Shown: positions 1 to 64,000, counted from the first letter of the stretch. The stretch: DNA of 64,000 nucleotides from Candidatus Methylomirabilis lanthanidiphila (GCA_902196205.1 CABIKM010000006.1:1-64000); one strand, 5' to 3'. Notes: generated from the letters alone by a model not told the origin. Made by a program: numbers and translations.

Positions 1-64
1 CAGGTGTCTCAAAATCATTGACACATTCCGTGGACCGCTGACGTGGCGGCAGCGGCCGGTCGTC

Positions 65-84
65 CGCGCGAGTACGCTCGCGCG
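65..84. repeat. Perfect GC-rich hairpin upstream of the DUF5343 gene
   Basis: CGCGCGAG and CTCGCGCG form an 8-bp perfect stem around a 4-nt loop. No gene is visible between position 1 and the DUF5343 start at 213. The first 30 bases also contain a GTGTC (4-8)/GACAC (20-24) inverted pair that looks like the edge of an insertion sequence, but no transposase is present to confirm this. Confidence 0.5.
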
Positions 85-172
85 TCTGCCTGCCGCTGAC
101 CCGCAGCCCCATTAGGCCGCGCAAACAGAGAACTTTTTTTCCTCCGCAAACCCCTCAAATGAGGAATGGGAG

Positions 173-194
173 AAATGGGGGTCAGACCCCATTT
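173..194. repeat. Palindrome AAATGGGG-N6-CCCCATTT
   Basis: An 8-bp perfect inverted repeat whose core reads GGGGTCAGACCCC. It ends 7 bases before the Shine-Dalgarno (GAAGGAGA, 201-208) of the DUF5343 gene. It could be a REP-type palindrome or an operator; the sequence alone does not decide. Confidence 0.55.
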
Positions 195-212
195 TCATAC
201 GAAGGAGACGAT

Positions 213-887
213 ATGGCGGACAAGCACCCATACGTTCATGGCCCGGGCGCCCTCGTGCAGGTGGTCACCCAGTTCCGGAAGTCATTTCCTGCCGTGGTAA
301 ACGCGAGCACTCTGCAAAAGTTGGGCTTCGCCCCGAAAAACGAGAGCTACGTTCTCAATGTGTTGCGTTTCCTAGGCTTGATTGACCAGGAGGGCAAGAA
401 AACGGTCGAAGCGGCGAAGGCCTTCACTCTTCATGACGACGCCGCCTTCGCGAAATCTTTTGCGGCGCTCGTATCGAAGGCGTACGCCGACCTGTTCGAG
501 TTGCACGGCGACGCCGCGTGGGATCTCGACAGCGGCACGCTCATTACGTTCTTTAGGTCACATGACGAAGCGACAGCGATCGTCGGCAAGCTTCAAGCCT
601 CCACATTCAAGGTCTTGGCGGCCTACTCGGGCCACGGCGACGTTCCAGCAGCCAAGACTCCCGCGGCTAAGGGTCTGAAGCCGGCAGCCAAGTCGGTTTC
701 AAAGAAAGGTGCAGAGGCCGTAAAGGCTTCGGCTTCCACGGGCGGTACCGAAGACGTCAAGGGCGGAAAAGGGTCAAGCGTAGTGGGGCTCACTGTTCGC
801 ATCGAGATCAATCTCCCGGCAGACGGAGACCAGGAAACGTACGATCGAATTTTCAAGAGCATCAGGGAGAACCTGTTGAATGGATGA
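213..887 (+). CDS. DUF5343 family protein (winged-helix-like N-terminus)
   Basis: Predicted 224 residues from ATG 213, chosen because GAAGGAGA lies 4-11 bases upstream. An in-frame start at 159 would read through the palindrome at 173-194. The N-terminal ~60 residues look like a winged-helix fold (NASTLQKLGFAP, then VLNVLRFLGLID). A middle helical part follows, then a Lys/Ala-rich linker at about 145-190. The last ~28 residues form a well-ordered block (GLTVRIEINLPADGDQETYD). It matches the DUF5343 family as I know it; the biochemical role is unknown. The stop overlaps the start of the next gene by 8 bases, so the two are probably translated together. I infer a DNA- or partner-binding subunit of a two-gene module with the downstream HEPN-like protein. 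Confidence 0.8.
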   Translation: MADKHPYVHGPGALVQVVTQFRKSFPAVVNASTLQKLGFAPKNESYVLNVLRFLGLIDQEGKKTVEAAKAFTLHDDAAFAKSFAALVSKAYADLFELHGDAAWDLDSGTLITFFRSHDEATAIVGKLQASTFKVLAAYSGHGDVPAAKTPAAKGLKPAAKSVSKKGAEAVKASASTGGTEDVKGGKGSSVVGLTVRIEINLPADGDQETYDRIFKSIRENLLNG

Positions 888-1359
888 ACCGTTTGCGCTC
901 TTCGAGCGAGTGGTTCGGATGGCGCACAAGGTCACCGAAGCGCGATCGGTACCGATTGGAGGCTTGCATCCTTTCGACCAGCGAGACATTCATCCCAAGT
1001 TGCCGCCGGTCGTCAAGCAGCTCTTCGACGATAGCCATTTTGCCCAAGCTACATTTGAGGCCTACAAGTTCGTTGACAAGGAAGTGCAGCGGTTCTCGAA
1101 GTCAACAGAAAGCGGCTTCAAGGTGATGATGCAGGCCTTCGCCGTAGAGAACCCACTCATCCGCCTCACTCCGTTGGCGACGCCGTCCGAGAAAGACGAG
1201 CAGAAGGGCTTTCAGTTCCTCTTCGCAGGATCCGTGCTTGCCATACGGAATCCTCGGGGTCACAAGCATTCGCTCGTCGACTCGCCCGACCAGTGTCTTG
1301 ACCACTTGAGCTTAGCTTCCTTGCTGCTCAGAAGGTTGGACGATGCAGGGTTCAGGTAG
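880..1359 (+). CDS. TIGR02391 / Ymh family protein, HEPN-like
   Basis: 159 residues starting inside the DUF5343 gene (8-bp overlap). It contains the family landmarks: N-terminal HPFDQRDIHPKLP, central TFEAYKFVDKEVQ, and C-terminal FLFAGSVLAIRNPRGHKH followed by a DHLSLASLLLRRLD helix. RNPRGH fits the RX4-6H motif of HEPN ribonuclease-type domains, which is why I suspect a toxin or abortive-infection effector. That function is inference: the family is annotated only as uncharacterised. Length is typical and no damage is visible. The next 110 bases hold no gene. Confidence 0.75.
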   Translation: MDEPFALFERVVRMAHKVTEARSVPIGGLHPFDQRDIHPKLPPVVKQLFDDSHFAQATFEAYKFVDKEVQRFSKSTESGFKVMMQAFAVENPLIRLTPLATPSEKDEQKGFQFLFAGSVLAIRNPRGHKHSLVDSPDQCLDHLSLASLLLRRLDDAGFR

Positions 1360-1362
1360 GCT

Positions 1363-1422
1363 CGGCCTAACAGGGTATGCAGCAGACGGGCTTCGCCAGC
1401 CGCAGATCCGCAGCTCCGTTAT
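1363..1422. other. attC-like remnant (tentative)
   Basis: The stretch starts with GCCTAACA, continues with GCAGCAGACGGGC and ends near CCGTTA, which resembles the R''...R' ends and inner region of integron attC sites. The terminal 3' core is imperfect (GTTAT instead of GTTRRRY) and no integrase is in the window. Confidence 0.2.
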
Positions 1423-1473
1423 ATTTTCCATCACGCCCCTCGGTTTGACACTAGGTAGAAAAAGAGAAGTTTC

Positions 1474-1767
1474 ATGCCACGACTGACTGAACAAGAACAA
1501 CAAGAGATCATCCGATATATCGAGGCGGACAAACCGCTGCCGGATAGGTATCGCTTCCTGCTCTTCGAGGACAAGCGCGAGGTGGAGTTGGTCTGGAACG
1601 GCAAGAGTAGCGAGGTTAGCAGTATCGTCCTGCCCTTTCAGGTGATCGAGCAGGTGGACGAGCCGCGCGCCGAAAGGCCGGAGGATACGTCATCACAAGG
1701 ATTGCTGTTTGACGAGCGCGGCCGTCAGCTCAAGGGCTGGACGAACAAACTGGTTCCTCATCGCTGA
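1474..1767 (+). pseudogene. N-terminal fragment of a site-specific DNA (adenine) methyltransferase
   Basis: The 97 codons match the start of a family of type III-like/adenine-specific DNA methyltransferases (LTEQEQQEIIRYIEADKPLP, then LLFEDKREVELVWNGK and RGRQLKGWTNKLV). In intact members this is followed by a block like WGDNK...LSSLKNGP and then the catalytic domain. Here the block between NKLV and SSLKNGP is missing and the frame has shifted, so the ORF stops at 1767. SSLKNGP can still be read in another frame at 1759-1779. No catalytic DPPY/FxGxG region follows. This is a dead remnant. Confidence 0.75.
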
Positions 1768-1830
1768 AGAACGGGCCGCAAGCGCCAAGGTCGTTATCAG
1801 CACGCGCTTCAATCCCGATAGGGTTGATTT

Positions 1831-1956
1831 CCCGCGGCTTGCCGCGAGTACGTCATACCGGCGAAAGCCGGTATCCAGGGAGTCCGACTGGATTCCGTGT
1901 CAAGCACGGAATGACGAGTCAGAGCGGGAGAGGATACCTCGCGGCTTGCCGCGAGG
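1831..1956. repeat. REP-like composite repeat, copy A
   Basis: A 64-bp core (1852-1915) has GTCAT/ATGAC ends and two perfect hairpins: ATACCGGC/GCCGGTAT (1855-1874) and ATTCCGTG/CACGGAAT (1892-1912). It is flanked by two copies of a GCGGCTTGCCGC hairpin (about 1832-1848 and 1937-1956). Related elements with the GTCATTCCGG...CCAG...GGATTCCCGC pattern occur at 23626 and 56132. It sits between the two restriction-modification remnants. Confidence 0.7.
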
Positions 1957-1965
1957 TGATTCATT

Positions 1966-2178
1966 AGCAAGCAGCAGGTCTTTCTCGATTTTGTACTGTC
2001 ACACTACGTCAGCGTCGGGGTGGAAGAACTTGATCAGGACAAGCTCACTCCCCTATTGCGGCTCAAGTATCACAACTCCATCGCCGACGCCGTGGCCGAT
2101 CTTGGCAGGCCGGATGAGATTGGGCGTGTCTTCGCAGGCTTCCAGAAGTACCTGTATCAGCAACAGGCGGCCGCGTGA
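1966..2178 (+). pseudogene. C-terminal fragment of type I restriction enzyme HsdR
   Basis: An open frame of 70 codons ending at TGA 2176-2178. It begins SKQQVFLDFVLSHYV and ends with DEIGRVFAGFQKYLY, the usual carboxy end of EcoEI-type HsdR subunits. No start codon, helicase or nuclease part precedes it; the upstream side is repeat copy A. It is the last ~70 residues of a lost restriction subunit, next to a methyltransferase remnant. Confidence 0.75.
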
Positions 2179-2256
2179 CAAACAATACGAGCCAACAAGG
2201 CACTCTACCGGACGCGCACAATCGATGCGACTCATTTTACGAAAGGAGGCACGGCA

Positions 2257-2379
2257 ATGGGTGACAGTGGAAAAAAGGATAAAGGCAAAAGGGAAACGCA
2301 GAAAAAGGCTCAGCTTGATCCAAAGGCAAAACGGAAATTGAAACAGGAAAAGAAGCATAAGTCCGGCTCTTCCAGGTGA
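2257..2379 (+). CDS. Small lysine-rich protein (40 residues)
   Basis: ATG at 2257 with a strong Shine-Dalgarno AAGGAGG (2243-2249) and stop TGA 2377-2379. The product begins MGDSGKKDKGKRETQ and is very basic (about 14 Lys, few hydrophobics), so it is probably disordered and possibly nucleic-acid-binding. I recognise similar MGD..KKDKGK small proteins across unrelated bacteria, but they have no assigned function. The clean ribosome binding site and coding bias argue for a real gene despite its size. Confidence 0.65.
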   Translation: MGDSGKKDKGKRETQKKAQLDPKAKRKLKQEKKHKSGSSR

Positions 2380-2440
2380 CTTTCACTCACACAAGGAAGC
2401 TGACGCTTCGCCGGTGCGATGTGACGCCCGACCTGTCCCG

Positions 2441-2918
2441 ATGAAACGCGTGGTCGTCATTGGAGCGGGGGCGGCGGGGACTATGGCCGCGATCTTTGCG
2501 GCCTCCAGCGGCGCCGAGACGCTGCTCCTTGAGCGCACAAAGGACGGCGGACGCAAAATTCTCATGAGCGGGGGCGGCCGGTGTAACATCCTACCCGCCG
2601 TCGTTCATGAGTCGCGCTTTGTCACCGATTCTTCACCTCACACCCTTCGAAAGATGCTGCGCTCCTGGCCGCTAAGCGAGCAGATCGCATTCTTCGAAGG
2701 CGAAGTCGGGAGACGGGGGGTACGGGAAAGCCGAAGTCACCGGCGGTGGCGTGCGTCTGTCGGAGATCGATCCGAAAACGATGGAAAGCAAGATTCACAA
2801 GGGGCTGTTTCTGTGCGGCGAGATACTCGACGCCTTCGGACCGATCGGCGGCTACAACTTCTTCTGGGCGTGGGCGACGGGGCGCGCGGCCGGCCTCGGC
2901 GCATCACGCACACAATAG
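2441..2918 (+). pseudogene. HI0933/BaiN-type NAD(P)/FAD-dependent oxidoreductase, internally deleted
   Basis: From ATG 2441 the sequence reads a Rossmann FAD-binding start (VVVIGAGAAGTMAAIFAA, then GRKILMSGGGRCN), the HI0933-like signature. About 85 codons in, the reading breaks near 2705-2726. The family C-terminus resumes in another frame (2727-2918, e.g. [18 protein letters not shown], then [12 protein letters not shown]). Intact members are about 400 residues, so roughly 250 are missing. It is a pseudogene with a large internal deletion and frameshift. Confidence 0.8.
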
Positions 2919-2963
2919 GTCTTCAATCGTGCACTCTCTCAATCTGAGATAGTAGGTTGACCG

Positions 2964-4871
2964 ATGCCTCTCATTTCACTCGATCATGTCTCCATCGCAT
3001 ACGGACACGTGCCGCTGCTCGACGACGCCAGTCTGCAGATCGAAGCCGGCGAACGTGTGTGCGTGATCGGCCGGAACGGCACCGGCAAATCCACATTGCT
3101 CCAGATCCTCAGTGGAGATCAGACCCCTGACAGCGGCTCGGTGTGGCGACAGCCTGAGATTGCGGTCGCGCGGCTTGTACAGGACGTTCCCCTGTCGTCC
3201 AACCGCCCTGTATTCGACGTCGTTGCGGAAGGGCTCGGTAACCTCGGCGAGTTGGTGGCTGCCTACCATCACGCGGCGGTGGAGGTAGCCGAACGAGGCA
3301 CCGACATCTCGCTCGAACAGCTGGGCAGGCTGCAGCACGAACTCGAAGAGCGGGACGGTTGGCGCCTCGAGCAGCGCGTGGAAACCGTCCTCGATCGTCT
3401 CGGTCTCCCAACCGAGGCCATCGTCGACGCCTTGTCTGGAGGCTGGCGGCGGCGCGTGTTGCTGGCGCGGGCACTGGTGGCCCAGCCGCAACTTCTCCTG
3501 CTCGACGAGCCCACCAACCATCTCGACATCGAAGCGATGATTTGGCTCGAAGAGTTTCTCAAGACGTACGCCGGCGCGGTGGTGTTTGTCACCCACGATC
3601 GGGTATTTCTCCAGAATCTCGCAACCCGAATCGTGGAACTGGATCGCGGCACACTGACGTCGTGGCCGGGCGACTACGCGACCTTTCTCCGCAGGAAGGA
3701 AGAATGGCTTGCGAGTGAGGCTGCGCAGAACGACAAGTTCGACAAGCGGCTCGCCGCAGAAGAGGTGTGGCTTCGCCAGGGCATCAAGGCGCGCCGAACG
3801 CGGGATGAAGGCCGGGTTCGCGCACTGATGGCCATGCGACAAGAACGGGCCGCCCGGCGTGCGAAGGTCGGCAATGTGCGTCTACAGGCCGAGATCGGCG
3901 AGCGCTCGGGCCGGCTCGTGTTCGAGGCCACCGACATTTCGAAGTCGTTCGGCGACAAGGCCGTCGTCCGCGATCTGTCGTTACGCGTGATGCGCGGCGA
4001 TCGTGTGGGATTGATCGGCCCGAACGGATCGGGCAAGACGACCCTGCTTCGACTGTTGATCGGCGAACTCACGCCAGACACGGGCGACGTTGAGCGCGGC
4101 GCCAACGTCCAGGTGGCGTATTACGACCAGCAGCGCGAGCAGCTCGATCCCCAGCGCACGGTGTTTGACACGGTCGGCGATGGACACGACACGGTCACGG
4201 TGAACGGCCGCACGCAGCACGTCCACGGATACCTCCGCGATTTTCTGTTTCCACCTGAGCGTGCGTACGCCCGGGTCCAGACGCTGTCCGGCGGCGAGCG
4301 AAATCGCCTGGTGCTGGCACGCCTGTTCACGCAACCTGCCAACGTCCTCGTACTCGATGAGCCCACAAACGATCTCGATATCGAGACGCTGGAATTGCTC
4401 GAATCGTATCTTATCGAGTGGCCGGGAACACTGCTGCTCGTCAGCCACGATCGCGCGTTCATCGATCACGTCGTTACGAGTACGCTCGTCTTCGAGGGCG
4501 GCGGACAGGTGCAGGAGTACGTCGGTGGATACGAGGACTGGCTGCGGCAGCGCGGTACCCGGGAGATGGCGGCCAAGGCGCAGCCGGAGAGGGCGGCACG
4601 CCCTGCGGTACCGCCCGCGACGGTAGCGACCAGGAAGAAATCGACCTATCGCGAGCAAAGGGAACTCGATCAGTTGCCGGCGCAGATTGACGCCCTGGAA
4701 CGCGAGCACGCGCAACTGACCGCCTCGATCACCGACCCCCTCTTTTACCGGCAACCGGCCGATTCCATCACGCAAGCGCTCGCGCGCCTGGAGGCGCTGG
4801 CACGCGAGCTTCACGACGCCTACGCCCGCTGGGATGAGCTCGATTCCCGCATCGCACGCGGACGCGCGTGA
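2964..4871 (+). CDS. uup: ABC-F family ATPase Uup
   Basis: 635 residues with two ABC domains and no membrane segments. Domain 1 has GRNGTGKST (Walker A, ~36-44), LSGGWRRRVLLARAL and LLLLDEPTNHLD. Domain 2 has GPNGSGKTT, LSGGERNRLVLARL and VLVLDEPTNDLD. The charged region between domains (~240-315) fits the ABC-F linker. A C-terminal coiled coil (~560-635) after a basic stretch is the DNA/ribosome-binding tail typical of Uup. ABC-F proteins act on ribosomes, and Uup has been linked to ribosome assembly and transposon excision. The next gene is a second ABC-F protein. Confidence 0.93.
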   Translation: MPLISLDHVSIAYGHVPLLDDASLQIEAGERVCVIGRNGTGKSTLLQILSGDQTPDSGSVWRQPEIAVARLVQDVPLSSNRPVFDVVAEGLGNLGELVAAYHHAAVEVAERGTDISLEQLGRLQHELEERDGWRLEQRVETVLDRLGLPTEAIVDALSGGWRRRVLLARALVAQPQLLLLDEPTNHLDIEAMIWLEEFLKTYAGAVVFVTHDRVFLQNLATRIVELDRGTLTSWPGDYATFLRRKEEWLASEAAQNDKFDKRLAAEEVWLRQGIKARRTRDEGRVRALMAMRQERAARRAKVGNVRLQAEIGERSGRLVFEATDISKSFGDKAVVRDLSLRVMRGDRVGLIGPNGSGKTTLLRLLIGELTPDTGDVERGANVQVAYYDQQREQLDPQRTVFDTVGDGHDTVTVNGRTQHVHGYLRDFLFPPERAYARVQTLSGGERNRLVLARLFTQPANVLVLDEPTNDLDIETLELLESYLIEWPGTLLLVSHDRAFIDHVVTSTLVFEGGGQVQEYVGGYEDWLRQRGTREMAAKAQPERAARPAVPPATVATRKKSTYREQRELDQLPAQIDALEREHAQLTASITDPLFYRQPADSITQALARLEALARELHDAYARWDELDSRIARGRA

Positions 4872-4896
4872 CGGATTCCCTTGTAACTACTCAGGT

Positions 4897-4924
4897 GTGT
4901 AGGCTGTAGGCTGAAGGCTGTTAG
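4897..4924. repeat. Low-complexity dispersed repeat (AGGCTG/AAGGCTG type)
   Basis: Degenerate repetition of a 7-mer (TGTAGGCTGTAGGCTGAAGG). It belongs to the same class of short-period repeats as those at 7211, 38876 and 44071. Intergenic, between the two ABC-F genes. Confidence 0.5.
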
Positions 4925-5051
4925 TCATTGCGCATGGACCGAATCAAGGCGCCCAGAACTTTTTCGGTCTCCATCATTGTTGCGTCGCATTTGGTATGGT
5001 CTCGCATGGCGCGTTCCTACAGTCTATCTACCTAAGTTGTGACCTTCCTGT

Positions 5052-5057
5052 TATAAT
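5052..5057 (+). promoter_or_regulatory. Consensus -10 box very close to the ybiT start
   Basis: A perfect TATAAT lies 8 bases before ATG 5066. There is no clear -35 box at 16-18 bp and no Shine-Dalgarno between it and the ATG. Transcription starting ~7 bp downstream of the box would begin at or next to the start codon, giving a leaderless or nearly leaderless mRNA. Confidence 0.4.
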
Positions 5058-5065
5058 ACACCGCT

Positions 5066-6664
5066 ATGATTTCAGTGAGCGGTGTGTGCATGAGGTTCGG
5101 CTCGAAAATCCTGTTCGAAGACGTCACGACGACGTTTTCAGCGGGACGGCGTTACGGCCTGACGGGCCCCAACGGCGCCGGCAAGTCGACGTTCATGAAG
5201 CTGCTCACCGGCGAAATCGATCCGCAGGTGGGCACGGTGGCCAAGCCGCGCAAGCTCGGCGTCCTCAGCCAGGATCAATACGCCTTTGATCGGTTCCGCG
5301 TGATCGACACCGTCATCATGGGCAACAGACGCCTGTGGGCGGCCCTTCAGGAACGCGATGAGATCTACGCACAACCGGAGATGACCCACGACGCCGGCAT
5401 GCGCCTCGGCGAGCTGGAGGGCATTGTCGGCGACGAAGACGGCTACTCGGCAGAGAACGACGCGGCCCTGCTGCTGCAGGGGCTCGATATTCCCGACAAC
5501 ATCCACGACTGGAAGATGTCGGAATTACAGGGCGGGCAGAAGGTGCGCGTGCTGTTGGCACAGGCCCTGTTCGGCCATCCGGAGGCGCTGCTGCTTGACG
5601 AGCCGACGAACCACCTGGACCTGGATTCGATTCACTGGCTGGAGGAACTCCTGGGCCGATACGACGGCACGCTCATCGTCATCTCGCACGACCGCCATTT
5701 CCTAAACAACGTCTGCACGCATATCGCCGACATCGACTATCAGACGATCATTACCTACACCGGCGGCTACGACGACATGGTGGTCGCTAAGACGCAGATT
5801 CGGTCAAAGATCGAGTCTGAGAACGCGCAACGGGGGAAGAAGATCGCGCAGTTGCGGGACTTCATCCAGCGTTTCGGGGCGGGCACGCGCGCGAGCCAGG
5901 CCACATCGCGTCGCAAGGAAGTCGAACGGCTGCAGACAAGCGATCTGGCCCGCTCGAACATTCAGCGTCCGTACATCAAATTCTCAATGAAGCGGCCGTC
6001 CGGAAAAGTTGCGCTGGAGTTCGAGAACCTATCGAAGGGCTTCACGAACAATCCTGTTATTTCCGGCTTCAGCGCCATCGTCAATCGGGGTGAGAAGATC
6101 GTGCTCGTCGGCCGCAACGGGGCAGGAAAAACTACCCTGCTGAAGGCACTGCTGGCCGATGCGCCAGATTTGCCGGCCTCCCCTGCCGATGTGGACTGCG
6201 GCAAGACAACGTGGGGGTACGGGGTGTCGATCGGCTACTTTCCACAGGACCACACCGGAGAGATCGAGAAGGGGCTTACGGCGGCGGACTGGCTGCATCG
6301 CTTCGATCCGGATGCGTCACGGCAGGACATTCACGGACTGTTGGGACAAATGCTGTTCAGTGGCGAAGAAGGCCACAAGCCGACCGACGCACTTTCCGGC
6401 GGCGAGACCGCCAGACTGCTGTTCTGCCGCATCATGCTGCTGAAACCGAACGTACTCGTCCTGGACGAGCCCACCAACCATCTCGATCTGGAATCCATCA
6501 ACGCGCTGAATGTGGCGCTTCAGAAGTTCGAGGGCACCGTGCTGCTGGTCACGCACGACCAGGACCTGCTCGAAGAGGTGGGCACGCGGATATGGTGCTT
6601 CGAGCACGGCAAGATTGTGGATTTCAAAGGGAGCTACGAGGAATACGCTGCGTCGCTGGTCTGA
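5066..6664 (+). CDS. ybiT: ABC-F family ATPase, YbiT-like
   Basis: 532 residues, the length of E. coli YbiT, whose N-terminus it resembles (MRFGSKILFED, then RYGLTGPNGAGKSTFMKLL). Domain 1 carries GPNGAGKST, a signature that reads LQGGQKVRVLLAQAL (Q replaces S) and ALLLDEPTNHLD. Domain 2 has GRNGAGKTT, LSGGETARLLFCRI and VLVLDEPTNHLD. The linker contains the basic QATSRRKEVERL segment. A cytoplasmic ribosome-associated ATPase is expected; the exact step in translation is not established for YbiT. No Shine-Dalgarno precedes ATG 5066 (see the -10 box at 5052). Confidence 0.9.
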   Translation: MISVSGVCMRFGSKILFEDVTTTFSAGRRYGLTGPNGAGKSTFMKLLTGEIDPQVGTVAKPRKLGVLSQDQYAFDRFRVIDTVIMGNRRLWAALQERDEIYAQPEMTHDAGMRLGELEGIVGDEDGYSAENDAALLLQGLDIPDNIHDWKMSELQGGQKVRVLLAQALFGHPEALLLDEPTNHLDLDSIHWLEELLGRYDGTLIVISHDRHFLNNVCTHIADIDYQTIITYTGGYDDMVVAKTQIRSKIESENAQRGKKIAQLRDFIQRFGAGTRASQATSRRKEVERLQTSDLARSNIQRPYIKFSMKRPSGKVALEFENLSKGFTNNPVISGFSAIVNRGEKIVLVGRNGAGKTTLLKALLADAPDLPASPADVDCGKTTWGYGVSIGYFPQDHTGEIEKGLTAADWLHRFDPDASRQDIHGLLGQMLFSGEEGHKPTDALSGGETARLLFCRIMLLKPNVLVLDEPTNHLDLESINALNVALQKFEGTVLLVTHDQDLLEEVGTRIWCFEHGKIVDFKGSYEEYAASLV

Positions 6665-6753
6665 CGCACGTCTTCGACGAAATAGTACGCCGACCAGTTG
6701 CCAGGACGGCATATGCAGGGCGTCCTTTATTCGGCGTCACAAAGGAGACAACT

Positions 6754-7170
6754 ATGAAGCGAACGGGTTTACTGCTCACCTTGACCTTAACCGTTGGAAT
6801 CGCACTGGGGGTAATCGGGACACAGACCGTGGATGCACAGCAGGAGCCGATGAAACGTACCGTGCTGATCAGGACGGATCTGGCCGGGATTCAGGGAAAG
6901 GAAGCTATTTTGGTCTTGGTGGAATTTGCGCCGGGAGCCGTTACCGCATCCCACTATCACTCAGGAGAAGAGCTGGCGTACCTCCTTGAAGGCACCGTCA
7001 GCATGGAGGCCCAAGGCAAATCACCGATCACCTTCAAGCCTGGCGATACCTTCCATCTGGCACCCAAGCAGGTGCATCGCGTCAAGAACCTCAGCGCGAC
7101 AACTCCGGCCAAGGCTTTGACCTTCACCATCGCCGAGAAGGGCCAGCCGGATACCGTCCCGGTAAAATAG
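6754..7170 (+). CDS. Secreted cupin-domain protein
   Basis: 138 residues from ATG 6754 (AAAGGAG at 6741-6747). Residues 1-28 form a signal peptide (KR, hydrophobic LLLTLTLTVGIALGVIG, cleavage near VDAQQ). One cupin barrel follows: motif 1 HYHSGEELAYLLEG and motif 2 PGDTFHLAPKQVHRVKN, with His, His, Glu and His positions suitable for a metal. A small single-domain periplasmic cupin; substrate unknown. It stands alone, 83 bp after ybiT. Confidence 0.85.
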   Translation: MKRTGLLLTLTLTVGIALGVIGTQTVDAQQEPMKRTVLIRTDLAGIQGKEAILVLVEFAPGAVTASHYHSGEELAYLLEGTVSMEAQGKSPITFKPGDTFHLAPKQVHRVKNLSATTPAKALTFTIAEKGQPDTVPVK

Positions 7171-7210
7171 CAGCGGGAAGCGTTCAGCCAGGTCGGAAAG
7201 AATCGAAGGG

Positions 7211-7230
7211 GGCTGATAGCTGATAGCTGA
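7211..7230. repeat. Low-complexity dispersed repeat (GCTGATA type)
   Basis: Tandem GCTGATAGCTGATAGCTGA, three near-identical 7-mers just beyond the 3' end of the tRNA gene. Confidence 0.5.
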
Positions 7231-7233
7231 ATT

Positions 7234-7310
7234 TGGTGGCGGTGACTGGACTCGAACCAGTGACGCCGCGGATATGAGCCGCGTGCTCTGACCGACTGAG
7301 CTACACCGCC
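7234..7310 (-). tRNA. tRNA-Met (CAU anticodon)
   Basis: The reverse complement folds as a 77-nt tRNA: acceptor GGCGGTG/CACCGCC, D-arm GCTC..GAGC, anticodon stem CGCGG/CCGCG with loop CTCATAT, T-arm with GGTTCGAGTCC, and an encoded CCA end. Anticodon CAT means elongator Met, or Ile2 if the C is lysidinylated. Overall similarity to elongator tRNA-Met favours Met. It is not the initiator, because the first acceptor pair is a normal G-C. Confidence 0.9.
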
Positions 7311-7425
7311 ATGCCGTTCATAAAACCGTCATGAGTATGTACGGTATTGTGCAACGCTTGTCAAGCGGAAGGGACTCCGACGGGACGGCGTAACCCGGCC
7401 CGCAGGAGCCTTGGCGAGCTTGATT

Positions 7426-7734
7426 TCAGAGAAGCTTGGTCATGACCTTGGCATCCCAGTCTTGCGCCAGATCGCTCAGCTCCTGGGCCAGCCGCCGCCC
7501 TTCTTCGTCCGTCGTCCACAGCTTCTCCCATGCATCGAGGTCCGCATAGGCGGTGAACTTCCAGAGCGCAAGATACTGAGGGCGATGCCCTACGTAGAGG
7601 TCGCGCGAGAAAAGACCGACGAGCTTAAACTGCGGGAGGAGCTTTGTGAAGTGATCGGCAAACCGCTGGTATGCGTCGGTTACCTGTTTCCGATTGACCC
7701 CCGGCTTCTGGTCAAACTCAATCATATAGAACAT
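7426..7734 (-). CDS. Small NIPSNAP/ABM-like protein, function unknown
   Basis: 102 residues from ATG 7734, preceded by GGAGG with an 8-base spacer; a GTG at 7749 would include that Shine-Dalgarno. The pattern of one alpha+beta unit (FYMIEFDQKPG, then YLALWKFTAYADLDAWEKLW) resembles dimeric alpha-beta barrel proteins such as NIPSNAP or antibiotic-biosynthesis-monooxygenase-like domains. No catalytic residues can be assigned. It stands alone between the tRNA and tenA. Confidence 0.6.
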   Translation of the reverse strand: MFYMIEFDQKPGVNRKQVTDAYQRFADHFTKLLPQFKLVGLFSRDLYVGHRPQYLALWKFTAYADLDAWEKLWTTDEEGRRLAQELSDLAQDWDAKVMTKLL

Positions 7735-7886
7735 CGCCTGTTCCTCCACGCGGCATTTCTAACCATGATTTCGCCCATCGCGACCAAATAGGACCGGATC
7801 GTTTGCGTGCAGCGTAGCTTGCCATGCGCTCGCCAAGATGTCAAACATTTTTCGGGCCTTTCCGAGAGCCCACAGCCGTTCCTGAC

Positions 7887-8549
7887 TTAGACCGGCCAGG
7901 ACTCCCGGCGATAGCCCATCTCCCAGAACATCCACTCGTACCGACTGGTCACAATAAAGCGCCGGCGCATGGCGTCGAGTTCGGCAGATGTAAGCTGGGC
8001 AGCCGTCGCATCCGTGATATCGAGGACGCCGCGAACGAGGCTGCCGAACTCGGCGGAGGCGTAGGTATTGATCCAGCGAGCATAGAGCGAGTCAGGCGAG
8101 CCGGCCCGTTCCAGCTCCTTGCCCACCTCCCAGTAGATCCAGTAGCAGGGCAGTAATCCCGCAATCGCCTCATGGAAAGGGGCCGCGTAGGCAAGCGCCA
8201 GGAGATAACTGGTGTAGGCGAGGTTTGTCGGGGCGAGGGGCGTCGTGGCGACAACTTGCGGGGTGAGACCGAATTCGCGGAAGAAGCTCTCGTGAAGCTG
8301 GCGCTCGACCTTCAGCGCGCCGGCCGCGTGCTCGTTGAACATGATGATCCACTCATCCCGAGGCGCCCGCGCCGCAGCCAACGACAGCGCTCTGGCAAAT
8401 TCGCGCAGGTACAGCGCGTCTTGAACCGCGTAGAACTGAAACCGCTCGCGGGACAGAGAGCCATTGGTAAGTTCGCGAAGGAAGGGGTGACGCAGGATCG
8501 CGGCATAGATGGTCTCAATCGATTTCCACAGCTCTGCCGTATACCCCAT
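7887..8549 (-). CDS. tenA: TenA-family thiaminase II
   Basis: 220 residues from ATG 8549 (AAGGGA just upstream). All-helical haem-oxygenase-like fold. It has the TenA active-site Cys in LLPCYWIYWEVG and the C-terminal Glu in MFWEMGYRRESW, plus the QDALYLREFARAL and NEHAAGAL helices. TenA hydrolyses aminopyrimidine breakdown products of thiamine for salvage into thiamine diphosphate. No other thi genes and no TPP riboswitch are seen nearby. A perfect inverted repeat lies 19 bp upstream (8568-8586). Confidence 0.9.
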   Translation of the reverse strand: MGYTAELWKSIETIYAAILRHPFLRELTNGSLSRERFQFYAVQDALYLREFARALSLAAARAPRDEWIIMFNEHAAGALKVERQLHESFFREFGLTPQVVATTPLAPTNLAYTSYLLALAYAAPFHEAIAGLLPCYWIYWEVGKELERAGSPDSLYARWINTYASAEFGSLVRGVLDITDATAAQLTSAELDAMRRRFIVTSRYEWMFWEMGYRRESWPV

Positions 8550-8567
8550 GGCCGATCCCTTCAACGC

Positions 8568-8586
8568 CTCTCATATGGTATGAGAG
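8568..8586 (-). promoter_or_regulatory. Perfect inverted repeat upstream of tenA
   Basis: CTCTCATA and TATGAGAG form 8-bp arms around a 3-base centre, 19 bp before the tenA start and overlapping the place where a promoter or leader would be. It is an operator or small hairpin; the cognate regulator is not visible. Confidence 0.45.
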
Positions 8587-8626
8587 TGTGCGTATTCAGA
8601 AGGCAATGCGCTTTAATGCGACGGTT

Positions 8627-8848
8627 TTACTCTTGTGCCACCGAAAGGCTAGTGATCGGCAGCGACTCCGCCTCCAGACGCGATAGATCGACGATCTGGC
8701 TGGCATGGTCGATGTCGATGCCGACTAAATGCCCTTCCGCATCAAAGTCCAAAACGACCCCAGGGGCGGCTTCTCTGGAGTCCGTACTCGCCTTTTCCGA
8801 AAGGTCGATATAGAGCGAGTCGGTCTCCGGGTAATAATGGAACTTCAT
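8627..8848 (-). CDS. DUF2283 family protein
   Basis: 73 residues. The opening FHYYPETDSLYIDLSE, then GVVLDFDAEGHLVGIDIDHAS, is the DUF2283 pattern, a small beta-rich domain. Its ATG overlaps the stop of the upstream gene (ATGA-type junction), so the two are co-translated. Such DUF2283 genes are often found beside DUF4258-like genes; an antitoxin or modulatory role is inference only. Confidence 0.75.
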   Translation of the reverse strand: MKFHYYPETDSLYIDLSEKASTDSREAAPGVVLDFDAEGHLVGIDIDHASQIVDLSRLEAESLPITSLSVAQE

Positions 8849-9084
8849 TGTTTCACCCCCTTGAATTCGCGATCTGGAAACGCATTGTGGACTGTTTCAC
8901 CATCTTCGAGTGTGACCACTCGCAAGTATTTTCCAAGCTCCGGAACAAAAACCCAGTAACGGACGCGCCCACCAGTCTGGACCTCACGATACTCGAATTG
9001 GAGCAGAGCCCCCTCGCACCACTCGCGCCGGATGTACGGCCGCTTACGCAACACCTGCTGCTCAAAATAGCGCGTCGTTCTCAT
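8845..9084 (-). CDS. DUF4258-like small protein (possible toxin partner of DUF2283)
   Basis: 79 residues, basic N-terminus (TTRYFEQQVLRKRPYIRREW), then a beta-rich half ending YLRVVTLEDGETVHNAFPDR. This RelE/BrnT-like mixed pattern resembles DUF4258 proteins. It overlaps the DUF2283 gene by 4 bp. A toxin-antitoxin arrangement is plausible but untested; it could equally be a two-component housekeeping pair. Confidence 0.6.
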   Translation of the reverse strand: MRTTRYFEQQVLRKRPYIRREWCEGALLQFEYREVQTGGRVRYWVFVPELGKYLRVVTLEDGETVHNAFPDREFKGVKQ

Positions 9085-9159
9085 CTCGCATGCTGCCTAG
9101 CCCACAATCACTGCTGATGGCACAACTGAATAACCTTTATCATAACAGAGGTCCCTCAC

Positions 9160-9245
9160 TTAAATGTTGGTGGGGACCGATTCGCCAGCGGCGCCGATCA
9201 GCGTCTTCTCGGCGACCTGGCTGAGAGCCTTGATATGTCGCCGCC
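9160..9245 (-). pseudogene. Orphan copy of the 3' end of the HD-hydrolase gene
   Basis: Read on the minus strand it gives HIKALSQVAEKTLIGAAGES, then VPTNI and a stop (TAA at 9160-9162). The intact HD gene at 13662 ends RIKALSEASEKALTGAAGES, then VPTNI and a stop. The ~28 codons are clearly homologous but diverged (about three quarters identical), and similarity ends abruptly upstream near 9245. It lies immediately beyond the 3' end of the large NTPase gene, so that gene is bracketed by two HD-gene termini. Confidence 0.8.
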
Positions 9246-9293
9246 AGCGTTGGGTTAATTCCAGTGAGATTATCATTTTTCAGACAACCTCGC

Positions 9294-12200
9294 TCATGCT
9301 TCCAGGCTAGCCTCACGAAGTCTATCGCGTAGATCTTGAGCCAAGCGAACTCCCGTACTGTTCGCTGCATCAAGCAGAAGCCCTGCAACTTGAGAATATG
9401 TAGGCACTAGAATCGCTTTGAGTTTTCTCCTAAATGCTTGAGGATTGCGAATTGCAAACGCTTGCGACCTTGCAATCTGCACCCAATATTCGAGGACAAA
9501 GACAGCGATGTCCTCCGTCATGAGTTCGCTTGCCGGTTTGCAATAAAGCAGATAGTCAAAGGCAACAGCTTGTGCACCACAACACTCTGGAAGGGTAGCA
9601 TTTGGCGCACAAGAAAGGGCTAGATAAAGTAAAGGGGAGAGATACGCCAGACCCTCTGGCAGGGTACGAATCTGCCCATAGATTGTCTCACGGGTAGCGA
9701 GTGAGCTAAATGCAATGCGGAGCTCGCGGAGCATATTCAGCCAATGCTGAGAATCGACGAGATGCTGTTCGAACTGGCGAAAAACGGTTTCGAGTTCCGA
9801 AATCACGGCGGCGTAGGTGTCAGCGTGATTGCCCTTTGCGAGAGTCCGAGCTATGGCAGGCCCGACGGTCATCCAGTAGAGGCCGCGCTCGAAGTCGCGG
9901 CGCTGCTCTATCGGGAGGTCGCCCCACCTGTCAACGAGTGAGGTCAGAGCAGTCAGTGGATCAACTCTCAGTTCCTTTACCTTGCTAATGGCTGGAAAGA
10001 TTCGAATTCCAGACATGCCGAGTGCCAAAGCTTGTGAATAGTCCTCTCTTCGTGCGGCAAGTTGCGCGAGTTCCAAGTCAGTCCAGTGTCGGAGAGCAGT
10101 TAAGCCTTCGGATTCAGCAAGCCGCTTAGCCTCGTCGAGTTTGCGCCCGGCGAGTTCATAGAGCCGGCACCCAGCGGCGAAGGTGCCCAATTGACTAAAG
10201 AGTAGCGAGAAAAAGGGAGGCAAGGGTATGTCGGCCATCTTCGGTCGTGACCTTGAGAAAAACCCGGGAAACGGCTCAGTGTAAGGTTGCCCATCCGACG
10301 TGTGAACGGGAGGGGCACCGGTGCTCGATAGCGATGCCATCCAGCCAAGCACATGCCCCGCCTTCCGAAATACCTCACGGAAGCGCGCATTCTCGAAATC
10401 CGAACTTTGATACAATCCACGCACTAGGCCAGACATCGCTCCCCAGGCTCTTCGGCGGTTACGTAGTGACCAGTATGCCCAGGCGAGTTCCCCAATCATC
10501 TCGAGCCGTTCGAAGACCTGATCGTCCTTTGCTGGCAGTTTTAGCGATCTGATGCTGAGGTCTTGGACGAGTTGCCAATCGCCAACCCTGCCCGCCGCTT
10601 CCGCTCCGCGTCGTAAGGCATCAAGCCGCAGGAATGAATAGGCGGTAGGGGATTCGGCAAGCGCCATCTGATAACGACGAAGAGCAGCCTCGGGCGTGCT
10701 GCGATCTAATAGGATACACGCCGCGGTGTAATTGAGCAGAAACCGCGCGTTATTGTCGGGAGCCGAAAGAGCTCCTTCAAGCACGTCCAGGCCATCCTGA
10801 GGTCGATCCATGTAGTCAGCGAAGACGATGGCTTTAGCGCGTGCAACGGGTGCCTGGAGAGGCTCCCCCCCGGGAAGCTCGGCTATTCCGAGAATTTCGT
10901 CCAAGAGCGAAATCACCCCGTCCCAGTCCTGCTCTTCCTCTGGCTTCCTCAGCTCGACGATCCAGGAGCGATCAACGAAGAGCTCTGGGGCATCGCGTAG
11001 CATGTCGTACGCGAAAGCAGCCCTCCGCTCCACTTCGGTCATGTCGGCAAGTACACCTAAGACACTTCTGATAGCCTCCTGGCTCTGAATGCGTGTTACA
11101 CCACCCCATACGAGGGACTCGAGAGGGACTTCAAGCGGGATCCCCTGGAACTCGGTAGGAAGATGGGGATAGATCCGAGAGGCTTGCAAAGTTTTTCGGG
11201 CGGCTGTCCCAGGGGGAGCATGTGGGTTCAGCGGCCCTATGAGCATATACGCAAGGAATGCCATGGGAAGGCCGCCTGCACCCGCCTCTTGGATCATTGT
11301 GTCAAGCTCAGCAATGAAGCTTTCGGTTTCTCTGTCGAGTTGTGTCAGTATCCGAACTTGAATTGCACGAAAGGTGATGCGTAGAGGGAGAGGGAAATTG
11401 TCGGGCCATTGGCCCTGCGTGAAGAGGAGAGTCAAAAACTCAAAGGCCTCGGCGCGGGACCTATCAACAATCTCGAGAGTTATTCGAAGGAGAAAATCTA
11501 TCAACGCAGTCCAGTTGGCAGCGGCCAGAAGATGGAGGACAATTTGGAATGCCCGCTCTAGGTCAATGGTGCCGCTCCTGAGATGGTGGAAAGCAATTTT
11601 ATTATGAATGCTGCGCCGCAATTGGTCTGTGAGCGTGATTTGTCCAGCATCGCTCAGCAGAGGCGACACTTCGAAACGGTTAGCAGCGATTTGGTGAATC
11701 CAGGGTCCAATGAGTTCTGGAAGAAGTTCTTGAGGACGAGGAACCGCTGGTTGTACTTCAGAAACGGCACTCACAAGGGCTTTATCGAATCCAACACCTA
11801 TCAGGGACAGGCGGTAGAGTAGTTCGCGGAGGCGGTCATCCGGAAGAAGCTGGAGAAGCTTACGGCGAGCTTCGGCCCTGACCTCTCCAGTGGCGTCGCC
11901 CGTGAGAATCTGGCCAAGCTGGTCTTGATCAACATACCATGCACTGCGTCTAAGGAAGAGGATTGCGGCTAATATCAGGGATGGGTGGCCACGTGTTGCA
12001 ATATGAATCAGATTCAGGGACCCCGGTTGATGGAGAGCTGGGGGGGCCGCCACATTAGTAAGTATCTCATCAATATCCTGTGGAGTCATCGGAGGAACTT
12101 GAACTTCGGCGACTACTACATCAAGTTGTTCTTTGATGGACTGCGGTAGGGTCCACTGTGCAGTGGTCACAAGCCTTGCTCCTACCTGCTGTAACGCCTT

Positions 12201-13601
12201 AGTCAATTTTACCAACCTATCACCGAGCAGCGGAACTCTGGACAGATCAGGAACTTCATCCAGCACAAGTAGGCCCGTCGCACCAAGACGGCGGGCCGCA
12301 TGTCCTGCTAGTTCAGAAAAGGTCAGCGCGCCGACACAGTAAGCGGTCACCAGTTCAGAATAGTCTTGGATGCTCGTGAGGCGCAGCAATTGAAAGTCGA
12401 GGTGTTGTTGAAGAATTCGCTCACAGGTTTGTTTTCCACGAAAAGAAATCCAGGCTGTCCTAGTGAGCCCATGTTCTTCAGCAAGAAGGCTTGCTACGTA
12501 TGTCTTTCCCATGCCGGTCGCGCCCGTAATGCCCAGCCAGGTAGGATCCCGCAGTCTTCCGAGTAACCCGCGTACGAGCCCTGTTCGCCGAGAAGCACCA
12601 GGATGCATAACCGGCGTTTCGTCTGGCGGCGGCACCTGTGCAGGAAGAAGGTGGGCTTGGATGCCTGAGACCTGTTGAATCAGTTGGGCTAACCCCTCGG
12701 GAACCGGCTGAAGGGCAGCGATTCCCTGAGATATGGACTCCGCTTGAGAGGTGAGGCGGTGGTAGTAGGCTTCAGCCTGTTCGGCAAGGGCTACGAGGCG
12801 GGTTAGTATTCTACGATCAAGCTCTGTAATTGACCTCTCAAGGAGAAGCTGTTCAAGTCCTTCAACTGTAAGTTGTTTCTCCCCACTTTGTGTCAGCAAG
12901 TGAAATACGTGCACTATGAGAACGTCTGCGAGGCATCGCGCCTCCTCGTGATCATGAGCCCGTGACTGGTTGAGCAGGAGAGATTGAATCTCAGTGCGGA
13001 GTTGTGGAGGGTCAGGAAGTCCTATTGCCCACTCAAATCGCGATATGAACTCATCGATGAGAGTGTGAATTCCAGCAGAACCGATGAACGCCTGTAGTCC
13101 GGCAAATACTGGCCCAGGGAGATCTTGGGGACACCGAGAACCTTTGACAAGCTTCTTAAAAATAACGATGAATTTCTCAGCCTCACTCTGAGTGAGAGCA
13201 CCCTCTTTTATGCGGTTCCAGATTTCAATGCCGGTGAGGCCGTGCGGAAAGTGCGTTCGCTGCTCTCTGCCAGGATGAGCAGTGGTTGAGAATCGATAAA
13301 GGATACGCAGAGAAGGGTTATTGCGGACTGCTTCGTAAAATCTCGCGAGAGCGGTGAGGGCTTCGGGGCTCCTGAGGGTAATCCTGTTTCTGGCCTTGAC
13401 TTGTTCGAGGATGCGCGGTTGTGCAGCATCGTCAGCATCGAGAAGTCGCTTGACATGGTCAATGTCTTCTCCGCACTCGCAATATAGAACAACATCTGGT
13501 TGAAGCTGAAGCCACCTGACGACTGTGAGTTCTACCTGGTAGTAGAAGCCCTTAATAGCGTTGGAGGCATCGCGTTGAGGATTGTAAACAAAGGTAGTCA
13601 T
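9294..13601 (-). CDS. Avs-like STAND NTPase with N-terminal Cap4-type nuclease domain
   Basis: 1435 residues. (1) The N-terminal ~200 residues fit the DUF4297/Cap4 dsDNA nuclease: NAIKGFYYQVEL (14-25), CECGEDID (41-48) and EQVKAR (66-71), i.e. the E-D-(Q)xK core of a PD-(D/E)XK nuclease. (2) A P-loop NTPase follows: Walker A GITGATGMGKT (~355-365), Walker B GLLVLDEVPD (~443-452) and a later RGHPSLILAAILFL helix, typical of STAND ATPases. (3) The remaining ~800 residues are helical repeats of TPR character. Nuclease-STAND-sensor order is that of antiviral Avs proteins, which bind phage proteins and then degrade DNA. The defence role is inferred from architecture. The gene is monocistronic and lies between an intact HD-gene 3' end and a diverged remnant of it. 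Confidence 0.8.
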   Translation of the reverse strand: MTTFVYNPQRDASNAIKGFYYQVELTVVRWLQLQPDVVLYCECGEDIDHVKRLLDADDAAQPRILEQVKARNRITLRSPEALTALARFYEAVRNNPSLRILYRFSTTAHPGREQRTHFPHGLTGIEIWNRIKEGALTQSEAEKFIVIFKKLVKGSRCPQDLPGPVFAGLQAFIGSAGIHTLIDEFISRFEWAIGLPDPPQLRTEIQSLLLNQSRAHDHEEARCLADVLIVHVFHLLTQSGEKQLTVEGLEQLLLERSITELDRRILTRLVALAEQAEAYYHRLTSQAESISQGIAALQPVPEGLAQLIQQVSGIQAHLLPAQVPPPDETPVMHPGASRRTGLVRGLLGRLRDPTWLGITGATGMGKTYVASLLAEEHGLTRTAWISFRGKQTCERILQQHLDFQLLRLTSIQDYSELVTAYCVGALTFSELAGHAARRLGATGLLVLDEVPDLSRVPLLGDRLVKLTKALQQVGARLVTTAQWTLPQSIKEQLDVVVAEVQVPPMTPQDIDEILTNVAAPPALHQPGSLNLIHIATRGHPSLILAAILFLRRSAWYVDQDQLGQILTGDATGEVRAEARRKLLQLLPDDRLRELLYRLSLIGVGFDKALVSAVSEVQPAVPRPQELLPELIGPWIHQIAANRFEVSPLLSDAGQITLTDQLRRSIHNKIAFHHLRSGTIDLERAFQIVLHLLAAANWTALIDFLLRITLEIVDRSRAEAFEFLTLLFTQGQWPDNFPLPLRITFRAIQVRILTQLDRETESFIAELDTMIQEAGAGGLPMAFLAYMLIGPLNPHAPPGTAARKTLQASRIYPHLPTEFQGIPLEVPLESLVWGGVTRIQSQEAIRSVLGVLADMTEVERRAAFAYDMLRDAPELFVDRSWIVELRKPEEEQDWDGVISLLDEILGIAELPGGEPLQAPVARAKAIVFADYMDRPQDGLDVLEGALSAPDNNARFLLNYTAACILLDRSTPEAALRRYQMALAESPTAYSFLRLDALRRGAEAAGRVGDWQLVQDLSIRSLKLPAKDDQVFERLEMIGELAWAYWSLRNRRRAWGAMSGLVRGLYQSSDFENARFREVFRKAGHVLGWMASLSSTGAPPVHTSDGQPYTEPFPGFFSRSRPKMADIPLPPFFSLLFSQLGTFAAGCRLYELAGRKLDEAKRLAESEGLTALRHWTDLELAQLAARREDYSQALALGMSGIRIFPAISKVKELRVDPLTALTSLVDRWGDLPIEQRRDFERGLYWMTVGPAIARTLAKGNHADTYAAVISELETVFRQFEQHLVDSQHWLNMLRELRIAFSSLATRETIYGQIRTLPEGLAYLSPLLYLALSCAPNATLPECCGAQAVAFDYLLYCKPASELMTEDIAVFVLEYWVQIARSQAFAIRNPQAFRRKLKAILVPTYSQVAGLLLDAANSTGVRLAQDLRDRLREASLEA

Positions 13602-13661
13602 TTCCGGCAGCTTTTTCTAACCCTGTCGTTTTTCATCATGGACTCAGGTGTGAGCATGTTT

Positions 13662-15074
13662 TCAGATGTTGGTCGGGACCGACTCGCCGGCGGCGCCGGT
13701 CAGCGCCTTTTCTGAAGCCTCACTGAGGGCCTTGATGCGACGGCGGTCGGTAGTAAAGACTCGGTAGCGAGCCACCTTGGGGGGAATATCGCGGAAGAGG
13801 TCCATGAGCGGCTTGGGCGACACATCGCCCGTAGCCGGATTGTACATAAAGATCTGCTTGCTCCCTTCAGCCAGCGGGTTGATGGGACGGGGATCGAGCG
13901 CCGCCATGTCCACCTTGAATTCGATCCCATGCAGGCGCTTGGGCAGGCAGCGGCGGATCGTCTCCTCGAGATGTTCGGCTGTCTGAAACCGAACCATCCG
14001 TTGGGACTCCTCGATGGTGGAGACAAAGTCATAGGCCATCTTCCACTTGACATTCCGCCCTAAGATCTTTCCCCATTCCGCGCCCAGCGCCCGCTCATGC
14101 GGGTCGCTCGAGGTCGCCCACTGGCCGACCCGCTCAAACAGGGACCAGTCAGTCAGTCCCAGGTACCGATCCAGCGCTTTGTACGGATTATACGGGGCGA
14201 TCCGCTCCATCGTCTCCTTGAAGATCCCCTGAACATGCAGGTCGATGGCCCTGGTCGTCCGGTGATGGTAGACGTGCAGGTAGAGGGCGAACTTCGCGTT
14301 CAGGAACCGCATCAGGGCCGACTCTCCGGCCTTGTGCAGGGTGAGTCCTTTCGGCGTAAAAAAGGTGTACAGCAGCAGCCGCTCGATATCCACCATATCC
14401 AGCGAAAAGCCGGTCATATACGCGTCTCGCTGGACGTAATCAAGGTTATCCACGGTATAGATTCCGGAGAAGAGCGGGCGGAGCGCCTGCAGCCAGTCCG
14501 GGACGCCGGCCACAGGGCCGATCCTGAGCTGGGTCGAAGGACCCGTTTCCGGCTTCTTGATCAGGAACGCGATCTGTCCGGGGTCGAGCCGCTCGCGCGG
14601 CTGAAACGGCCCGCTCGGGCTGCGGCGGATCGCTGTGATCATCCCTCCCAACTTCTTTGTGATGATGGCCGTTCCCAGAATCTCGTGGTTCAGCCGCTCG
14701 CCACGAACACCAAACTGCTTCAGAAAGTGGTCATCAAAGAAATGTCCGAAGGGGCCGTGCCCGACGTCGTGAAGCAACCCGGCAAGCCTCAGCAGCTCTT
14801 CGATAAACGGCAGCGACGGCAGGGCCTCTCCGAATGTCTCCTTCAGGCTGGGATACAGGTGTCTCGCGAACTCGCCAGCCATGTGCATCGTCCCAAGGAC
14901 ATGCTGAAACCGACTGTGTTCGCCGGAGGGGTAGACCCACCAGGTGCTCTGCAGTTGGTGAATACGGCGCAACCGTTGGACCCACGGGCTGTCAATGATC
15001 TCCTTCTCAGTCCGTTCCGATCGATCACCCTTTGGGACGGTGAAGAGGATATAACGATGGATCGGGTCGGCCAT
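13662..15074 (-). CDS. HD-domain phosphohydrolase (COG1078, dGTPase-like)
   Basis: 470 residues from ATG 15074 (AAGGGG 8 bp upstream); a longer frame to 15158 lacks such a site. The metal-binding residues of HD hydrolases are present: the first His in SRFQHVLGTMHMA, the HD pair in GLLHDVGHGPFGH, and a later Asp in YTVDNLDYVQRDAYMTGF. COG1078 members resemble dNTP triphosphohydrolases; the true substrate is unknown. It lies 11 bp downstream of the Ski2-like helicase gene, probably as one operon. Its last ~28 codons are duplicated in diverged form at 9160, beyond the Avs-like gene. Confidence 0.88.
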   Translation of the reverse strand: MADPIHRYILFTVPKGDRSERTEKEIIDSPWVQRLRRIHQLQSTWWVYPSGEHSRFQHVLGTMHMAGEFARHLYPSLKETFGEALPSLPFIEELLRLAGLLHDVGHGPFGHFFDDHFLKQFGVRGERLNHEILGTAIITKKLGGMITAIRRSPSGPFQPRERLDPGQIAFLIKKPETGPSTQLRIGPVAGVPDWLQALRPLFSGIYTVDNLDYVQRDAYMTGFSLDMVDIERLLLYTFFTPKGLTLHKAGESALMRFLNAKFALYLHVYHHRTTRAIDLHVQGIFKETMERIAPYNPYKALDRYLGLTDWSLFERVGQWATSSDPHERALGAEWGKILGRNVKWKMAYDFVSTIEESQRMVRFQTAEHLEETIRRCLPKRLHGIEFKVDMAALDPRPINPLAEGSKQIFMYNPATGDVSPKPLMDLFRDIPPKVARYRVFTTDRRRIKALSEASEKALTGAAGESVPTNI

Positions 15075-15169
15075 CAACGCCACCCCTTCGTAGGGTGACG
15101 CGAGCGACGGGCCTCTGTGGCTGGGCGACTGAGGCGCAGTGACGTGCGGCGTGGTCATCGATCACCTCT

Positions 15170-17650
15170 CTAGATCAGTGCCGATTCCAGGACGATACCT
15201 CGATCCAACATCGCGGTTGCCTGTGAGAGCGTTCGTGTCAGATCGGCCGGCAATTCCGGACTCTCTTCAAGCTGCCGACACAGGTCAATCAGTCGGCGGA
15301 AGGCTCGGATAAGGTCACCCTCATGCCCGCCGAAACTCTGCTCCACCAGCGCCAGCCAATCATCCTCGCCGGATACCCACCGATGGGTAGCCGCCAGATA
15401 GGTTGTGTGCATCGAGACCGGAAGATCAACGTGATAGGACCGCTGGACCCTATCCACCTCCTGGCTCAGCTCTTCCAGCGCCCTCACACGCCGGCGCAAG
15501 TGGGCCTGATCGCGGAGAAACAGCCTGGCCGCCGGCTGCTCGGTCCGTCGCGGTTCCTCAACCAGACACGACAGGAACGCCGCGAGTTCCTCAGGTGAAA
15601 GCCCCTTCAGGAGTCCGGAGAAGACCACGCGGGCCACCAACAGTTCGTTATCGTGGCGTAGTGACGCGATCAGGCGGCCTTCCGCTCCCAACCGCCCGTC
15701 CTCGAGATAGCCGAAATGCTGGAGGATTCCCACGATACGCAGGAACTGTTCCCAGTAGGAATTCTGAAGTTGCTGTTGCGTCTGGTGGTGATGCTCCAGC
15801 ATCTGCCCTAGGCGTCGCGACTGCTTGAGTTGTCGCTCCCGGAGCGACCGTTCCGCGCACCGGTGACAAGGCATCTGGGAAAGGGCGAGGGCCAGCGCGT
15901 CAAGTTTCGACCTGCTCTCCCCAACATCGCCCCAGAAAAAGGTGAGGGAGTTCGTGGAGCGTCGACCGCGACCCCGGCCACCCTCGCGCCCGCTCCGCGC
16001 GGCCGCAACTCGCAGACGCGCAAGCTGTTCCCGCTCTTGCTCCAATGCGGCGCGCCGCTCCCGGTATTCGATCAGCGTGCCGACCGGACAGCAGGGCGAT
16101 GCCATACCCTCGGCGTCGGCCAGTTGGCGGATCAACCCCTCTTGTTCCTTCCGGCTGGCCTCGATCTTTCGACGATTCTGGAACTGACCGAAGCTTTTCT
16201 CAATGGTCTTACGGATCGCCTCAGGCTCACGTTGCATGTCGATCAGCAACGCTGCGCTGCTGTAGCCGATCCGGAATCGACTGTCGATCGGCTCGGGTTC
16301 GCCGTGCACCAGGCGGACGGCGTCTTCGGCCGCCTCAGCGGCATCGAGCGCCAGGAGGCAGGTCCCTTCAGGGTCAATCCCCCGTCGCCCGGCTCGCCCG
16401 GCTATCTGGAACAGCTCCCCCACGGTAAGCCCGCGAAACCCGAGATCGGTCCGCTTCCGAAGTCCTCCGATCACGACGCTTTTGGCCGGCATGTGAATCC
16501 CCAGACTCATCGTTTCGGTCGCGAAGACGACGCGCACCAATCCCCGCTCAAACAACACCTCAGTGAGCCGCTTCAAGGCCGGAAGGACGCCGGCGTGGTG
16601 CAGCCCAAGACCGCGACGGAGCCCGTTCAGAATCAGCCGGTTCAAATCGCTCTCAGGACTGACGCTCGGGTAATCGAGAAGCGTCTGTTGAATCGCCTCC
16701 TCAACCTCCTCACTCTTGGCGGAATCCAGGAACGGTTCGCCGCGCTCCAGGAGGCGAGCAAGGGCACGCTCACATCCCGACCGGCTGAAGATAAAGTAGA
16801 TAGCCGGCAGCCAGCGGCGTGCCCGCAATACCGAAATAGCGATGCTCTCGTCGAGCGCGCGACGGCGGGGGAAACGGGAGCGGCGTTCTCCACGCCGGTC
16901 CCATCGGCCGATCTCTCGCCCCTCGGATACACGTCGATCGGAGAAGGAGGCCTGAAGAATCCGTCGAACTGATGCCGCCTCCGGCGGCCAGAGTTGACCA
17001 TCCTTGTCGCAGAGCAAATACTGGAGGGGTACCGGTCTGATGGGATGATGGATGGGCCGGATCGGGCGGTGGGTCTGACCGATCCACTCGGCAATCTCGC
17101 CGATATTGCTGACGGTGGCGGAGAGGGCGACAAGTTGGACGTCCGGGGGGCAGTTGATGATAATCTCTTCCCACACGGTTCCCCGCCCCACATTCCCCAT
17201 GTAGTGACATTCGTCCAGCACCACATAGCGAAGCCCCTCGAACTCGCCCCCGTAAAACTTGTTTCTGAGGATCTCGGTGGTCATGACGATAAGTGATGCG
17301 CGGGGATTCACCTTCACGTCGCCCGTAAGAATACCAACGGTTTCTCCGCCCCACTGACGGGTAAAATCGGCATATTTCTGGTTGCTCAGGGCCTTCAGGG
17401 GGGTCGTGTAGGCGATGCGATGCTGATGGGCGAGGGCTCGGAAGATGGCGAATTCAGCGATGAGGGTCTTGCCCGCGCCGGTCGGCGCGGAGACGATCAC
17501 GGAGCTCCCCTCCGCAATCAGACGGATCGCCTCCTCCTGGAACGGGTCCAAAGGAAACGGATACCGGTCGCGGAACGAATCTAGGAGCGCCTGCGCGTCC
17601 CGCGGTAGAGGCGATGCAGCAATCTCGACGGGCCTGTGTCCTTTTGACAT
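15170..17650 (-). CDS. Ski2-like DEAD/H-box RNA helicase (HelY/Mtr4-like)
   Basis: 826 residues. Motifs in order: Q-like FPLDPFQEEAI, Walker A SAPTGAGKT, TPLKALSNQK, Walker B LDECHYMG, SAT in VALSATVSN, LHHAGVLPALKR, ATETMSLGIHMPAK and motif VI QIAGRAGRRG. This is the Ski2/Mtr4/HelY set. The C-terminal ~250 residues (from about 570) match a DSHCT-type helical domain. It unwinds RNA and, in relatives, feeds 3'-5' decay. A CPVG..RCAER pair of cysteine clusters (CCPVG, CHRC) lies in the middle. The HD hydrolase follows 11 bp downstream. Confidence 0.88.
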   Translation of the reverse strand: MSKGHRPVEIAASPLPRDAQALLDSFRDRYPFPLDPFQEEAIRLIAEGSSVIVSAPTGAGKTLIAEFAIFRALAHQHRIAYTTPLKALSNQKYADFTRQWGGETVGILTGDVKVNPRASLIVMTTEILRNKFYGGEFEGLRYVVLDECHYMGNVGRGTVWEEIIINCPPDVQLVALSATVSNIGEIAEWIGQTHRPIRPIHHPIRPVPLQYLLCDKDGQLWPPEAASVRRILQASFSDRRVSEGREIGRWDRRGERRSRFPRRRALDESIAISVLRARRWLPAIYFIFSRSGCERALARLLERGEPFLDSAKSEEVEEAIQQTLLDYPSVSPESDLNRLILNGLRRGLGLHHAGVLPALKRLTEVLFERGLVRVVFATETMSLGIHMPAKSVVIGGLRKRTDLGFRGLTVGELFQIAGRAGRRGIDPEGTCLLALDAAEAAEDAVRLVHGEPEPIDSRFRIGYSSAALLIDMQREPEAIRKTIEKSFGQFQNRRKIEASRKEQEGLIRQLADAEGMASPCCPVGTLIEYRERRAALEQEREQLARLRVAAARSGREGGRGRGRRSTNSLTFFWGDVGESRSKLDALALALSQMPCHRCAERSLRERQLKQSRRLGQMLEHHHQTQQQLQNSYWEQFLRIVGILQHFGYLEDGRLGAEGRLIASLRHDNELLVARVVFSGLLKGLSPEELAAFLSCLVEEPRRTEQPAARLFLRDQAHLRRRVRALEELSQEVDRVQRSYHVDLPVSMHTTYLAATHRWVSGEDDWLALVEQSFGGHEGDLIRAFRRLIDLCRQLEESPELPADLTRTLSQATAMLDRGIVLESALI

Positions 17651-17787
17651 CTTTTATTGTTAACATTAGCAGATTGCGCCGAGCGCTTCAACTGCGTCGG
17701 CTGATCTGAAGCGTCTTGGCGTTTCAAAGACGTCCGAGGTGCTTGCATTGATCTGCCTTGCCTCAAGCACGTCGGTCGTGTAAGCTG

Positions 17788-17940
17788 ATGGTACAGACCG
17801 GAGAGGTCCAGGCAATCACAAGCATCGATACTCTTCTAGCGAACGGAGGCCCCCGGTCCACTGTCGAGCGGCAACGACGGATAAACGCCGAACTCGTCAG
17901 TTTCCTGGATGGGCTGAAAAGACAGAAAGGTCCTTCATGA
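17788..17940 (+). CDS. Hypothetical small protein
   Basis: 50 residues from ATG 17788 (an upstream TTG at 17758 is possible). No domain recognised; a short helical protein with an Arg-rich centre (STVERQRRINAELVSF). Its stop overlaps the next gene's start (ATGA), which supports both being real. The Shine-Dalgarno is weak. Confidence 0.45.
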   Translation: MVQTGEVQAITSIDTLLANGGPRSTVERQRRINAELVSFLDGLKRQKGPS

Positions 17941-18170
17941 TGACAGAGGAACCATCAGAGACACAAAAAGCGATCCGCGAGCAGATACGGGTCGCGGTGG
18001 AGGCGATCGACGGAGCCCTACAAGGCATCGTGCGCTTCCTCACACCATTGAGACCGACGATGCGGAATGAGCTGATCCAGTCCCTGGGCGGCCATATCGA
18101 ACAGGCACGGCGCGCCAAAGAGTCGCTTGAAGGGATCCTCCTGGAGTTGCAGCAACAGAAGGAGTCGTGA
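17937..18170 (+). CDS. Hypothetical small helical protein
   Basis: 77 residues, almost entirely amphipathic helix (QIRVAVEAIDGALQGIV, then IEQARRAKESLEGILLELQQ). No family recognised. It overlaps the preceding small gene by 4 bp. It converges with the mla operon, which ends 3 bp beyond its stop. Confidence 0.5.
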   Translation: MMTEEPSETQKAIREQIRVAVEAIDGALQGIVRFLTPLRPTMRNELIQSLGGHIEQARRAKESLEGILLELQQQKES

Positions 18171-18173
18171 GTA

Positions 18174-18383
18174 TCAGATCTTCGCGTTCAGCTTGTCCCC
18201 GGTAGATTCGCCAAGACGGACATAACCCAAGGTCTGTAGAAATCGCTCTCCCTCGGCCGATTTGAGGAAGCTTAACAGATAGTCGCTGAAGCTTTTCGCC
18301 ATGTCGGACGAGAGGTACGGCGGATGACCCGTCGCGCACCAGATGATGATTTTATGATAGAGGCCTTGAACTTCTCCTGTCAT
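18174..18383 (-). CDS. PstS-like solute-binding domain fragment, downstream of mlaC
   Basis: 69 residues from ATG 18383 (AGAGGGAG 5-12 bp upstream). The segment FSDYLLSFLKSAEGERFLQT, then LGYVRL, resembles the C-terminal end of PstS-type periplasmic binding proteins (a helix with SPEGQ..., then LGYVPL). It has no signal peptide and is only one quarter of a binding protein, so it is either a remnant or a small domain protein. It lies 13 bp after mlaC and is likely co-transcribed. Confidence 0.5.
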   Translation of the reverse strand: MTGEVQGLYHKIIIWCATGHPPYLSSDMAKSFSDYLLSFLKSAEGERFLQTLGYVRLGESTGDKLNAKI

Positions 18384-18396
18384 CGCTACTCCCTCT

Positions 18397-19062
18397 TTAC
18401 CGGACCTTCGACTTTGGATCACCAATCTCAGCCCTCTCCTCACCCTCGTTCTTGGCCTGCATCTTCTTCACCAGTTCCTGGTACGAGGAGGTACGAATGA
18501 TCTTGCTGAACTGGGTGCGATAATTATTAACCAGACTGACACCCTCGACAACAATATCATAGACCGACCATTTGGAGTCGGCCCTTTGCAGACGGTAGGT
18601 AATCGGAATTTCCTGATTCCGCTTGGTCACAATCTTGGTCCGCACCTCGGAGTAGTTGCCATCCGTCGTCTCTTCCAGATACAAGATCTGCTCGCCCGTA
18701 TACCCCTCGACCCGATCGACGTAGGCCCGTTCCAGCAGGTCGGTGAATAGACCAACGAATTCAGTGCGCTCCTCGGGCGTACGCTCACCCCAATACCGGC
18801 CCATCGAACGCTTTGACATCTCAGAAAAATCAAATCGCTCCAATACGGTCTTGCGGAGTTGGGCCCGACGTTCTTTGGTCTTCCGCTCACCCTTGAGCGA
18901 CGGATCGGTCAGAATCTTCAACACCTGATCAACGGTTCCCTTGACCTGCTCTGTCGCGGGACCGGCAAGAACCTGTCCAGGCATTCCCAAGATCGCTACG
19001 GCTGCCGCGACAAGGGTGAGCGTCTTCCATCTGCGCCCGACATTGAAATACTTCACGGTCAC
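18397..19062 (-). CDS. mlaC: MlaC/Ttg2D family periplasmic phospholipid-binding protein
   Basis: 221 residues with a signal peptide (RRWKTLTLVAAAVAILGMPG, cleaved near VLA-GP). The mature part has MlaC landmarks: VLKILTDPSLKG, FDFSEMSKRSMGRYW, then WSVYDIVVEGVSLVNNYRTQF near the C-terminus. MlaC shuttles phospholipids between outer-membrane MlaA and inner-membrane MlaFED. It overlaps the tolC-like gene by 4 bp and ends the mla operon. No mlaA or mlaB is seen in the window. Confidence 0.92.
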   Translation of the reverse strand: MTVKYFNVGRRWKTLTLVAAAVAILGMPGQVLAGPATEQVKGTVDQVLKILTDPSLKGERKTKERRAQLRKTVLERFDFSEMSKRSMGRYWGERTPEERTEFVGLFTDLLERAYVDRVEGYTGEQILYLEETTDGNYSEVRTKIVTKRNQEIPITYRLQRADSKWSVYDIVVEGVSLVNNYRTQFSKIIRTSSYQELVKKMQAKNEGEERAEIGDPKSKVR

Positions 19063-20453
19063 TTCATCTCCTCCTTTACAGCCAGACCAATGGCATGTTC
19101 GATATTCGCAAGTGCAAGGTTGTAATTATACATGGCCCTATAGTTATCTGCCCGCAGCCTGGCGTACGACTCTGCGGCCTGGCCCAGTTCTCTTGACTCT
19201 CCAACACCGAGGTCGTAGTTCGCCTTGGCCGCCACCAGCCACTTCTTTGCATTCCGCCATCCGTCCTCCGTGGCCCTCAGCGTCTCCTTCGCCTCGGCAA
19301 GCTCTCGATGCGCTTTTCGCACCTGTAACGGGATCCCCCGCTCGGCAAACGACTTCATCTCTCCGACCTTCAGGTGCTCCGCCTGAGCCGCCCGGATCTT
19401 ACCTCGAGTGATGCCAAAGTCGAGGTCATACTTAAAACCCAACACAATCGCGGTGTACCGATCATTCAACGGATCATAGGCCCATGGATTCTGCTGGCGC
19501 GTGCGGTTGCCGGCCTGAGCGTATACACCGTTCACTGCGGCAAAAAACTGGGGGTACAGGTTGCTCTGCTCGGCTTTGACCAGCGCCTCAGTCGCCTTGA
19601 GCCCAGCCCGCACCTGCGTCATCTCCGGTCGCAACTCCAGCGCCAGGCCCATTCCCTGATCTTCCGATTTCACCTCTCTGGGGACGGCCCCCAGTCCAAA
19701 CGCGTCCAACTCAAACGGTTGTGTACGATCGAGACCGGCATAGAACATCAGACCGCCCGTGGCCAGATCGAACCCCTTCTGGGCCTCTTCCCGGTTCTTC
19801 AACACCTCGCCCCGGAACGCCTTTAACTTGTACAGATCCATCTCATCGGCCCCCGGCACTTCAGCCTTGAGCTGTCGTTCCGTCTTCACAATCGCCTTAT
19901 CAAGATCCTTGGCAATCTCATCAATTAACCCGAGCATGTCGCTCGCCAACAGTCGGCCGTAGTACAGCTCCTTCACCTTTAAGATCAGGTCAGCGGCCTT
20001 CTCTTCCACCTTCGCCTTCTCGATCTTTACCCCCTCCTCCGCAGCTTCGCGGAATCCCGTCAGCTTGCCAAAGGTATAGAGGGGCTGGACCAGCCGCATC
20101 TCAACCCGCTCGAAGACGTTGTTTACGTGGGGGTCATCCTTTCGATCGGGAGAACCGCCCTGGACGGTTCCGCGGGCTCGAGGGGACGGCCCCACGATCC
20201 CCGTCACTTCGATCTGCGGGAACCGGCCGGCGTCGGCCTGATCTTTCTTGGCCATCGCCGCCTCAGCGCCCCTCTGCATCTGGTGTATCTCAGGGCTCGT
20301 GGTCAGAGTGCGCTGGATCAGATCCTTCAGGTTGTAGACCGCCTTCGGTGCCGGCGACTGTGCGAATGTCGGCTGCGCGACAGCCGCCGTTGTCATGAGC
20401 GCCAGGGGCAACACGATCCAGCGTGTCTGTCCCGCTCGGCCTGCATTCATCAT
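19059..20453 (-). CDS. TolC-family outer-membrane channel protein
   Basis: 464 residues, signal peptide (LPLALMTTAAVAQPTFAQ). Two repeats of the TolC/OEP helical pattern: YNLKDLIQRTLTTSPEI..., then LELRPEMTQVRAGLKATEAL and KAHRELAEAKETLRATEDGW. Fits outer-membrane efflux proteins, which form a trimeric outer-membrane/periplasmic channel. It sits between mlaD and mlaC, overlapping mlaC by 4 bp. That is an unusual place for a TolC homologue and suggests it serves lipid export or transport with the Mla complex (inference). Confidence 0.88.
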   Translation of the reverse strand: MMNAGRAGQTRWIVLPLALMTTAAVAQPTFAQSPAPKAVYNLKDLIQRTLTTSPEIHQMQRGAEAAMAKKDQADAGRFPQIEVTGIVGPSPRARGTVQGGSPDRKDDPHVNNVFERVEMRLVQPLYTFGKLTGFREAAEEGVKIEKAKVEEKAADLILKVKELYYGRLLASDMLGLIDEIAKDLDKAIVKTERQLKAEVPGADEMDLYKLKAFRGEVLKNREEAQKGFDLATGGLMFYAGLDRTQPFELDAFGLGAVPREVKSEDQGMGLALELRPEMTQVRAGLKATEALVKAEQSNLYPQFFAAVNGVYAQAGNRTRQQNPWAYDPLNDRYTAIVLGFKYDLDFGITRGKIRAAQAEHLKVGEMKSFAERGIPLQVRKAHRELAEAKETLRATEDGWRNAKKWLVAAKANYDLGVGESRELGQAAESYARLRADNYRAMYNYNLALANIEHAIGLAVKEEMK

Positions 20454-20508
20454 GAGCGCCTCCTTCGAGATCAGTGATTCGACGTAAGCTTACAGGTTAC
20501 TCTTTCGA

Positions 20509-20949
20509 TCAGAGCTTACCGAAAATATAATTCGAGATAAGTTGTTCGATGTCTATGGGGTCTTCGGTATCTCGAAGCTTACCACCCGGCTGGACCACCG
20601 TGTCGGAACCGCCAGGCGTAATCCGCACGTATTTCTCACCGATCAACCCCTTTGTCCGAATCGAGACGATCGCGTCATCCTGAAGCTTGACATCAGGATC
20701 GATGCTCATGGCCACGCGGGCTCGATAGCTGTCCAGTCCGATCTTTTTCACTCGACCGACCTCAACCCCGGCAATCTCGACGACCGCCCCACTCTTCAGA
20801 CCGGCCACTGAGTCAAACTCGGCGACGACAGTATACCCTCGGTCACCAACCACCTCAAGTTTGCCGAGCCTGATTGAAAGGTATGCTAACGCGAGGATCC
20901 CCACCACCACGAATAGCCCCACCAGCGTTTCCATGGTCAATCGCTTCAT
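20509..20949 (-). CDS. mlaD: MlaD, MCE-domain subunit of the phospholipid transporter
   Basis: 146 residues: one N-terminal transmembrane helix (METLVGLFVVVGILALAYLS), then a single MCE domain (VVAEFDSVAGLKSGAVVEIA, then RTKGLIGEKYVRITPGG). MlaD forms the hexameric lipid-binding ring on the periplasmic side of MlaFE. It is slightly short, ending soon after the MCE domain. Confidence 0.93.
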   Translation of the reverse strand: MKRLTMETLVGLFVVVGILALAYLSIRLGKLEVVGDRGYTVVAEFDSVAGLKSGAVVEIAGVEVGRVKKIGLDSYRARVAMSIDPDVKLQDDAIVSIRTKGLIGEKYVRITPGGSDTVVQPGGKLRDTEDPIDIEQLISNYIFGKL

Positions 20950-21023
20950 TGATCTGACTCTCCGTCTTGATACTCTATGTATCCTGCGAACATTATCAGG
21001 ACCTCCGCAGTAGATCGCTCTGC

Positions 21024-21770
21024 CTACTCCGGACCAGTCTGGCCATTACTGGCGCCGGTTAGAAACTGCCTGACGACAGGATTGGCGGAGGCCATGATCA
21101 CCCCCGGACTGTCGTGCTCCACAATGACCCCCTCATGGAGCATCGCGACCGTCTGAGCGATGTCGAAAATCTCCGGGATGTCGTGACTGACCACCACCGC
21201 GGTAAAGCCGAAGCGCTTATGGGCGTCGACAATCAGCCGATGGACCGAGTTCAGCAGAATCGGATCGAGACCGGTCGTCGGCTCGTCAAAAAGGATGATC
21301 TCCGGATCATGGACCAAGGCACGAGCCAAGGCAGCCCGCTTTTTCATTCCCCCGCTCAGTTCCGCAGGATATTTGTGCGTCATATCAGCGAGCCCCACGG
21401 CCTCCAACCGTTTCATCGTACGCCGGGCAACCTCGTCTTCCGGCAGCCGGGTTTTTTCTCGGAGCGGAAAGGCCACATTGTCAAATACCGTCAGAGAGTC
21501 AAACAGCGCACACCCCTGGAATAGTACGCCGAACTTCTCACGCACGGCATCCAAGGCCTTGCCGCGGAGTCGGCAGAGGTCGGTCCCGTCGACCAATACC
21601 TGACCGCTGTCCGGCCGCATAAGGCCGATGAGGTGTTTGAGCAGGACGCTTTTGCCGCCTCCGCTGCGCCCGATAATGGCCGTCACCTGCCCTTTAGGGA
21701 TGATCAGATTCACCCCCTTGAGCACCTGTTGCCGGTCAAAGCTCTTATAGAGATTAACGAGCTGGATCAT
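21024..21770 (-). CDS. mlaF: MlaF, ATPase of the phospholipid transporter
   Basis: 248 residues. Walker A GRSGGGKSVLLKHL, Q-loop FGVLFQGCALFDSLTVFDNV, signature LSGGMKKRAALARAL, Walker B IILFDEPTTGLDP, and H-loop VVVSHDIPE. GGGKSV and the extended QGCALFDSL are typical of MlaF. It lies 5 bp downstream of mlaE. Confidence 0.94.
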   Translation of the reverse strand: MIQLVNLYKSFDRQQVLKGVNLIIPKGQVTAIIGRSGGGKSVLLKHLIGLMRPDSGQVLVDGTDLCRLRGKALDAVREKFGVLFQGCALFDSLTVFDNVAFPLREKTRLPEDEVARRTMKRLEAVGLADMTHKYPAELSGGMKKRAALARALVHDPEIILFDEPTTGLDPILLNSVHRLIVDAHKRFGFTAVVVSHDIPEIFDIAQTVAMLHEGVIVEHDSPGVIMASANPVVRQFLTGASNGQTGPE

Positions 21771-21775
21771 CCAAT

Positions 21776-22546
21776 TTAAAACAGGACCGCGGTCATGAAG
21801 TAATTCCAGACCAGCACCAGGACCGCCGAGAGGACGACAGCTTCTGTGGTTGCTTTTCCCACGCCCTCGGCCCCATACCCGGTATAAAACCCCTTGTAGG
21901 TGCAGACCCAGGTGACAATAAGGCCGAAGCTCAACGACTTCAGGAAGCCGCCCCGTATGTCACTCATCTCCACCATGTTGCGCATCTCGGAAAAATAGGT
22001 ACCGGCGCCGACACCGAGCAGCTTGACGCCGACAAGATAACCACCAAAGATCCCGACGACATCGAAGATCGCCGTCAGAAGAGGAACCGCGATCAGCCCC
22101 GCGACAACCTTCGGAACGACCAGGTATTTCATGGGGTTCACGGCCATCGCCTCCATGGCGTCGATCTGTTCGGTAATCCGCATGATACCGATCTCGGCAG
22201 CAGAAGCCGATCCGGCCCGCGCCGCGACCATCAGGGCCGCCATTACCGGCCCCAACTCTCGGATCAGGCTCAGGCCGACGGCCGGACCAAGCAACGCCTC
22301 AGACCCGAACTTTCGAAGCGTGTAGTATCCCTGAAGTCCCAACACCATCCCGCTGAAGGCCGCAGTCAGCAGAATAATGGAACTGGACTTCACCCCGATA
22401 AAATAGATCTGACCGATGACACGTCTGAATTTCAATGGTGGCAGGACCGTCCAGAAACCGGTAGAGCCTAGAAAGATGGCCATTTGTCCCATGGTCTGGA
22501 CCTGCTTGAGAACCGTGCGTCCAACAACCTCTAACGGGTTGCCCAT
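21776..22546 (-). CDS. mlaE: MlaE, permease of the phospholipid transporter
   Basis: 256 residues with about five transmembrane segments. It has the MlaE hallmark GPVMAALMVAARAGSASAAE, then IGIMRITEQIDAMEAMAVNP. First gene of the operon mlaE-mlaF-mlaD-tolC-mlaC, which is co-directional with short gaps. Confidence 0.94.
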   Translation of the reverse strand: MGNPLEVVGRTVLKQVQTMGQMAIFLGSTGFWTVLPPLKFRRVIGQIYFIGVKSSSIILLTAAFSGMVLGLQGYYTLRKFGSEALLGPAVGLSLIRELGPVMAALMVAARAGSASAAEIGIMRITEQIDAMEAMAVNPMKYLVVPKVVAGLIAVPLLTAIFDVVGIFGGYLVGVKLLGVGAGTYFSEMRNMVEMSDIRGGFLKSLSFGLIVTWVCTYKGFYTGYGAEGVGKATTEAVVLSAVLVLVWNYFMTAVLF

Positions 22547-22600
22547 ACTCTACTCCAAGGGAGATTCTCGGCGCGTTGACAAAGGAACCGACAGCTTTGT

Positions 22601-22662
22601 AGAATTGCATACGCTCCCCCAGTTGTCAATTATTTCCTATCGTTCGATAATTGAATCGATAG
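22601..22662 (-). promoter_or_regulatory. Possible mla operon promoter with upstream inverted repeat
   Basis: On the minus strand a perfect TTGACA (22629-22624) is followed 17 bp later by AATTCT, a weak -10. Just upstream lies CTATCG (22637-22642) paired with CGATAG (22657-22662), containing the smaller palindrome ATCGTTCGAT; this could be an operator. The mlaE start is at 22546. Confidence 0.35.
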
Positions 22663-22840
22663 TCTGTTTTTGTACCTGAATGTCTCCGAAACTCGGCCAT
22701 CAGCATTTGAGGATCACCGCCCGTTGTGACGCAGTACGCACGACCGGAAGATCACCGTGGTATCGAAATCTTTGGCTATTTATTATACAATGTGGATCAG
22801 GTTCAGGATGTGATGTCCAGTCCAGGAGATGACGTTGAGC

Positions 22841-23593
22841 ATGACAATCATCCAGACTATTTTAACAACGTGCGGCCGTCTAACACGCAGGCCACGTCAT
22901 CGGACTCGGCATACGCTCGTCGGCCTTGCAGGGTTACTGCTAGGACTTATATCGATGACGTCCGATGCGAACCCTGTCCCCAATCCGGCCAACATTCCCC
23001 TGCCCATCAACGGGACGACGGATGAGAAGGGGATTCCGGTCGGCTGGGACCTGGAACTCTACGAAAATCATCCCGACATCAAGCTTGAACCGTTTAAGAA
23101 TGGCCGATTCGCTATCCGGCTCGCAAGCCATGAAAGCTCCTTCGGGCTGCACAAGGTAATCGAGGTAGACCTGAAGGAGTTTCCGATACTGACCTGGTGG
23201 TGGAAAGTGGACCGCCTTCCTGAGTCGGGCGACGCCCGCGCAAAGGATACCAATGACCAGGCCGCCCAGGTCTATGTGGTCTTTCCCCATCCATTGTTCA
23301 AAATGCGAAGTCCTACGTTGGGCTATTACTGGGACAGTAACGCCCCGGTAGGAACCATCGCTGATGGGTATTCCCCCGTCACCCCTAACAAGAATATTGT
23401 CCTGCGGAGCGGAAAGCAGCAGTTGGGCCGATGGGTGCAGGAGCGTCGAAATGTTGCGGAAGACTACGCGCGGCTGTTCGGCAAAAACTCGCTCCCCAAA
23501 GTGGGGCGTGTCGCCATCTGGATCAACACCCAGCACACCAAGTCAACCGCTCAGGCGTCCTTCGCCGACCTCCAATTCCAACGAGCCAATTAG
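22841..23593 (+). CDS. DUF3047 family exported protein
   Basis: 250 residues from ATG 22841; the AGGAG at 22824-22828 abuts the alternative ATG 22829, which makes that one unlikely. An Arg-rich N-terminus and hydrophobic stretch (TLVGLAGLLLGLISMTSDA) form a signal peptide. The mature part reads FPILTWWWKVDRLPESGD, then DQAAQVYVVFP and later RNVAEDYARLFG, diagnostic of DUF3047. These are periplasmic beta-sandwich proteins of unknown role. No operon partners; a REP-like repeat follows 33 bp after the stop. Confidence 0.82.
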   Translation: MTIIQTILTTCGRLTRRPRHRTRHTLVGLAGLLLGLISMTSDANPVPNPANIPLPINGTTDEKGIPVGWDLELYENHPDIKLEPFKNGRFAIRLASHESSFGLHKVIEVDLKEFPILTWWWKVDRLPESGDARAKDTNDQAAQVYVVFPHPLFKMRSPTLGYYWDSNAPVGTIADGYSPVTPNKNIVLRSGKQQLGRWVQERRNVAEDYARLFGKNSLPKVGRVAIWINTQHTKSTAQASFADLQFQRAN

Positions 23594-23625
23594 TGTAGTA
23601 CCCCGTAAATCCCTTTACGGCACTC

Positions 23626-23689
23626 GTCATTCCGGGCTTGACCCGGAATCCAGTCTTTACACACTGGATTCCCGCTTTCGCAGGAAATA
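23626..23689. repeat. REP-like composite repeat, copy B
   Basis: GTCATTCCGGG and CCCGGAAT pair as a hairpin, then CCAG...CTGG, then ATTCCCGC...GCAGGAAAT. Same plan as copies at 1852 and 56132. It may act as a transcription terminator or mRNA stabiliser for the DUF3047 gene. Confidence 0.7.
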
Positions 23690-23764
23690 CTGCTTTGGAA
23701 TGAATGCAAAGAGGTGTCAGGTACAGCATACTGGGTGGTAACCTTCGCCACCCAGTGCATATTT

Positions 23765-23974
23765 TCATCTCGACCGCAAGCTTGGGTTGCCGGTCGAACT
23801 CGTACGTAATCGACTTGGGCGAGTCGACTTGTTCCTTATCGTTCGCTTGGGCTTCTTGGCAAAGCGAATGTTGGCCTCCGTGGTGTCCTCAGCCACGTCC
23901 GCGAAGCTCTGTCTCTCCCAATATGCCGCCGCCGCTTGGTCGGTCTGTAACCGCGGAATGCGCTTCTTGGTCAT
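23765..23974 (-). CDS. CopG-type antitoxin N-terminal domain protein
   Basis: 69 residues, start ATG 23974 with an excellent AAGGAGGGG. The first half (RIPRLQTDQAAAAYWERQSF, then ADVAEDT) matches the CopG_antitoxin family. The second half is a basic Arg/Ser/Thr stretch with no ribbon-helix-helix. The usual DNA-binding part seems to have been replaced or lost, so it may be a truncated antitoxin. It overlaps the upstream Phd-like gene by 4 bp. Confidence 0.55.
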   Translation of the reverse strand: MTKKRIPRLQTDQAAAAYWERQSFADVAEDTTEANIRFAKKPKRTIRNKSTRPSRLRTSSTGNPSLRSR

Positions 23975-24273
23975 TTCCCCCTCCTTCGAAGATGCACCCG
24001 CTCCTTCGTATCCATATCACGCGCCCGGGTGGCGGTCAGGTAGGCGTCTAAGCTGACTCGCTCTCCTGGGGCCCGCCGGGCCTCGAAGGCGTCCAGCGCA
24101 TCCTGCAGGTCCTCCAGTTCTTCAAGCAGCCGGTTGTAAGCATCCAAGCTCAGCAAAACCGCCGCCCCCTTACCGTGCTGGGTGAGGATAGCCGGGCCTT
24201 TCTTCAGCGCAGCCAGGACCTCTGCTTGCCGTTTCCGCAGGTCTGAAATCGGGATGACCTCTCTGACTCTCAT
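23971..24273 (-). CDS. Phd/YefM-type antitoxin
   Basis: 100 residues from ATG 24273 (AGGAGGGTGAG upstream). It has the typical start VREVIPISDLRKRQAEVLAA, then PAILTQHGKGAAVLLSLDAY and NRLLEELEDLQDALDA. Phd/YefM proteins bind operator DNA and neutralise RelE/Doc-class toxins. Here the next gene is a CopG-like protein rather than a toxin, and the nearest toxin-like gene (24807, minus strand) lies upstream beyond hicB. Confidence 0.8.
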   Translation of the reverse strand: MRVREVIPISDLRKRQAEVLAALKKGPAILTQHGKGAAVLLSLDAYNRLLEELEDLQDALDAFEARRAPGERVSLDAYLTATRARDMDTKERVHLRRRGK

Positions 24274-24548
24274 CGACTCACCCTCCTGTGGGAGCATATT
24301 TCACCTTAAAGTGCTACATGTTCAGGAGCTTGTCAAGACGCATTGCAAAGGGTAGATGAATATCAGACCAGGTAAAAGGGAGGGAGGTGGCGAAATACCA
24401 CAGATCCGAGTGCCAGCCGATTGTCACTAACGGCAGCCCATGATATCCTTCAGTCACGATCATGTGCTAAGTTATTTGTTGGTTCGTACTCGAGAGCTGG
24501 CTCCCCTGGCGGGTTCGCACCATTGACCGTGAAGGGAACGAGGAACGT

Positions 24549-24758
24549 ATGAAGTTTCTTGTGGTCTTAGAAGTCGGGGAGGACGGCTACATCGTGGCCG
24601 AGTGCCCCGCCTTGCCGGGCTGCGTCTCCCAGGGGCCGACCGAGGAGGAAGCCCTGGCAAATATCCGGGAGGCAATTCAGGGGATTGTGGCAGTTCGACA
24701 GAAACACGGCCTACCAATCCCTGAAGAGCGCGTAGTCGAGATCGCGGTCCCGGCCTAG
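24549..24758 (+). CDS. HicB-like antitoxin (UPF0150)
   Basis: 69 residues. FLVVLEVGEDGYIVAECPAL, then PGCVSQGPTEEEALANIREA, is the HicB partial RNase-H-like fold. No HicA toxin is adjacent; the neighbour is a convergent RelE-like gene. It is either an orphan antitoxin or, as in many genomes, a free-standing HicB-like protein. Confidence 0.8.
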   Translation: MKFLVVLEVGEDGYIVAECPALPGCVSQGPTEEEALANIREAIQGIVAVRQKHGLPIPEERVVEIAVPA

Positions 24759-24806
24759 TGGCGCGAACCTCCCGGTCATCTTAGGGTCATTTCCTCTGCC
24801 TCCGCT

Positions 24807-25100
24807 CTACAGTCCCCGGTAGCTCTCTCGGCGGTGCTTAACTCGTAAGACTTCGACCGTGCGCGCCTTGCCGTCAATATCGTAGAGACCCCTGATATCA
24901 CCCACCCGGATCCGCCAAGCCCTGGTACGGAGTTTCCTGCAACCTTTCGGTCTCGGGATATGGGTTAAGTTGATCAGCGCATCCTTGACCCTCGTCCAAG
25001 TCTTGCCCCTAAGCCGGTCCAGGTCTCGTTGCGCCCTAGGACCGAGCATCAGCCGGTGCACGGGCTGCTCGCTCCGCTCTTCCACTCTTGGCAATCGCAT
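24807..25100 (-). CDS. RelE/ParE-family toxin
   Basis: 97 residues. C-terminal half KLRTRAWRIRVGDIRGLYDI and VEVLRVKHRRESYRGL is the RelE pattern (compact beta sheet, basic active-site residues Arg/Lys). The N-terminus is a little longer than usual. The gene has no antitoxin directly upstream or downstream on the same strand. A hairpin covers its Shine-Dalgarno (25108-25128). Confidence 0.75.
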   Translation of the reverse strand: MRLPRVEERSEQPVHRLMLGPRAQRDLDRLRGKTWTRVKDALINLTHIPRPKGCRKLRTRAWRIRVGDIRGLYDIDGKARTVEVLRVKHRRESYRGL

Positions 25101-25107
25101 TTGATGC

Positions 25108-25128
25108 TCCTCCTTTCTTAGAGGAGGA
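25108..25128 (-). promoter_or_regulatory. Hairpin masking the Shine-Dalgarno of the RelE-like gene
   Basis: On the minus strand TCCTCCT (25128-25122) can pair with AGGAGGA (25114-25108), with a 7-base loop. AGGAGGAG is the ribosome binding site for ATG 25100, so the leader could hide it and limit toxin translation. Confidence 0.45.
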
Positions 25129-25249
25129 TAACTGCCTTGCTACAGGAAGTCACACATCGATAGACTTGTACGGGCCTGCAGATGCGCTCTAGGTACGCAT
25201 CCGCAGCGAGTTGCACTACCACAAAAAGTAGGTGAATTTGTACCGGGCG

Positions 25250-25918
25250 CTAGCGGGACAAGTCAGACTTCCGAGATGCGATTCGACGAGTGTGTCCAGC
25301 GTTGCGGCGTTGAGGGCGGTTCCAGTGCCGGGCTGTACACTGCGGCGAACAGCGCAGCTTGGTTCCATTGCGCGTCTGGTCGATGAAATACAGCGTACAG
25401 GTGCGACACCGGCGCAGGCGTGAGGCCCATCGGCTAAGGAGGAGGTCGGAAAATTCAGTGAAGTAGACGTCAGTGGCTCCGCCTGGCCTGAGTAGCCATG
25501 CCGGAATGAACCGCTCCACTGTCCATGAGACTTGCGGGATGGCCCAAATCTCGTGATCTATAGTGAGCCGGTTAAAGGCGTCCGCCACGGCCTCCCCTGG
25601 GCCATTCTCGATCAACAGGTTCGCCACGGCACATAGAGGCTTATAGAAGTCTGTCGGCTCGTGCCACTGCTCCGGCTTTACCTTCGCTCGCACGTCTTTG
25701 GAGAGTGTGGCGCGGAGCCCGACCTTCTTGGGCGGTACTGGATCCACGGCAATCACCATAGCGGGCTGCCACGGAGATCGCATGTTCCGAGTAAGGCTAC
25801 GATTCGACTTCCTAAGTGCGTCACGGAAGTGTTCTTGCCATCGGGCTTCGTTACCACGATTGAGCAAGGCAAGGAGGAGATCATAGCGGATATTGGGGTC
25901 ACGTATCGCTTTTCGCAT
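25250..25918 (-). CDS. CGNR-like zinc-finger protein
   Basis: 222 residues. The C-terminal region reads CRTCTLYFIDQTRNGTKLRC, then SPQC, a C-x2-C...C-x3-C zinc knuckle resembling CGNR domains (stress-related transcription regulators of the ABATE/CGNR group). The N-terminal ~150 residues are unrecognised. It lies in an accessory zone among toxin-antitoxin genes. Function unknown. Confidence 0.55.
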   Translation of the reverse strand: MRKAIRDPNIRYDLLLALLNRGNEARWQEHFRDALRKSNRSLTRNMRSPWQPAMVIAVDPVPPKKVGLRATLSKDVRAKVKPEQWHEPTDFYKPLCAVANLLIENGPGEAVADAFNRLTIDHEIWAIPQVSWTVERFIPAWLLRPGGATDVYFTEFSDLLLSRWASRLRRCRTCTLYFIDQTRNGTKLRCSPQCTARHWNRPQRRNAGHTRRIASRKSDLSR

Positions 25919-26044
25919 GCGCCGTTCTATCGGACGCTCGACAAGAAGGGTTCGCGTCCAGAGCCATGTGGCATATTGGCCTCTTCATGCCGTGAAATCT
26001 GGCGCGCGAAGGAAGGCGGTAATCTTTATGGGTGAGACAGGAGA

Positions 26045-26540
26045 TCACCTCCATCTTCCGATCCGCGCAGCGAGAAAAGCTATTCCAACAGCGAAAAAGG
26101 CTACGATGTGAGACCGTTCTGGGAAGTATGTTTCCTCAACGAGTTGAACAATAAACCCCACAGACGCCAGACCGATAAGGTATCCAATCACTATTCCGAC
26201 GCCACCAGCGATGAAGGTCTCGATCACCGACTTCAAAGTCCTTGATAATCTTTCCTTACCGGTTGAGGCCAGTTCCAGCCGCCTACAGCTCCACCACCCA
26301 TACGTACATAGGAACGCACCAAGAAGAGCGAATGTGTGTAGGATGTTAGACCTGTTTGCACCTACACCTGCAAAGTAGAAATCCAAAATGGTTCCGACAA
26401 CGTTTTCACCGATCGAGTATCCAATCACAAGGCCGCAGGCACCGCGAGCGAGCGCATTTAATATCTTCCCTCACACCCTTTGAGATCGATCCGGTCGCTT
26501 TTCCGCGATCGTCCTCCTCGTCTGGTTTCAGATCTCCCAT
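26045..26540 (-). pseudogene. Membrane protein with a probable frameshift
   Basis: Two overlapping minus-strand frames join naturally. From ATG 26540 a hydrophilic start (MGDLKPDEEDDRGKATGS) runs to GVRE. In the other frame KILNALARGACGLVIGYSIG leads into a membrane protein (26045-26428) with about four hydrophobic segments (FALLGAFLCTYGWW, VGIVIGYLIGLASVG, IVAFFAVGIAFLAA). Removing one G from the GGG run near 26475 would fuse them into about 165 residues. It is either a real frameshift or a sequencing error. No family recognised. Confidence 0.45.
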
Positions 26541-26623
26541 TTCTCTATTCCTTATCGTGCTCTCCCGCCGGGCTCGCAGTTTTGAGGTTATCGTTCGTTC
26601 CTCTCCGTCGGCTTGTGACAAAT

Positions 26624-27268
26624 TCACTCCAAGAAGTCCAGTTCCTCCCTCATGGCGGTATCAATCTTTTTCAACGCATCGACAGGCCAACGCTGCAATC
26701 GAATACGCATAGCCTGAGGGGAGACGAGATACTTCCGGCTCAGTCGATCTATGATGTAGCGTTTGACGGCTTCGGGATTCGCAAACCCCACGCGACGAAC
26801 CATCTCCGGATACAGTCGGTGGGCATCCTCAAGGACAGGAGCTGGAGGGATCAGTAACGCCGACGCGAGCCACTTCGCGTTTCGGTCAATTTCGTGGTAT
26901 CGCTCCCATTCATGAAGCTGAATGGCCTCTTCCACTGACGTTACCGTTTCCAACACGTTCCGATGAAGCTTCAGGTGAGCAAACTCTTCAGCGACTGTGA
27001 AGCGATAGAAAGAGAGATTACCGTCCGCGACCTCCCCATCGACCAGGATGGTAAAGCGGGCCTCTTGAGGGTGGCTGATCACCGCGCCCGCGACGCCGTG
27101 GACCGCTCGCAATCCGGGCAGGTAGTCAAGGATCGTGTCCGGTTCCTGCTCCACGATGTAGTCGATATCGATTGGGATTGTGAGCCCAGGCCAGCGTTCT
27201 TCTAAGAGGAGTTTGGCAATCTGCTCCAGTCTGGGAATAGAATAGGCGGGAACGTCCTCGGTCCTCAC
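26624..27268 (-). CDS. ImmA/IrrE-type metallopeptidase domain protein
   Basis: 214 residues with the ImmA/IrrE layout (LLLEERWPGLTIPIDID, then FTVAEEFAHLKLHR and NAKWLASALLIP). The zinc motif reads EEFAH (residues 94-98) where the canonical form is HExxH: the first His is Glu. So it may be inactive or use a different ligand set. It overlaps the XRE regulator upstream by 4 bp. ImmA/IrrE proteases usually cleave their XRE repressor partner. Confidence 0.82.
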   Translation of the reverse strand: MRTEDVPAYSIPRLEQIAKLLLEERWPGLTIPIDIDYIVEQEPDTILDYLPGLRAVHGVAGAVISHPQEARFTILVDGEVADGNLSFYRFTVAEEFAHLKLHRNVLETVTSVEEAIQLHEWERYHEIDRNAKWLASALLIPPAPVLEDAHRLYPEMVRRVGFANPEAVKRYIIDRLSRKYLVSPQAMRIRLQRWPVDALKKIDTAMREELDFLE

Positions 27269-27660
27269 CGTTGGGGCTTTCCGAGGCGCTGGTTGATATA
27301 GTCCGTCAACCTGGCCAAGTCCTCTCGGGTGAGCCGTTTATTTTCAATCGTACGAAGGAGCACCGGAATCCCTGGGGTCTTCGCGGCGAAGGCGGCGACA
27401 TCCGGCGGCAAGGCAGGCTGTTTGTGCGCGACCGCGAGATCAAACAATCGCGTGCGCTCCTTGGATCCCTCGGGGAGGCCGAGGGTGTCGGCAATGTTCG
27501 CCAGCATCGCGGGATCTTGCGGAGGAGGTACTCGACCATGTTCCACATTGCTGAGGTTAGACGGCTGCATGTCGATCGCCTCAGCAAAGCTACGGAGGCC
27601 ATACCCCGCTTTGAGCCGGCACTCTCGAAGATATGTTCCAAAAGTCAGATGGGTAACCAT
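27265..27660 (-). CDS. XRE-family transcriptional regulator
   Basis: 131 residues with an N-terminal helix-turn-helix (FGTYLRECRLKAGYGLRSFA, then MQPSNLSNVEHGRV). The C-terminal part is helical (ENKRLTREDLARLTDYINQRLG). With the overlapping ImmA-like gene it forms an ImmR/ImmA-like pair, common on mobile elements. It lies 95 bp from the 3' end of selC. Confidence 0.85.
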   Translation of the reverse strand: MVTHLTFGTYLRECRLKAGYGLRSFAEAIDMQPSNLSNVEHGRVPPPQDPAMLANIADTLGLPEGSKERTRLFDLAVAHKQPALPPDVAAFAAKTPGIPVLLRTIENKRLTREDLARLTDYINQRLGKPQR

Positions 27661-27755
27661 CGCCTCCTCCTCTCGTACGACTGTTATATTACATATATAA
27701 CTATAGGCCTGAGGAGGTGACGTGTCAAGGGTGTGTCGATGGCTTGCCGAAATGC

Positions 27756-27850
27756 TGGCGGAGGCGTGTGAGGGTCGAACTCACCAACCCGGTATTAGCG
27801 GGTACGCTGGTTTTGAAGACCAGGAGGGCCACCGGGCCCATTCCGCCTCC
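27756..27850 (-). tRNA. selC: tRNA-Sec (UCA anticodon)
   Basis: The reverse complement is a 95-nt tRNA: acceptor GGAGGCG/CGCCTCC with G discriminator and encoded CCA, long D-stem GGGCC/GGCCC, anticodon loop CTTCAAA (anticodon TCA, reading UGA), a long variable arm (CGTACCCGCTAATACCGGGT) and GGTGAGTTCGACCCTCACAC as the T-arm. The size and long D and variable arms are those of selenocysteine tRNA. It implies a Sec decoding system (selA, selB, selD) elsewhere in the genome. Confidence 0.93.
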
Positions 27851-27937
27851 AACATGCGATAACAACCTGACAGCGCTTCGCTGGTCTGGTCAGCACGGCA
27901 GACTGGCGTCCTGAATTGGAAAGCAGTGCGGATCAGC

Positions 27938-27981
27938 CACCCCTCACCCCCGCCCTCTCCCCCAAATGGGGCGAGGGGGTC
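27938..27981. repeat. CCCTCACCC...CTCTCCC hairpin repeat, copy 1
   Basis: CCCCTCACCCCCGCCCTCTC leads into CCCCCAAATGGGGCGAGGGGG, a strong hairpin. A longer relative lies at 56265-56356. It separates selC from hinT and could end the his operon transcript on the minus strand. Confidence 0.55.
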
Positions 27982-28012
27982 TTGTGTTGCGGACTTCAGG
28001 TGCGGGGGGGTG

Positions 28013-28357
28013 CTATGCCGGATGCCAAGTGAGGGGGCGGCCGCCCAACAGGTGGAGGTGCAAGTGATAGACCGCCTGTCCGCCCTCGCTGTTACAATTG
28101 ATTACGACGCGGAAGCCCCGATCCGCGATCCCGACCTGTCTCGCGATCCGGTTCGCCACCAACAGCAGATGCCCAAGCAGCCGATCATCAGCCTCGTTCG
28201 CATCGACGAGTGTCGCAATGTGCTGACGGGGCACAATCAAGATGTGGACAGGCGCCTTCGGGTGAATATCTTCAAAGGCGACAGACTGCTCGTCCTCATA
28301 GACAATCTTCCCCGGCCGCTCACGCTTGGCAATCTGACAAAAGAGACAGGTCTCCAC
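28013..28357 (-). CDS. hinT: HIT-family nucleotide hydrolase
   Basis: 114 residues: CLFCQIAKRERPG with two Cys, then VPRQHIATLVDANEAD, and the histidine triad HLHLHLLGG near the C-terminus. HinT-type enzymes hydrolyse adenosine phosphoramidates. It is the last gene of the rpmE...his operon, 9 bp after hisIE. Confidence 0.92.
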   Translation of the reverse strand: METCLFCQIAKRERPGKIVYEDEQSVAFEDIHPKAPVHILIVPRQHIATLVDANEADDRLLGHLLLVANRIARQVGIADRGFRVVINCNSEGGQAVYHLHLHLLGGRPLTWHPA

Positions 28358-28366
28358 GCCCTCGCC

Positions 28367-29062
28367 CTATCGATACTCCGCCTTGCTCTTTTTTCCGTAA
28401 CGCTTACGCAGTTCCCGGGCGACCTCTGACGGCGCGATCCCGTGATGCCCCAGCAGGACCAGCGCGTGAAACCAGAGGTCTGCGGCTTCGTAGATAATCT
28501 CCTCCGGGTTCCCATTCTTGGAGGCCACCACCAACTCGGTCGCCTCTTCTCCAACCTTCTTGAGGATCTGATCCTGTCCTTTGCTGAATAGGCCTGAGAC
28601 GTACGAATCTGGTTGTGGTCTCGCCTGCCGATCCTTGATGACGTCGAAGATCTGCTGGAGAATCGCAAGACTTCCGCCGTAGACCGCCTCGGGATCGAAC
28701 TGCTGCTGCGTCAACTCCGCCGACGCCTCAGGAGAGGGATGCAGGCGACGGAAAAAACAGGATCGTCGGCCGGTATGACATGCCGCCACCACCTGCTCGA
28801 CCTTGATGAGCAGGGCGTCCTCATCACAGTCAAAATAGATTTCGTATACCCGCTGGATGTGGCCGGACTCCTCCCCTTTTTGCCAGATACGCTGTCTCGA
28901 ACGGCTGTAGAAATGCGTAAGGCCCGTCTCCAGCGTCATCTGCAGCGACTGTTGATTCATATACGCCAGCATCAGGACCTGGCCGTTCTCGGCGTCCTGT
29001 ACAATGGCCGGGATCAGTCCCGAATCGTCGAACCGAAGTTGCGTGAGGTCGAATGCTTTCAT
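28367..29062 (-). CDS. hisI: Bifunctional HisIE (PR-AMP cyclohydrolase / PR-ATP pyrophosphatase)
   Basis: 231 residues. HisI domain (~1-120) has the zinc Cys cluster in [12 protein letters not shown] and the [12 protein letters not shown] block. HisE domain (~130-231) has [15 protein letters not shown] and [12 protein letters not shown]. Catalyses steps 2 and 3 of histidine synthesis. 6 bp after hisF. Confidence 0.95.
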
Positions 29063-29068
29063 AATCGC

Positions 29069-29920
29069 TTAATCCCGCACCGGGACGCCGCGCCCACGCA
29101 GGTACGCCTTCGCATCCTGGATCGCGTATTTACGAAAATGAAAGATCGAGGCGGCCAACACGGCGTCAGCCCCCCCGATAACCAATGCATCATACAGATG
29201 ATCCAGCGTGCCGGCTCCCCCCGACGCAATGACCGGGATCGTCACGGCATCCGCCACCGCGCGTGTGAGGGCAAGATCGTAGCCGTCCTTCGTCCCATCC
29301 CTGTCCATGCTGGTCAGCAGGATCTCCCCGGCCCCGAGCGCCTCCCCCTGTCTCGCCCATGCGACCACATCCAGTCCGGTCGGTGTCCGGCCGCCGTGGG
29401 TGTACACCTGCCAGCGGGGTTTCGGGTTTCGGGTTTCTGGTTTCGGGTCCTTTGAAAGATCGACCCCACCCGCATCTGCCAACGCAGAACTCGAAACTTG
29501 ACCCTCGACACTATCACTGGCCCGCTTCGCATCGATGGCGAGGACAATGCATTGACTCCCGAACCGCATCGCCGCCTCGGTCAGCAGTTCCGGACGCTGG
29601 ACCGCCGCCGTGTTAAGTGAGACCTTGTCGGCGCCTGCCAGCAGTAGCGCCCGGATATCCTCGACGACCCGGACCCCGCCGCCGACCGTGAGGGGCGTAA
29701 AGGTCATGTCGGCTGTCCGGCGGACCACATCAAGCAGGATATCCCGTCGCTCATAGGAGGCGGTAATATCCAGGAAGACCAGTTCGTCGGCCTCTTGCTG
29801 GTCATACAACGCCGCTACCTCAGCCGGATCGCCCGCATCGCGGAGATCGACAAATCGCGTTCCTTTGACAACGCGTCCGTCTTTGACGTCGAGGCACGGA
29901 ATGATTCGCTTGGCCAGCAT
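29069..29920 (-). CDS. hisF: Imidazole glycerol phosphate synthase subunit HisF, with an inserted peptide
   Basis: 283 residues against a usual ~252-256. Catalytic Asp11 (PCLDVKDGR) and Asp130 (VLAIDAKR) are present, as is [11 protein letters not shown]. The extra ~35 residues (about 134-168, including [11 protein letters not shown]) sit in the loop after IDAKR and are encoded by a low-complexity repeat (29417-29450) plus flanks. The insert keeps frame and lies on a surface loop, so activity is plausible. HisF forms the cyclase half of the HisFH complex that closes the imidazole ring. Confidence 0.93.
29417..29450. repeat. Low-complexity repeat inside hisF (GGTTTCGGGTTTC type)
   Basis: Tandem GGTTTCG/GGTTTCTG units inside the coding region, encoding the PETRNPKP part of the extra peptide. 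A second degenerate stretch (AACTCGAAACTTGACCCTCG) follows at about 29487-29508. Confidence 0.8.
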
Positions 29921-29923
29921 GGT

Positions 29924-30646
29924 TTATCTCGCCGCCGCGATCGCGTCCTTCAGTGAGAATCTACCCTCGTAGAGCGCCTTCCCGACCAGGGCCCCAATGA
30001 CGATAGAAGGCTCAAGTATCGCAAGCCTCCTGACATCATCGAGTGTTCCAATCCCACCGGACGCGATGATCGGGTGGCGAGTCGCCTCAGCCATCCGGCG
30101 CAGGGCGTCCAGGTTCGGTCCTGTGAGCATCCCATCCCGCTCGATATCAGTATAGATGATCGCCGCCAGCGGCAGGTCGGCCGCTCGTATTGCCAGATCG
30201 GCCGCAAGCAGTTCGGTGGCCTCCGCCCAGCCCCGGACCGCGACCTTACCGTTTTTGGCATCGATTCCAAGGATAATACGACCTGGATAGGTTTCGGCAG
30301 CCTCCCTCAGGAGTCCCGCATTTTCGATGGCAGCCGTCCCAAGAACAGCCCGCTCCACGCCTGAGGCCAACGCCTGCTCCAGGGCGGCCAAGGTTCGCAA
30401 TCCGCCGCCAAGCTGCACAGGAATTGTGATCGAGCGGGCCACCTGGGCCACAACGGCAAGTTGCTGCGGCGTTCCGGCAAACGCGCCGTCAAGATCGACC
30501 AGGTGCAGGATCGACGCCCCCTCGTCCTCCCACCTCTTGGCCATCGCAACCGGATCGTCGGAATAGGCGATTTGACGCGAGGGATCGCCCTGTGACAATC
30601 GAACAACCTGGCCCCCTTTGAGGTCGATCGCGGGAATGACCAGCAT
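29924..30646 (-). CDS. hisA: ProFAR isomerase HisA
   Basis: 240 residues of (beta-alpha)8 barrel. Start [16 protein letters not shown] with catalytic Asp8, the opposing Asp in [15 protein letters not shown], and the phosphate loop [11 protein letters not shown]. Isomerises ProFAR to PRFAR. No insertion, in contrast to hisF. 3 bp from hisF. Confidence 0.96.
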
Positions 30647-31282
30647 CTACGTGAGGGACGCGAAGTTCTTCAACAGTTGCAGGCCCAATGCTTGACTCTT
30701 CTCAGGGTGAAACTGGCAGGCAAAGAGGTTGTCGCGCCACAGCGCTGAGGTGAATCGAAGGCCATGCTCAGTCGTGGCAGCGATCACGCTGTCATCCTCC
30801 GGTTGTACGTAGTACGAATGGACGAAGTAAAAGAATGCTCCATCGGGAATGCCCTTGAATATCGGGGCCGGCCGATCGATCCGGATCCGGTTCCATCCCA
30901 TATGCGGAATCTTGAGTCTGAAGCCGTCGTGCCTATTTTCGGAGAGGGACGCATCTGTAAACCGGACCACTCGACCCTTGATGATGTTGAGGCCCGCGTG
31001 ATGTCCGAACTCTTCGCTCTCACTGAACAGAAAGTGCAATCCCAGGCAGATGCCGAGGACCGGCTTCCCCGCCTCGATTGCCCGAAGCAGCGGCTCGACG
31101 AATCCGCCGTCCTGAAGCTTACTGATCCCATCGGCAAACGCCCCGACCCCGGGGAGGACAATGCCGGCCGCGTCGCGGAGCGTTCGCGGATCGTCGACAA
31201 CCTTGGCGTCAGCGTCAACGCGCTCAAACCCCTTCTGGACGCTCCGGAGATTCGCAATGCCGGAATCGACGATGGCGATCAC
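30647..31282 (-). CDS. hisH: Imidazole glycerol phosphate synthase subunit HisH
   Basis: 211 residues. Class I glutamine amidotransferase with nucleophile Cys in GICLGLHFLFSES and the His/Glu pair in ACQFHPEKSQ. Supplies ammonia to HisF. The start overlaps hisB by 4 bp. Confidence 0.96.
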   Translation of the reverse strand: MIAIVDSGIANLRSVQKGFERVDADAKVVDDPRTLRDAAGIVLPGVGAFADGISKLQDGGFVEPLLRAIEAGKPVLGICLGLHFLFSESEEFGHHAGLNIIKGRVVRFTDASLSENRHDGFRLKIPHMGWNRIRIDRPAPIFKGIPDGAFFYFVHSYYVQPEDDSVIAATTEHGLRFTSALWRDNLFACQFHPEKSQALGLQLLKNFASLT

Positions 31283-31866
31283 AAGCTTCCCTTCGTCGAA
31301 GGGACCTCGGCAACGCGCGGATCGATCGCCGTCGCCTGATCGAGACTCTTGGCCAATGCCTTAAAGATCGCCTCGACGCAGTGGTGCAGGTTCTCACCGT
31401 ACAAAACTCCGACATGGAGGTTCACCTTCATGTTCATGGCAAGGGCGCGCATGAACTCCTTAACGAGGGCGACATCGAAACTCTCGATCCGGCCATGGAG
31501 CTGCGGCGCCTCGTAGACCATGTAAGGGCGGCCGCTGATGTCGAGCGCGACGCGGGCCAGCGCCTCGTCCAGCGGGACAAGCGCCGAGGCAAACCGCCGG
31601 ATACCCCGCTTGTCCCCCATGGCCTGAGCGAACGCGTCGCCGAGCGCGATCCCGACGTCCTCTACGGTGTGGTGCAGATCGACCTGAAGGTCGCCCCGCG
31701 CCTCAATATTAAGGTCGAAGAGACCGTGTGTCGCCAGTTGGGCCAGCATATGATCGAGGAACGGGATCTGTGTCTGAAGCGTGTGTCGGCCTGCTCCGTC
31801 CAGGTTGAGCTCCACCGTGACATCGGTCTCTGAGGTCTTCCTGCACACCCTGGCTGTCCTGCTCAT
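31279..31866 (-). CDS. hisB: Imidazoleglycerol-phosphate dehydratase HisB
   Basis: 195 residues, the monofunctional dehydratase. Metal-binding histidine clusters DLHHTVEDVGIALG and ENLHHCVEAIFKALA, and FLDHMLAQLATHGLFDL. Removes water from IGP. The 111 bp between it and hisC hold a strong CCCCCCTTT hairpin. Confidence 0.96.
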   Translation of the reverse strand: MSRTARVCRKTSETDVTVELNLDGAGRHTLQTQIPFLDHMLAQLATHGLFDLNIEARGDLQVDLHHTVEDVGIALGDAFAQAMGDKRGIRRFASALVPLDEALARVALDISGRPYMVYEAPQLHGRIESFDVALVKEFMRALAMNMKVNLHVGVLYGENLHHCVEAIFKALAKSLDQATAIDPRVAEVPSTKGSL

Positions 31867-31929
31867 GATCCCCTCTCCGTCTGCTTCATTGCACCATGTC
31901 CCACGCGCTTCGCACCAAATCCCCCCAGT

Positions 31930-31950
31930 CCCCCCTTTGATAAAGGGGGG
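31930..31950. repeat. CCCCCCTTT/AAAGGGGGG hairpin between hisC and hisB
   Basis: A perfect 9-bp stem with GAT at the centre, flanked by AATCCCCCCAGT and GTGAGGATTT. The same kind of element lies inside prmC (37316-37336). Possible attenuation or processing site in the his operon. Confidence 0.65.
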
Positions 31951-31977
31951 TGCGTGAGGATTTTCTCACCCCGTATA

Positions 31978-33051
31978 CTATCCCAACGCCTTCGTCAATG
32001 CCTCTATAAACTGATCGTTTTCTGCTTCCGTCCCCACAGTGACCCGTAGGCAGTTGTGCAGGCAGGGCACTGACCCTAGATTTCTTACCAGCACACTCTG
32101 CTGCAGCAGCGCCTCAAACACCTCTGCCCCCGGGCGCGTCGTCCGGAAGAGGATGAAGTTCGCCGCTGACGGGAAGGCCTCGACGCCGGATATCGCGCCC
32201 AGCCGACCCATCAGTCGCTCCCGTTCCCGGATGATCTCACGAATATTGCCATCGATCCACGCGTGATGATTGAGCAGCACGACAGCGGCCGCCTGGGAGA
32301 AGCTGCTGAGGTTAAACGGGAGGCGCACCTTCTCCAGCTCGGCTGCAAGCGCAGGACAGGCAATCAGGTAACCAATGCGCAGACCGGCCAGCCCGATTTT
32401 GGAGAGGGAGCGAAGGATCACCAGTCGCTCCTGATCGACTAGGTGCGGGAGCATGGTTCGTCCCGCGTACGACCCATACGCTTCATCCACCACGACCAAT
32501 CCGGGCGCAACGGCCACAATCTTCAAGATCTCCGCCTCAGAGAAGACCCCGCCGGTGGGGTTGTTTGGTGTCGCCAGAAAAATGACCTTAGGGCGCAGTT
32601 GCTCGATGGCCTCGATCAGTGCGGGCAGGTCCGGCTCAAAACGAGGGCCGAGCGGTACGCCTTCGAAGCGCACCCCCTGAGCCCTGGCAATCAGCTCATA
32701 CATCGAAAAGGTCGGCACCGGAGCAAGAACGGTCGTCCCAGGTGCGGACGTCGCCAGCAACAACAGTTGAATCAGTTCATCAGACCCGTTGCCAAGGACA
32801 ACCGCTCCAGGCGCCACCTGGATCTGCGCCGCCAGGACGGCTCGAAGCTGATCCGCTTCCGCATCCGGATAGCGGTGGACGTCTATCTGATCCAGCGCGC
32901 CGCGAACTTCCTTGCGAAGCTCCTCCGGAAGCGGGAACGGGCTTTCGTTGGCATCGAGCTTGATCAGACCCGGTCGTGGCTCCCCGGCCCGATAGGCTGT
33001 GAGACTCAGGACCTCAGGTTTGACCAGATCGAGCAGGCGTAACCTCGTCAT
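31978..33051 (-). CDS. hisC: Histidinol-phosphate aminotransferase HisC
   Basis: 357 residues, fold type I PLP enzyme. LDANESPFPLP start, LGNGSDELIQLLL, ATPNNPTGGVF, and the PLP lysine in RSLSKIGLAGLRIGY. Converts imidazole acetol phosphate to histidinol phosphate. Overlaps hisD by 4 bp. Confidence 0.96.
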   Translation of the reverse strand: MTRLRLLDLVKPEVLSLTAYRAGEPRPGLIKLDANESPFPLPEELRKEVRGALDQIDVHRYPDAEADQLRAVLAAQIQVAPGAVVLGNGSDELIQLLLLATSAPGTTVLAPVPTFSMYELIARAQGVRFEGVPLGPRFEPDLPALIEAIEQLRPKVIFLATPNNPTGGVFSEAEILKIVAVAPGLVVVDEAYGSYAGRTMLPHLVDQERLVILRSLSKIGLAGLRIGYLIACPALAAELEKVRLPFNLSSFSQAAAVVLLNHHAWIDGNIREIIRERERLMGRLGAISGVEAFPSAANFILFRTTRPGAEVFEALLQQSVLVRNLGSVPCLHNCLRVTVGTEAENDQFIEALTKALG

Positions 33052-34337
33052 GCACGCCTCCTGATCGAAGCCGCCCTCGCGTGAGCCTCAAGCCCCTCCA
33101 GGCGGGCCAGCTCGACCAATGCCGGCTCCAGCGCCTCCAGCTTCTGCCGGCTGAAGGCGATCAGTGAGCTCTGCCGTTGGAAGTCAGCCACGGAGAGGGG
33201 CGAGGCAAAGCGCGCCGTCCCCCCGGTCGGCAGGACATGATTCGGCCCGGCCAGGTAATCGCCCACCGTCTCCGGACTTGCGTCCCCCATGAAGATGGCG
33301 CCTGCGCGCCTGATCCTGGGTAAAAGCCCCCAAGGGTCCTTGACCAGGAGTTCCAGGTGTTCAGGCGCGATCTCGTTACAGAGGGTTGCGGCCTCGTCCA
33401 GTCCCTTCACAACAACGACCGCGCCAAACCGCTCCAGGGAGGCTTCTGCAATCTGTCGTCTGGGTAACGACGCGACCTGGCGTTTCACCTCATCCACCAC
33501 CGCGTCGGCAAGCCGCTGAGACGGTGTAAGCAATATGGCGCTGGAAAGCGGATCGTGCTCAGCCTGTGAAAGCAGATCCGCAGCCACGCAGGCGGCCCTG
33601 GCCTCCTCATCGGCGATGACCAACAGCTCCGTCGGACCGGCGATCATATCGATCCCCACCTGCCCGAAGACCAGCCGCTTGGCCGTCGCAACGTAGATGT
33701 TCCCGGGACCGACGATCTTATCGACCTTCGGAATCGATGCGGTCCCATAGGCCATGGCCGCTACCGCCTGGACGCCGCCCGCCTTATAGATCGCATGAAC
33801 CCCGCATAGATCGGCGGCGGCCAGCACCGCGGCGGCCACTGTGCCGTCGCGACGCGGCGGCGTACACATCACGATCTCCGCGACGCCGGCAATCGCCGCC
33901 GGGATCGCATTCATGAGCACCGTGGACGGATAGGCCGCTGTGCCTCCAGGCACATAGATCCCCACCCGGTCGAGCGGACGGACAAGCATCCCGACAATCG
34001 CGCCGTCTTCGTCCGAAAACCAGGAGGGCCGGAGCTGTCTGAGATGAAAGGCTCTGATCCGCGATGCCGCTGTCTTGATGGCGTCCAGGGAGGCAGGCGC
34101 CATGGCCGCGTAGGCCGCCTCGACCTCCTGTGGCCCGACCTGCACCGAGGCGGCATCGAGACGGACACCGTCGAACCGCTCCGTCTGCTCGAAGAGGGCA
34201 GCATCGCCGCCCGTGCGTACCCCTTCCAGGATGCCGCGAACGGTCTGCTCAACCTCGGCAGGTATCGTGCCCTGTCGAGACCTGAGCTTGGAGAAGAACA
34301 GCGCGCACTCTTGCGACCCGGCCTGAAGCCGCTTCAT
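33048..34337 (-). CDS. hisD: Histidinol dehydrogenase HisD
   Basis: 429 residues. YVPGGTAAYPSTVLMNAIPA, the zinc-site stretch AGPTELLVIADE, LLSQAEHDPLSSAILL, and EIAPEHLELLVKD. Performs the last two oxidations to L-histidine with NAD. Overlaps hisG by 4 bp. Confidence 0.96.
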   Translation of the reverse strand: MKRLQAGSQECALFFSKLRSRQGTIPAEVEQTVRGILEGVRTGGDAALFEQTERFDGVRLDAASVQVGPQEVEAAYAAMAPASLDAIKTAASRIRAFHLRQLRPSWFSDEDGAIVGMLVRPLDRVGIYVPGGTAAYPSTVLMNAIPAAIAGVAEIVMCTPPRRDGTVAAAVLAAADLCGVHAIYKAGGVQAVAAMAYGTASIPKVDKIVGPGNIYVATAKRLVFGQVGIDMIAGPTELLVIADEEARAACVAADLLSQAEHDPLSSAILLTPSQRLADAVVDEVKRQVASLPRRQIAEASLERFGAVVVVKGLDEAATLCNEIAPEHLELLVKDPWGLLPRIRRAGAIFMGDASPETVGDYLAGPNHVLPTGGTARFASPLSVADFQRQSSLIAFSRQKLEALEPALVELARLEGLEAHARAASIRRRA

Positions 34338-35071
34338 TCGCGCGCCCTCGCCGCGTGCGCCTCAACCTGCTTTCGCATCTCCTCAATCAGGTCCTGGACC
34401 CTGCGGTACTTGGTCTTGAGGCTCGCCCGATTGACGATGAGCCGCGCCGTCGACCTCGTGATCTCTTCCACCTCCACCAGCCCGTTCTCCTTCAAGGTCT
34501 GCCCGGTTTCCACGAGGTCGACGATCCGTTCGGCCAGCCCCACAAGAGGCGCAAGTTCAAGAGATCCGTTCAATTTAATGATCTCTGCCTGGATCCCTTT
34601 GCGACCGAAGTACGCTTCTGCAAGGTTGGGATATTTCGTGGCCAGCCTCAAATGCGACCAGGAATGGGGATCATCCTGCTTACGGAGTTCGACCGGCTCG
34701 GCCACGACAAGTCGACAGGCGCCAAACCTCAGATCCAGCGGCTCATAGACATCCCGGCGTTGCTCGAGGAGCTGGTCCTTCCCCACGATCCCCATGTCAG
34801 CGGCGCCGCGCTCCACATAGGTCGGGATATCGGTCGGTTTCAGTGTAAGGAACTGCAGCCGCCGATCCGCATCCTCACAGATCAGACGGCGCGAATCAGC
34901 AAAGTCCTGGAGGCAGGTGATCCCCATCCTCTCAAACAGCGCCATCGCGAAGGGCAACAATCGACCCTTTGGCAGCGCGATGGCGATACACTCAGCGTTC
35001 CGAGTTCCAGGTACCATGTTTCGCGTTTGAGGTTTCGGGTCCCAACTCGACACTCGGGACTCGAAACTCAC
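34334..35071 (-). CDS. hisG: ATP phosphoribosyltransferase HisG with a repeat-encoded N-terminal extension
   Basis: 245 residues if translation starts at GTG 35071, which has GAGGAG 5 bp upstream, right at the murA stop. Homologues begin at IAIALPKGRLLPFAMALFER, so the first ~30 residues (SFESRVSSWDPKPQTRN...) are extra and encoded by a low-complexity repeat. ATG 35017 would give 227 residues but has no clear ribosome site. Short-form catalytic features are present (LTLKPTDIPTYVERGAADMG, LVETGQTLKENGLVEVEEI). A short HisG needs HisZ, which is not seen here unless the enzyme works alone. Confidence 0.88.
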   Translation of the reverse strand: MSFESRVSSWDPKPQTRNMVPGTRNAECIAIALPKGRLLPFAMALFERMGITCLQDFADSRRLICEDADRRLQFLTLKPTDIPTYVERGAADMGIVGKDQLLEQRRDVYEPLDLRFGACRLVVAEPVELRKQDDPHSWSHLRLATKYPNLAEAYFGRKGIQAEIIKLNGSLELAPLVGLAERIVDLVETGQTLKENGLVEVEEITRSTARLIVNRASLKTKYRRVQDLIEEMRKQVEAHAARARE

Positions 35072-35073
35072 AA
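35003..35073. repeat. Low-complexity repeat at the start of hisG
   Basis: GTTCCAGGTACC..., then GGTTTCGGGTCCCAACTCG and ACACTCGGGACTCGAAACTC: degenerate 7-8 base periods of the same kind as in hisF, grpE and hemW. It covers the hisG start codon and the first codons. Confidence 0.75.
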
Positions 35074-35080
35074 CTCTCCT

Positions 35081-36337
35081 CTATTCCGTGACGCGCTCAA
35101 TGCCGGCGCCGAGACTCTGGAGCTTCCGCTCGATCGACTCGTATCCCCGGTCCAGATGGTAAACGCGCGAGACAGTCGTGGTCCCCTTGGCGGCCAGTCC
35201 GGCCAGAACCAGCGATGCGCTCGCACGGAGATCGGTCGCCATCACCGGCGCACCAGACAGCATCGGAACGCCGTGGACAAACGCGGTGGTGCCGATCACC
35301 TTGATATCCGCGCCCATCCTCAACAGCTCATTTACGTGCATGAATCGGTTTTCAAAGACCGTCTCAGTGATAACGCTGCTCCCTTGCGCAATAGACAGAA
35401 GCGCCATGAACTGCGCCTGCATATCGGTGGCAAATCCAGGATAGGGGTGAGTCCTGATATTAACCCCCTGTACCTGCCCATCGCCCCAGACCCGAATGCT
35501 GCTGTCCGTCTCTTCTACGAATACGCCTGTCTCTCGCAGCTTCTCTGTAATCGCCTCCAGGTGGCCCGGCAGGCACCGATTGATCGTAACATCGCCGCCG
35601 GTCATCGCGGCCGCAACCATAAAGGTCCCCGTCTCGACCCTATCCGGAATCACCTCGTGCTCGGCCCCATGCAGATGCTGAACGCCCTCAATACTGATCG
35701 TCGGAGTCCCGGCGCCCTCGATTCTCGCTCCCATACGGTTCAACAGGGCAGCCAGGTCGGCCACCTCGGGCTCGCACGCGGCGTTCTCCAGCACCGTCAC
35801 TCCATCGGCCAGTGTGGCAGCCATCATCACGTTCTCGGTGCCGGTGACGGTCTGACCATCGAATGTGATCCTGGCGCCTCTCAAGCGCGGCGCCTTCGCT
35901 TCCACGTACCCCCCATCCAGGCTGATCGTTGCGCCCATCTTCTCGAGGGCTGCCAGATGCAGATTGATCGGCCGCGGCCCGATGGCGCACCCTCCGGGTA
36001 ACGAGACCCGTGCTCGCCCGAAGCGGGCCGCCAGCGGGCCAAGCACCAGCACCGATGCCCGCATCGTCTTGACCAGATGGTAGGGTGCCTCGCACTGACC
36101 AATGCCATCAGCACGAAGGGATAGGGTGTCCCGATCACCTCTTTCGACACTCACGCCTAAATGGTCGAGTAAGCCAATGATCGTCTTCACATCGCCCAGT
36201 TGCGGAACGCGATGAAGCCGGATCGACTCTTCTGTGAGCAAAGAGGCCACCAGGGCCGGCAGGGCGGCGTTCTTCGCGCCACCAGCCTCCACCTTTCCTC
36301 TAAGGGGGACCCCGCCTCTGATAATCAGTCTATCCAT
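35081..36337 (-). CDS. murA: UDP-N-acetylglucosamine 1-carboxyvinyltransferase MurA
   Basis: 418 residues from ATG 36337 (GAGGCGAGG upstream). Standard length. [20 protein letters not shown] with the Lys/Asn pair, the active-site Cys in [13 protein letters not shown] (fosfomycin target), and [12 protein letters not shown] at the end. First committed step of peptidoglycan synthesis. It overlaps the end of prmC by 8 bp. Confidence 0.96.
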
Positions 36338-37397
36338 GCGCTCTGCCTCGCCTCGGCGCACAGACAACCCGGCCACGACCGGCCACGTCCCGCCTCACCT
36401 CGGCCGGTCCGAAGCCTTCTGTCTTCCGGATCAGCTCCATCACGGCTGGCGCTTGACCGTCTCCGACCTCGAGGACCAGCCAACCGCCCTCGCGAAGATA
36501 GGCAGGCGCCTCTTCGATAATCTGCCGGTGGTAACGCAGACCGTCCGAGCCTCCATCTAGGGCCTCGACAGGCTCGTAGAGGGTGATCTCGGGAGATAGG
36601 GCGCCACACTCGTCGGAAGGGATGTACGGAGGATTTGACACGATCACGTCGCACCCTCCTCCAGCGTCAATCGTCCGAAGCGGCTCAAGCAGGTCACCCT
36701 GGACGCAACGAACCCTGCTCGTCAGTCCGATCGCCTCCGTGTTCCGTCTGGCAATCCGGCAGGCGCCCGGCGATCGGTCGATGGCATAGATGAGCGCGTG
36801 AGGCAGTTCGACCGCCAACGCCAGAGCAATAGCGCCGCAGCCGGTCCCGAGATCCACAATAACGAGTTTTGGGTTTTGGGTTTTGGGTCTTAAGTCTTGG
36901 GTCTCTGGACCTCGCAGCTCGAACGTTGAACGTTCAACGTTGAACGTTGAACTGATTTTGTCCAGGGCGGCCTCAACAAGCGTTTCGGTGTCCGGCCTCG
37001 GTATCAGGACATCCGGACCTACCGTAAAGGGAAGGGACCAGAACTCTTTGACCCCAAGGATATACCCAATCGGCTCTCTGGCCTCGCGCCGGGCCACCAT
37101 CGATTCGAGCAGATCTGATCTGTCCGAGGGAAACGGCCGCTCCGGGTTCAGGGTAAACTGCCACCGCGGGATTCCCGACGCGGCCTCCATAAGACACGCC
37201 GCATCGAGGAGCGCGCTCTGCACCCCGCTTTCCGCCAGCCGCTCCGCCACCTGACGGTACGTAAGAGGTCCGGGATGTGTGGCATCTCGCGCTGCATACC
37301 CCAAACCCCCCTGTGCCCCCCTTTTGAAAAGGGGGGGTGGGGGGATTTCGCAACTCGCACCTTGCACTTCTCGTAGAAACGCGTACGCTATCTTCAC
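36330..37397 (-). CDS. prmC: Release-factor glutamine methyltransferase PrmC with two repeat-derived insertions
   Basis: 355 residues against a usual ~280. Start GTG 37397 overlaps the prfA stop, so coupling is kept. The SAM motif [14 protein letters not shown] and the catalytic NPPY ([13 protein letters not shown]) are intact. Extra peptide 1 (about 16-34, [15 protein letters not shown]) is coded by the CCCCCCTTTT hairpin repeat. Extra peptide 2 (about 151-177, [20 protein letters not shown]) is coded by a TTTTGGG/AACGTT repeat, between the helical N-domain and the SAM domain. Methylates the GGQ Gln of RF1/RF2, fitting its place beside prfA. Confidence 0.93.
36864..36953. repeat. Low-complexity repeat inside prmC
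   Basis: GAGTTTTGGGTTTTGGG (7-base period), then GTCTTAAGTCTTGGGTCTCT, then GAACGTTGAACGTTCAACG and TTGAACGTTGAAC. Two phases: TTTTGGG and the palindromic AACGTT. Fully inside the coding frame. Confidence 0.85.
37316..37336. repeat. CCCCCCTTTT/AAAAGGGGGG hairpin inside prmC
   Basis: Same element type as at 31930-31950, with AAACCCCCCTGTG and GTGGGGGGATTT flanks. Here it is translated as part of the PrmC N-terminus. Confidence 0.75.
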
Positions 37398-38470
37398 ACT
37401 AAGGCCTTTAATCGCGCGGCCTGATCGCTGGCCGCAAGCGCGCCAATCAGCTCCTCTAACTCCCCTTCCAGGATTCGCGGCAGGCTGTGGAGTGTGAGCC
37501 CAATACGGTGGTCGGTCACCCGACCCTGCGGAAAATTATAGGTGCGTATCCGTTCGCTCCGATCCCCCGTTCCGACCTGCAGACGGCGCGCCTGTGAAAT
37601 CTCTGCCGCCTGCTGCGCCGTGGCGGCCTCAAGCAGACGGGCTCGCAGCACCTTCATCCCCTTGGCCCGATTCTTGTGCTGCGACTTTTCGTCCTGACAG
37701 GACACCACCATCCCGGTCGGCAGGTGGGTGATTCGCACAGCCGAATCCGTGGTATTCACAGACTGCCCCCCTGGTCCCGTTGAGCGAAAGACATCGATCC
37801 GAAGATCTTTCGGATCGATCTGTATCTCCACATCCTCTGCCTCGGGGAGAACGGCGACGGTGACGGTAGAGGTGTGGATCCGACCACTTGATTCAGTGAC
37901 GGGGACCCGTTGTACCCGGTGGACTCCGCTCTCAAATTTCAGGCGGCTGTAGGCCCCGCGTCCCTCGATACTGAGAATCGCCTCCTTCACCCCGCCGACC
38001 CCCGTCTGACTTGACGACAACATCTCGACCTTCCAGCCGTGCAGTTCGGCGTAACGGCTGTACATCCTGACCAGCTCCGCAGCGAACAGCGCGGCTTCGT
38101 CGCCGCCGGCCCCGGCCCGGACTTCCACAATGATGTTTTTCTCGTCGGCCGGATCGCGCGGGAGCAACAGCAGCGTGAGTTCCTCCTCAAGCTTCTCTCG
38201 CTTGATGCCCAGCTCCTCAAGCTCCGCCTCCGCCAACTCGCGCACGTCGTCATCGGATCCATCGTGCAGGAGCGTCTTCGCCTCCTCCACGCTCCGCAGG
38301 AGCTTACGATATCGCTGGTAGGCCTCCACCACAGGTTCCAGCTCCGCATACGCCTTGGCCAGCCGCTGGAAGCGGGTCTGATCGCTAATAACGGCCGAAT
38401 CACTCATCTGCAGCAGGATCTCGGCAGATCGCTGCTCGATAGCGTCCAGGCGCTCACGCAACTGCAGCAT
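37394..38470 (-). CDS. prfA: Peptide chain release factor 1
   Basis: 358 residues from ATG 38470 (a GTG at 38485 is possible). GGQ in [17 protein letters not shown], the [17 protein letters not shown] block and N-terminal coiled-coil domain. Terminates at UAA/UAG. Overlaps prmC, the enzyme that methylates its GGQ. Confidence 0.96.
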
Positions 38471-38503
38471 CGACGTCACTCTCACACACGAACAGCCTCC
38501 CGA

Positions 38504-38782
38504 TCAGGGGGCTACCCCCTCCGCTGACGCTGCCGCATGGACTTCCGCAGCGGCAGTCTCTTGACCCGCTTGAGCCGCCTTCGGCTTCTTGGCATACTTT
38601 CGCCGGAACCGATCGACCCGCCCCTCGGTGTCAATCAGCTTCTGGCGACCGGTAAACAGCGGGTGGCACTTGGAGCAGATCTCCACCCGGAGAGCAGCCG
38701 CGGTGGACCGGGTGTGGATCACCTCGCCGCACGCGCACGTGATCGTCGTCAGTTGATAGTTAGGATGAATGGCTGGCTTCAT
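38504..38782 (-). CDS. rpmE: 50S ribosomal protein L31 (zinc form)
   Basis: 92 residues. [20 protein letters not shown] and [19 protein letters not shown], with Cys pairs CAC and CSKC for zinc. It has an Ala/Glu-rich tail of ~20 residues beyond the usual end. First gene of the rpmE-prfA-prmC-murA-his-hinT operon. Good GGAGGG upstream. Confidence 0.96.
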
Positions 38783-38833
38783 AATCGTCCCTCCGTGAAA
38801 ACAGTCAATTTTTCAGTAGGTTAAATGCCCTTT

Positions 38834-38863
38834 ATTATACGTCTAAAAGTTCAGCGCGCTCAA
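38834..38863 (-). promoter_or_regulatory. sigma70-type promoter of the rpmE-his operon
   Basis: TTGAGC (38863-38858), an 18-bp spacer, then perfect TATAAT (38839-38834). The start would lie near 38827, about 45 bases before rpmE. Confidence 0.75.
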
Positions 38864-38875
38864 TAGAAAAGCGGC

Positions 38876-38943
38876 GTTCAGCTTTCAGCCGTCAGCTTTC
38901 TGCTTTTACTGACTGCTGATGGCTGAACGCTGATGGCTGAACT
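38876..38943. repeat. Low-complexity repeat between rho and rpmE (CAGC/GCTGA type)
   Basis: GTTCAGCTTTCAGCCGTCAG, then CTTTCTGC... and CTGATGGCTGAACGCTGATG. Degenerate 7-8 base repeats in both orientations, just upstream of the rpmE promoter. Confidence 0.6.
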
Positions 38944-38948
38944 TCGGT

Positions 38949-38979
38949 AAAAAATACAGCCCGTCTAGGAGACGGGCTG
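38949..38979 (-). terminator. Intrinsic terminator downstream of rho
   Basis: A 10-bp perfect stem (CAGCCCGTCT/AGACGGGCTG, 38957-38979) with a 3-nt loop, followed on the minus strand by TATTTTTT (A6 at 38949-38954). It lies 30 bp after the rho stop and separates rho from the rpmE promoter. Confidence 0.85.
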
Positions 38980-39008
38980 ATCGATTGCAACAATGAGAGG
39001 ACAAATAC

Positions 39009-40343
39009 CTACGAATTCATGGCCCTCATGAAATCCTCGTTCGATCTGGCTTGCCTCAACTTTTCGAGCAGCAGCTCCATCGCCTCCACGACACCCATCG
39101 TCTGGAGGACCTTGCGGAGAATCCACATCCGGTTGAGTTCCTCCTGCGTCAGCAGGAGTTCCTCCTTCCGCGTACCCGACCTGAAGATATCGATGGCGGG
39201 AAAGACCCGCTTGTCCACCAACCGTCGATCCAGGACAAGCTCGCAGTTGCCGGTCCCTTTGAACTCCTCAAAGATCACATCGTCCATCCGGCTGCCGGTA
39301 TCGATCAAGGCGGTGGCCATGATGGTCAGGCTTCCGCCCTCTTCAATATTTCGCGCCGCCCCGAAGAACCGTTTGGGACGCTGCAAGGCGTTGCTGTCCA
39401 CGCCCCCAGACAGCACCTTGCCGCTCGGCGGGACAATCGTGTTGTAGGCCCGCCCCAATCGCGTGATCGAATCCAGCAAGATCACGACATCCCGCTTGTG
39501 TTCTACCAACCGTTTAGCCTTCTCGATCACCATCTCGGCCACCTGGACGTGACGCGTAGGCGGCTCATCGAAGGTCGAGCTCACTACCTCTGCCTTGACA
39601 GAACGCTGAAAGTCCGTCACCTCCTCCGGCCGCTCGTCGATCAGCAAAACGATCAGGATCACCTCGGGGTGATTCTTGGTGATGCTGTTGGCGATCTTTT
39701 GCAGGAGAATGGTCTTCCCTGTCCTAGGCGGGGCAACGATCAGCCCGCGCTGCCCCTTGCCGATCGGCGTGAGGAGATCCATCACCCGCATGTTCAGCTC
39801 GTCCTGTGTGGTCTCCAGTCGGATCCGTTGGTTCGGGAAGAGGGGAGTCAGGTTATCGAAGAGGATCTTGTCCTTGATCAACTCCGGGTTTTCGAAGTTC
39901 ACCGCCTCGACCTTGAGGAGGGCGAAGTAGCGTTCGCCTTCCTTGGGGGGTCTCACCTGACCCGATACGGTGTCGCCGGTCCTCAGATCAAAACGCCGGA
40001 TCTGCGACGGCGAGACATAAATATCGTCCGGCCCCGGCAGATAGTTGTAGTCCGGCGCTCGAAGGAAGCCAAACCCATCGGGTAGAACCTCGAGTACACC
40101 CTCCGCGAAGATCAGCCCGCTCTTCTCGGTCTGCGCCTCAAGGATCTTAAAGATGAGCTCTTGCTTGCGGAGACCGCTGGCACCCACCACGTTCAGGCTC
40201 CTGGCAATGGAACTCAACTCAGAGATGGTCTTCTCTTTCAACTCCACAATATTCATCGAACCACCCCTGGGAAGCGCGGCAGCCATCTCCTTCACTTCTG
40301 ACGAACTGGACCGCCTGGTCGATTCAGACACCGATGGGGCCAT
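39009..40343 (-). CDS. rho: Transcription termination factor Rho
   Basis: 444 residues from ATG 40343, chosen for a strong GGAAGAGGAG 9 bp upstream. The family body begins at [18 protein letters not shown] (ATG 40256), so a Ser-rich 29-residue extension is likely. OB-fold RNA-binding region (~95-160), Walker [16 protein letters not shown], Walker [13 protein letters not shown] loops around [12 protein letters not shown]. Hexameric RNA helicase that ends transcripts. Confidence 0.95.
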
Positions 40344-40644
40344 CTACGCAAACTCCTCTTCCTTAAGTGAAACTGTTGACGATAAATCCACTTCTCGACC
40401 TTCACCCAATACTTGACCGTCCCTGTGACCAGTTTGCAGCGTAACGCGCATCGATATTAGAATTGGAAGCCGGTCATCAGGAATAAGGCCCCTGCCGGAT
40501 GCATGGGGAAATAACGGTCTGAATCGGAAAGCCAGATGAGTTGAATCTTAGGCAGCATCGGTCTCGCGCCGATTGTTGTTACTCAGCACCGACCGACAAC
40601 CAACACTCTGGAGAAGTCATACCCTCAGCGAGATTATCAACTTA
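40344..40644 (-). promoter_or_regulatory. Long rho leader (untranslated)
   Basis: About 295 nt between the predicted start point (near 40638) and the rho ATG. It has no credible ORF. A long leader upstream of rho is consistent with rho autoregulation by attenuation in other bacteria; here this is inference. Confidence 0.4.
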
Positions 40645-40673
40645 AACCTAGTAGAGCCTGCGTGCTTTGTCAA
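40645..40673 (-). promoter_or_regulatory. sigma70-type promoter of rho
   Basis: TTGACA (40673-40668), 17-bp spacer, TAGGTT (40650-40645). It is downstream of the coaE stop (40772). Confidence 0.75.
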
Positions 40674-40771
40674 GCCTTTTTTCGAGGTCGCCCGCAGACC
40701 CGACTCGGCGCGGCTGCACGAAACTCGGTCGGCCACACTCAGCGCAGACGGTCGAAACCACAGGTATGCGC

Positions 40772-41377
40772 TCAGGGTATCACCATGGTGCAGAGCTGTT
40801 CCCACACTGCCCGCACCTGGTGTGCCGTCTCCTGAGGCGGCCCGTCGTTCTCGATGATAAAGCGGGCGTATTGACGCTTCTGCTGCTGCGGCATCTGCGA
40901 TCTGATACGCAACATCGCGTCATCCCGACTGAGGCCCCTGGACCGCATCAGACGCGCAAGCCGAACCGCTTCGCCCGCCTCAACAAGGATCACTGCGTCG
41001 CAGCGAGTATGCCAGCCGCTCTCAATAAGCAGCGCGGCATCAACAAGACACACGGCCGCCCCTAAGACCTCTGCCTGCCGGATACGCCGTTCGCATTCCT
41101 CGATAATGGTCGGATGAAGCAGTGCCTCTAATCGCCTGCGAGTCTCAGGATCGGCAAATACCATGGCGCCCAATCGCCTGCGGTCTATCCGACCATCCGC
41201 TCCGACGAACTCGCGACCGAAGGTCGACGCAACCACCTCGAACAGAGGTCGGCCAGGCTCCACTAACTCATGCGCCACTTGATCCGCGTCGATGACGATT
41301 GCGCCTAAGCTGTGAAACAGTGCCGCAACCGTGCTCTTGCCGGAGCCGATCCCCCCTGTCAGACCCACAACGACCAT
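40772..41377 (-). CDS. coaE: Dephospho-CoA kinase
   Basis: 201 residues from ATG 41377 (GGGGAGG upstream; an ATG at 41404 overlaps the polA end and is possible). P-loop GLTGGIGSGKSTVAALF, DADQVAHELVEPG, and HPTIIEECERRI. Last step of coenzyme A synthesis. Directly follows polA. Confidence 0.94.
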   Translation of the reverse strand: MVVVGLTGGIGSGKSTVAALFHSLGAIVIDADQVAHELVEPGRPLFEVVASTFGREFVGADGRIDRRRLGAMVFADPETRRRLEALLHPTIIEECERRIRQAEVLGAAVCLVDAALLIESGWHTRCDAVILVEAGEAVRLARLMRSRGLSRDDAMLRIRSQMPQQQKRQYARFIIENDGPPQETAHQVRAVWEQLCTMVIP

Positions 41378-41396
41378 TCGTCGGATGTCCTCCCCG

Positions 41397-44018
41397 CTAG
41401 GCATGGGCCTCAGCCCAGCTCACGCCGATCCCAAGGTCGACCTTCAGGGGAACGGAGAGCGTCGCGGCCCGTTCCATCTCTTCGGTAGCGACCCGCTTGG
41501 CGACCTCCAACTCGGCCTCGGGCACCTCGAACAGCAACTCATCGTGAATCTGCAAAATCATCCTGGTCCCCAACTGCTCCGACCTCAGGCGTTTGAAGAT
41601 AGCGATCATCGCAATCTTGATGAGGTCTGCGGCCGATCCCTGGATCGGCGTATTGACCGCCAACCGCTCCCCGAGCTGTCGAACTGTCTGCTCGGAGCTT
41701 CTCAGCTCCGGAATCGCGCGACGGCGCCCCCAGAGTGTGGTCACGAAGCCGCGCTCCGCAGTCTCGCGAATCGTTCGGTCGATAAACGCCTTGACCCCGT
41801 GATAGATCCGGAAATAGCGATCGATGTATTGGCCCGCCTCCTCCTGCGACATTGCGAGTTCCGAAGCCAGGCCGAAGGGACTCATCCCGTAGACAATGCC
41901 GAAGTTGATCACCTTGGCCCGCTGCCGCATCTCCGCCGTTACCTCCTCCGGCTGTACCCCGAAAATCTCGGCGGCAGTGCTGCGGTGCACATCGGCGCCT
42001 GCCGTAAAGGCGACGATCAACGCCTGGTCCCTGGAGAGGTCCGCCAGGATACGCAGCTCGATCTGTGAATAGTCGGCCGACAGGAGCCGATGGCCCTCTG
42101 AGGCAACGAACGCCTGGCGAATCCGCCGCCCGACCTCGGTGCGAACAGGGATATTCTGGAGGTTCGGCTCGCTGGAACTCAGGCGTCCGGTGGCCGTCAC
42201 CGTCTGGTTGAACGATGTATGGATTCGGCCGCTCACGCGGTCCGCAAGCCGAAGCAGCACATCGACATAGGTCGATTTGAGTTTCGCGAGGCTCCGGTAA
42301 TTCAGGACCTCGGCGGGCAGCTCGTGCGTCATGGCCAGCCGCTGCAGCACCTCCATATTGGTGGAGTAGCCGGTCTTGGTTCGCTTCAGCGGCTGGAGCT
42401 TCAATCGCTGGAACAGCACGTCCGCCAACTGCTTGGGCGAATTGATGTTGAAGCGATCGCCCGCGAGGGCGAAGATGCGCGACTCGAGCCGGCTGAGCTG
42501 GCCTTCCAGCTCCTTGCCCAGTTCCTCGATCTGATCGACATCCACCCTGAATCCGACCTCCTCCATCGAGGCCAACACCTCGATCAACGGCATCTCGATC
42601 GTTTCAAATAACGGCAGCAGCCCCGATTGCTCCAGCCGCGATCGCAACACCTCCTTGAGTAGCCACGCAAGGTGCGCCTCCTCAACTGCCCGTCTTAGAG
42701 TCTCCTCTCGCCTGTCCCTCCTCTCTTTGGCGCTGGACTCCGATGCAGAGGCCACACTCAACTGCTCCAGCGCGACAGTCGTCAGCGAGTGATCTGATCG
42801 GTTCGGGTTCAGGAGATAGGACGCTACCATGGTGTCGAAGGCCAGTCCTCTCAGGACGGCGCCATTCCTTCCGAGGGCGACCATGGTACGCTTCAGGTCG
42901 TGGCCGATCTTCGCGGGTGACTCGCTCGATAAGACAGGGCGCAGGCGCTCAAGATAGGCGCCGGTCGCCGGTCCGGAAGAAAAGCAGAGAGCCGTATCAG
43001 GCTCTTTACAGAAGGCCACGCCATAGAGCGCTCGATCGGTCTGCTCGTCGTCATCATGCGCGATGGCGATGGCCACACGCTCGGCGGCCAGGAGATCGTT
43101 GGCAGCCTCACCGATCTCTTCCTCGCAATCAACAACAATGATGCGGAGCGCGCTCTGGGACGTCACAGGGGTAAATGCCCGCTGGAGCCCCGTAAACCCC
43201 AGCTCTCGAAAGAGGGCCTGCAGGGCGGGATGATCGAGCGGCTGCAGCGTCAACTGTTCCAGGTCTACATCTACCTGGAGATCGGTCCTGAGTCGGGCCA
43301 ACTCCCGGCTGAGGCGGGCCTGCTCGACCTGGCGCCCCAGAATCTCCCGGACCTTCGCAGACTTGACCTCATGCAGACGTGCAACCAACTCTTCAATGCT
43401 TCCGAACTGCTGGATCAGGCTCCTGGCGGTCTTCTCCCCAATGCCGCGCACACCAGGGATGTTGTCGATCGGGTCGCCCATCAGCCCCATCACCTCCACG
43501 ACCTGACTTGGGGGCACGCCGAAGCGCGTCAGGACCTCCGGTTCGTCGTACACCGTCTCCTTCATCGAATCGTAGACCCGGATCCCTGGCCCGACCAGTT
43601 GGAGCATGTCCTTATCGCTCGTCGCAATGGTCACGTACAAATCCCGCGTCGCCGCCTGTCGTGCCAGCGAGCCGATCAGATCGTCCGCCTCCTGTCCCTG
43701 TTGCATCAGGAGCGGAATTCTCATCGCGTCCACCACTCGATAGATGTACGGAAGCTGACGGCTCAGTTCGTCCGGCATCTGACCGCGATTGGCCTTGTAG
43801 TCAGCGTATCGCTGATGTCGTTCGGTTGGCCCCGCGGAATCAAAGACGACGACGACGCCATCCGGGCGCTCGTCCCGGATGATCTTCAACAGCATGTTGG
43901 TGAAACCATATACCGCTCCGGTCGGAACCCCCTCGTTGTTGCTGAGGGGTGGAAGCGCGTGGTAGGCCCGAAACAGGTAGGAACTACCGTCGATCAGAAA
44001 GAGTGATCTGCCCGCCAT
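41397..44018 (-). CDS. polA: DNA polymerase I (proofreading residues absent)
   Basis: 873 residues. The 5' nuclease domain (~1-290) has its acidic residues (LFLIDGSSYLFRAYHALPP, DKDMLQLVG, GDPIDNIPGVRGIG). Polymerase domain: motif A LLSADYSQIELRILADL, motif B RAKVINFGIVYGMSPFG, motif C LQIHDELLFEVPE. The middle 3'-5' exonuclease-like domain lacks the canonical DxE: the equivalent strand reads VAIAIAHDDDE. So it is probably inactive, as in Bacillus or Taq enzymes. Works in Okazaki fragment processing and repair. Confidence 0.95.
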   Translation of the reverse strand: MAGRSLFLIDGSSYLFRAYHALPPLSNNEGVPTGAVYGFTNMLLKIIRDERPDGVVVVFDSAGPTERHQRYADYKANRGQMPDELSRQLPYIYRVVDAMRIPLLMQQGQEADDLIGSLARQAATRDLYVTIATSDKDMLQLVGPGIRVYDSMKETVYDEPEVLTRFGVPPSQVVEVMGLMGDPIDNIPGVRGIGEKTARSLIQQFGSIEELVARLHEVKSAKVREILGRQVEQARLSRELARLRTDLQVDVDLEQLTLQPLDHPALQALFRELGFTGLQRAFTPVTSQSALRIIVVDCEEEIGEAANDLLAAERVAIAIAHDDDEQTDRALYGVAFCKEPDTALCFSSGPATGAYLERLRPVLSSESPAKIGHDLKRTMVALGRNGAVLRGLAFDTMVASYLLNPNRSDHSLTTVALEQLSVASASESSAKERRDRREETLRRAVEEAHLAWLLKEVLRSRLEQSGLLPLFETIEMPLIEVLASMEEVGFRVDVDQIEELGKELEGQLSRLESRIFALAGDRFNINSPKQLADVLFQRLKLQPLKRTKTGYSTNMEVLQRLAMTHELPAEVLNYRSLAKLKSTYVDVLLRLADRVSGRIHTSFNQTVTATGRLSSSEPNLQNIPVRTEVGRRIRQAFVASEGHRLLSADYSQIELRILADLSRDQALIVAFTAGADVHRSTAAEIFGVQPEEVTAEMRQRAKVINFGIVYGMSPFGLASELAMSQEEAGQYIDRYFRIYHGVKAFIDRTIRETAERGFVTTLWGRRRAIPELRSSEQTVRQLGERLAVNTPIQGSAADLIKIAMIAIFKRLRSEQLGTRMILQIHDELLFEVPEAELEVAKRVATEEMERAATLSVPLKVDLGIGVSWAEAHA

Positions 44019-44070
44019 CGGTCAGTGTCCTCGGGGAATAGCGATCAACGGTCAGTGCTAAAAGCAGGTG

Positions 44071-44127
44071 TTGAGGCTGAAGGCTGAAGAATCCTCAAAA
44101 CCTTCAGTCTATCCACCTTCAGCCTCT
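44071..44127. repeat. Low-complexity repeat between dnaJ and polA
   Basis: TTGAGGCTGAAGGCTGAAGA, then CCTTCAGTC...CACCTTCAGCCTC. The two halves are inverted relative to each other, so the RNA could form a hairpin between the operons. Confidence 0.6.
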
Positions 44128-44147
44128 TCCGCATGCAGCAGGGCAGA

Positions 44148-45239
44148 TCAGCCGAACAGGCTCTTGACCTTATCAAAGAAGCTCTCGACCAGCGGACTCC
44201 CATTACCATCTTCCAGGGCAGCATACGTTTCGAGCAGTTCGCGCTGCTTCGCAGTCAGCCGCTTGGGCACCTCGACGACGACCTTGACTACGAGGTCTCC
44301 CTGGTCATGGCCGCGCAAGTGCGGCACACCCTTGCCGCGAATGCGAAACTCAGTACCCGGCTGGGTCCCCGATGGGATCTTGATCGTTGTCATCCCGAAA
44401 AAGGTCGGGATCTCCAACTCGGTCCCCAAGGCTGCCTGAACAAACGTCACGGGAACCTCGCAGTACAGATCGTCGCCGTGCCGTGCGAAAAGCGAGTGCT
44501 CTTTTACGGTAATGACGACATACAGATCGCCCCGATCCCCCCAATGGGGACCGGCCTCGCCCTCCCCCGTCAACTTCAAGCGTATCCCTGTTTCCACACC
44601 GGCAGGAATCTTCACCGTCAGGGATCGCTCGGACCTGGACCGCCCGGTACCTCGACAGTCGCGGCATCGATGTTCGATGACACGTCCCTCGCCGCGGCAA
44701 GCCGAACAGGTCTGGCTGATCGTCAGAAAGCCTTGAGAGTACCGGACTTGGCCGCTTCCGCGGCAAGAACGACAGGCGATCGGGGATGTCCCAGGCTTGG
44801 CGCCGCTCCCCTTGCAAGCGCCGCATGGCTCCAGCCTGGGGATAGTAATCTCTTTCTCTACCCCGTGGATCGCCTCCTCAAGGCTGATCTCAAGGTTGTA
44901 GCGTAAATCTGCGCCCCGAGAGGCGGCTCGTCGAGCCGATCCTCCAAAAAATCCCTCAAACAGATCCTCGAAGACCGATCCGAACCCGGCCTCGCCGACC
45001 CCCCCGAAGCCGGACCGTTCCCCGGTAACTCCGAACCGATCATAGGCCGCCCGTTTTTCGGCATTGTTGAGAATCTCATAGGCCTCGGTCGCTTCCTTAA
45101 ACTGCTCTTCCGACGTCTTGTCGCCTGCGTTCTTATCCGGATGATACTTGTGGGCCAGCCGGCGGTAGGCCCGTTTGATCTCGTCGGGACCAGCGTCCCG
45201 ATCTACCCCAAGCACTTCGTAGTAGTCGCGCTTGCTCAT
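44148..45239 (-). CDS. dnaJ: Chaperone DnaJ
   Basis: 363 residues. J-domain with HPD (AHKYHPDKNAGD), Gly/Phe-rich linker, then four CxxCxGxG repeats (CGACKGSG, CRSCRGSG, CSACRGEG, CRDCRGTG) binding two zinc ions, and the C-terminal peptide-binding domains. Stimulates DnaK ATPase. Overlaps grpE by 4 bp; dnaK itself is not in this operon. Confidence 0.95.
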   Translation of the reverse strand: MSKRDYYEVLGVDRDAGPDEIKRAYRRLAHKYHPDKNAGDKTSEEQFKEATEAYEILNNAEKRAAYDRFGVTGERSGFGGVGEAGFGSVFEDLFEGFFGGSARRAASRGADLRYNLEISLEEAIHGVEKEITIPRLEPCGACKGSGAKPGTSPIACRSCRGSGQVRYSQGFLTISQTCSACRGEGRVIEHRCRDCRGTGRSRSERSLTVKIPAGVETGIRLKLTGEGEAGPHWGDRGDLYVVITVKEHSLFARHGDDLYCEVPVTFVQAALGTELEIPTFFGMTTIKIPSGTQPGTEFRIRGKGVPHLRGHDQGDLVVKVVVEVPKRLTAKQRELLETYAALEDGNGSPLVESFFDKVKSLFG

Positions 45240-45877
45240 GGCGCGGATGTTTCGGGTCTCGGGTTTCGGGTTTCACATTGATCTTCTTCTGTACCTTGAA
45301 CCTTGAACTCAGAACTCAGAACCTTGGCTTGCGACACCTTGACCATGGCCGGCCGCAGCAAACGTCCCTCCAGGAGGTATCCTTTTCGGACCTCCTCAAC
45401 CGCAATATTGTCCCGGCCATCGGTCGACTCTACCTGAGCCACCGCCTGATGGAAGTTCGGATCAAACTCATGCCCTAACGCCTCGATAGGCTTGACCCCC
45501 GCCTTTTCCAGAGTAGTCTGAAACAGCCGCAGAATGATATCGACGCCCTCCGCAACACCACGGGCCTCTCCTCCGCAGCGGGCCGTGGCGACTGCATGCT
45601 CCAGACTGTCTACGACGGGCAGCAACTCCAGGACCAGGCCCTCGTTGGCAAACCTCACAAACTCGCTCCGATCGCGGGCTGCACGCTTCTTGTAATTCTC
45701 AAACTCCGCGTGGAGGCGAAGCAGGCGGTCGTTGAGCGAGTCCCTCTCGGCAGTCCGCTCCTTCAGATCGGCCTGCAGCGTATTGATTATCGACTCCAAC
45801 TCGGCCGTAGGACCGACAGGGCTCTCTTGGACGTCGTCGCGTGTCGACGCTTTGGCTTCTTCACTTTCCTGATTCAT
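45236..45877 (-). CDS. grpE: Nucleotide exchange factor GrpE with repeat-encoded tail
   Basis: 213 residues from ATG 45877. Coiled-coil dimerisation (~40-90), then ARDRSEFVRFANEGLVLELL, GVKPIEALGHEFDPNFHQAV and RKGYLLEGRLLRPAMVKVSQ, the family end. The last ~25 residues (SSEFKVQGTEEDQCETRNP...) are extra and come from a low-complexity repeat. Even so the ATGA overlap with dnaJ is preserved. Confidence 0.94.
   Translation of the reverse strand: MNQESEEAKASTRDDVQESPVGPTAELESIINTLQADLKERTAERDSLNDRLLRLHAEFENYKKRAARDRSEFVRFANEGLVLELLPVVDSLEHAVATARCGGEARGVAEGVDIILRLFQTTLEKAGVKPIEALGHEFDPNFHQAVAQVESTDGRDNIAVEEVRKGYLLEGRLLRPAMVKVSQAKVLSSEFKVQGTEEDQCETRNPRPETSAP
45249..45325. repeat. Low-complexity repeat in the 3' end of grpE
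   Basis: TTTCGGGTCTCGGGTTTCGG, then ACCTTGAACCTTGAACTCAG and AACTCAGAACC. It codes for the GrpE tail. Confidence 0.75.
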
Positions 45878-45934
45878 TATTCGATCGGCTCCCATGTGTT
45901 CATCGACTGACCGGGCAGATCAGTTCGTCACGTT

Positions 45935-46975
45935 CTACACATCCGCCTCTGACAGGAGTTTGCTGACAAGCCGGGCCGTGCAATCGACAAGGGCTACCAT
46001 GCGATCATAGGCGATCCGTTTCGGTCCTACAATCCCGAGCACGCCGACGACATGATCCCCGCTCTTATACGGCGACGCAATCAGACTCAGCTCCCGCATC
46101 TCTCTGATCTCGCTCTCACGACCGATGATCACCCGTAACCCCTCGTGAGTCAGGCATTGATCGAGCATCTTCACCAGCCTTGACTTTTCCTCGAAGGCCG
46201 CGAAGATATGCTTCATCGTGTTGATGTCGGCGAACTCCGGCCGATGCGCGATGTTGGCCGCTCCCCCGATATAGACGTGCTCTTCCTCGCCCTCAAGCGT
46301 CTTATTGCTGAGCTCCAGCGCGCGCTGCATCAGACGGTTGAACTCGTCGCGCTCCTCAGCCATTCGCGCAATGATCCGATTTCTGACCTCGTGAAGTGTC
46401 ACCCCGCCCAATACACTGTTCAGGTAGTTGGAGATCCGATCCAGCTCCGGCTGCTCGATCACCTCATCGATGGCAATCACCTTCTGCTGGACGAGCCCGG
46501 AATCGGCCATGAGGACCACCAGTATCCGCTCACGGTTAAGGTGGACAAAGTTTATGCGCCGCCACGTATTCTGTGCAAACTTCGGCGCAAGCACCACGGA
46601 TGCATATCGCGACAGATCAGAAAGGATTCGGCTGACCCCCTGCACCAACTCCTCGGCCTGGCCCAGGCTGGGGCGGATCCCTTGCTCGATCCGACTTTCC
46701 TCTACCCGTGATAATCTGGGCCGCTGCATGAGACTGTCTACATAGAAACGGTACCCGGAATCGGTCGGAATTCTGCCGGCTGACGCATGCGGCTGAGAGA
46801 GATAGCCCACCTCCTCCAGGTCGGCCATCACATTGCGGATGGTGGCCGGACTGAGGTGGCCCAAGTGTCGTCTGGCAATACTTCTAGACCCCACAGGCTC
46901 CCCGGAGGTGATATAGTCATGGATAATCACCTTCAGGATCTGACGCTCTCGTGGAGTCAGTTCATGTGTCCGCAT
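45935..46975 (-). CDS. hrcA: Heat-inducible transcription repressor HrcA
   Basis: 346 residues from ATG 46975 (MRTHELTPRERQILKVIIHD). N-terminal winged helix with SPATIRNVMADLEEVGYLSQ, then PHASAGRIPTDSGYRFYVD, and a C-terminal GAF-like part. Represses heat-shock genes via CIRCE. A perfect CIRCE lies 39 bp upstream, so the operon is autoregulated. Confidence 0.95.
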   Translation of the reverse strand: MRTHELTPRERQILKVIIHDYITSGEPVGSRSIARRHLGHLSPATIRNVMADLEEVGYLSQPHASAGRIPTDSGYRFYVDSLMQRPRLSRVEESRIEQGIRPSLGQAEELVQGVSRILSDLSRYASVVLAPKFAQNTWRRINFVHLNRERILVVLMADSGLVQQKVIAIDEVIEQPELDRISNYLNSVLGGVTLHEVRNRIIARMAEERDEFNRLMQRALELSNKTLEGEEEHVYIGGAANIAHRPEFADINTMKHIFAAFEEKSRLVKMLDQCLTHEGLRVIIGRESEIREMRELSLIASPYKSGDHVVGVLGIVGPKRIAYDRMVALVDCTARLVSKLLSEADV

Positions 46976-47013
46976 CAATCCCCTAACCCCTTCTCTCGCG
47001 GTCCTCTCAACTC

Positions 47014-47040
47014 TTGGCACTCAGTCGATGAGAGTGCCAA
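47014..47040 (-). promoter_or_regulatory. CIRCE operator
   Basis: TTGGCACTC, 9-bp spacer, GAGTGCCAA: a perfect inverted repeat close to the consensus TTAGCACTC-N9-GAGTGCTAA. It covers the predicted transcription start of hrcA-grpE-dnaJ. Confidence 0.93.
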
Positions 47041-47050
47041 GTTACAAAAA

Positions 47051-47079
47051 ATCCTAAGAAAAACGGCCACCATTGTCAA
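47051..47079 (-). promoter_or_regulatory. sigma70-type promoter of hrcA-grpE-dnaJ
   Basis: TTGACA (47079-47074), 17-bp spacer, TAGGAT (47056-47051). The predicted start (~47043) is next to the CIRCE, so HrcA binding would block initiation. Confidence 0.85.
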
Positions 47080-47120
47080 GCGGATTTGCCGCCGTCCGCG
47101 CGGGATAGAACGCTCCGGTA

Positions 47121-48365
47121 TCAGAGAAGCTGGACAATCAGTTCATTGGCCACGAGAAGCCCATGCTCGGTGATCTGCACCCTCCCCTCCTGCAGACGGA
47201 GGAAGCCATCATCCAGCAGACGGGTCACCCGATCCGACACAGCAAGATCTTCGATGCCAAGTAGATCCTTGAATGTCTGCACATTGAGTCCGCCTCGAAG
47301 CCGAAGCCCCAACATCAGACGCTCGGATCGCAGCATCTCAGCGGAAAGATCTTCTCTGCTGGCGATGGCCGTCCCACGCTCGGCAATAGCGGATACGTAG
47401 CGTGCCGGCAGTAGCTCATTACAAAACCGGCGTCCCGCAAGAAATGAGTGAGCTCCCGCTCCAATACCAAGGTATTCCTGGTGTTGCCAGTAGACCAGAT
47501 TGTGTCGACATTGGAAACCTTGGCGCGCAAAGTTTGAGATTTCGTAATGCTCCAAGCCCGCGTCACGCAACCGGTCTATAGCCATCCGGTACATCGCTGC
47601 CTCTGTCTCTTCGTCGGGAAGCCCAATCTCACCTTGACGATGCTCCTTATAGAGAGGCGTTCCCTCTTCGAGGATCAGCCCATAGGCAGAGATGTGTTCA
47701 GGTCCTGCATCAATGGCCCAGTCAAGGGTCTTCGACCAATCGTCCGTACTCTGACCGGGCAGGCCAAACATCAGATCCAGATTGATGTTGCTGAAGCCGG
47801 CCTCACGGGCCATCCAGAAGGCCCGCTGGGCCTCGTGGACAGTATGAGCGCGGCCGATCCGTTGGAGGAGTCGGTCCTGAACAGCTTGAACCCCCAGACT
47901 CAGACGGGTCACCCCGCCCTCCCGCAGCGCAAGAAGCTTCGGAATATCTACCGTCCCAGGGTTGGCTTCGAGGGTGACCTCTGCGCCGGTCTCAAATGTG
48001 AAGACCGACCGACACTGATCGAGAACACCAATGAGTTGCGACGCGTTCAGTATTGAGGGCGTCCCGCCGCCAAAGAAGACAGAACAGACACGCCGGTGTC
48101 GGATCGCTTCTGGGGTGACGCAGCACGCAATCTCTTGCCCCAGCGCCTCCAGATACTGCCCCACTTGAACAGAATCGATGCGATAGCTGTTAAAGTCGCA
48201 GTAGTGACACCGTGACAGACAATAGGGGATATGGATGTATAGACCAAAGGGTTCAAGGTTCAAGGTTCTAGGTTCTAAGTTGGGCTTCATCGTTCCGAGT
48301 TCCAGGTTCCGTGCTCCGGATTCTGAACGTGGAACGTTGAACCTGGAACTTTGCACCGTATTCAT
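47121..48365 (-). CDS. hemW: HemW-like radical SAM protein with repeat-encoded N-terminal extension
   Basis: 414 residues from ATG 48365, which overlaps the lepB stop (ATGA). The radical SAM cluster is CLSRCHYCDF (CxxxCxxC), with GGGTPSILNASQL, LGVQAVQDRLLQRIGR and INLDLMFGLPGQS. Family proteins start near LYIHIPYC, so the first ~35 residues are extra and coded by a low-complexity repeat. HemW inserts haem into target proteins; it lacks the coproporphyrinogen oxidase activity of HemN. Confidence 0.92.
   Translation of the reverse strand: MNTVQSSRFNVPRSESGARNLELGTMKPNLEPRTLNLEPFGLYIHIPYCLSRCHYCDFNSYRIDSVQVGQYLEALGQEIACCVTPEAIRHRRVCSVFFGGGTPSILNASQLIGVLDQCRSVFTFETGAEVTLEANPGTVDIPKLLALREGGVTRLSLGVQAVQDRLLQRIGRAHTVHEAQRAFWMAREAGFSNINLDLMFGLPGQSTDDWSKTLDWAIDAGPEHISAYGLILEEGTPLYKEHRQGEIGLPDEETEAAMYRMAIDRLRDAGLEHYEISNFARQGFQCRHNLVYWQHQEYLGIGAGAHSFLAGRRFCNELLPARYVSAIAERGTAIASREDLSAEMLRSERLMLGLRLRGGLNVQTFKDLLGIEDLAVSDRVTRLLDDGFLRLQEGRVQITEHGLLVANELIVQLL
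48249..48352. repeat. Low-complexity repeat at the start of hemW
   Basis: GGTTCAAGGTTCAAGGTTCT (7-base period), then GTTCCGAGTTCCAGGTTCC and GAACGTGGAACGTTGAACC. It codes for the hemW N-terminal extension and begins only 10 bp after the hemW start. Confidence 0.85.
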
Positions 48366-49000
48366 CGCACTAACATTCCAATTCGCTCCCAGCGGGGTCT
48401 GAAGCGCTCGCTGTCCCACGACCAGTAGATGATGAAGGCTTTCCCCCTGATCTTTTTCATATCAAGAAAACCCCAGAACCTGCTGTCCATACTATAATCC
48501 CGGTTGTCGCCCATCATGAAGAGTTGACCCGGCGCAGCGATGACCGGGCCGAAATCGTCCCGGGACGAACCCGGGTTCTCGAGCGTGACAGGATCCAGGT
48601 GAATTGCGTACGGCTCCGTCAGAGGCGTGTCGTTGATGTAGACCTGTTTCGCCCGAACCTCCACCTTCTCCCCCGGAAGGCCGACTATCCGCTTAATAAA
48701 GTCTCGTCCCTCATCCTGGGGGTACTTGAAGACGATAATATCGCCTTGTTGGGGGTTCGTAAACCAATACACAAATTTGTTCACCAGAATGTGATCGCCG
48801 ACCTGCAGCGTCTGAAGCATCGACCCGGAGGGGATTTTAAAGGCCTGAACCACAAAGGTTCTGACCACCAGCGCCAGGAGAATCGCAATAACGATAGCCT
48901 CGGCATACTGGCGGAGAACCGACTTGTCAGGCTTTGAGCCGGGTCGCGAGGCCCGCTCCTGACTCTCCTTCATCGTCTCATTCATCATCGGTCGCGTCAT
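48362..49000 (-). CDS. lepB: Signal peptidase I
   Basis: 212 residues with one N-terminal membrane anchor ([20 protein letters not shown]). Catalytic Ser in [14 protein letters not shown] and Lys in [14 protein letters not shown], then [14 protein letters not shown]. Cleaves signal peptides on the periplasmic face. Overlaps lepA and hemW by 4 bp each. Confidence 0.96.
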
Positions 49001-50805
49001 GAGGTGCTGACCTTCAGCACCGCCATGAAGGCCTCCTGTGGGATCTCGACCCTGCCCACCTGCTTCATCCTGCGCTTTCCCTCCTTCTGGCGCTCAAGCA
49101 ACTTTCGCTTGCGGGTGATGTCCCCGCCATAGCATTTGGCCGTTACGTTTTTGCGTAAGGGGCGCACGCTGTCCCTTGCAATGACCTTGCCGCCAAGCGC
49201 GGCCTGAATCACCACCTCAAAAAGCTGCCTGGGAATCAACTCCTTCATGCGCTCCACCAGCATCCGGCCCCTGAGATAGGCCTGCTCCTTCGGCACAATA
49301 CAGGAGAGCGCATCGACCGGCTCACTATTAACCAGGATATCCAGCTTGACCAGGTGACTCTCCCGATAATCGATGAATTCATAGTCCAGGGAGGCGTAGC
49401 CTCGGGTAGCCGACTTCAGCCGGTCGTAGAAATCCATGACGATCTCATTGAGCGGAAGTTCATAGGTGATGACGACCCGACCGCCCTCCATGTACTCAAC
49501 CCCGCGTTGAATCCCGCGCTTCTCCTGGCAGAGCGCGAAGATCGGACCAACGTACTCGCCCGGCGCCATAATGGAGGCCTTGATGTATGGCTCCTCAATC
49601 CATTCGATGGACTGCGGGGAAGGCAGGTCGCTGGGGTTGTCCACCTCAACGACGGTCCCGTCACTCTTGACCACTCGGTAGACCACGGTCGGCGCGGTGG
49701 TAATCAGCGTCAGGCTGAACTCGCGCTCCAGTCGCTCCTGAATGATCTCCATGTGAAGCAGGCCGAGGAAGCCGCACCGGAAGCCGAATCCCAGGGCCAC
49801 CGACGTCTCCGGCGCAAAGCTAAATGAAAAATCGTTGAGGCGGAGCTTCTCCAGCGCCTCCTTTAACTCCAGGTACTGTTCGGTCTCGGTGGGATACAGA
49901 CCGGCAAACACCATGGGCCGGACCTCTTTAAATCCCGGCAGCGGCTCGGTCGTCGGCCTGTCTTCGGCAGTCATAGTATCCCCAACCCTGGTGTGACGGA
50001 CGTCCTTGATTCCCGCAATGATGTACCCGACCTCTCCGGCCGACAGGATATCTATGGGGCGCATCTGGGGCGTGAAAACGCCGATTTGTAATACGTCGAA
50101 CGCCGCGCCGGTGGACATCAGAAGTATCCGCATCCCCGCCCGCACCTGTCCTTCATACAGCCGGACATACACGATCACGCCCTGGTATGGGTCGAATGAC
50201 GAGTCGAAGATCAGCGCTTTCAGAGGCGCGTCCCTGGAGCCTGTTGGAGGCGGAATCCGCTTGATGACCGCCTCGATGACCTCTTCAGTTCCGATCCCCT
50301 GCTTTGCGCTGCACAGGATCGCCTCAGAGGCATCGATGGCCAGGGTCTCTTCTATCTGCGCCTTCACCCGCGCAATATCGGCATTCGGCAGGTCGATCTT
50401 GTTGATGACGGGGACAATAACCAGGTCGTGTTCCATGGCGAGATGCACATTGGCGAGCGTCTGCGCCTCCACCCCCTGGACGGCGTCGACCACGAGCAAC
50501 GCGCCCTCGCACGCAGAGAGGCTCCGCGAGACCTCGTAGCTGAAGTCCACATGGCCGGGGGTGTCGATCAGATTGAGAATATGATCTTGCGCGCCTGGCC
50601 GCTTATAGTGGAGGCGAACGGCCTTCGCCTTGATGGTAATGCCCCGTTCCCGTTCAAGATCCATGCGATCCAGAACCTGGGCCTCCATCTCACGGGGCGC
50701 GAGCGCCCCGGTCGCCTCCAGGATCCGATCGGCGAGGGTCGACTTGCCATGATCGATATGCGCAATAATGGAAAAGTTCCGGATTTGCTGCAGTGTAATC
50801 GCCAT
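48997..50805 (-). CDS. lepA: Elongation factor 4 (LepA)
   Basis: 602 residues. G1 [11 protein letters not shown]3 DTPGHVDF, G4 NKIDLP, then EF-G-like domains III and V and the LepA-specific C-terminal domain (RKKLL-type basic motif [20 protein letters not shown]). Ribosomal GTPase. Standard length. Confidence 0.97.
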
Positions 50806-50835
50806 GACGCTACAGGCGAGAAAGGAGTTCGGTTA

Positions 50836-51813
50836 TCACCAGTCTCGATCTCCGACAAAATCGACCATCAGGACAAGCGAGCGCTTGGCGGCCGAATCCG
50901 GAAAGAAGCCGAGCGAGGTCTTGGCTTTCTTGAGGTAGGTGCGGACCAGCTCCATCGTGGCCGAAACGGCGCCGTATCGTTCTACGATCGCCTTCACCTC
51001 TGCCAGGTCGGACTCGCCGAGGGTCGTCTGCGCGGCCAGCTCTCTGATCCTGCCCTGATCGGCCTCTGAGCCTGCCCGCATCACGTGGAGCACGGGAAAC
51101 GTCACCTTCCCCTCCTTGAAATCGTTACCCACGGGCTTACCCAGCCGGTCCTCCTCGGCGACAAAGTCCAGCGCGTCATCGACCAACTGGAACCCAATCC
51201 CCAGATTCAGGCCAAACTCGGTCAACGCCGCCACCTCTTCCGCCGGCCTCCCGGCGATGAGGGCGCCGGTCCGACATGCGACAGAGATCAGGGCGGCGGT
51301 CTTTGACGTAATGATGTTCAGATATTCGTGATACGCAAGGTCGAGATTTCCGGCCATCTGGGCTTCGCGCACCTGGCCCTCAATCATCCGGACCGTCGCA
51401 TCGGCAAAGGCCCGCATGACTGCCAGGTCGCCGTCGATCACCAGCATCTGGAGTGATCTGGCATACAGGAAATCGCCGGCCAGCACAGAGATCTGAGACC
51501 CCCAGGTACTGTTCGCCGACGGCAGCCCGCGGCGCTTGTCGGCGCGATCGATGATATCATCATGGATCAGTGTGGCTGCATGCATATACTCGGCCACCAC
51601 CGCCAAGTCGATGTTGCGCGCCCCGCCGCCATAACCGCAGAGCTTGGCCGACAGCAACAGCAATGCAGGCCGGACCCGTTTCCCGCCGCTCTTGAGGACA
51701 TACCGGATGATCTCGGAGATCAACTCGACATCGCCGCTGATGTCTTGGAGCAGCCGCTCTTCGACCAGGGCGAGTTCAGGAGCCACAGGGGAGAGAATCG
51801 TCTCAGCAATCAT
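50836..51813 (-). CDS. ispB: Polyprenyl diphosphate synthase
   Basis: 325 residues. First Asp motif LIHDDIIDRADKRRG, second DDALDFVAEEDRLGKPVGND, GGKRVRPALLLL. Makes a long all-trans prenyl diphosphate, probably for a quinone side chain. Chain length cannot be read with certainty. 30 bp upstream of lepA. Confidence 0.9.
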   Translation of the reverse strand: MIAETILSPVAPELALVEERLLQDISGDVELISEIIRYVLKSGGKRVRPALLLLSAKLCGYGGGARNIDLAVVAEYMHAATLIHDDIIDRADKRRGLPSANSTWGSQISVLAGDFLYARSLQMLVIDGDLAVMRAFADATVRMIEGQVREAQMAGNLDLAYHEYLNIITSKTAALISVACRTGALIAGRPAEEVAALTEFGLNLGIGFQLVDDALDFVAEEDRLGKPVGNDFKEGKVTFPVLHVMRAGSEADQGRIRELAAQTTLGESDLAEVKAIVERYGAVSATMELVRTYLKKAKTSLGFFPDSAAKRSLVLMVDFVGDRDW

Positions 51814-51828
51814 GCGCGCGCCTCTACG

Positions 51829-53544
51829 TCAATCGGGTCTGTCTTTCGGACCATAACGGTTAGAGTATAGGACATACCCCCCTCGCCTGTCCAAGGGGAA
51901 AATGTCCGGGACCTCCCGCAGGCGGGTCTCTGCGGCTATCCTGGCAATGATGAAGAGCTGCCCATGATCGGTCATAAGACGCTGAAACTCTGCCTCCTCG
52001 CCTTTTCTAATGATCGCAACCGGTCGTTCCGAGTAAAACACAAGGCTGGGCGCGTTCAGATCATAGGTCGCCAAACGGCCGATGGGGCGAAGCTCTTGCC
52101 TGGCGATGAGGGCAAAGTCCCGAAGGGATTTCTGAAGACTCTCCTGGACGGCCGGGGCAATCCGATATACAGCCAGCACCAGGCTGAGGATCATTGTCCC
52201 CGCCATCGCAGCCGCCGCCGCATTCCCCTGCCCTCGCCGCCGGGCCGCGACCGCAAGGGTCAATCCAAGCAGAAAGAGGACGGCCAACACGTACGGTGCG
52301 AGTCCAAACTCAAATGGGGGGATGTCAGGCGCCTCTCGGAGGCGGATGCGATCGGCAAGAGAAGGGAGCCAGAGAAGGAACGCCGCAAGCGAACAGGTCA
52401 TCCCGCCCACGAGCCAGTCACATGCCCTCGCCCATCCCCCCGCCTGCCGTCGTTCGTCGAGGCCGACATCTCCTGCGATCCCCGCCAGCAAGGCGAGCGC
52501 AGGGACGGCAGGAAAGATATACGAGGGGAGTTTCGTACGGGAGAATGAGAAAAAGAGTACGACCACGCCGCACCAGACCCACAGAAAGAGCAACAGCTCC
52601 TGCCGTTCGGACAGTTCGGCGCGGAGTCGACTCCGGATCGTCCAGAGTCGGCCAAAGGCATCGGGTAGCGTCCCGCTCCACGGGAAAAAGCCGAAAACGA
52701 CTACCGGTAAGAAATACAAAATGCCCCCGACATGACCCGATATCACGCCCAGATAGCGGTTCAGATGGTGCTGCACAACAAATACTTGAACGAACGCCCA
52801 ACCATTCTCACGCAGGACCAATACATACCATGGCAGCGCGATCACGGCAAACAGGCCAATACCGGGAAGCAGGCGGAGTCTTGAGAGGGTCGCCCGACCC
52901 TTTCTACGAATAGCCAGAAACAGGCCGACGACCAATCCGGGCAGCAGAAGGCCGATAGGGCCCTTCGTGAGAACGGCAAGCGCTATGGCGACATACCCGG
53001 CGAATGGGAGACGCTCGCGCGTCCTGTCTGTCGCCAGATAGACCTCGAAAAAACAGAAGAGCGCCCAGGTTGTGCAAAAGGCCAGCGCCATGTCGGTGAC
53101 GGCTGCCCGCGCCAGGGCGACGGTCCCGACGTTCGCAGCAAAGGCCAGCGCAGCGACACAAGCAGCTCGTCGACTCAGCCGTTGCCGTCCGAACAGATAG
53201 ATCGACAGTGTGAGGCCGGTCGCAAAGACGGCAGACCAGAATCGAGCCGCGTACTCGCCGATCCCGAATCCTTTGTAGGCCAACGCGATCAGCCAGTAAA
53301 ACAAGATCGGTTTGTCGAAGCGGGGCTGGAAATTGAAATGGGGTGTGATCCAGTCGCCGGAGATCAGCATCTCCCTCGCCGTTTCGGCGTAGGCCGGCTC
53401 GTCGGCGTCAAAGAGCGGGAGCGAATCCAGGCGACAGAAAAAGAGGAGGAGGCTCACACCGAGAAGGAGGGTCACCACCGCAACTTCTCGGACCCATCGG
53501 GGGGAGCGGGTTGCAGCAGGTATCGCCTTCTCAGGTGTGCCCAT
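51829..53544 (-). CDS. ArnT-like glycosyltransferase (GT83 family)
   Basis: 571 residues from ATG 53544, which overlaps the PAP2 gene end by 14 bp. About 11-12 membrane segments. The DADEPAYAETAREMLISGDW and QPRFDKPILFYWL motifs of ArnT/PMT-type transferases are present. These enzymes move a sugar from a lipid carrier to lipid A or other acceptors on the periplasmic side. Substrate unknown. Confidence 0.88.
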   Translation of the reverse strand: MGTPEKAIPAATRSPRWVREVAVVTLLLGVSLLLFFCRLDSLPLFDADEPAYAETAREMLISGDWITPHFNFQPRFDKPILFYWLIALAYKGFGIGEYAARFWSAVFATGLTLSIYLFGRQRLSRRAACVAALAFAANVGTVALARAAVTDMALAFCTTWALFCFFEVYLATDRTRERLPFAGYVAIALAVLTKGPIGLLLPGLVVGLFLAIRRKGRATLSRLRLLPGIGLFAVIALPWYVLVLRENGWAFVQVFVVQHHLNRYLGVISGHVGGILYFLPVVVFGFFPWSGTLPDAFGRLWTIRSRLRAELSERQELLLFLWVWCGVVVLFFSFSRTKLPSYIFPAVPALALLAGIAGDVGLDERRQAGGWARACDWLVGGMTCSLAAFLLWLPSLADRIRLREAPDIPPFEFGLAPYVLAVLFLLGLTLAVAARRRGQGNAAAAAMAGTMILSLVLAVYRIAPAVQESLQKSLRDFALIARQELRPIGRLATYDLNAPSLVFYSERPVAIIRKGEEAEFQRLMTDHGQLFIIARIAAETRLREVPDIFPLDRRGGYVLYSNRYGPKDRPD

Positions 53545-54193
53545 GCACAGGGGAAAAGGCCGCAAACCGACAGACGATCCAACCCGCCAGGATCCCGACA
53601 GCAGCTCCGGCCACAACGTCAGATGGAAAGTGCTTGGCGAGATACACCCTTGAGAGGGCGACCAGGCCGGCCAGGCCGTAGAAGAGCAACATATACCTGG
53701 GATAGGCACGGGCAAGAACAAATGCCAGAGCGAAGGCGGTTACAGCATGGCCTGAGGGAAATGAAATAAAGCCGGCTCCCTTGCCAAGACATGGAAACTC
53801 GGAAAAGAATTGGCCCGACTTTTCAGTAAGCGGCCGGGCTCGGCAAAACAGGTGCTTAAAGAGCTGACCGGAAAGACTGCTCACAACCACCGCAAATAAT
53901 CCGAGTCTGCCCGCGAGCGCTTCTCGAGGTCTTCCAGCCTTCAGGCCGATGACCAAGAGCATCCCGGCAATAGCGGCATCCGCCAGGCCGTATCCCATGG
54001 CAGTGATCGCCGTCGCGACTCGCAGCCCCCACTCGCTCTGTACCGAAAGGATAAATCCCTTCACTGAACCGTCAATGTACCATATCAGGAAAGGCAGTAC
54101 GACCAGTGACGCGGTGATATAACCTAACACCTTCCTGTCGGACGACTGGGCGAGCGACCCGGAGGGCGTCTGGTAATTTTGCGACCTTAGCAT
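53531..54193 (-). CDS. PAP2-family membrane phosphatase
   Basis: 220 residues from ATG 54193. The three PAP2 motifs are present: KHLFCRARP, PSGHAVTAFA, SRVYLAKHFPSDVVAG. Likely dephosphorylates undecaprenyl diphosphate or another lipid phosphate, consistent with a lipid-linked glycosyltransferase downstream. Confidence 0.9.
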   Translation of the reverse strand: MLRSQNYQTPSGSLAQSSDRKVLGYITASLVVLPFLIWYIDGSVKGFILSVQSEWGLRVATAITAMGYGLADAAIAGMLLVIGLKAGRPREALAGRLGLFAVVVSSLSGQLFKHLFCRARPLTEKSGQFFSEFPCLGKGAGFISFPSGHAVTAFALAFVLARAYPRYMLLFYGLAGLVALSRVYLAKHFPSDVVAGAAVGILAGWIVCRFAAFSPVHGHT

Positions 54194-54209
54194 GATCCCA
54201 TCTGTCCCT

Positions 54210-54470
54210 TCACAGTAAATCGCGCTTCTTGGCCTCGAACTCTTCCTTCCCGATTTCACCCCTCGCATACCGCTTTTTGAGGATTTCGATGGCCGATTCC
54301 TCCGGACGCTGGATAGACTGAATTCTGGAACCGGCCTGCCAGAGCCAACGAACCGCCAGCACCAGCACCAGCAAGATAAGGAGCCAGAAGGCCGTCAGCA
54401 TGACCATCCAGAGGATCCCCCATCCCCAGAACCAGGAGTCATGCGCCATCCCTTCCCACTGCATCGTCAT
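54210..54470 (-). CDS. SHOCT-domain membrane protein
   Basis: 86 residues. One transmembrane segment (LTAFWLLILLVLVLAVRWLW), then a C-terminal SHOCT motif (AIEILKKRYARGEIGKEEFE). SHOCT is a short oligomerisation motif. Overlaps the K+ channel gene by 4 bp. Confidence 0.88.
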   Translation of the reverse strand: MTMQWEGMAHDSWFWGWGILWMVMLTAFWLLILLVLVLAVRWLWQAGSRIQSIQRPEESAIEILKKRYARGEIGKEEFEAKKRDLL

Positions 54471-55468
54471 TGTGGCGCGCTCGTTTCCACTCGCCGCTCC
54501 AACCCTCTCAGGCGGGCAATCTCTCCCAAGGCGACGAGGTGATCCCCAACCGCAATCTTTTCATCCATAGAGGGATCAAAGATCATACCCCCAGACGCCC
54601 GCTTGATTGCCACCACAATCACCCCTCGCTCCTGGCACAGCCCCGAGTCGCGCAGCGTGACTCCCTCACATGGAGATCCCAGGGGTACGACGATCTCCTC
54701 AAGCTGCAACTCGAGACTGTGATAGTGCGTGGCCAGCTCAATGATATCCACCACGGCGGGACGGAGGGCCGCCTGAGCCATGCGGTGCCCCCCCATCGCA
54801 TAGGGCGAGATGACCTTGTCGGCTCCAGCATGGGCGAGTGTTCGTTCGCTCCGCTCCGTCTCAGCCCTGGCAACGACAAAGATAGAGGGATTCAGCTCCT
54901 TGGCTGTAAGGGTCACGAAGACATTGTCCGCATCGACAGGCAGGGTAGCAAAAAGGCCTTTGGCCTGCATCGCTCCGGCCGTCAGTAGAACCTTCTCATC
55001 GGTGGCATCCCCTCTGAGCAGAAGGTAGCCCGCTTCCTCCACCTTGCGAATCCGCTCTTCATCCTGCTCAATGACCACAAACGGGACTGGCTTTGAGGCC
55101 AATTCGCGGCAGATCACCTCTCCGATGCGACCGCACCCACATACTAGATAGTGGTCCGTCAGGGCGCCAATTCGCTTCTCCATTCGCTTCCTCCCGAAGA
55201 ACTCCTGAAACTCCCCCTCCACCACTTTTGCGGTAATGGTGACCGCGGTATAAAACACGACCCCCAAGCCGCCAATCAGGAGCCCGATCGTAAAGATCAT
55301 GCCGACCGAGCTTAAGGGTCTTACCTCGCGAAATCCGACCGTGGAGAGGGTGATGACCGTCATATAGAGGGCTTCGAGCCATGTATACTCCTCGAAGAAA
55401 TGATACCCCAAGACCCCTGCGATCACCACCACCACTAGGAACAGCGCGGCGATCCGTAGCCTTGCCAA
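54467..55468 (-). CDS. Ion-channel protein with RCK (TrkA-N/C) domains
   Basis: 333 residues. Two membrane helices enclosing a pore loop (EALYMTVITLSTVGFREVRP), then TrkA-N (VCGCGRIGEVICRELASKPV, DATDEKVLLTAGA) and TrkA-C (~245-325). The filter reads TVGFRE instead of TVGYGD, so K+ selectivity may be altered. Otherwise typical of Kch/MthK-like channels gated by cytoplasmic ligand. Confidence 0.88.
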   Translation of the reverse strand: MARLRIAALFLVVVVIAGVLGYHFFEEYTWLEALYMTVITLSTVGFREVRPLSSVGMIFTIGLLIGGLGVVFYTAVTITAKVVEGEFQEFFGRKRMEKRIGALTDHYLVCGCGRIGEVICRELASKPVPFVVIEQDEERIRKVEEAGYLLLRGDATDEKVLLTAGAMQAKGLFATLPVDADNVFVTLTAKELNPSIFVVARAETERSERTLAHAGADKVISPYAMGGHRMAQAALRPAVVDIIELATHYHSLELQLEEIVVPLGSPCEGVTLRDSGLCQERGVIVVAIKRASGGMIFDPSMDEKIAVGDHLVALGEIARLRGLERRVETSAPQ

Positions 55469-55498
55469 AGACGATACCCCTCCGTCGCACGATGATAG

Positions 55499-56086
55499 TT
55501 AGGGCTCGATTTTGGAACCCAATACGTCTAGGAACTTGCGCATCCATTCGGGATGGCCGGGCCAGGCGGCGGCCGTCACCAAGTTGCCATCCACATACGC
55601 GTTGGAAAAGGTGGCATTCACCTCTTCCCACGTGGCGCCGGCCCGGATCAGCTCAGGCCGCACAGCCGGATAGGAGGTGCAGCGTTTGCCCTCCACAACC
55701 CCGGCAGCCGTTAAGAGTTGCTGTCCATGGCAAATGGATGCAATTGGTTTATTCTCCTTTGCAAAGTGGCGGACGAGGTCAAGCACCTTCTCGTTCAGGC
55801 GAAGGTACTCCGGTGAGCGCCCCCCCGGGATCACCAGGGCGTCGTAATCTCTGGGTCTGATCCTGGCGAACGTCGCGTTGATGGCGAAGTTGTGGCCCCG
55901 CTTCTCGCTGTACGTCTGGTCTCCTTCGAAGTCGTGGACGGCTGTCCGGATTGTTTCGCCGGCCTTCTTGCCGGGGCAGACCGCATGGACCGTGTGCCCC
56001 ACCATGGTGAGCATCTGAAAGGGGACCATCGCCTCGTAGTCCTCGACAAAATCCCCCACCAGCATCAGAATCTTTTTAGCCGCCAT
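55499..56086 (-). CDS. DJ-1/PfpI-family protein
   Basis: 195 residues from ATG 56086 with AAGGAGG 8 bp upstream. Nucleophile elbow [13 protein letters not shown] with Cys followed by His, the acidic [11 protein letters not shown], and [12 protein letters not shown]. Predicted glyoxalase/deglycase or chaperone of the PfpI group. A longer frame to 56221 reads through a repeat and is not used. Confidence 0.9.
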
Positions 56087-56131
56087 CCTCTTCCTCCTTG
56101 TATACGCGAGGGTATACGTCTTAGACGGTTT

Positions 56132-56217
56132 GTCATTCCGGGCTTGACCCCGGATCGGGTCCGGGGCAGGCTCCGGAATCCAGCGCCCTTCTGGATTCCC
56201 GCTTTCGCGGGAATACC
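56132..56217. repeat. REP-like composite repeat, copy C
   Basis: GTCATTCCGGGCTTGACCC, then CGGATCGGGTCCGG hairpin, CTCCGGAATCCAG, then GGATTCCCGCTTTCGCGGGA. Longest of the three copies. It is 46 bp upstream of the PfpI start. Confidence 0.75.
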
Positions 56218-56264
56218 GCATGCGCCGGTGGCGCGCCCATGGGGATGAAAGTCGATACCCCGCA

Positions 56265-56356
56265 CCCCCTCACCTGTATCCTCTCCCCCAGGTGAGGGGA
56301 GAGGAGATCTTTGTTGATCCTCCTCGCCCCTTGCGGGAGAGGGTTGGGGTGAGGGG
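56265..56356. repeat. CCCTCACC...CTCTCCC repeat, copy 2
   Basis: CCCCTCACCTG...CTCTCCCCCAGGTGAGGGGA pairs with itself, followed by CTCGCCCCTTGCGGGAGAGGG, then TTGGGGTGAGGGG. Relative of 27938-27981. Between this repeat and the TusA-like gene (56357-56632) I see no gene. Confidence 0.65.
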
Positions 56357-56632
56357 ACGTTCTAACCAATGACGTCCATTGTTGCCACGTATGACTATGC
56401 ATAGCAGGGCCAGAATCCGTCTCAGGGCGAGGCTACCAAAAGGCTGGTGCCGGCGCAAGCGGATTTCAGACGCAATGCAGGCGGGCTCGAACAATGCGAC
56501 CCGCCAACGACTCAGCATGAAGGACAACCAGATTGACGAACCCATGCATATTCTGCTACGTTACAGGCCATACATCTTCCGTCCTCAGTCATGCGATCAT
56601 AATGGCGTTCTTTGCGGAGGCTACTAATAGCG

Positions 56633-57040
56633 ATGAAGCGATTTTTACAGCTAGTAGGAGAGATGAGTCACTACCGATTGCCACAGGCCAAGCTTGCGCT
56701 GCAGGAGTTGGCGGCAGACGACGAGCTCGTGATCGTCGTGCCTGAGCAATCGCTCATAGCGGAGATACAGCAGTGGGCCACCAGCCAGGGCTTTACTGTC
56801 GCCGCCCCAAAGAAGATGCTGGATGGCTTGGCCCGGTGGCAACTGTCGGTCAAAAAAGCCGTACCTGCGCCTGTCGTGGAAGAAAAGCCGGCTGCTGCCG
56901 CACCGGCCCCCGCCGCTGCGCCGGTTCCAGCAGCAGCGCCGACGTCTCCCGCGGCACCAGCCGCTCCAGCGGCATCAGCAGCCTCCAGCACACCGACCCC
57001 TGCTGCGGCACCAGCCGCCGCCGACGCCAGCACTCACTAA
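56633..57040 (+). CDS. TusA-like domain protein without the catalytic Cys, with Ala/Pro-rich tail
   Basis: 135 residues from ATG 56633. Residues ~13-55 (YRLPQAKLALQELAADDELV, then QQWATSQGFTV) follow the TusA/SirA fold, where family members have CPxP; here Tyr stands in for the Cys. The tail from ~80 (APAPAAAPVPAAAPTSPAAP) is low-complexity, membrane-anchor-free and probably extended. Function unknown; sulfur transfer is unlikely without Cys. Confidence 0.55.
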   Translation: MKRFLQLVGEMSHYRLPQAKLALQELAADDELVIVVPEQSLIAEIQQWATSQGFTVAAPKKMLDGLARWQLSVKKAVPAPVVEEKPAAAAPAPAAAPVPAAAPTSPAAPAAPAASAASSTPTPAAAPAAADASTH

Positions 57041-57136
57041 TAGTGATCGCTGGCGACAGGCAGCCCGGCCTCGCTGAGCAACACTAGGGGCCCCAGGCTC
57101 GGCAGGAGACAGACTGCAGTGGGGAATCGGATCAAC

Positions 57137-57502
57137 CTATGGTCTCTTGCTGGTCGATTTCGAGCGACTGCCGGACGGGACACGGCGTCTTACAACGGCG
57201 CCCTGCGTTGTTTTTGTACCGCTTGGACGCTTCTCCGGAATGAGCCGAATGAGCGAACGCAACGTGGCGTTTACAGATTCAGAGTCAGAAAAGTATTCCC
57301 GTACATCCGGCTCCAAGATGACCGCGCCTTCTTTGGGCCTTACCTCTTTGACGACCGCCGTGCCGTCTGCCTTGCGAATCGTCACCGTATAACCAGCCTG
57401 CATCGCTCGATAGTGCTTACCGCGCACTCCCCCGCTGAAGTCATACTCGGCACGCATCCCGTCACCATCTTTTCGGTCTGCTTTAGTTGATACCTTCTTC
57501 AT
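57137..57502 (-). CDS. Probable antitoxin partner of the BrnT-like toxin
   Basis: 121 residues from ATG 57502. YDFSGGVRGKHYRAMQAGYT, then VILEPDVREYFSDSESVNA and TLRSLIRLIP form a pattern common in small genes directly after BrnT-type toxins. A basic tail follows. It overlaps the toxin gene by 20 bp. DNA binding and neutralisation are inferred from position. Confidence 0.65.
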   Translation of the reverse strand: MKKVSTKADRKDGDGMRAEYDFSGGVRGKHYRAMQAGYTVTIRKADGTAVVKEVRPKEGAVILEPDVREYFSDSESVNATLRSLIRLIPEKRPSGTKTTQGAVVRRRVPSGSRSKSTSKRP

Positions 57503-57767
57503 ATCGTCTCCGTTCAAGTCTAGTGGCCTTGCGGCAACTGATAATCCGTATGCCTCTATTTCGTTCCGTATAACTTACCACTAGGATACGACCCCCTTCA
57601 GAAGAACCGATATCAATATAGCGCTGCTCATCCGTTGAATGGTCGAGGTCATTAATCGTGATAGAGAATGGGTCGCTCAGAACCGTGCTACCTTCCTCGA
57701 AACTGACTTCGTGCTTGCGGTAGTTCTCTTTCGCCTTCTCTTCATCCCACTCAAAGCTCAGCTTCAA
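57483..57767 (-). CDS. BrnT-family toxin
   Basis: 94 residues. FEWDEEKAKENYRKHEVSFE, DPFSITINDLDHST, ILVVSYTERNRGIRIISCRK, ATRLERRRYEEG is the full BrnT fold (RelE-like ribonuclease). It lies upstream of its probable antitoxin and overlaps it. Confidence 0.88.
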   Translation of the reverse strand: MKLSFEWDEEKAKENYRKHEVSFEEGSTVLSDPFSITINDLDHSTDEQRYIDIGSSEGGRILVVSYTERNRGIRIISCRKATRLERRRYEEGIN

Positions 57768-57925
57768 GGCGACTCCCTTTGAGCCTTAGTGTATCATGAT
57801 TGTGAAGAATGCGGAGAAGGTGACCGAGCCGACAGCGGTGCAGCAACGGCATACCAACCAGTCGTCGCCGCTCCAGGCTTCATGCACAAGGGATTGAAAC
57901 GACCTTAGACGCTCTACGTCTCACA

Positions 57926-58312
57926 TCACTCCAGACGCGCGCTGTGCTCTTCCAACAGCGCCTTGAGGATCGAGCGGTGACAGCGGGTCTCGTCTGCGCA
58001 ATAGCACCCTACGGAAAATGCCGCGTGCTGCGAAAAGGCCGCCAGGAGGCTGAGGAGCCGTCCGGCAGCAGGATGCTTCATCTCGGCCCGGTACCGCTTG
58101 ACAAACGTCTGCCACTGCCGCTCATCTGGAGTGCTGAGTGCGATCTTGACAAGCTCCTCCGACGGCGCCAGCTCAGGCAGCCACACGTCGTAAAAGTCCC
58201 GTGAAGCGTATTCGCTCTTAGGCACTCCCCGTGGCGGACGCCGCACCGTGCCCAGGCGCAGACCCTCGCCCGGAGTCCGAGGATCGCCCAGTCGAACGAC
58301 CCGAATCGCCAT
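57926..58312 (-). CDS. DUF488 family protein
   Basis: 128 residues. VVRLGDPRTPGEGLRLGTVR, FYDVWLPELAPSEELV, and FSVGCYCADETRCHRSILKA with two Cys near the C-terminus match DUF488. Role unknown. Stands alone. Confidence 0.88.
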   Translation of the reverse strand: MAIRVVRLGDPRTPGEGLRLGTVRRPPRGVPKSEYASRDFYDVWLPELAPSEELVKIALSTPDERQWQTFVKRYRAEMKHPAAGRLLSLLAAFSQHAAFSVGCYCADETRCHRSILKALLEEHSARLE

Positions 58313-58340
58313 GACTCTGATCCTCCCGTTTCGCCCGCTC

Positions 58341-61043
58341 CTAACTCATTTCCCCAAACCATCCGCGCCGCTCCATCCATTTTGCCAATTCCAGCACGGG
58401 CGACACCGTAAAAGCCAACACGACGACGATAGCCCAATCCACGAGTGGCAGACTGAACGTGGCAAACGGTTCATGCAGGACAGGGGCATAGACAATGATA
58501 GCCAACAGCACTAGTCCCTGTATGATCGCCACATTTAACCACCTGTTGGCAAAGGGCTGATTCAGCACTGAAAGTCGGTCGGAGCGGAAGTTGTAGGCCT
58601 TAAAGAACTGAATCAGCACCAGTGAAACGAACGTCATCGTCATGGCTTCTGCGATGCTCCGTCCAGAGTTCAGCGCCCATACAAAAAGGCCCAAGTTGAC
58701 GGCCGCTGACCACAATCCGCCCGCCACCATCAAGGTAACGACAGGCCGGGTAAAGATACCGGTGCGCGGATTTCGTGGTCGGCGGCGCATGAGATCAGGT
58801 TCGGGTGGGTCCACGGCTAACGCCAACGCGGGCAAACCATCGGTGGCGAGATTGACGTACAGGATTTGTACGGCAGTCAACGGCAGGGGCAGACCCAGCA
58901 GTGTGGCTCCGGCCATCAGAACGATTTCACCAATATTGGACGAGAGCAGGTACATCAGATATTTTTTGATATTACCAAAGATGCCCCGACCCTCTTCCAC
59001 TGCCGCAACAATGGACGCAAAGTTGTCATCGGTGAGCGTCATGGCGGCGGCCTCTTTGGACACGTCCGTACCGGTGATGCCCATCGCGATGCCGATGTCA
59101 GCCTTTTTGAGCGCAGGCGCGTCATTGACCCCGTCGCCCGTCATCGCGACGATGTGACCTTCCTTTTGCAGGGCCGTCACCACACGCAATTTATGCGCCG
59201 GAGACACGCGGGCGTAGACTTCGATGCGCTCAACCTCACGCTCAAACTCGGCCTCGCTCATCGCCTCCAGTTCTTCGCCGGTCACGACGCGACCCGTCTT
59301 GAGCAATCCCAATTCGCGGGCGACGGCTTCCGCGGTCAGCGGGTGGTCACCGGTAATCATGACCGGCTTGATCCCGGCTTGCTCGCACGTTTCAATCGCA
59401 GCCTTCGCCTCAGGACGCGGCGGGTCGATCATCCCCACCAATCCGAGAAATGTCATGTCGTGTTCGGCGTTGTCCAATGTTGCACCCGGTTTGGAAGCTA
59501 CCGCCAGAACGCGCAATGCCTCAGTTGCCATCCGGCGGGCTGTTTCCACAATCATCGCCCGACTCCCGGCGTCAAGGGCCGTTGCTCCATCTGCCGTCAT
59601 TTGATGACTACACGAATCGAGGATAATTTCCGGCGCGCCTTTGGCATAGGCCACGACAGCTTCCGGCTCGCTATGCAGAGTGGTCATGCGTTTGGTTTCG
59701 GAGGTGAAGGGGATTTCGCTCACGCGAGGAAATTGCGAGTCAAGGTCGGTCTTGTGCAACCCGGCCTTGGCGGCAACGACGACCAATGCGCCCTCTGTCG
59801 GATCGCCCTTGACGTCCCAGCGGCCATCGGCCTCGCTGTGAACGACATGCGCGTCGGAGGCAAGCGCGGCGGCGCGCAAGAGCAGTGTCAGCGGGCTGGA
59901 AAGTTCGATGGTGAGCCCGTTGCATGAGAACCGGCCGTGCGGCTTATAGCCTGCCCCGGAGACGTTCAGCATTTGTCCGGCCACAAAGATTGTGCGGACC
60001 GTCATCTCATCTTTCGTCAGCGTGCCGGTCTTGTCGGAACAGATGACCGACGTGCTGCCGAGTGTTTCGACTGCCGGGAGACGGCGCATCAACGCATGGC
60101 GCTTGACCATCCTCTGCACACCGATAGCGAGCGAGATCGTGACCACTGCAGGAAGTGCCTCCGGGACAACGGCAACCGCCAGCGCAATCCCAAAAATCAA
60201 CATCTCAATGAAGGGTTGCCCACGATACAGGCCGAGGGCAACGATGGCCGCCACTACCACGAAGGCGGCCCACGCCAGCACGTGACCGACCTTATCCAAA
60301 TTTTCCTGCAACGGCGTCCTGCCGGTTTCAACCGTCTGGAGCATTTGGGCAATCTTGCCGAACTCAGTACGCATGCCCGTTGCCACGACGACCGCGCGCC
60401 CCCGGCCATAGGTTGCGGCGGTACCGGCGTAGGCCATATTCTTGCGATCGCCTAAGGCCAATTCATCGTTCGTGAGGGGCGCGGCGTATTTTTCTATCGG
60501 AACCGACTCGCCCGTCAGCGCGGCCTCTTCGATTTGCAAATTAACGGCTTCAATCAGTCTGACATCGGCCGGGATCTTGTTTCCTGCTCGCAACAGGACG
60601 ACATCGCCCGGCACGAGGGCGCGCGCGGGGATTTCAACCTCCTCCCGATCGCGGAGGGCGGTGGCTGTCGGCGCGGCCATTTGCCGCAATGCCTCGGTCG
60701 CGCGTTCGGCCCGGTATTCCTGCACGAAACCCAAGAGGCAGGCAAACAGCACAATGACGGCAATGGCGATGGCTTCAATCCCGTGTCCAAGGAAAGCCGA
60801 GAGCGCCGTCGCCACGAGCAGAATGACAATCAACACGTTCTTGAACTGCTCAAAGAGAATCGTCCACGGCGAGATACTGTGGGTTGCTTGCAGTTCATTC
60901 GGCCCTTGTTCTGCCAACCGTTGGGCCGCCTCGGCCCCTGTCAGACCGGTGGGCGTAGATTGCAGGTGAGCCAGGACAGTTTCGCTGGATAGGGTATGCC
61001 AGAGGGCGGGGTCGAATCCCCGTCGGGTTTCAGGAGGACCCAT
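58341..61043 (-). CDS. P-type cation-transporting ATPase (P2-type)
   Basis: 900 residues from ATG 61043; an earlier frame start at 61109 is out of place because ATG 61043 overlaps the transporter stop by 14 bp. N-terminal cation_ATPase_N (HTLSSETVLAHLQSTPTGLT), TGES in EAALTGESVPI, PEALPAVVTISLAIG in M4, phosphorylation DKTGTLT, TGDGVNDAPALKKADIG, and the C-terminal M7-M10. SERCA/PMR1-like. Calcium, manganese or a related cation is the likely substrate; not proven from sequence. Confidence 0.92.
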   Translation of the reverse strand: MGPPETRRGFDPALWHTLSSETVLAHLQSTPTGLTGAEAAQRLAEQGPNELQATHSISPWTILFEQFKNVLIVILLVATALSAFLGHGIEAIAIAVIVLFACLLGFVQEYRAERATEALRQMAAPTATALRDREEVEIPARALVPGDVVLLRAGNKIPADVRLIEAVNLQIEEAALTGESVPIEKYAAPLTNDELALGDRKNMAYAGTAATYGRGRAVVVATGMRTEFGKIAQMLQTVETGRTPLQENLDKVGHVLAWAAFVVVAAIVALGLYRGQPFIEMLIFGIALAVAVVPEALPAVVTISLAIGVQRMVKRHALMRRLPAVETLGSTSVICSDKTGTLTKDEMTVRTIFVAGQMLNVSGAGYKPHGRFSCNGLTIELSSPLTLLLRAAALASDAHVVHSEADGRWDVKGDPTEGALVVVAAKAGLHKTDLDSQFPRVSEIPFTSETKRMTTLHSEPEAVVAYAKGAPEIILDSCSHQMTADGATALDAGSRAMIVETARRMATEALRVLAVASKPGATLDNAEHDMTFLGLVGMIDPPRPEAKAAIETCEQAGIKPVMITGDHPLTAEAVARELGLLKTGRVVTGEELEAMSEAEFEREVERIEVYARVSPAHKLRVVTALQKEGHIVAMTGDGVNDAPALKKADIGIAMGITGTDVSKEAAAMTLTDDNFASIVAAVEEGRGIFGNIKKYLMYLLSSNIGEIVLMAGATLLGLPLPLTAVQILYVNLATDGLPALALAVDPPEPDLMRRRPRNPRTGIFTRPVVTLMVAGGLWSAAVNLGLFVWALNSGRSIAEAMTMTFVSLVLIQFFKAYNFRSDRLSVLNQPFANRWLNVAIIQGLVLLAIIVYAPVLHEPFATFSLPLVDWAIVVVLAFTVSPVLELAKWMERRGWFGEMS

Positions 61044-61851
61044 CGTTCGGCAGACGCTCGCCTCGCAGGTAGGCCACCCAGTACACGCCGGCGACCAGCA
61101 GGGTGCCACCGACGACGTTGCCGGCGGTCACGGCGACGATATTTCTCGTGACCCCGACGACCGACACCCCGCCTTCCCCATCCAGCGCGAGCCCGAAGGG
61201 TAGGAAGAACCAGTTGGCGATCGAGTGCTCGAAGCCCATGGCCACGAATGCAGTAATGGGAAAGAGAATGGCCAGAATCTTATCCGTCACGCTGCGTCCG
61301 CCCATTGCGAGCCACACCGCCAGACAGACCAGCGCGTTGCACAGAATGGCGCGCGCAAAGGCCTCGGTGACTGAAAGATCGGCCTTCGCGCGAGCGATAG
61401 CGACGACCGTCTCGCCGACAGCGCCCCCGCCCAGACCGGCCACATTAGCCCACACGACGAGCAGTACGGTAGCCAGGCTGCCGCCCACATTGCCCAGGTA
61501 GGCCAGGAACCAGTTGCGCATCACTTCCCGGGTACCTATCAGCCTGCTGGCCCAGGCCATGGCGAGCAGGTTGTTTCCGGTAAAGAGTTCGGCGCCCGCG
61601 ACAACAACGAGGATTAGGCCAAGGCTGAAGCTCAAGCCGCCGAACAACCGCGTCAGACCGAAGCCAAGGGCGGATTTGGTCACGACGACAATGAAAAAGA
61701 GCGCCCCCAGCGAGATGAAGGCGCCGGCCAGCACGGCCAGCGCGAGCAGCGTGACCGGGTCGGTGCGCGCCTTCGCCACACCGAGGCCCTCGACCTTCCG
61801 CGCAATCTCGCGCGGCGGATAGGCATCACTAAACTGCAGCTCTTTGTCCAT
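61030..61851 (-). CDS. Formate/nitrite transporter family protein
   Basis: 273 residues, six membrane helices. AELFTGNNLLAMAWASRL in TM2-3, central His in VAMGFEHSIANWFFLPFG. FNT channels carry formate, nitrite or similar monovalent anions. Its end overlaps the P-type ATPase start by 14 bp, so they are co-translated. Substrate undecided. Confidence 0.92.
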   Translation of the reverse strand: MDKELQFSDAYPPREIARKVEGLGVAKARTDPVTLLALAVLAGAFISLGALFFIVVVTKSALGFGLTRLFGGLSFSLGLILVVVAGAELFTGNNLLAMAWASRLIGTREVMRNWFLAYLGNVGGSLATVLLVVWANVAGLGGGAVGETVVAIARAKADLSVTEAFARAILCNALVCLAVWLAMGGRSVTDKILAILFPITAFVAMGFEHSIANWFFLPFGLALDGEGGVSVVGVTRNIVAVTAGNVVGGTLLVAGVYWVAYLRGERLPNDGSS

Positions 61852-61975
61852 CTTCCTGGCACCCGCTAACGGAGAGCCGCCGCCTTCCGGCGTCAGTCTC
61901 CATCGTTTGGTGGGGTATGGTCCCTATCGGATACGCTCGCATTGTTACGGGCTGCTGCCGCGGTTCAGCCACTTG

Positions 61976-62146
61976 CTAAATAACGCGGGCGGAACCGGCC
62001 GATACGGAAACTTCACGCTCCAGCCTGGAACCCAGTCGCCGGTCCAGGAACTCGACCTCCCGCGGCAGCGTTGTGAACTCAGGGAGCGTATAGATGCGCT
62101 GCGGCCACAGCTCTTTTGGCAGGTATTCGGGAGGCATCTGGCCCAT
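61976..62146 (-). pseudogene. N-terminal fragment of an AMP-forming acyl/aryl-CoA ligase
   Basis: 56 codons from ATG 62146 (AGGAGGAG just upstream) to TAG. MPPEYLPKELWPQRIYTLPE resembles the start of benzoate/aminobenzoate-type CoA ligases (PPEYWPERIYTLPEL). The ~500-residue catalytic remainder is absent. It is 97 bp downstream of the IclR gene, which suggests the remains of an aromatic-acid operon. No other gene lies between 61852 and 62242. Confidence 0.5.
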
Positions 62147-62242
62147 CTCTCCTCCTGATCTATTCAGAGACGCTATTATGCCCTCATGCAGGGCGAAGCA
62201 GGCGGATGAGACATACCAATGGCCAGAGAAACAAACTTTGTT

Positions 62243-63052
62243 TTACTGGTCGGCTGAAGCTGTTGCCGTCTCGTAGCCAAGTCGTTCGGAGAGCTTGATC
62301 GCCGCCGCTTTCACAAGTGGCGCGAGTTCGTGTTCGATCCGCTCAAGGGAGAATCGGGTGATGGGACCGGACAGCCCGATGCTGGCCACCACCTTTCGAG
62401 AGTAGTCTCTCACTGGGGCGGCAATACACCGCACACCGAGCTCGTACTCTTCATTGTCAACGGCGAATCCGGCCCTGGCAACCTCACGAAGATGGTCCCG
62501 GAATGCCTGGGGATCAGTAACCGTATGATCGGTCAACGCGCGCATCGGCTGCTGTTGAAGGATGCTGTCCAACCGATCGGCGGACTCATAGGCCAGTTGC
62601 GCCTTTCCCGCGGCGGTGCAATGCACCGGAAGACGCCGTCCGGGAAACGATGCAACCCGAACCATCAGGCTGGAGTCCTCAACCAGGACATAGATGACCT
62701 CTGATCCATCCAGTACGGCTAGATAGGCGGTTTCATTGCACTGGTTGACCAACTCCTCGATGATCGGCCTGGCCTGACGCCGAAAGCCGAGATGATGGAG
62801 GAAGACGTTGGCCACCTCGAACGGCTTCATCCCAAGGCGATAGTTGGCGGTCTTTTTGTCCTGCTCGATATAGCCCCGAACCTCGAGGGTGGCCAGCAGT
62901 CGAAAGATATTGTTTTTGGGCACGTGAAGCTTCTCGGCAAGTTCTGTCACGCCCAACTCACCGGTCTGATAATCGAACGACTCCAGGATGTCGAGCGCTC
63001 GATCAACGGACTGGACGATGTAGTCCACTTTCTCTTTCTTTCGATGATCCAT
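62243..63052 (-). CDS. IclR-family transcriptional regulator
   Basis: 269 residues from ATG 63052. N-terminal winged helix (VDRALDILESFDYQTGELGV, LHVPKNNIFRLLATLEVRGY), C-terminal ligand-binding IclR domain (RRLPVHCTAAGKAQLAY, FAVDNEEYELGVRCIAAPVR). IclR proteins sense small acids, often aromatic. The next gene downstream is a broken CoA ligase. Confidence 0.92.
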   Translation of the reverse strand: MDHRKKEKVDYIVQSVDRALDILESFDYQTGELGVTELAEKLHVPKNNIFRLLATLEVRGYIEQDKKTANYRLGMKPFEVANVFLHHLGFRRQARPIIEELVNQCNETAYLAVLDGSEVIYVLVEDSSLMVRVASFPGRRLPVHCTAAGKAQLAYESADRLDSILQQQPMRALTDHTVTDPQAFRDHLREVARAGFAVDNEEYELGVRCIAAPVRDYSRKVVASIGLSGPITRFSLERIEHELAPLVKAAAIKLSERLGYETATASADQ

Positions 63053-63195
63053 ATACCCCTCGCACACCCTTCGGCAAGGCAACGCCTTCCCGGTACGCAT
63101 TACCATCACTTTGCCTGGGATTCGATATAAGACGGAAAGAAAAACGGTGTGATAATAAAAGGGCGTTCTATTCCTGTCAACGAAAAATTGTGCGT

Positions 63196-63894
63196 CTAAA
63201 CTACAGACTTGGCTTCAAAGATCGCCGTGCCGACCCGAACCAGTGTGGCCCCTTCTTCGATGGCGATCTCGTAATCGTGGCTCATCCCCATGGAAAGGTG
63301 GCGGAGCGGATAGTCTGGACAGGTCTTGGCCGCCTCGTCTCGGAGCAGCCGGAGTTTGCGAAAGGACGGTCGGACGTCCTCGGGATTCCTGCGAAATGGT
63401 GGGATGGCCATCAGGCCTTCGATAGCCAGATGGGTGAACCCTTGACAGGCGTGCAGCAACGGCAGAAGGTCGTGCTCAAGAACACCGGCCTTACTCGATT
63501 CGCCTCCAAGGTTGACCTCTACAAGAACCCTGATCTGCTTCCCCAACGACACCCCATGACGGTCCAGGGCGGCAGCCAGCTTCAGAGAGTCGAGTGAATG
63601 AATCAGGTCAAACAGCTCAGTGGCAGGCCGACTCTTGTTGGTCTGTAGGTGACCGATCAAATGCCATGTGATCGGAAACATGCTCAGGAGGGCAATCTTA
63701 TCTGACGCCTCCTGGACCCGATTCTCGCCCAGCAGCGTCACACCGGCGTCGATCGCCTCTCGGATGGCGGGAACCTGGACGGTCTTGGTGACGGCAATTA
63801 GCTCTACCTCATCCGGGTCCCGACCGACGCGGTGGGCCGCCTCGGCCATCCGTCGCCATATCTGTTCAATCCGATCTTTTATCCGTTCCGTCAA
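63196..63894 (-). CDS. yggS: YggS-family PLP homeostasis protein
   Basis: 232 residues from TTG 63894 (AAGGGCG upstream). PLP lysine in LIAVTKTVQVPAI, GENRVQEASDKI, WHLIGHLQTNKSR, MGMSHDYEIAIEEGATLVRVG. Standard length. The 106 bp to the window end may hold the 3' end of an upstream gene (a frame ending at TGA 63893-63895, overlapping this TTG start), too short to name. Confidence 0.93.
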   Translation of the reverse strand: MTERIKDRIEQIWRRMAEAAHRVGRDPDEVELIAVTKTVQVPAIREAIDAGVTLLGENRVQEASDKIALLSMFPITWHLIGHLQTNKSRPATELFDLIHSLDSLKLAAALDRHGVSLGKQIRVLVEVNLGGESSKAGVLEHDLLPLLHACQGFTHLAIEGLMAIPPFRRNPEDVRPSFRKLRLLRDEAAKTCPDYPLRHLSMGMSHDYEIAIEEGATLVRVGTAIFEAKSVV

Positions 63895-64000
63895 GCTCGC
63901 CCTTCTTGACCTCCCGCCCCTGCATGCGCTGCCGCAAGGCGCGACCCGGCCGGACGGCTCGTCGCCCGGAGCTCTTCGATCCCCTCAAACCGCAACAGCC

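Follow-up and report, generated by a model that had tools for sequence, protein, structure and literature searches.

The locus considered here raises the question of whether a single very long protein, encoded in a 64,000-nt stretch of DNA from Candidatus Methylomirabilis lanthanidiphila (hereafter the window), could act as an antiviral NTPase of the Avs type, as was proposed in the original prediction. ORF finding and translation showed that an ATG-started open reading frame of 1435 codons corresponds exactly to positions 9294-13601; the predicted extent was thus exact, and the strand, which had been left unstated, is minus. The plus strand over the same positions contains many stop codons. 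In random sequences (order-1 Markov, same dinucleotide make-up, 500 trials, 30 kb each) the longest stop-free run had a mean of 266 and a maximum of 431 codons. The quoted motifs GEDID (44-48), EQVK (66-69), Walker A GMGKT and Walker B LLVLDE were all present in the translation. The order of an effector, a STAND-like NTPase and a repeat sensor is found within one chain, and alignments of homologues showed conservation of E42, D46, Q67, K69 (K/R), G363, G365, K366 and D448. Two AlphaFold models, built on 4 and 2 sequences, were of low confidence (mean pLDDT 47 and 45).

9294..13601, minus strand: the whole gene, a predicted Cap4/DUF4297 nuclease, STAND NTPase and TPR-like sensor of 1435 residues (ORF, translation and 12-member alignment)
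12600..12821, minus strand: linker, residues 261-334, variable among relatives, its first part predicted helical (helix 261-297 in the low-confidence model)

To define the N-terminal domain, residues 10-260 were compared with defence-system profiles. The data showed matches to the PADLOC LmuA model with E values of 1.9e-9 to 2.8e-10, and to DUF4297 with E values of 3.6e-5 to 2.9e-6. Among 16 aligned nuclease domains, 14 matched LmuA and 12 matched DUF4297. The nuclease family profile also recovered three solved DUF4297 antiphage nucleases from the PDB, 8xav, 8ziq and 9c1m (E 4.6e-8, 1.7e-6 and 1.4e-4, respectively), in alignments spanning the GYxYQ, E..ED and QxK motifs. In the 16 domains E42 and D46 are invariant, E45 and Q67 are present in at least 90%, position 69 is K or R, and Q22 is also invariant or nearly so. 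The EQVK motif of the original prediction was thus retained in part: Q67-x-K69 is conserved and forms the predicted metal-site motif, but many relatives have V, T, A, R or G in place of E66, which had been named as a nuclease residue. The low-confidence model places helix-strand-helix-strand-helix-strand over residues 19-104, a predicted succession that fits a PD-(D/E)XK core. The comparison of the nuclease model alone with the PDB gave no structural match; it was taken as uninformative and set aside in favor of the profile match. The profile match bears out the expectation that the N-terminus would be comparable to Cap4/DUF4297, and these comparisons confirmed its assignment, at the level of sequence, to the Cap4/DUF4297/LmuA nuclease superfamily with the predicted catalytic residues kept.

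12822..13601, minus strand: predicted Cap4/DUF4297/LmuA-type PD-(D/E)XK nuclease domain, residues 1-260 (PADLOC LmuA and DUF4297 matches; profile against DUF4297 chains of the PDB)
13458..13478, minus strand: E42-C-G-E45-D46-I-D48, acidic part of the predicted nuclease active site (conservation; aligned with E..ED.D of solved DUF4297)
13395..13403, minus strand: Q67-V-K69, QxK part of the predicted nuclease active site (conservation; aligned with Q.K of solved DUF4297)

The middle region contains a P-loop NTPase, which was confirmed to carry STAND-like features. Matches to the STAND families of Pfam (nSTAND3, seen in 8 of 15 members, NACHT, nSTAND5 and NB-ARC) were weak and below the cut-offs, with generic AAA models scoring better. 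The best PDB match of modeled residues 330-1435 was 6mfv (PH0952), a STAND protein in which the sensor is made of TPRs. It scored E 3.1e-6 at a probability of 1.00 (mean model pLDDT 45), although the global similarity was weak in this low-confidence model (TM 0.17/0.27). The same structure was recovered by the sequence profile. The proposed resemblance of residues 340-600 to a STAND NTPase is thus in agreement with the top structural match, within the limits of a low-confidence model. The GHP sequence at 538-540 is located where, as we take it, the GxP motif of NB-ARC/STAND proteins falls, while part of residues 521-682 may form a winged helix.

12042..12599, minus strand: P-loop NTPase core, residues 335-520 (sub-threshold AAA_22 and AAA_16 matches; nSTAND3 matches in members; alignment)
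12501..12524, minus strand: Walker A GATGMGKT, residues 360-367 (G365 and K366 invariant)
12255..12272, minus strand: Walker B LLVLDE, residues 444-449, DD in most relatives (D448/D449 column nearly invariant)
12156..12176, minus strand: sensor-1-like RLVTTAQ, residues 476-482 (T480 invariant in the 12-member alignment)
11982..11990, minus strand: GHP, residues 538-540 (G538 invariant and H539 nearly invariant in the alignment)
11556..12041, minus strand: helical or winged-helix-like region between NTPase and sensor, residues 521-682 (RELLYRLSL...GPWI...SPLL block conserved in 15 relatives)

The C-terminal part had been described as about 800 residues of helical repeats unlike anything that could be named. 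A helical sensor was indeed found, with an extent of about 750 residues, but it is recognizably TPR-like: its profile matches consensus TPR proteins, weak TPR Pfam matches occur in relatives, and the region is nearly all helix in the low-confidence model. By analogy with known receptors, this sensor may bind a phage protein.

9297..11555, minus strand: TPR-like helical sensor, residues 683-1435 (profile against consensus TPR structures; TPR Pfam matches in relatives; helical model; recognition of held-out relatives)
10422..10967, minus strand: best-predicted sensor part, paired TPR-like helices, residues 879-1060 (pLDDT mostly 60-86)

To see how this protein is distributed, its relatives were collected. 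They are few, spread over several phyla and mostly plasmid-borne, and are only ~20-30% identical to one another. Searches with tblastn placed them on 16 plasmid records, including those of Deinococcus, Aulosira, Priestia, Sphingopyxis, Paraburkholderia, Agrobacterium, Rhizobium and Caulobacter, and found none among 50,697 phage records; a 99-kb IMG/VR contig carries one full-length relative. The gene itself was found in genome G000 only: 98 relatives lack it, and a search of 388 genomes gave no further match over the full length. The single-protein searches of genome contigs and viral contigs gave no match, because at this level of identity the family is too distant for peptide patterns, and the whole-family alignment contained no conserved stretch fit for a pattern search. 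Domain-wide matches in G154 and G168 covered the P-loop region alone and were not counted as members. The closest annotated relative, WP_152872661.1 (L002), is encoded on a plasmid of Deinococcus sp. NW-56 and is 29% identical over residues 6-773; it can be aligned over its full length, but it is annotated merely as a hypothetical protein and its genomic setting differs.

The Aulosira (L004) and Priestia (L005) proteins, which were left out when the sensor profile was built, match that profile with E values of 3e-50 and 2e-28 and contain the NTPase, but lack Cap4. Conversely, a Cap4 domain without this sensor is present in a Myxococcaceae protein (L016) and in two from Burkholderiaceae (L012 and L017), the latter two having just the nuclease domain in common with the family. 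Therefore, the sequences show an exchange of modules among relatives, with the same NTPase and sensor occurring without the nuclease and the nuclease without the sensor. Module exchange is usual for STAND immune receptors.

The history of the locus was analyzed by comparison within the genus. The gene is not present in 14 other species of the genus, while the Ski2-like helicase and HD-domain genes that lie side by side upstream of it are 78-92% conserved in 13 of the 14 other genomes, or in 14 of 15 when its own genome is counted. A single defence operon of the HD-domain, Ski2-like helicase and nuclease-STAND genes was considered and rejected, since the nuclease-STAND gene is found here alone. 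In at least seven genus genomes the equivalent of window positions ~7853-7905 comes almost straight after the HD stop codon, so that the site is empty there. Within the window, the gene sits between the 3′ end of the HD gene and a partial copy of that end:

13666..13745, minus strand: 3′ end of the intact HD-domain gene, upstream of the nuclease-STAND gene
9164..9243, minus strand: partial copy (80 nt) of that 3′ end, downstream of the nuclease-STAND gene (79% identical to 13666-13745, nhmmer E 1.4e-18; the same comparisons define both features)

Genome G007 contains three copies of the HD gene 3′ end with other small genes in between, and in G002, G003 and G009 an IS200/REP-type transposase-like gene lies directly behind the HD gene. 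The site behind the HD gene is a variable insertion site, and these comparisons show that the nuclease-STAND gene was acquired horizontally. Its GC3 is atypical, at 0.522 compared with 0.67-0.79 in the neighbors. The copy is chromosomal, or at least shares its 94-kb contig with core genes. Three promoter-like sites were found versus 2.0 expected by chance, and none of them lies immediately before the start codon; co-transcription with the conserved HD gene is likely, because the gene lies only 60 nt behind it on the same strand. Elsewhere in the window, an AT-skew peak at 52-54 kb was set aside as an ordinary membrane glycosyltransferase-like gene.

Two distant relatives are located by Gabija systems. 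In Agrobacterium (L008) GajA and GajB lie directly downstream on the same strand (1011 and 817 bits), and in Caulobacter (L009) they are located within ~3 kb (891 and 698 bits), Gabija being complete in both. Near other relatives transposases, integrases, TIR, HEPN and toxin-antitoxin genes are annotated. The scanned neighbors of the window gene, which comprise the HD-domain protein, the Ski2-like helicase, ABC-F-like ATPases and Mla genes, included no recognized defence gene.

Taken together, the modules, the intact motifs, the module swapping, the acquisition and the co-location with Gabija make this gene a good candidate for a defence gene. The Avs-like reading of the original prediction is supported by the profile match to Cap4/DUF4297, the structural match to a STAND-TPR protein, and the two relatives next to Gabija. 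We consider it probable, at roughly three in four, that the gene encodes a single-gene Avs-like (bacterial NLR) abortive-infection protein, the nuclease of which cuts DNA after the sensor is triggered. In the resting state, the Cap4-type nuclease domains would be kept separate by the STAND NTPase. When a phage or another mobile element enters, one of its proteins would bind the C-terminal TPR-like sensor, upon which NTP-bound STAND domains would oligomerize. The nuclease domains, paired in this way into active dimers, could then cleave double-stranded DNA non-specifically, which would halt the infected cell. The activation of the nuclease by oligomerization and the abortive outcome are proposed by analogy with Avs3 and DUF4297-HerA. 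In analogy with DUF4297-HerA, the nuclease of which acts through dimerization, and with Avs1-4, which cut DNA when triggered by phage proteins, this mechanism appears the most likely one.

The same machine could also have a different target, with the products of plasmids or other mobile elements, or a disturbance of DNA repair, being sensed in the competition between mobile elements. The occurrence of relatives on 16 plasmid records versus none in the 50,697 phage records, and the full-length relative on the 99-kb IMG/VR contig, would be consistent with such a role. However, the plasmids were searched by tblastn while chromosomes were searched at equal sensitivity only in 388 genomes, defence genes of all kinds ride on plasmids, the copy in the window is on a chromosome or a contig with core genes, and the neighboring Gabija systems point to phage defence, which makes this explanation rather unlikely. 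An acquired but functionally silent gene could account for the unusual codon composition and for a promoter signal not above chance, but a 4.3-kb frame that is fully open with all motifs intact, located so close behind a conserved gene that co-transcription is likely, leaves silence hardly probable.

Two other explanations were weighed. That PH0952 is the nearest solved structure of the NTPase-sensor part could suggest a STAND protein of the MalT/PH0952 type that regulates signaling or transcription and uses its nuclease-fold domain only to bind DNA. This is highly improbable, since the catalytic residues are kept despite the low identity within the family, no helix-turn-helix output domain was found, and the effector is exchanged among relatives. 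An ATP-driven restriction-like enzyme, such as McrBC or DUF4297-HerA, would instead act on the foreign DNA itself and use the helical part as a scaffold; the nuclease family found here is that of DUF4297-HerA, where the ATPase assembles and activates the nuclease (PMC11291478), and the NTPase part scores against general AAA models. On the other hand, ~750 residues of TPR-like protein-binding repeats, which are conserved across phyla up to the C-terminus, are easier to reconcile with the sensing of a protein than with DNA translocation, and no DNA-recognition domain was found, so that such an enzyme is very unlikely here.

If the Avs-like defence reading is true, the bacterial NLR-like immune receptors include a further clade, which is widespread and unannotated. 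The way it works would be known in outline, but the sequence family is unnamed. A tentative possibility, which we consider less likely than not, is that the NTPase and sensor together represent an unnamed clade of bacterial NLRs. In this clade a ~750-residue sensor, conserved along its whole length in members ranging from Deinococcota, Cyanobacteriota and Bacillota to Pseudomonadota, would be joined to exchangeable effectors, and it would recognize a phage or mobile-element protein that is conserved but differs from the triggers known for Avs proteins. Since each Avs sensor reads a conserved phage protein, a new sensor clade would offer a route to another hallmark target, and the nuclease-free relatives allow a direct check of the effector swap.

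The comparison with known systems places this protein among those with the tripartite layout described for STAND immune receptors (PMC12931631). An NCBIfam scan of the window protein and 12 relatives listed no Avs family, and no Avs model of PADLOC matched, a negative that for Avs1 and Avs3 stands if both have models in these two collections. Avs2, Avs4 and Avs5 share the effector, STAND and repeat sensor layout, but their families (NF041813, NF041815 and NF041814, respectively) did not match the locus at E≤1, and the effector of Avs5 is a Sir2 NADase, not a nuclease (PMC12931631). Neither SAVED nor CD-NTase matches, which would indicate CBASS, were found in the protein or the scanned neighbors. 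DUF4297-HerA and Lamassu LmuA have a homologous nuclease domain with the GxYQ, E..ED and QxK motifs in common, but there the nuclease is a separate protein working with HerA or LmuB, while here it is fused to the STAND-TPR part; the scanned neighbor genes encode neither a HerA ATPase nor LmuB. PH0952 is shorter, has no Cap4 nuclease and is, to our knowledge, not known as a defence protein. In the open-access literature we found no report of DUF4297, STAND and TPR parts in one protein. Compared by architecture, the window protein corresponds to Avs3 (AVAST type 3), which has the same order of Cap4, STAND and TPR-like sensor and the same nuclease superfamily. Its Cap4 domains form a dimer with which DUF4297 was compared (PMC11291478, PMC12198126); in DUF4297-HerA both the PD-(D/E)xK residues and dimerization are needed, and the dimer resembles that of Avs3 Cap4 (PMC11291478). 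The nucleases of Avs1-4 cut phage and host DNA after recognizing phage proteins (PMC12931631). Hence, judged by its predicted domains, the protein is Avs-like and has the architecture of Avs3, yet it lies outside the NCBI Avs2, Avs4 and Avs5 families.

In the window and in another genome of the genus (G007, locus L046), small accessory-gene modules are set apart by partial 3′-end copies of the conserved HD-domain gene, which suggests that this 3′ end is a target of repeated insertion.

Window, 9164-9243 and 13666-13745: HD-domain gene 3′-end sequence, the latter in the intact gene
L046, 5423-5530, 6466-6570 and 7893-7943: HD-domain gene 3′-end partial copies

The module enclosed by these sequences in the window is the nuclease-STAND gene, while those of G007 are a nucleotidyltransferase module and a DUF2283 module. 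The window also carries a DUF2283 gene overlapped by a small ORF, possibly a toxin-antitoxin-like pair; similar pairs were found in G007 (L046) and in G003 (L044), the latter broken by Ns.

Window, minus strand, 8627-8848 and 8845-9084: gene of the DUF2283 protein and the small overlapping ORF before it

Three members of the genus have an IS200/REP-type (Y1) transposase-like gene at this variable site, immediately after the HD-domain gene.

L044, 451-1125; L045, 794-1486; L049, 7639-8262: IS200/REP-type (Y1) transposase-like genes

Elsewhere in the window a tRNA-Sec gene was predicted, and hence the source organism may use selenocysteine.

Window, 27756-27850, minus strand: predicted tRNA-Sec gene, anticodon TCA

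A full-length relative of the nuclease-STAND protein is encoded on a 99-kb, putatively viral IMG/VR contig (L021), and may be a virus-borne copy serving as a weapon against rivals.

L021, 4932-9374: full-length relative
L021, 9711-10544: possible restriction-endonuclease-like gene, following it

In a Myxococcaceae protein (L016), the same Cap4 nuclease is joined to different partners, again a P-loop NTPase and a repeat region, and this fusion is another unannotated Avs-like architecture.

L016, 8533-12375: Cap4 nuclease fusion protein
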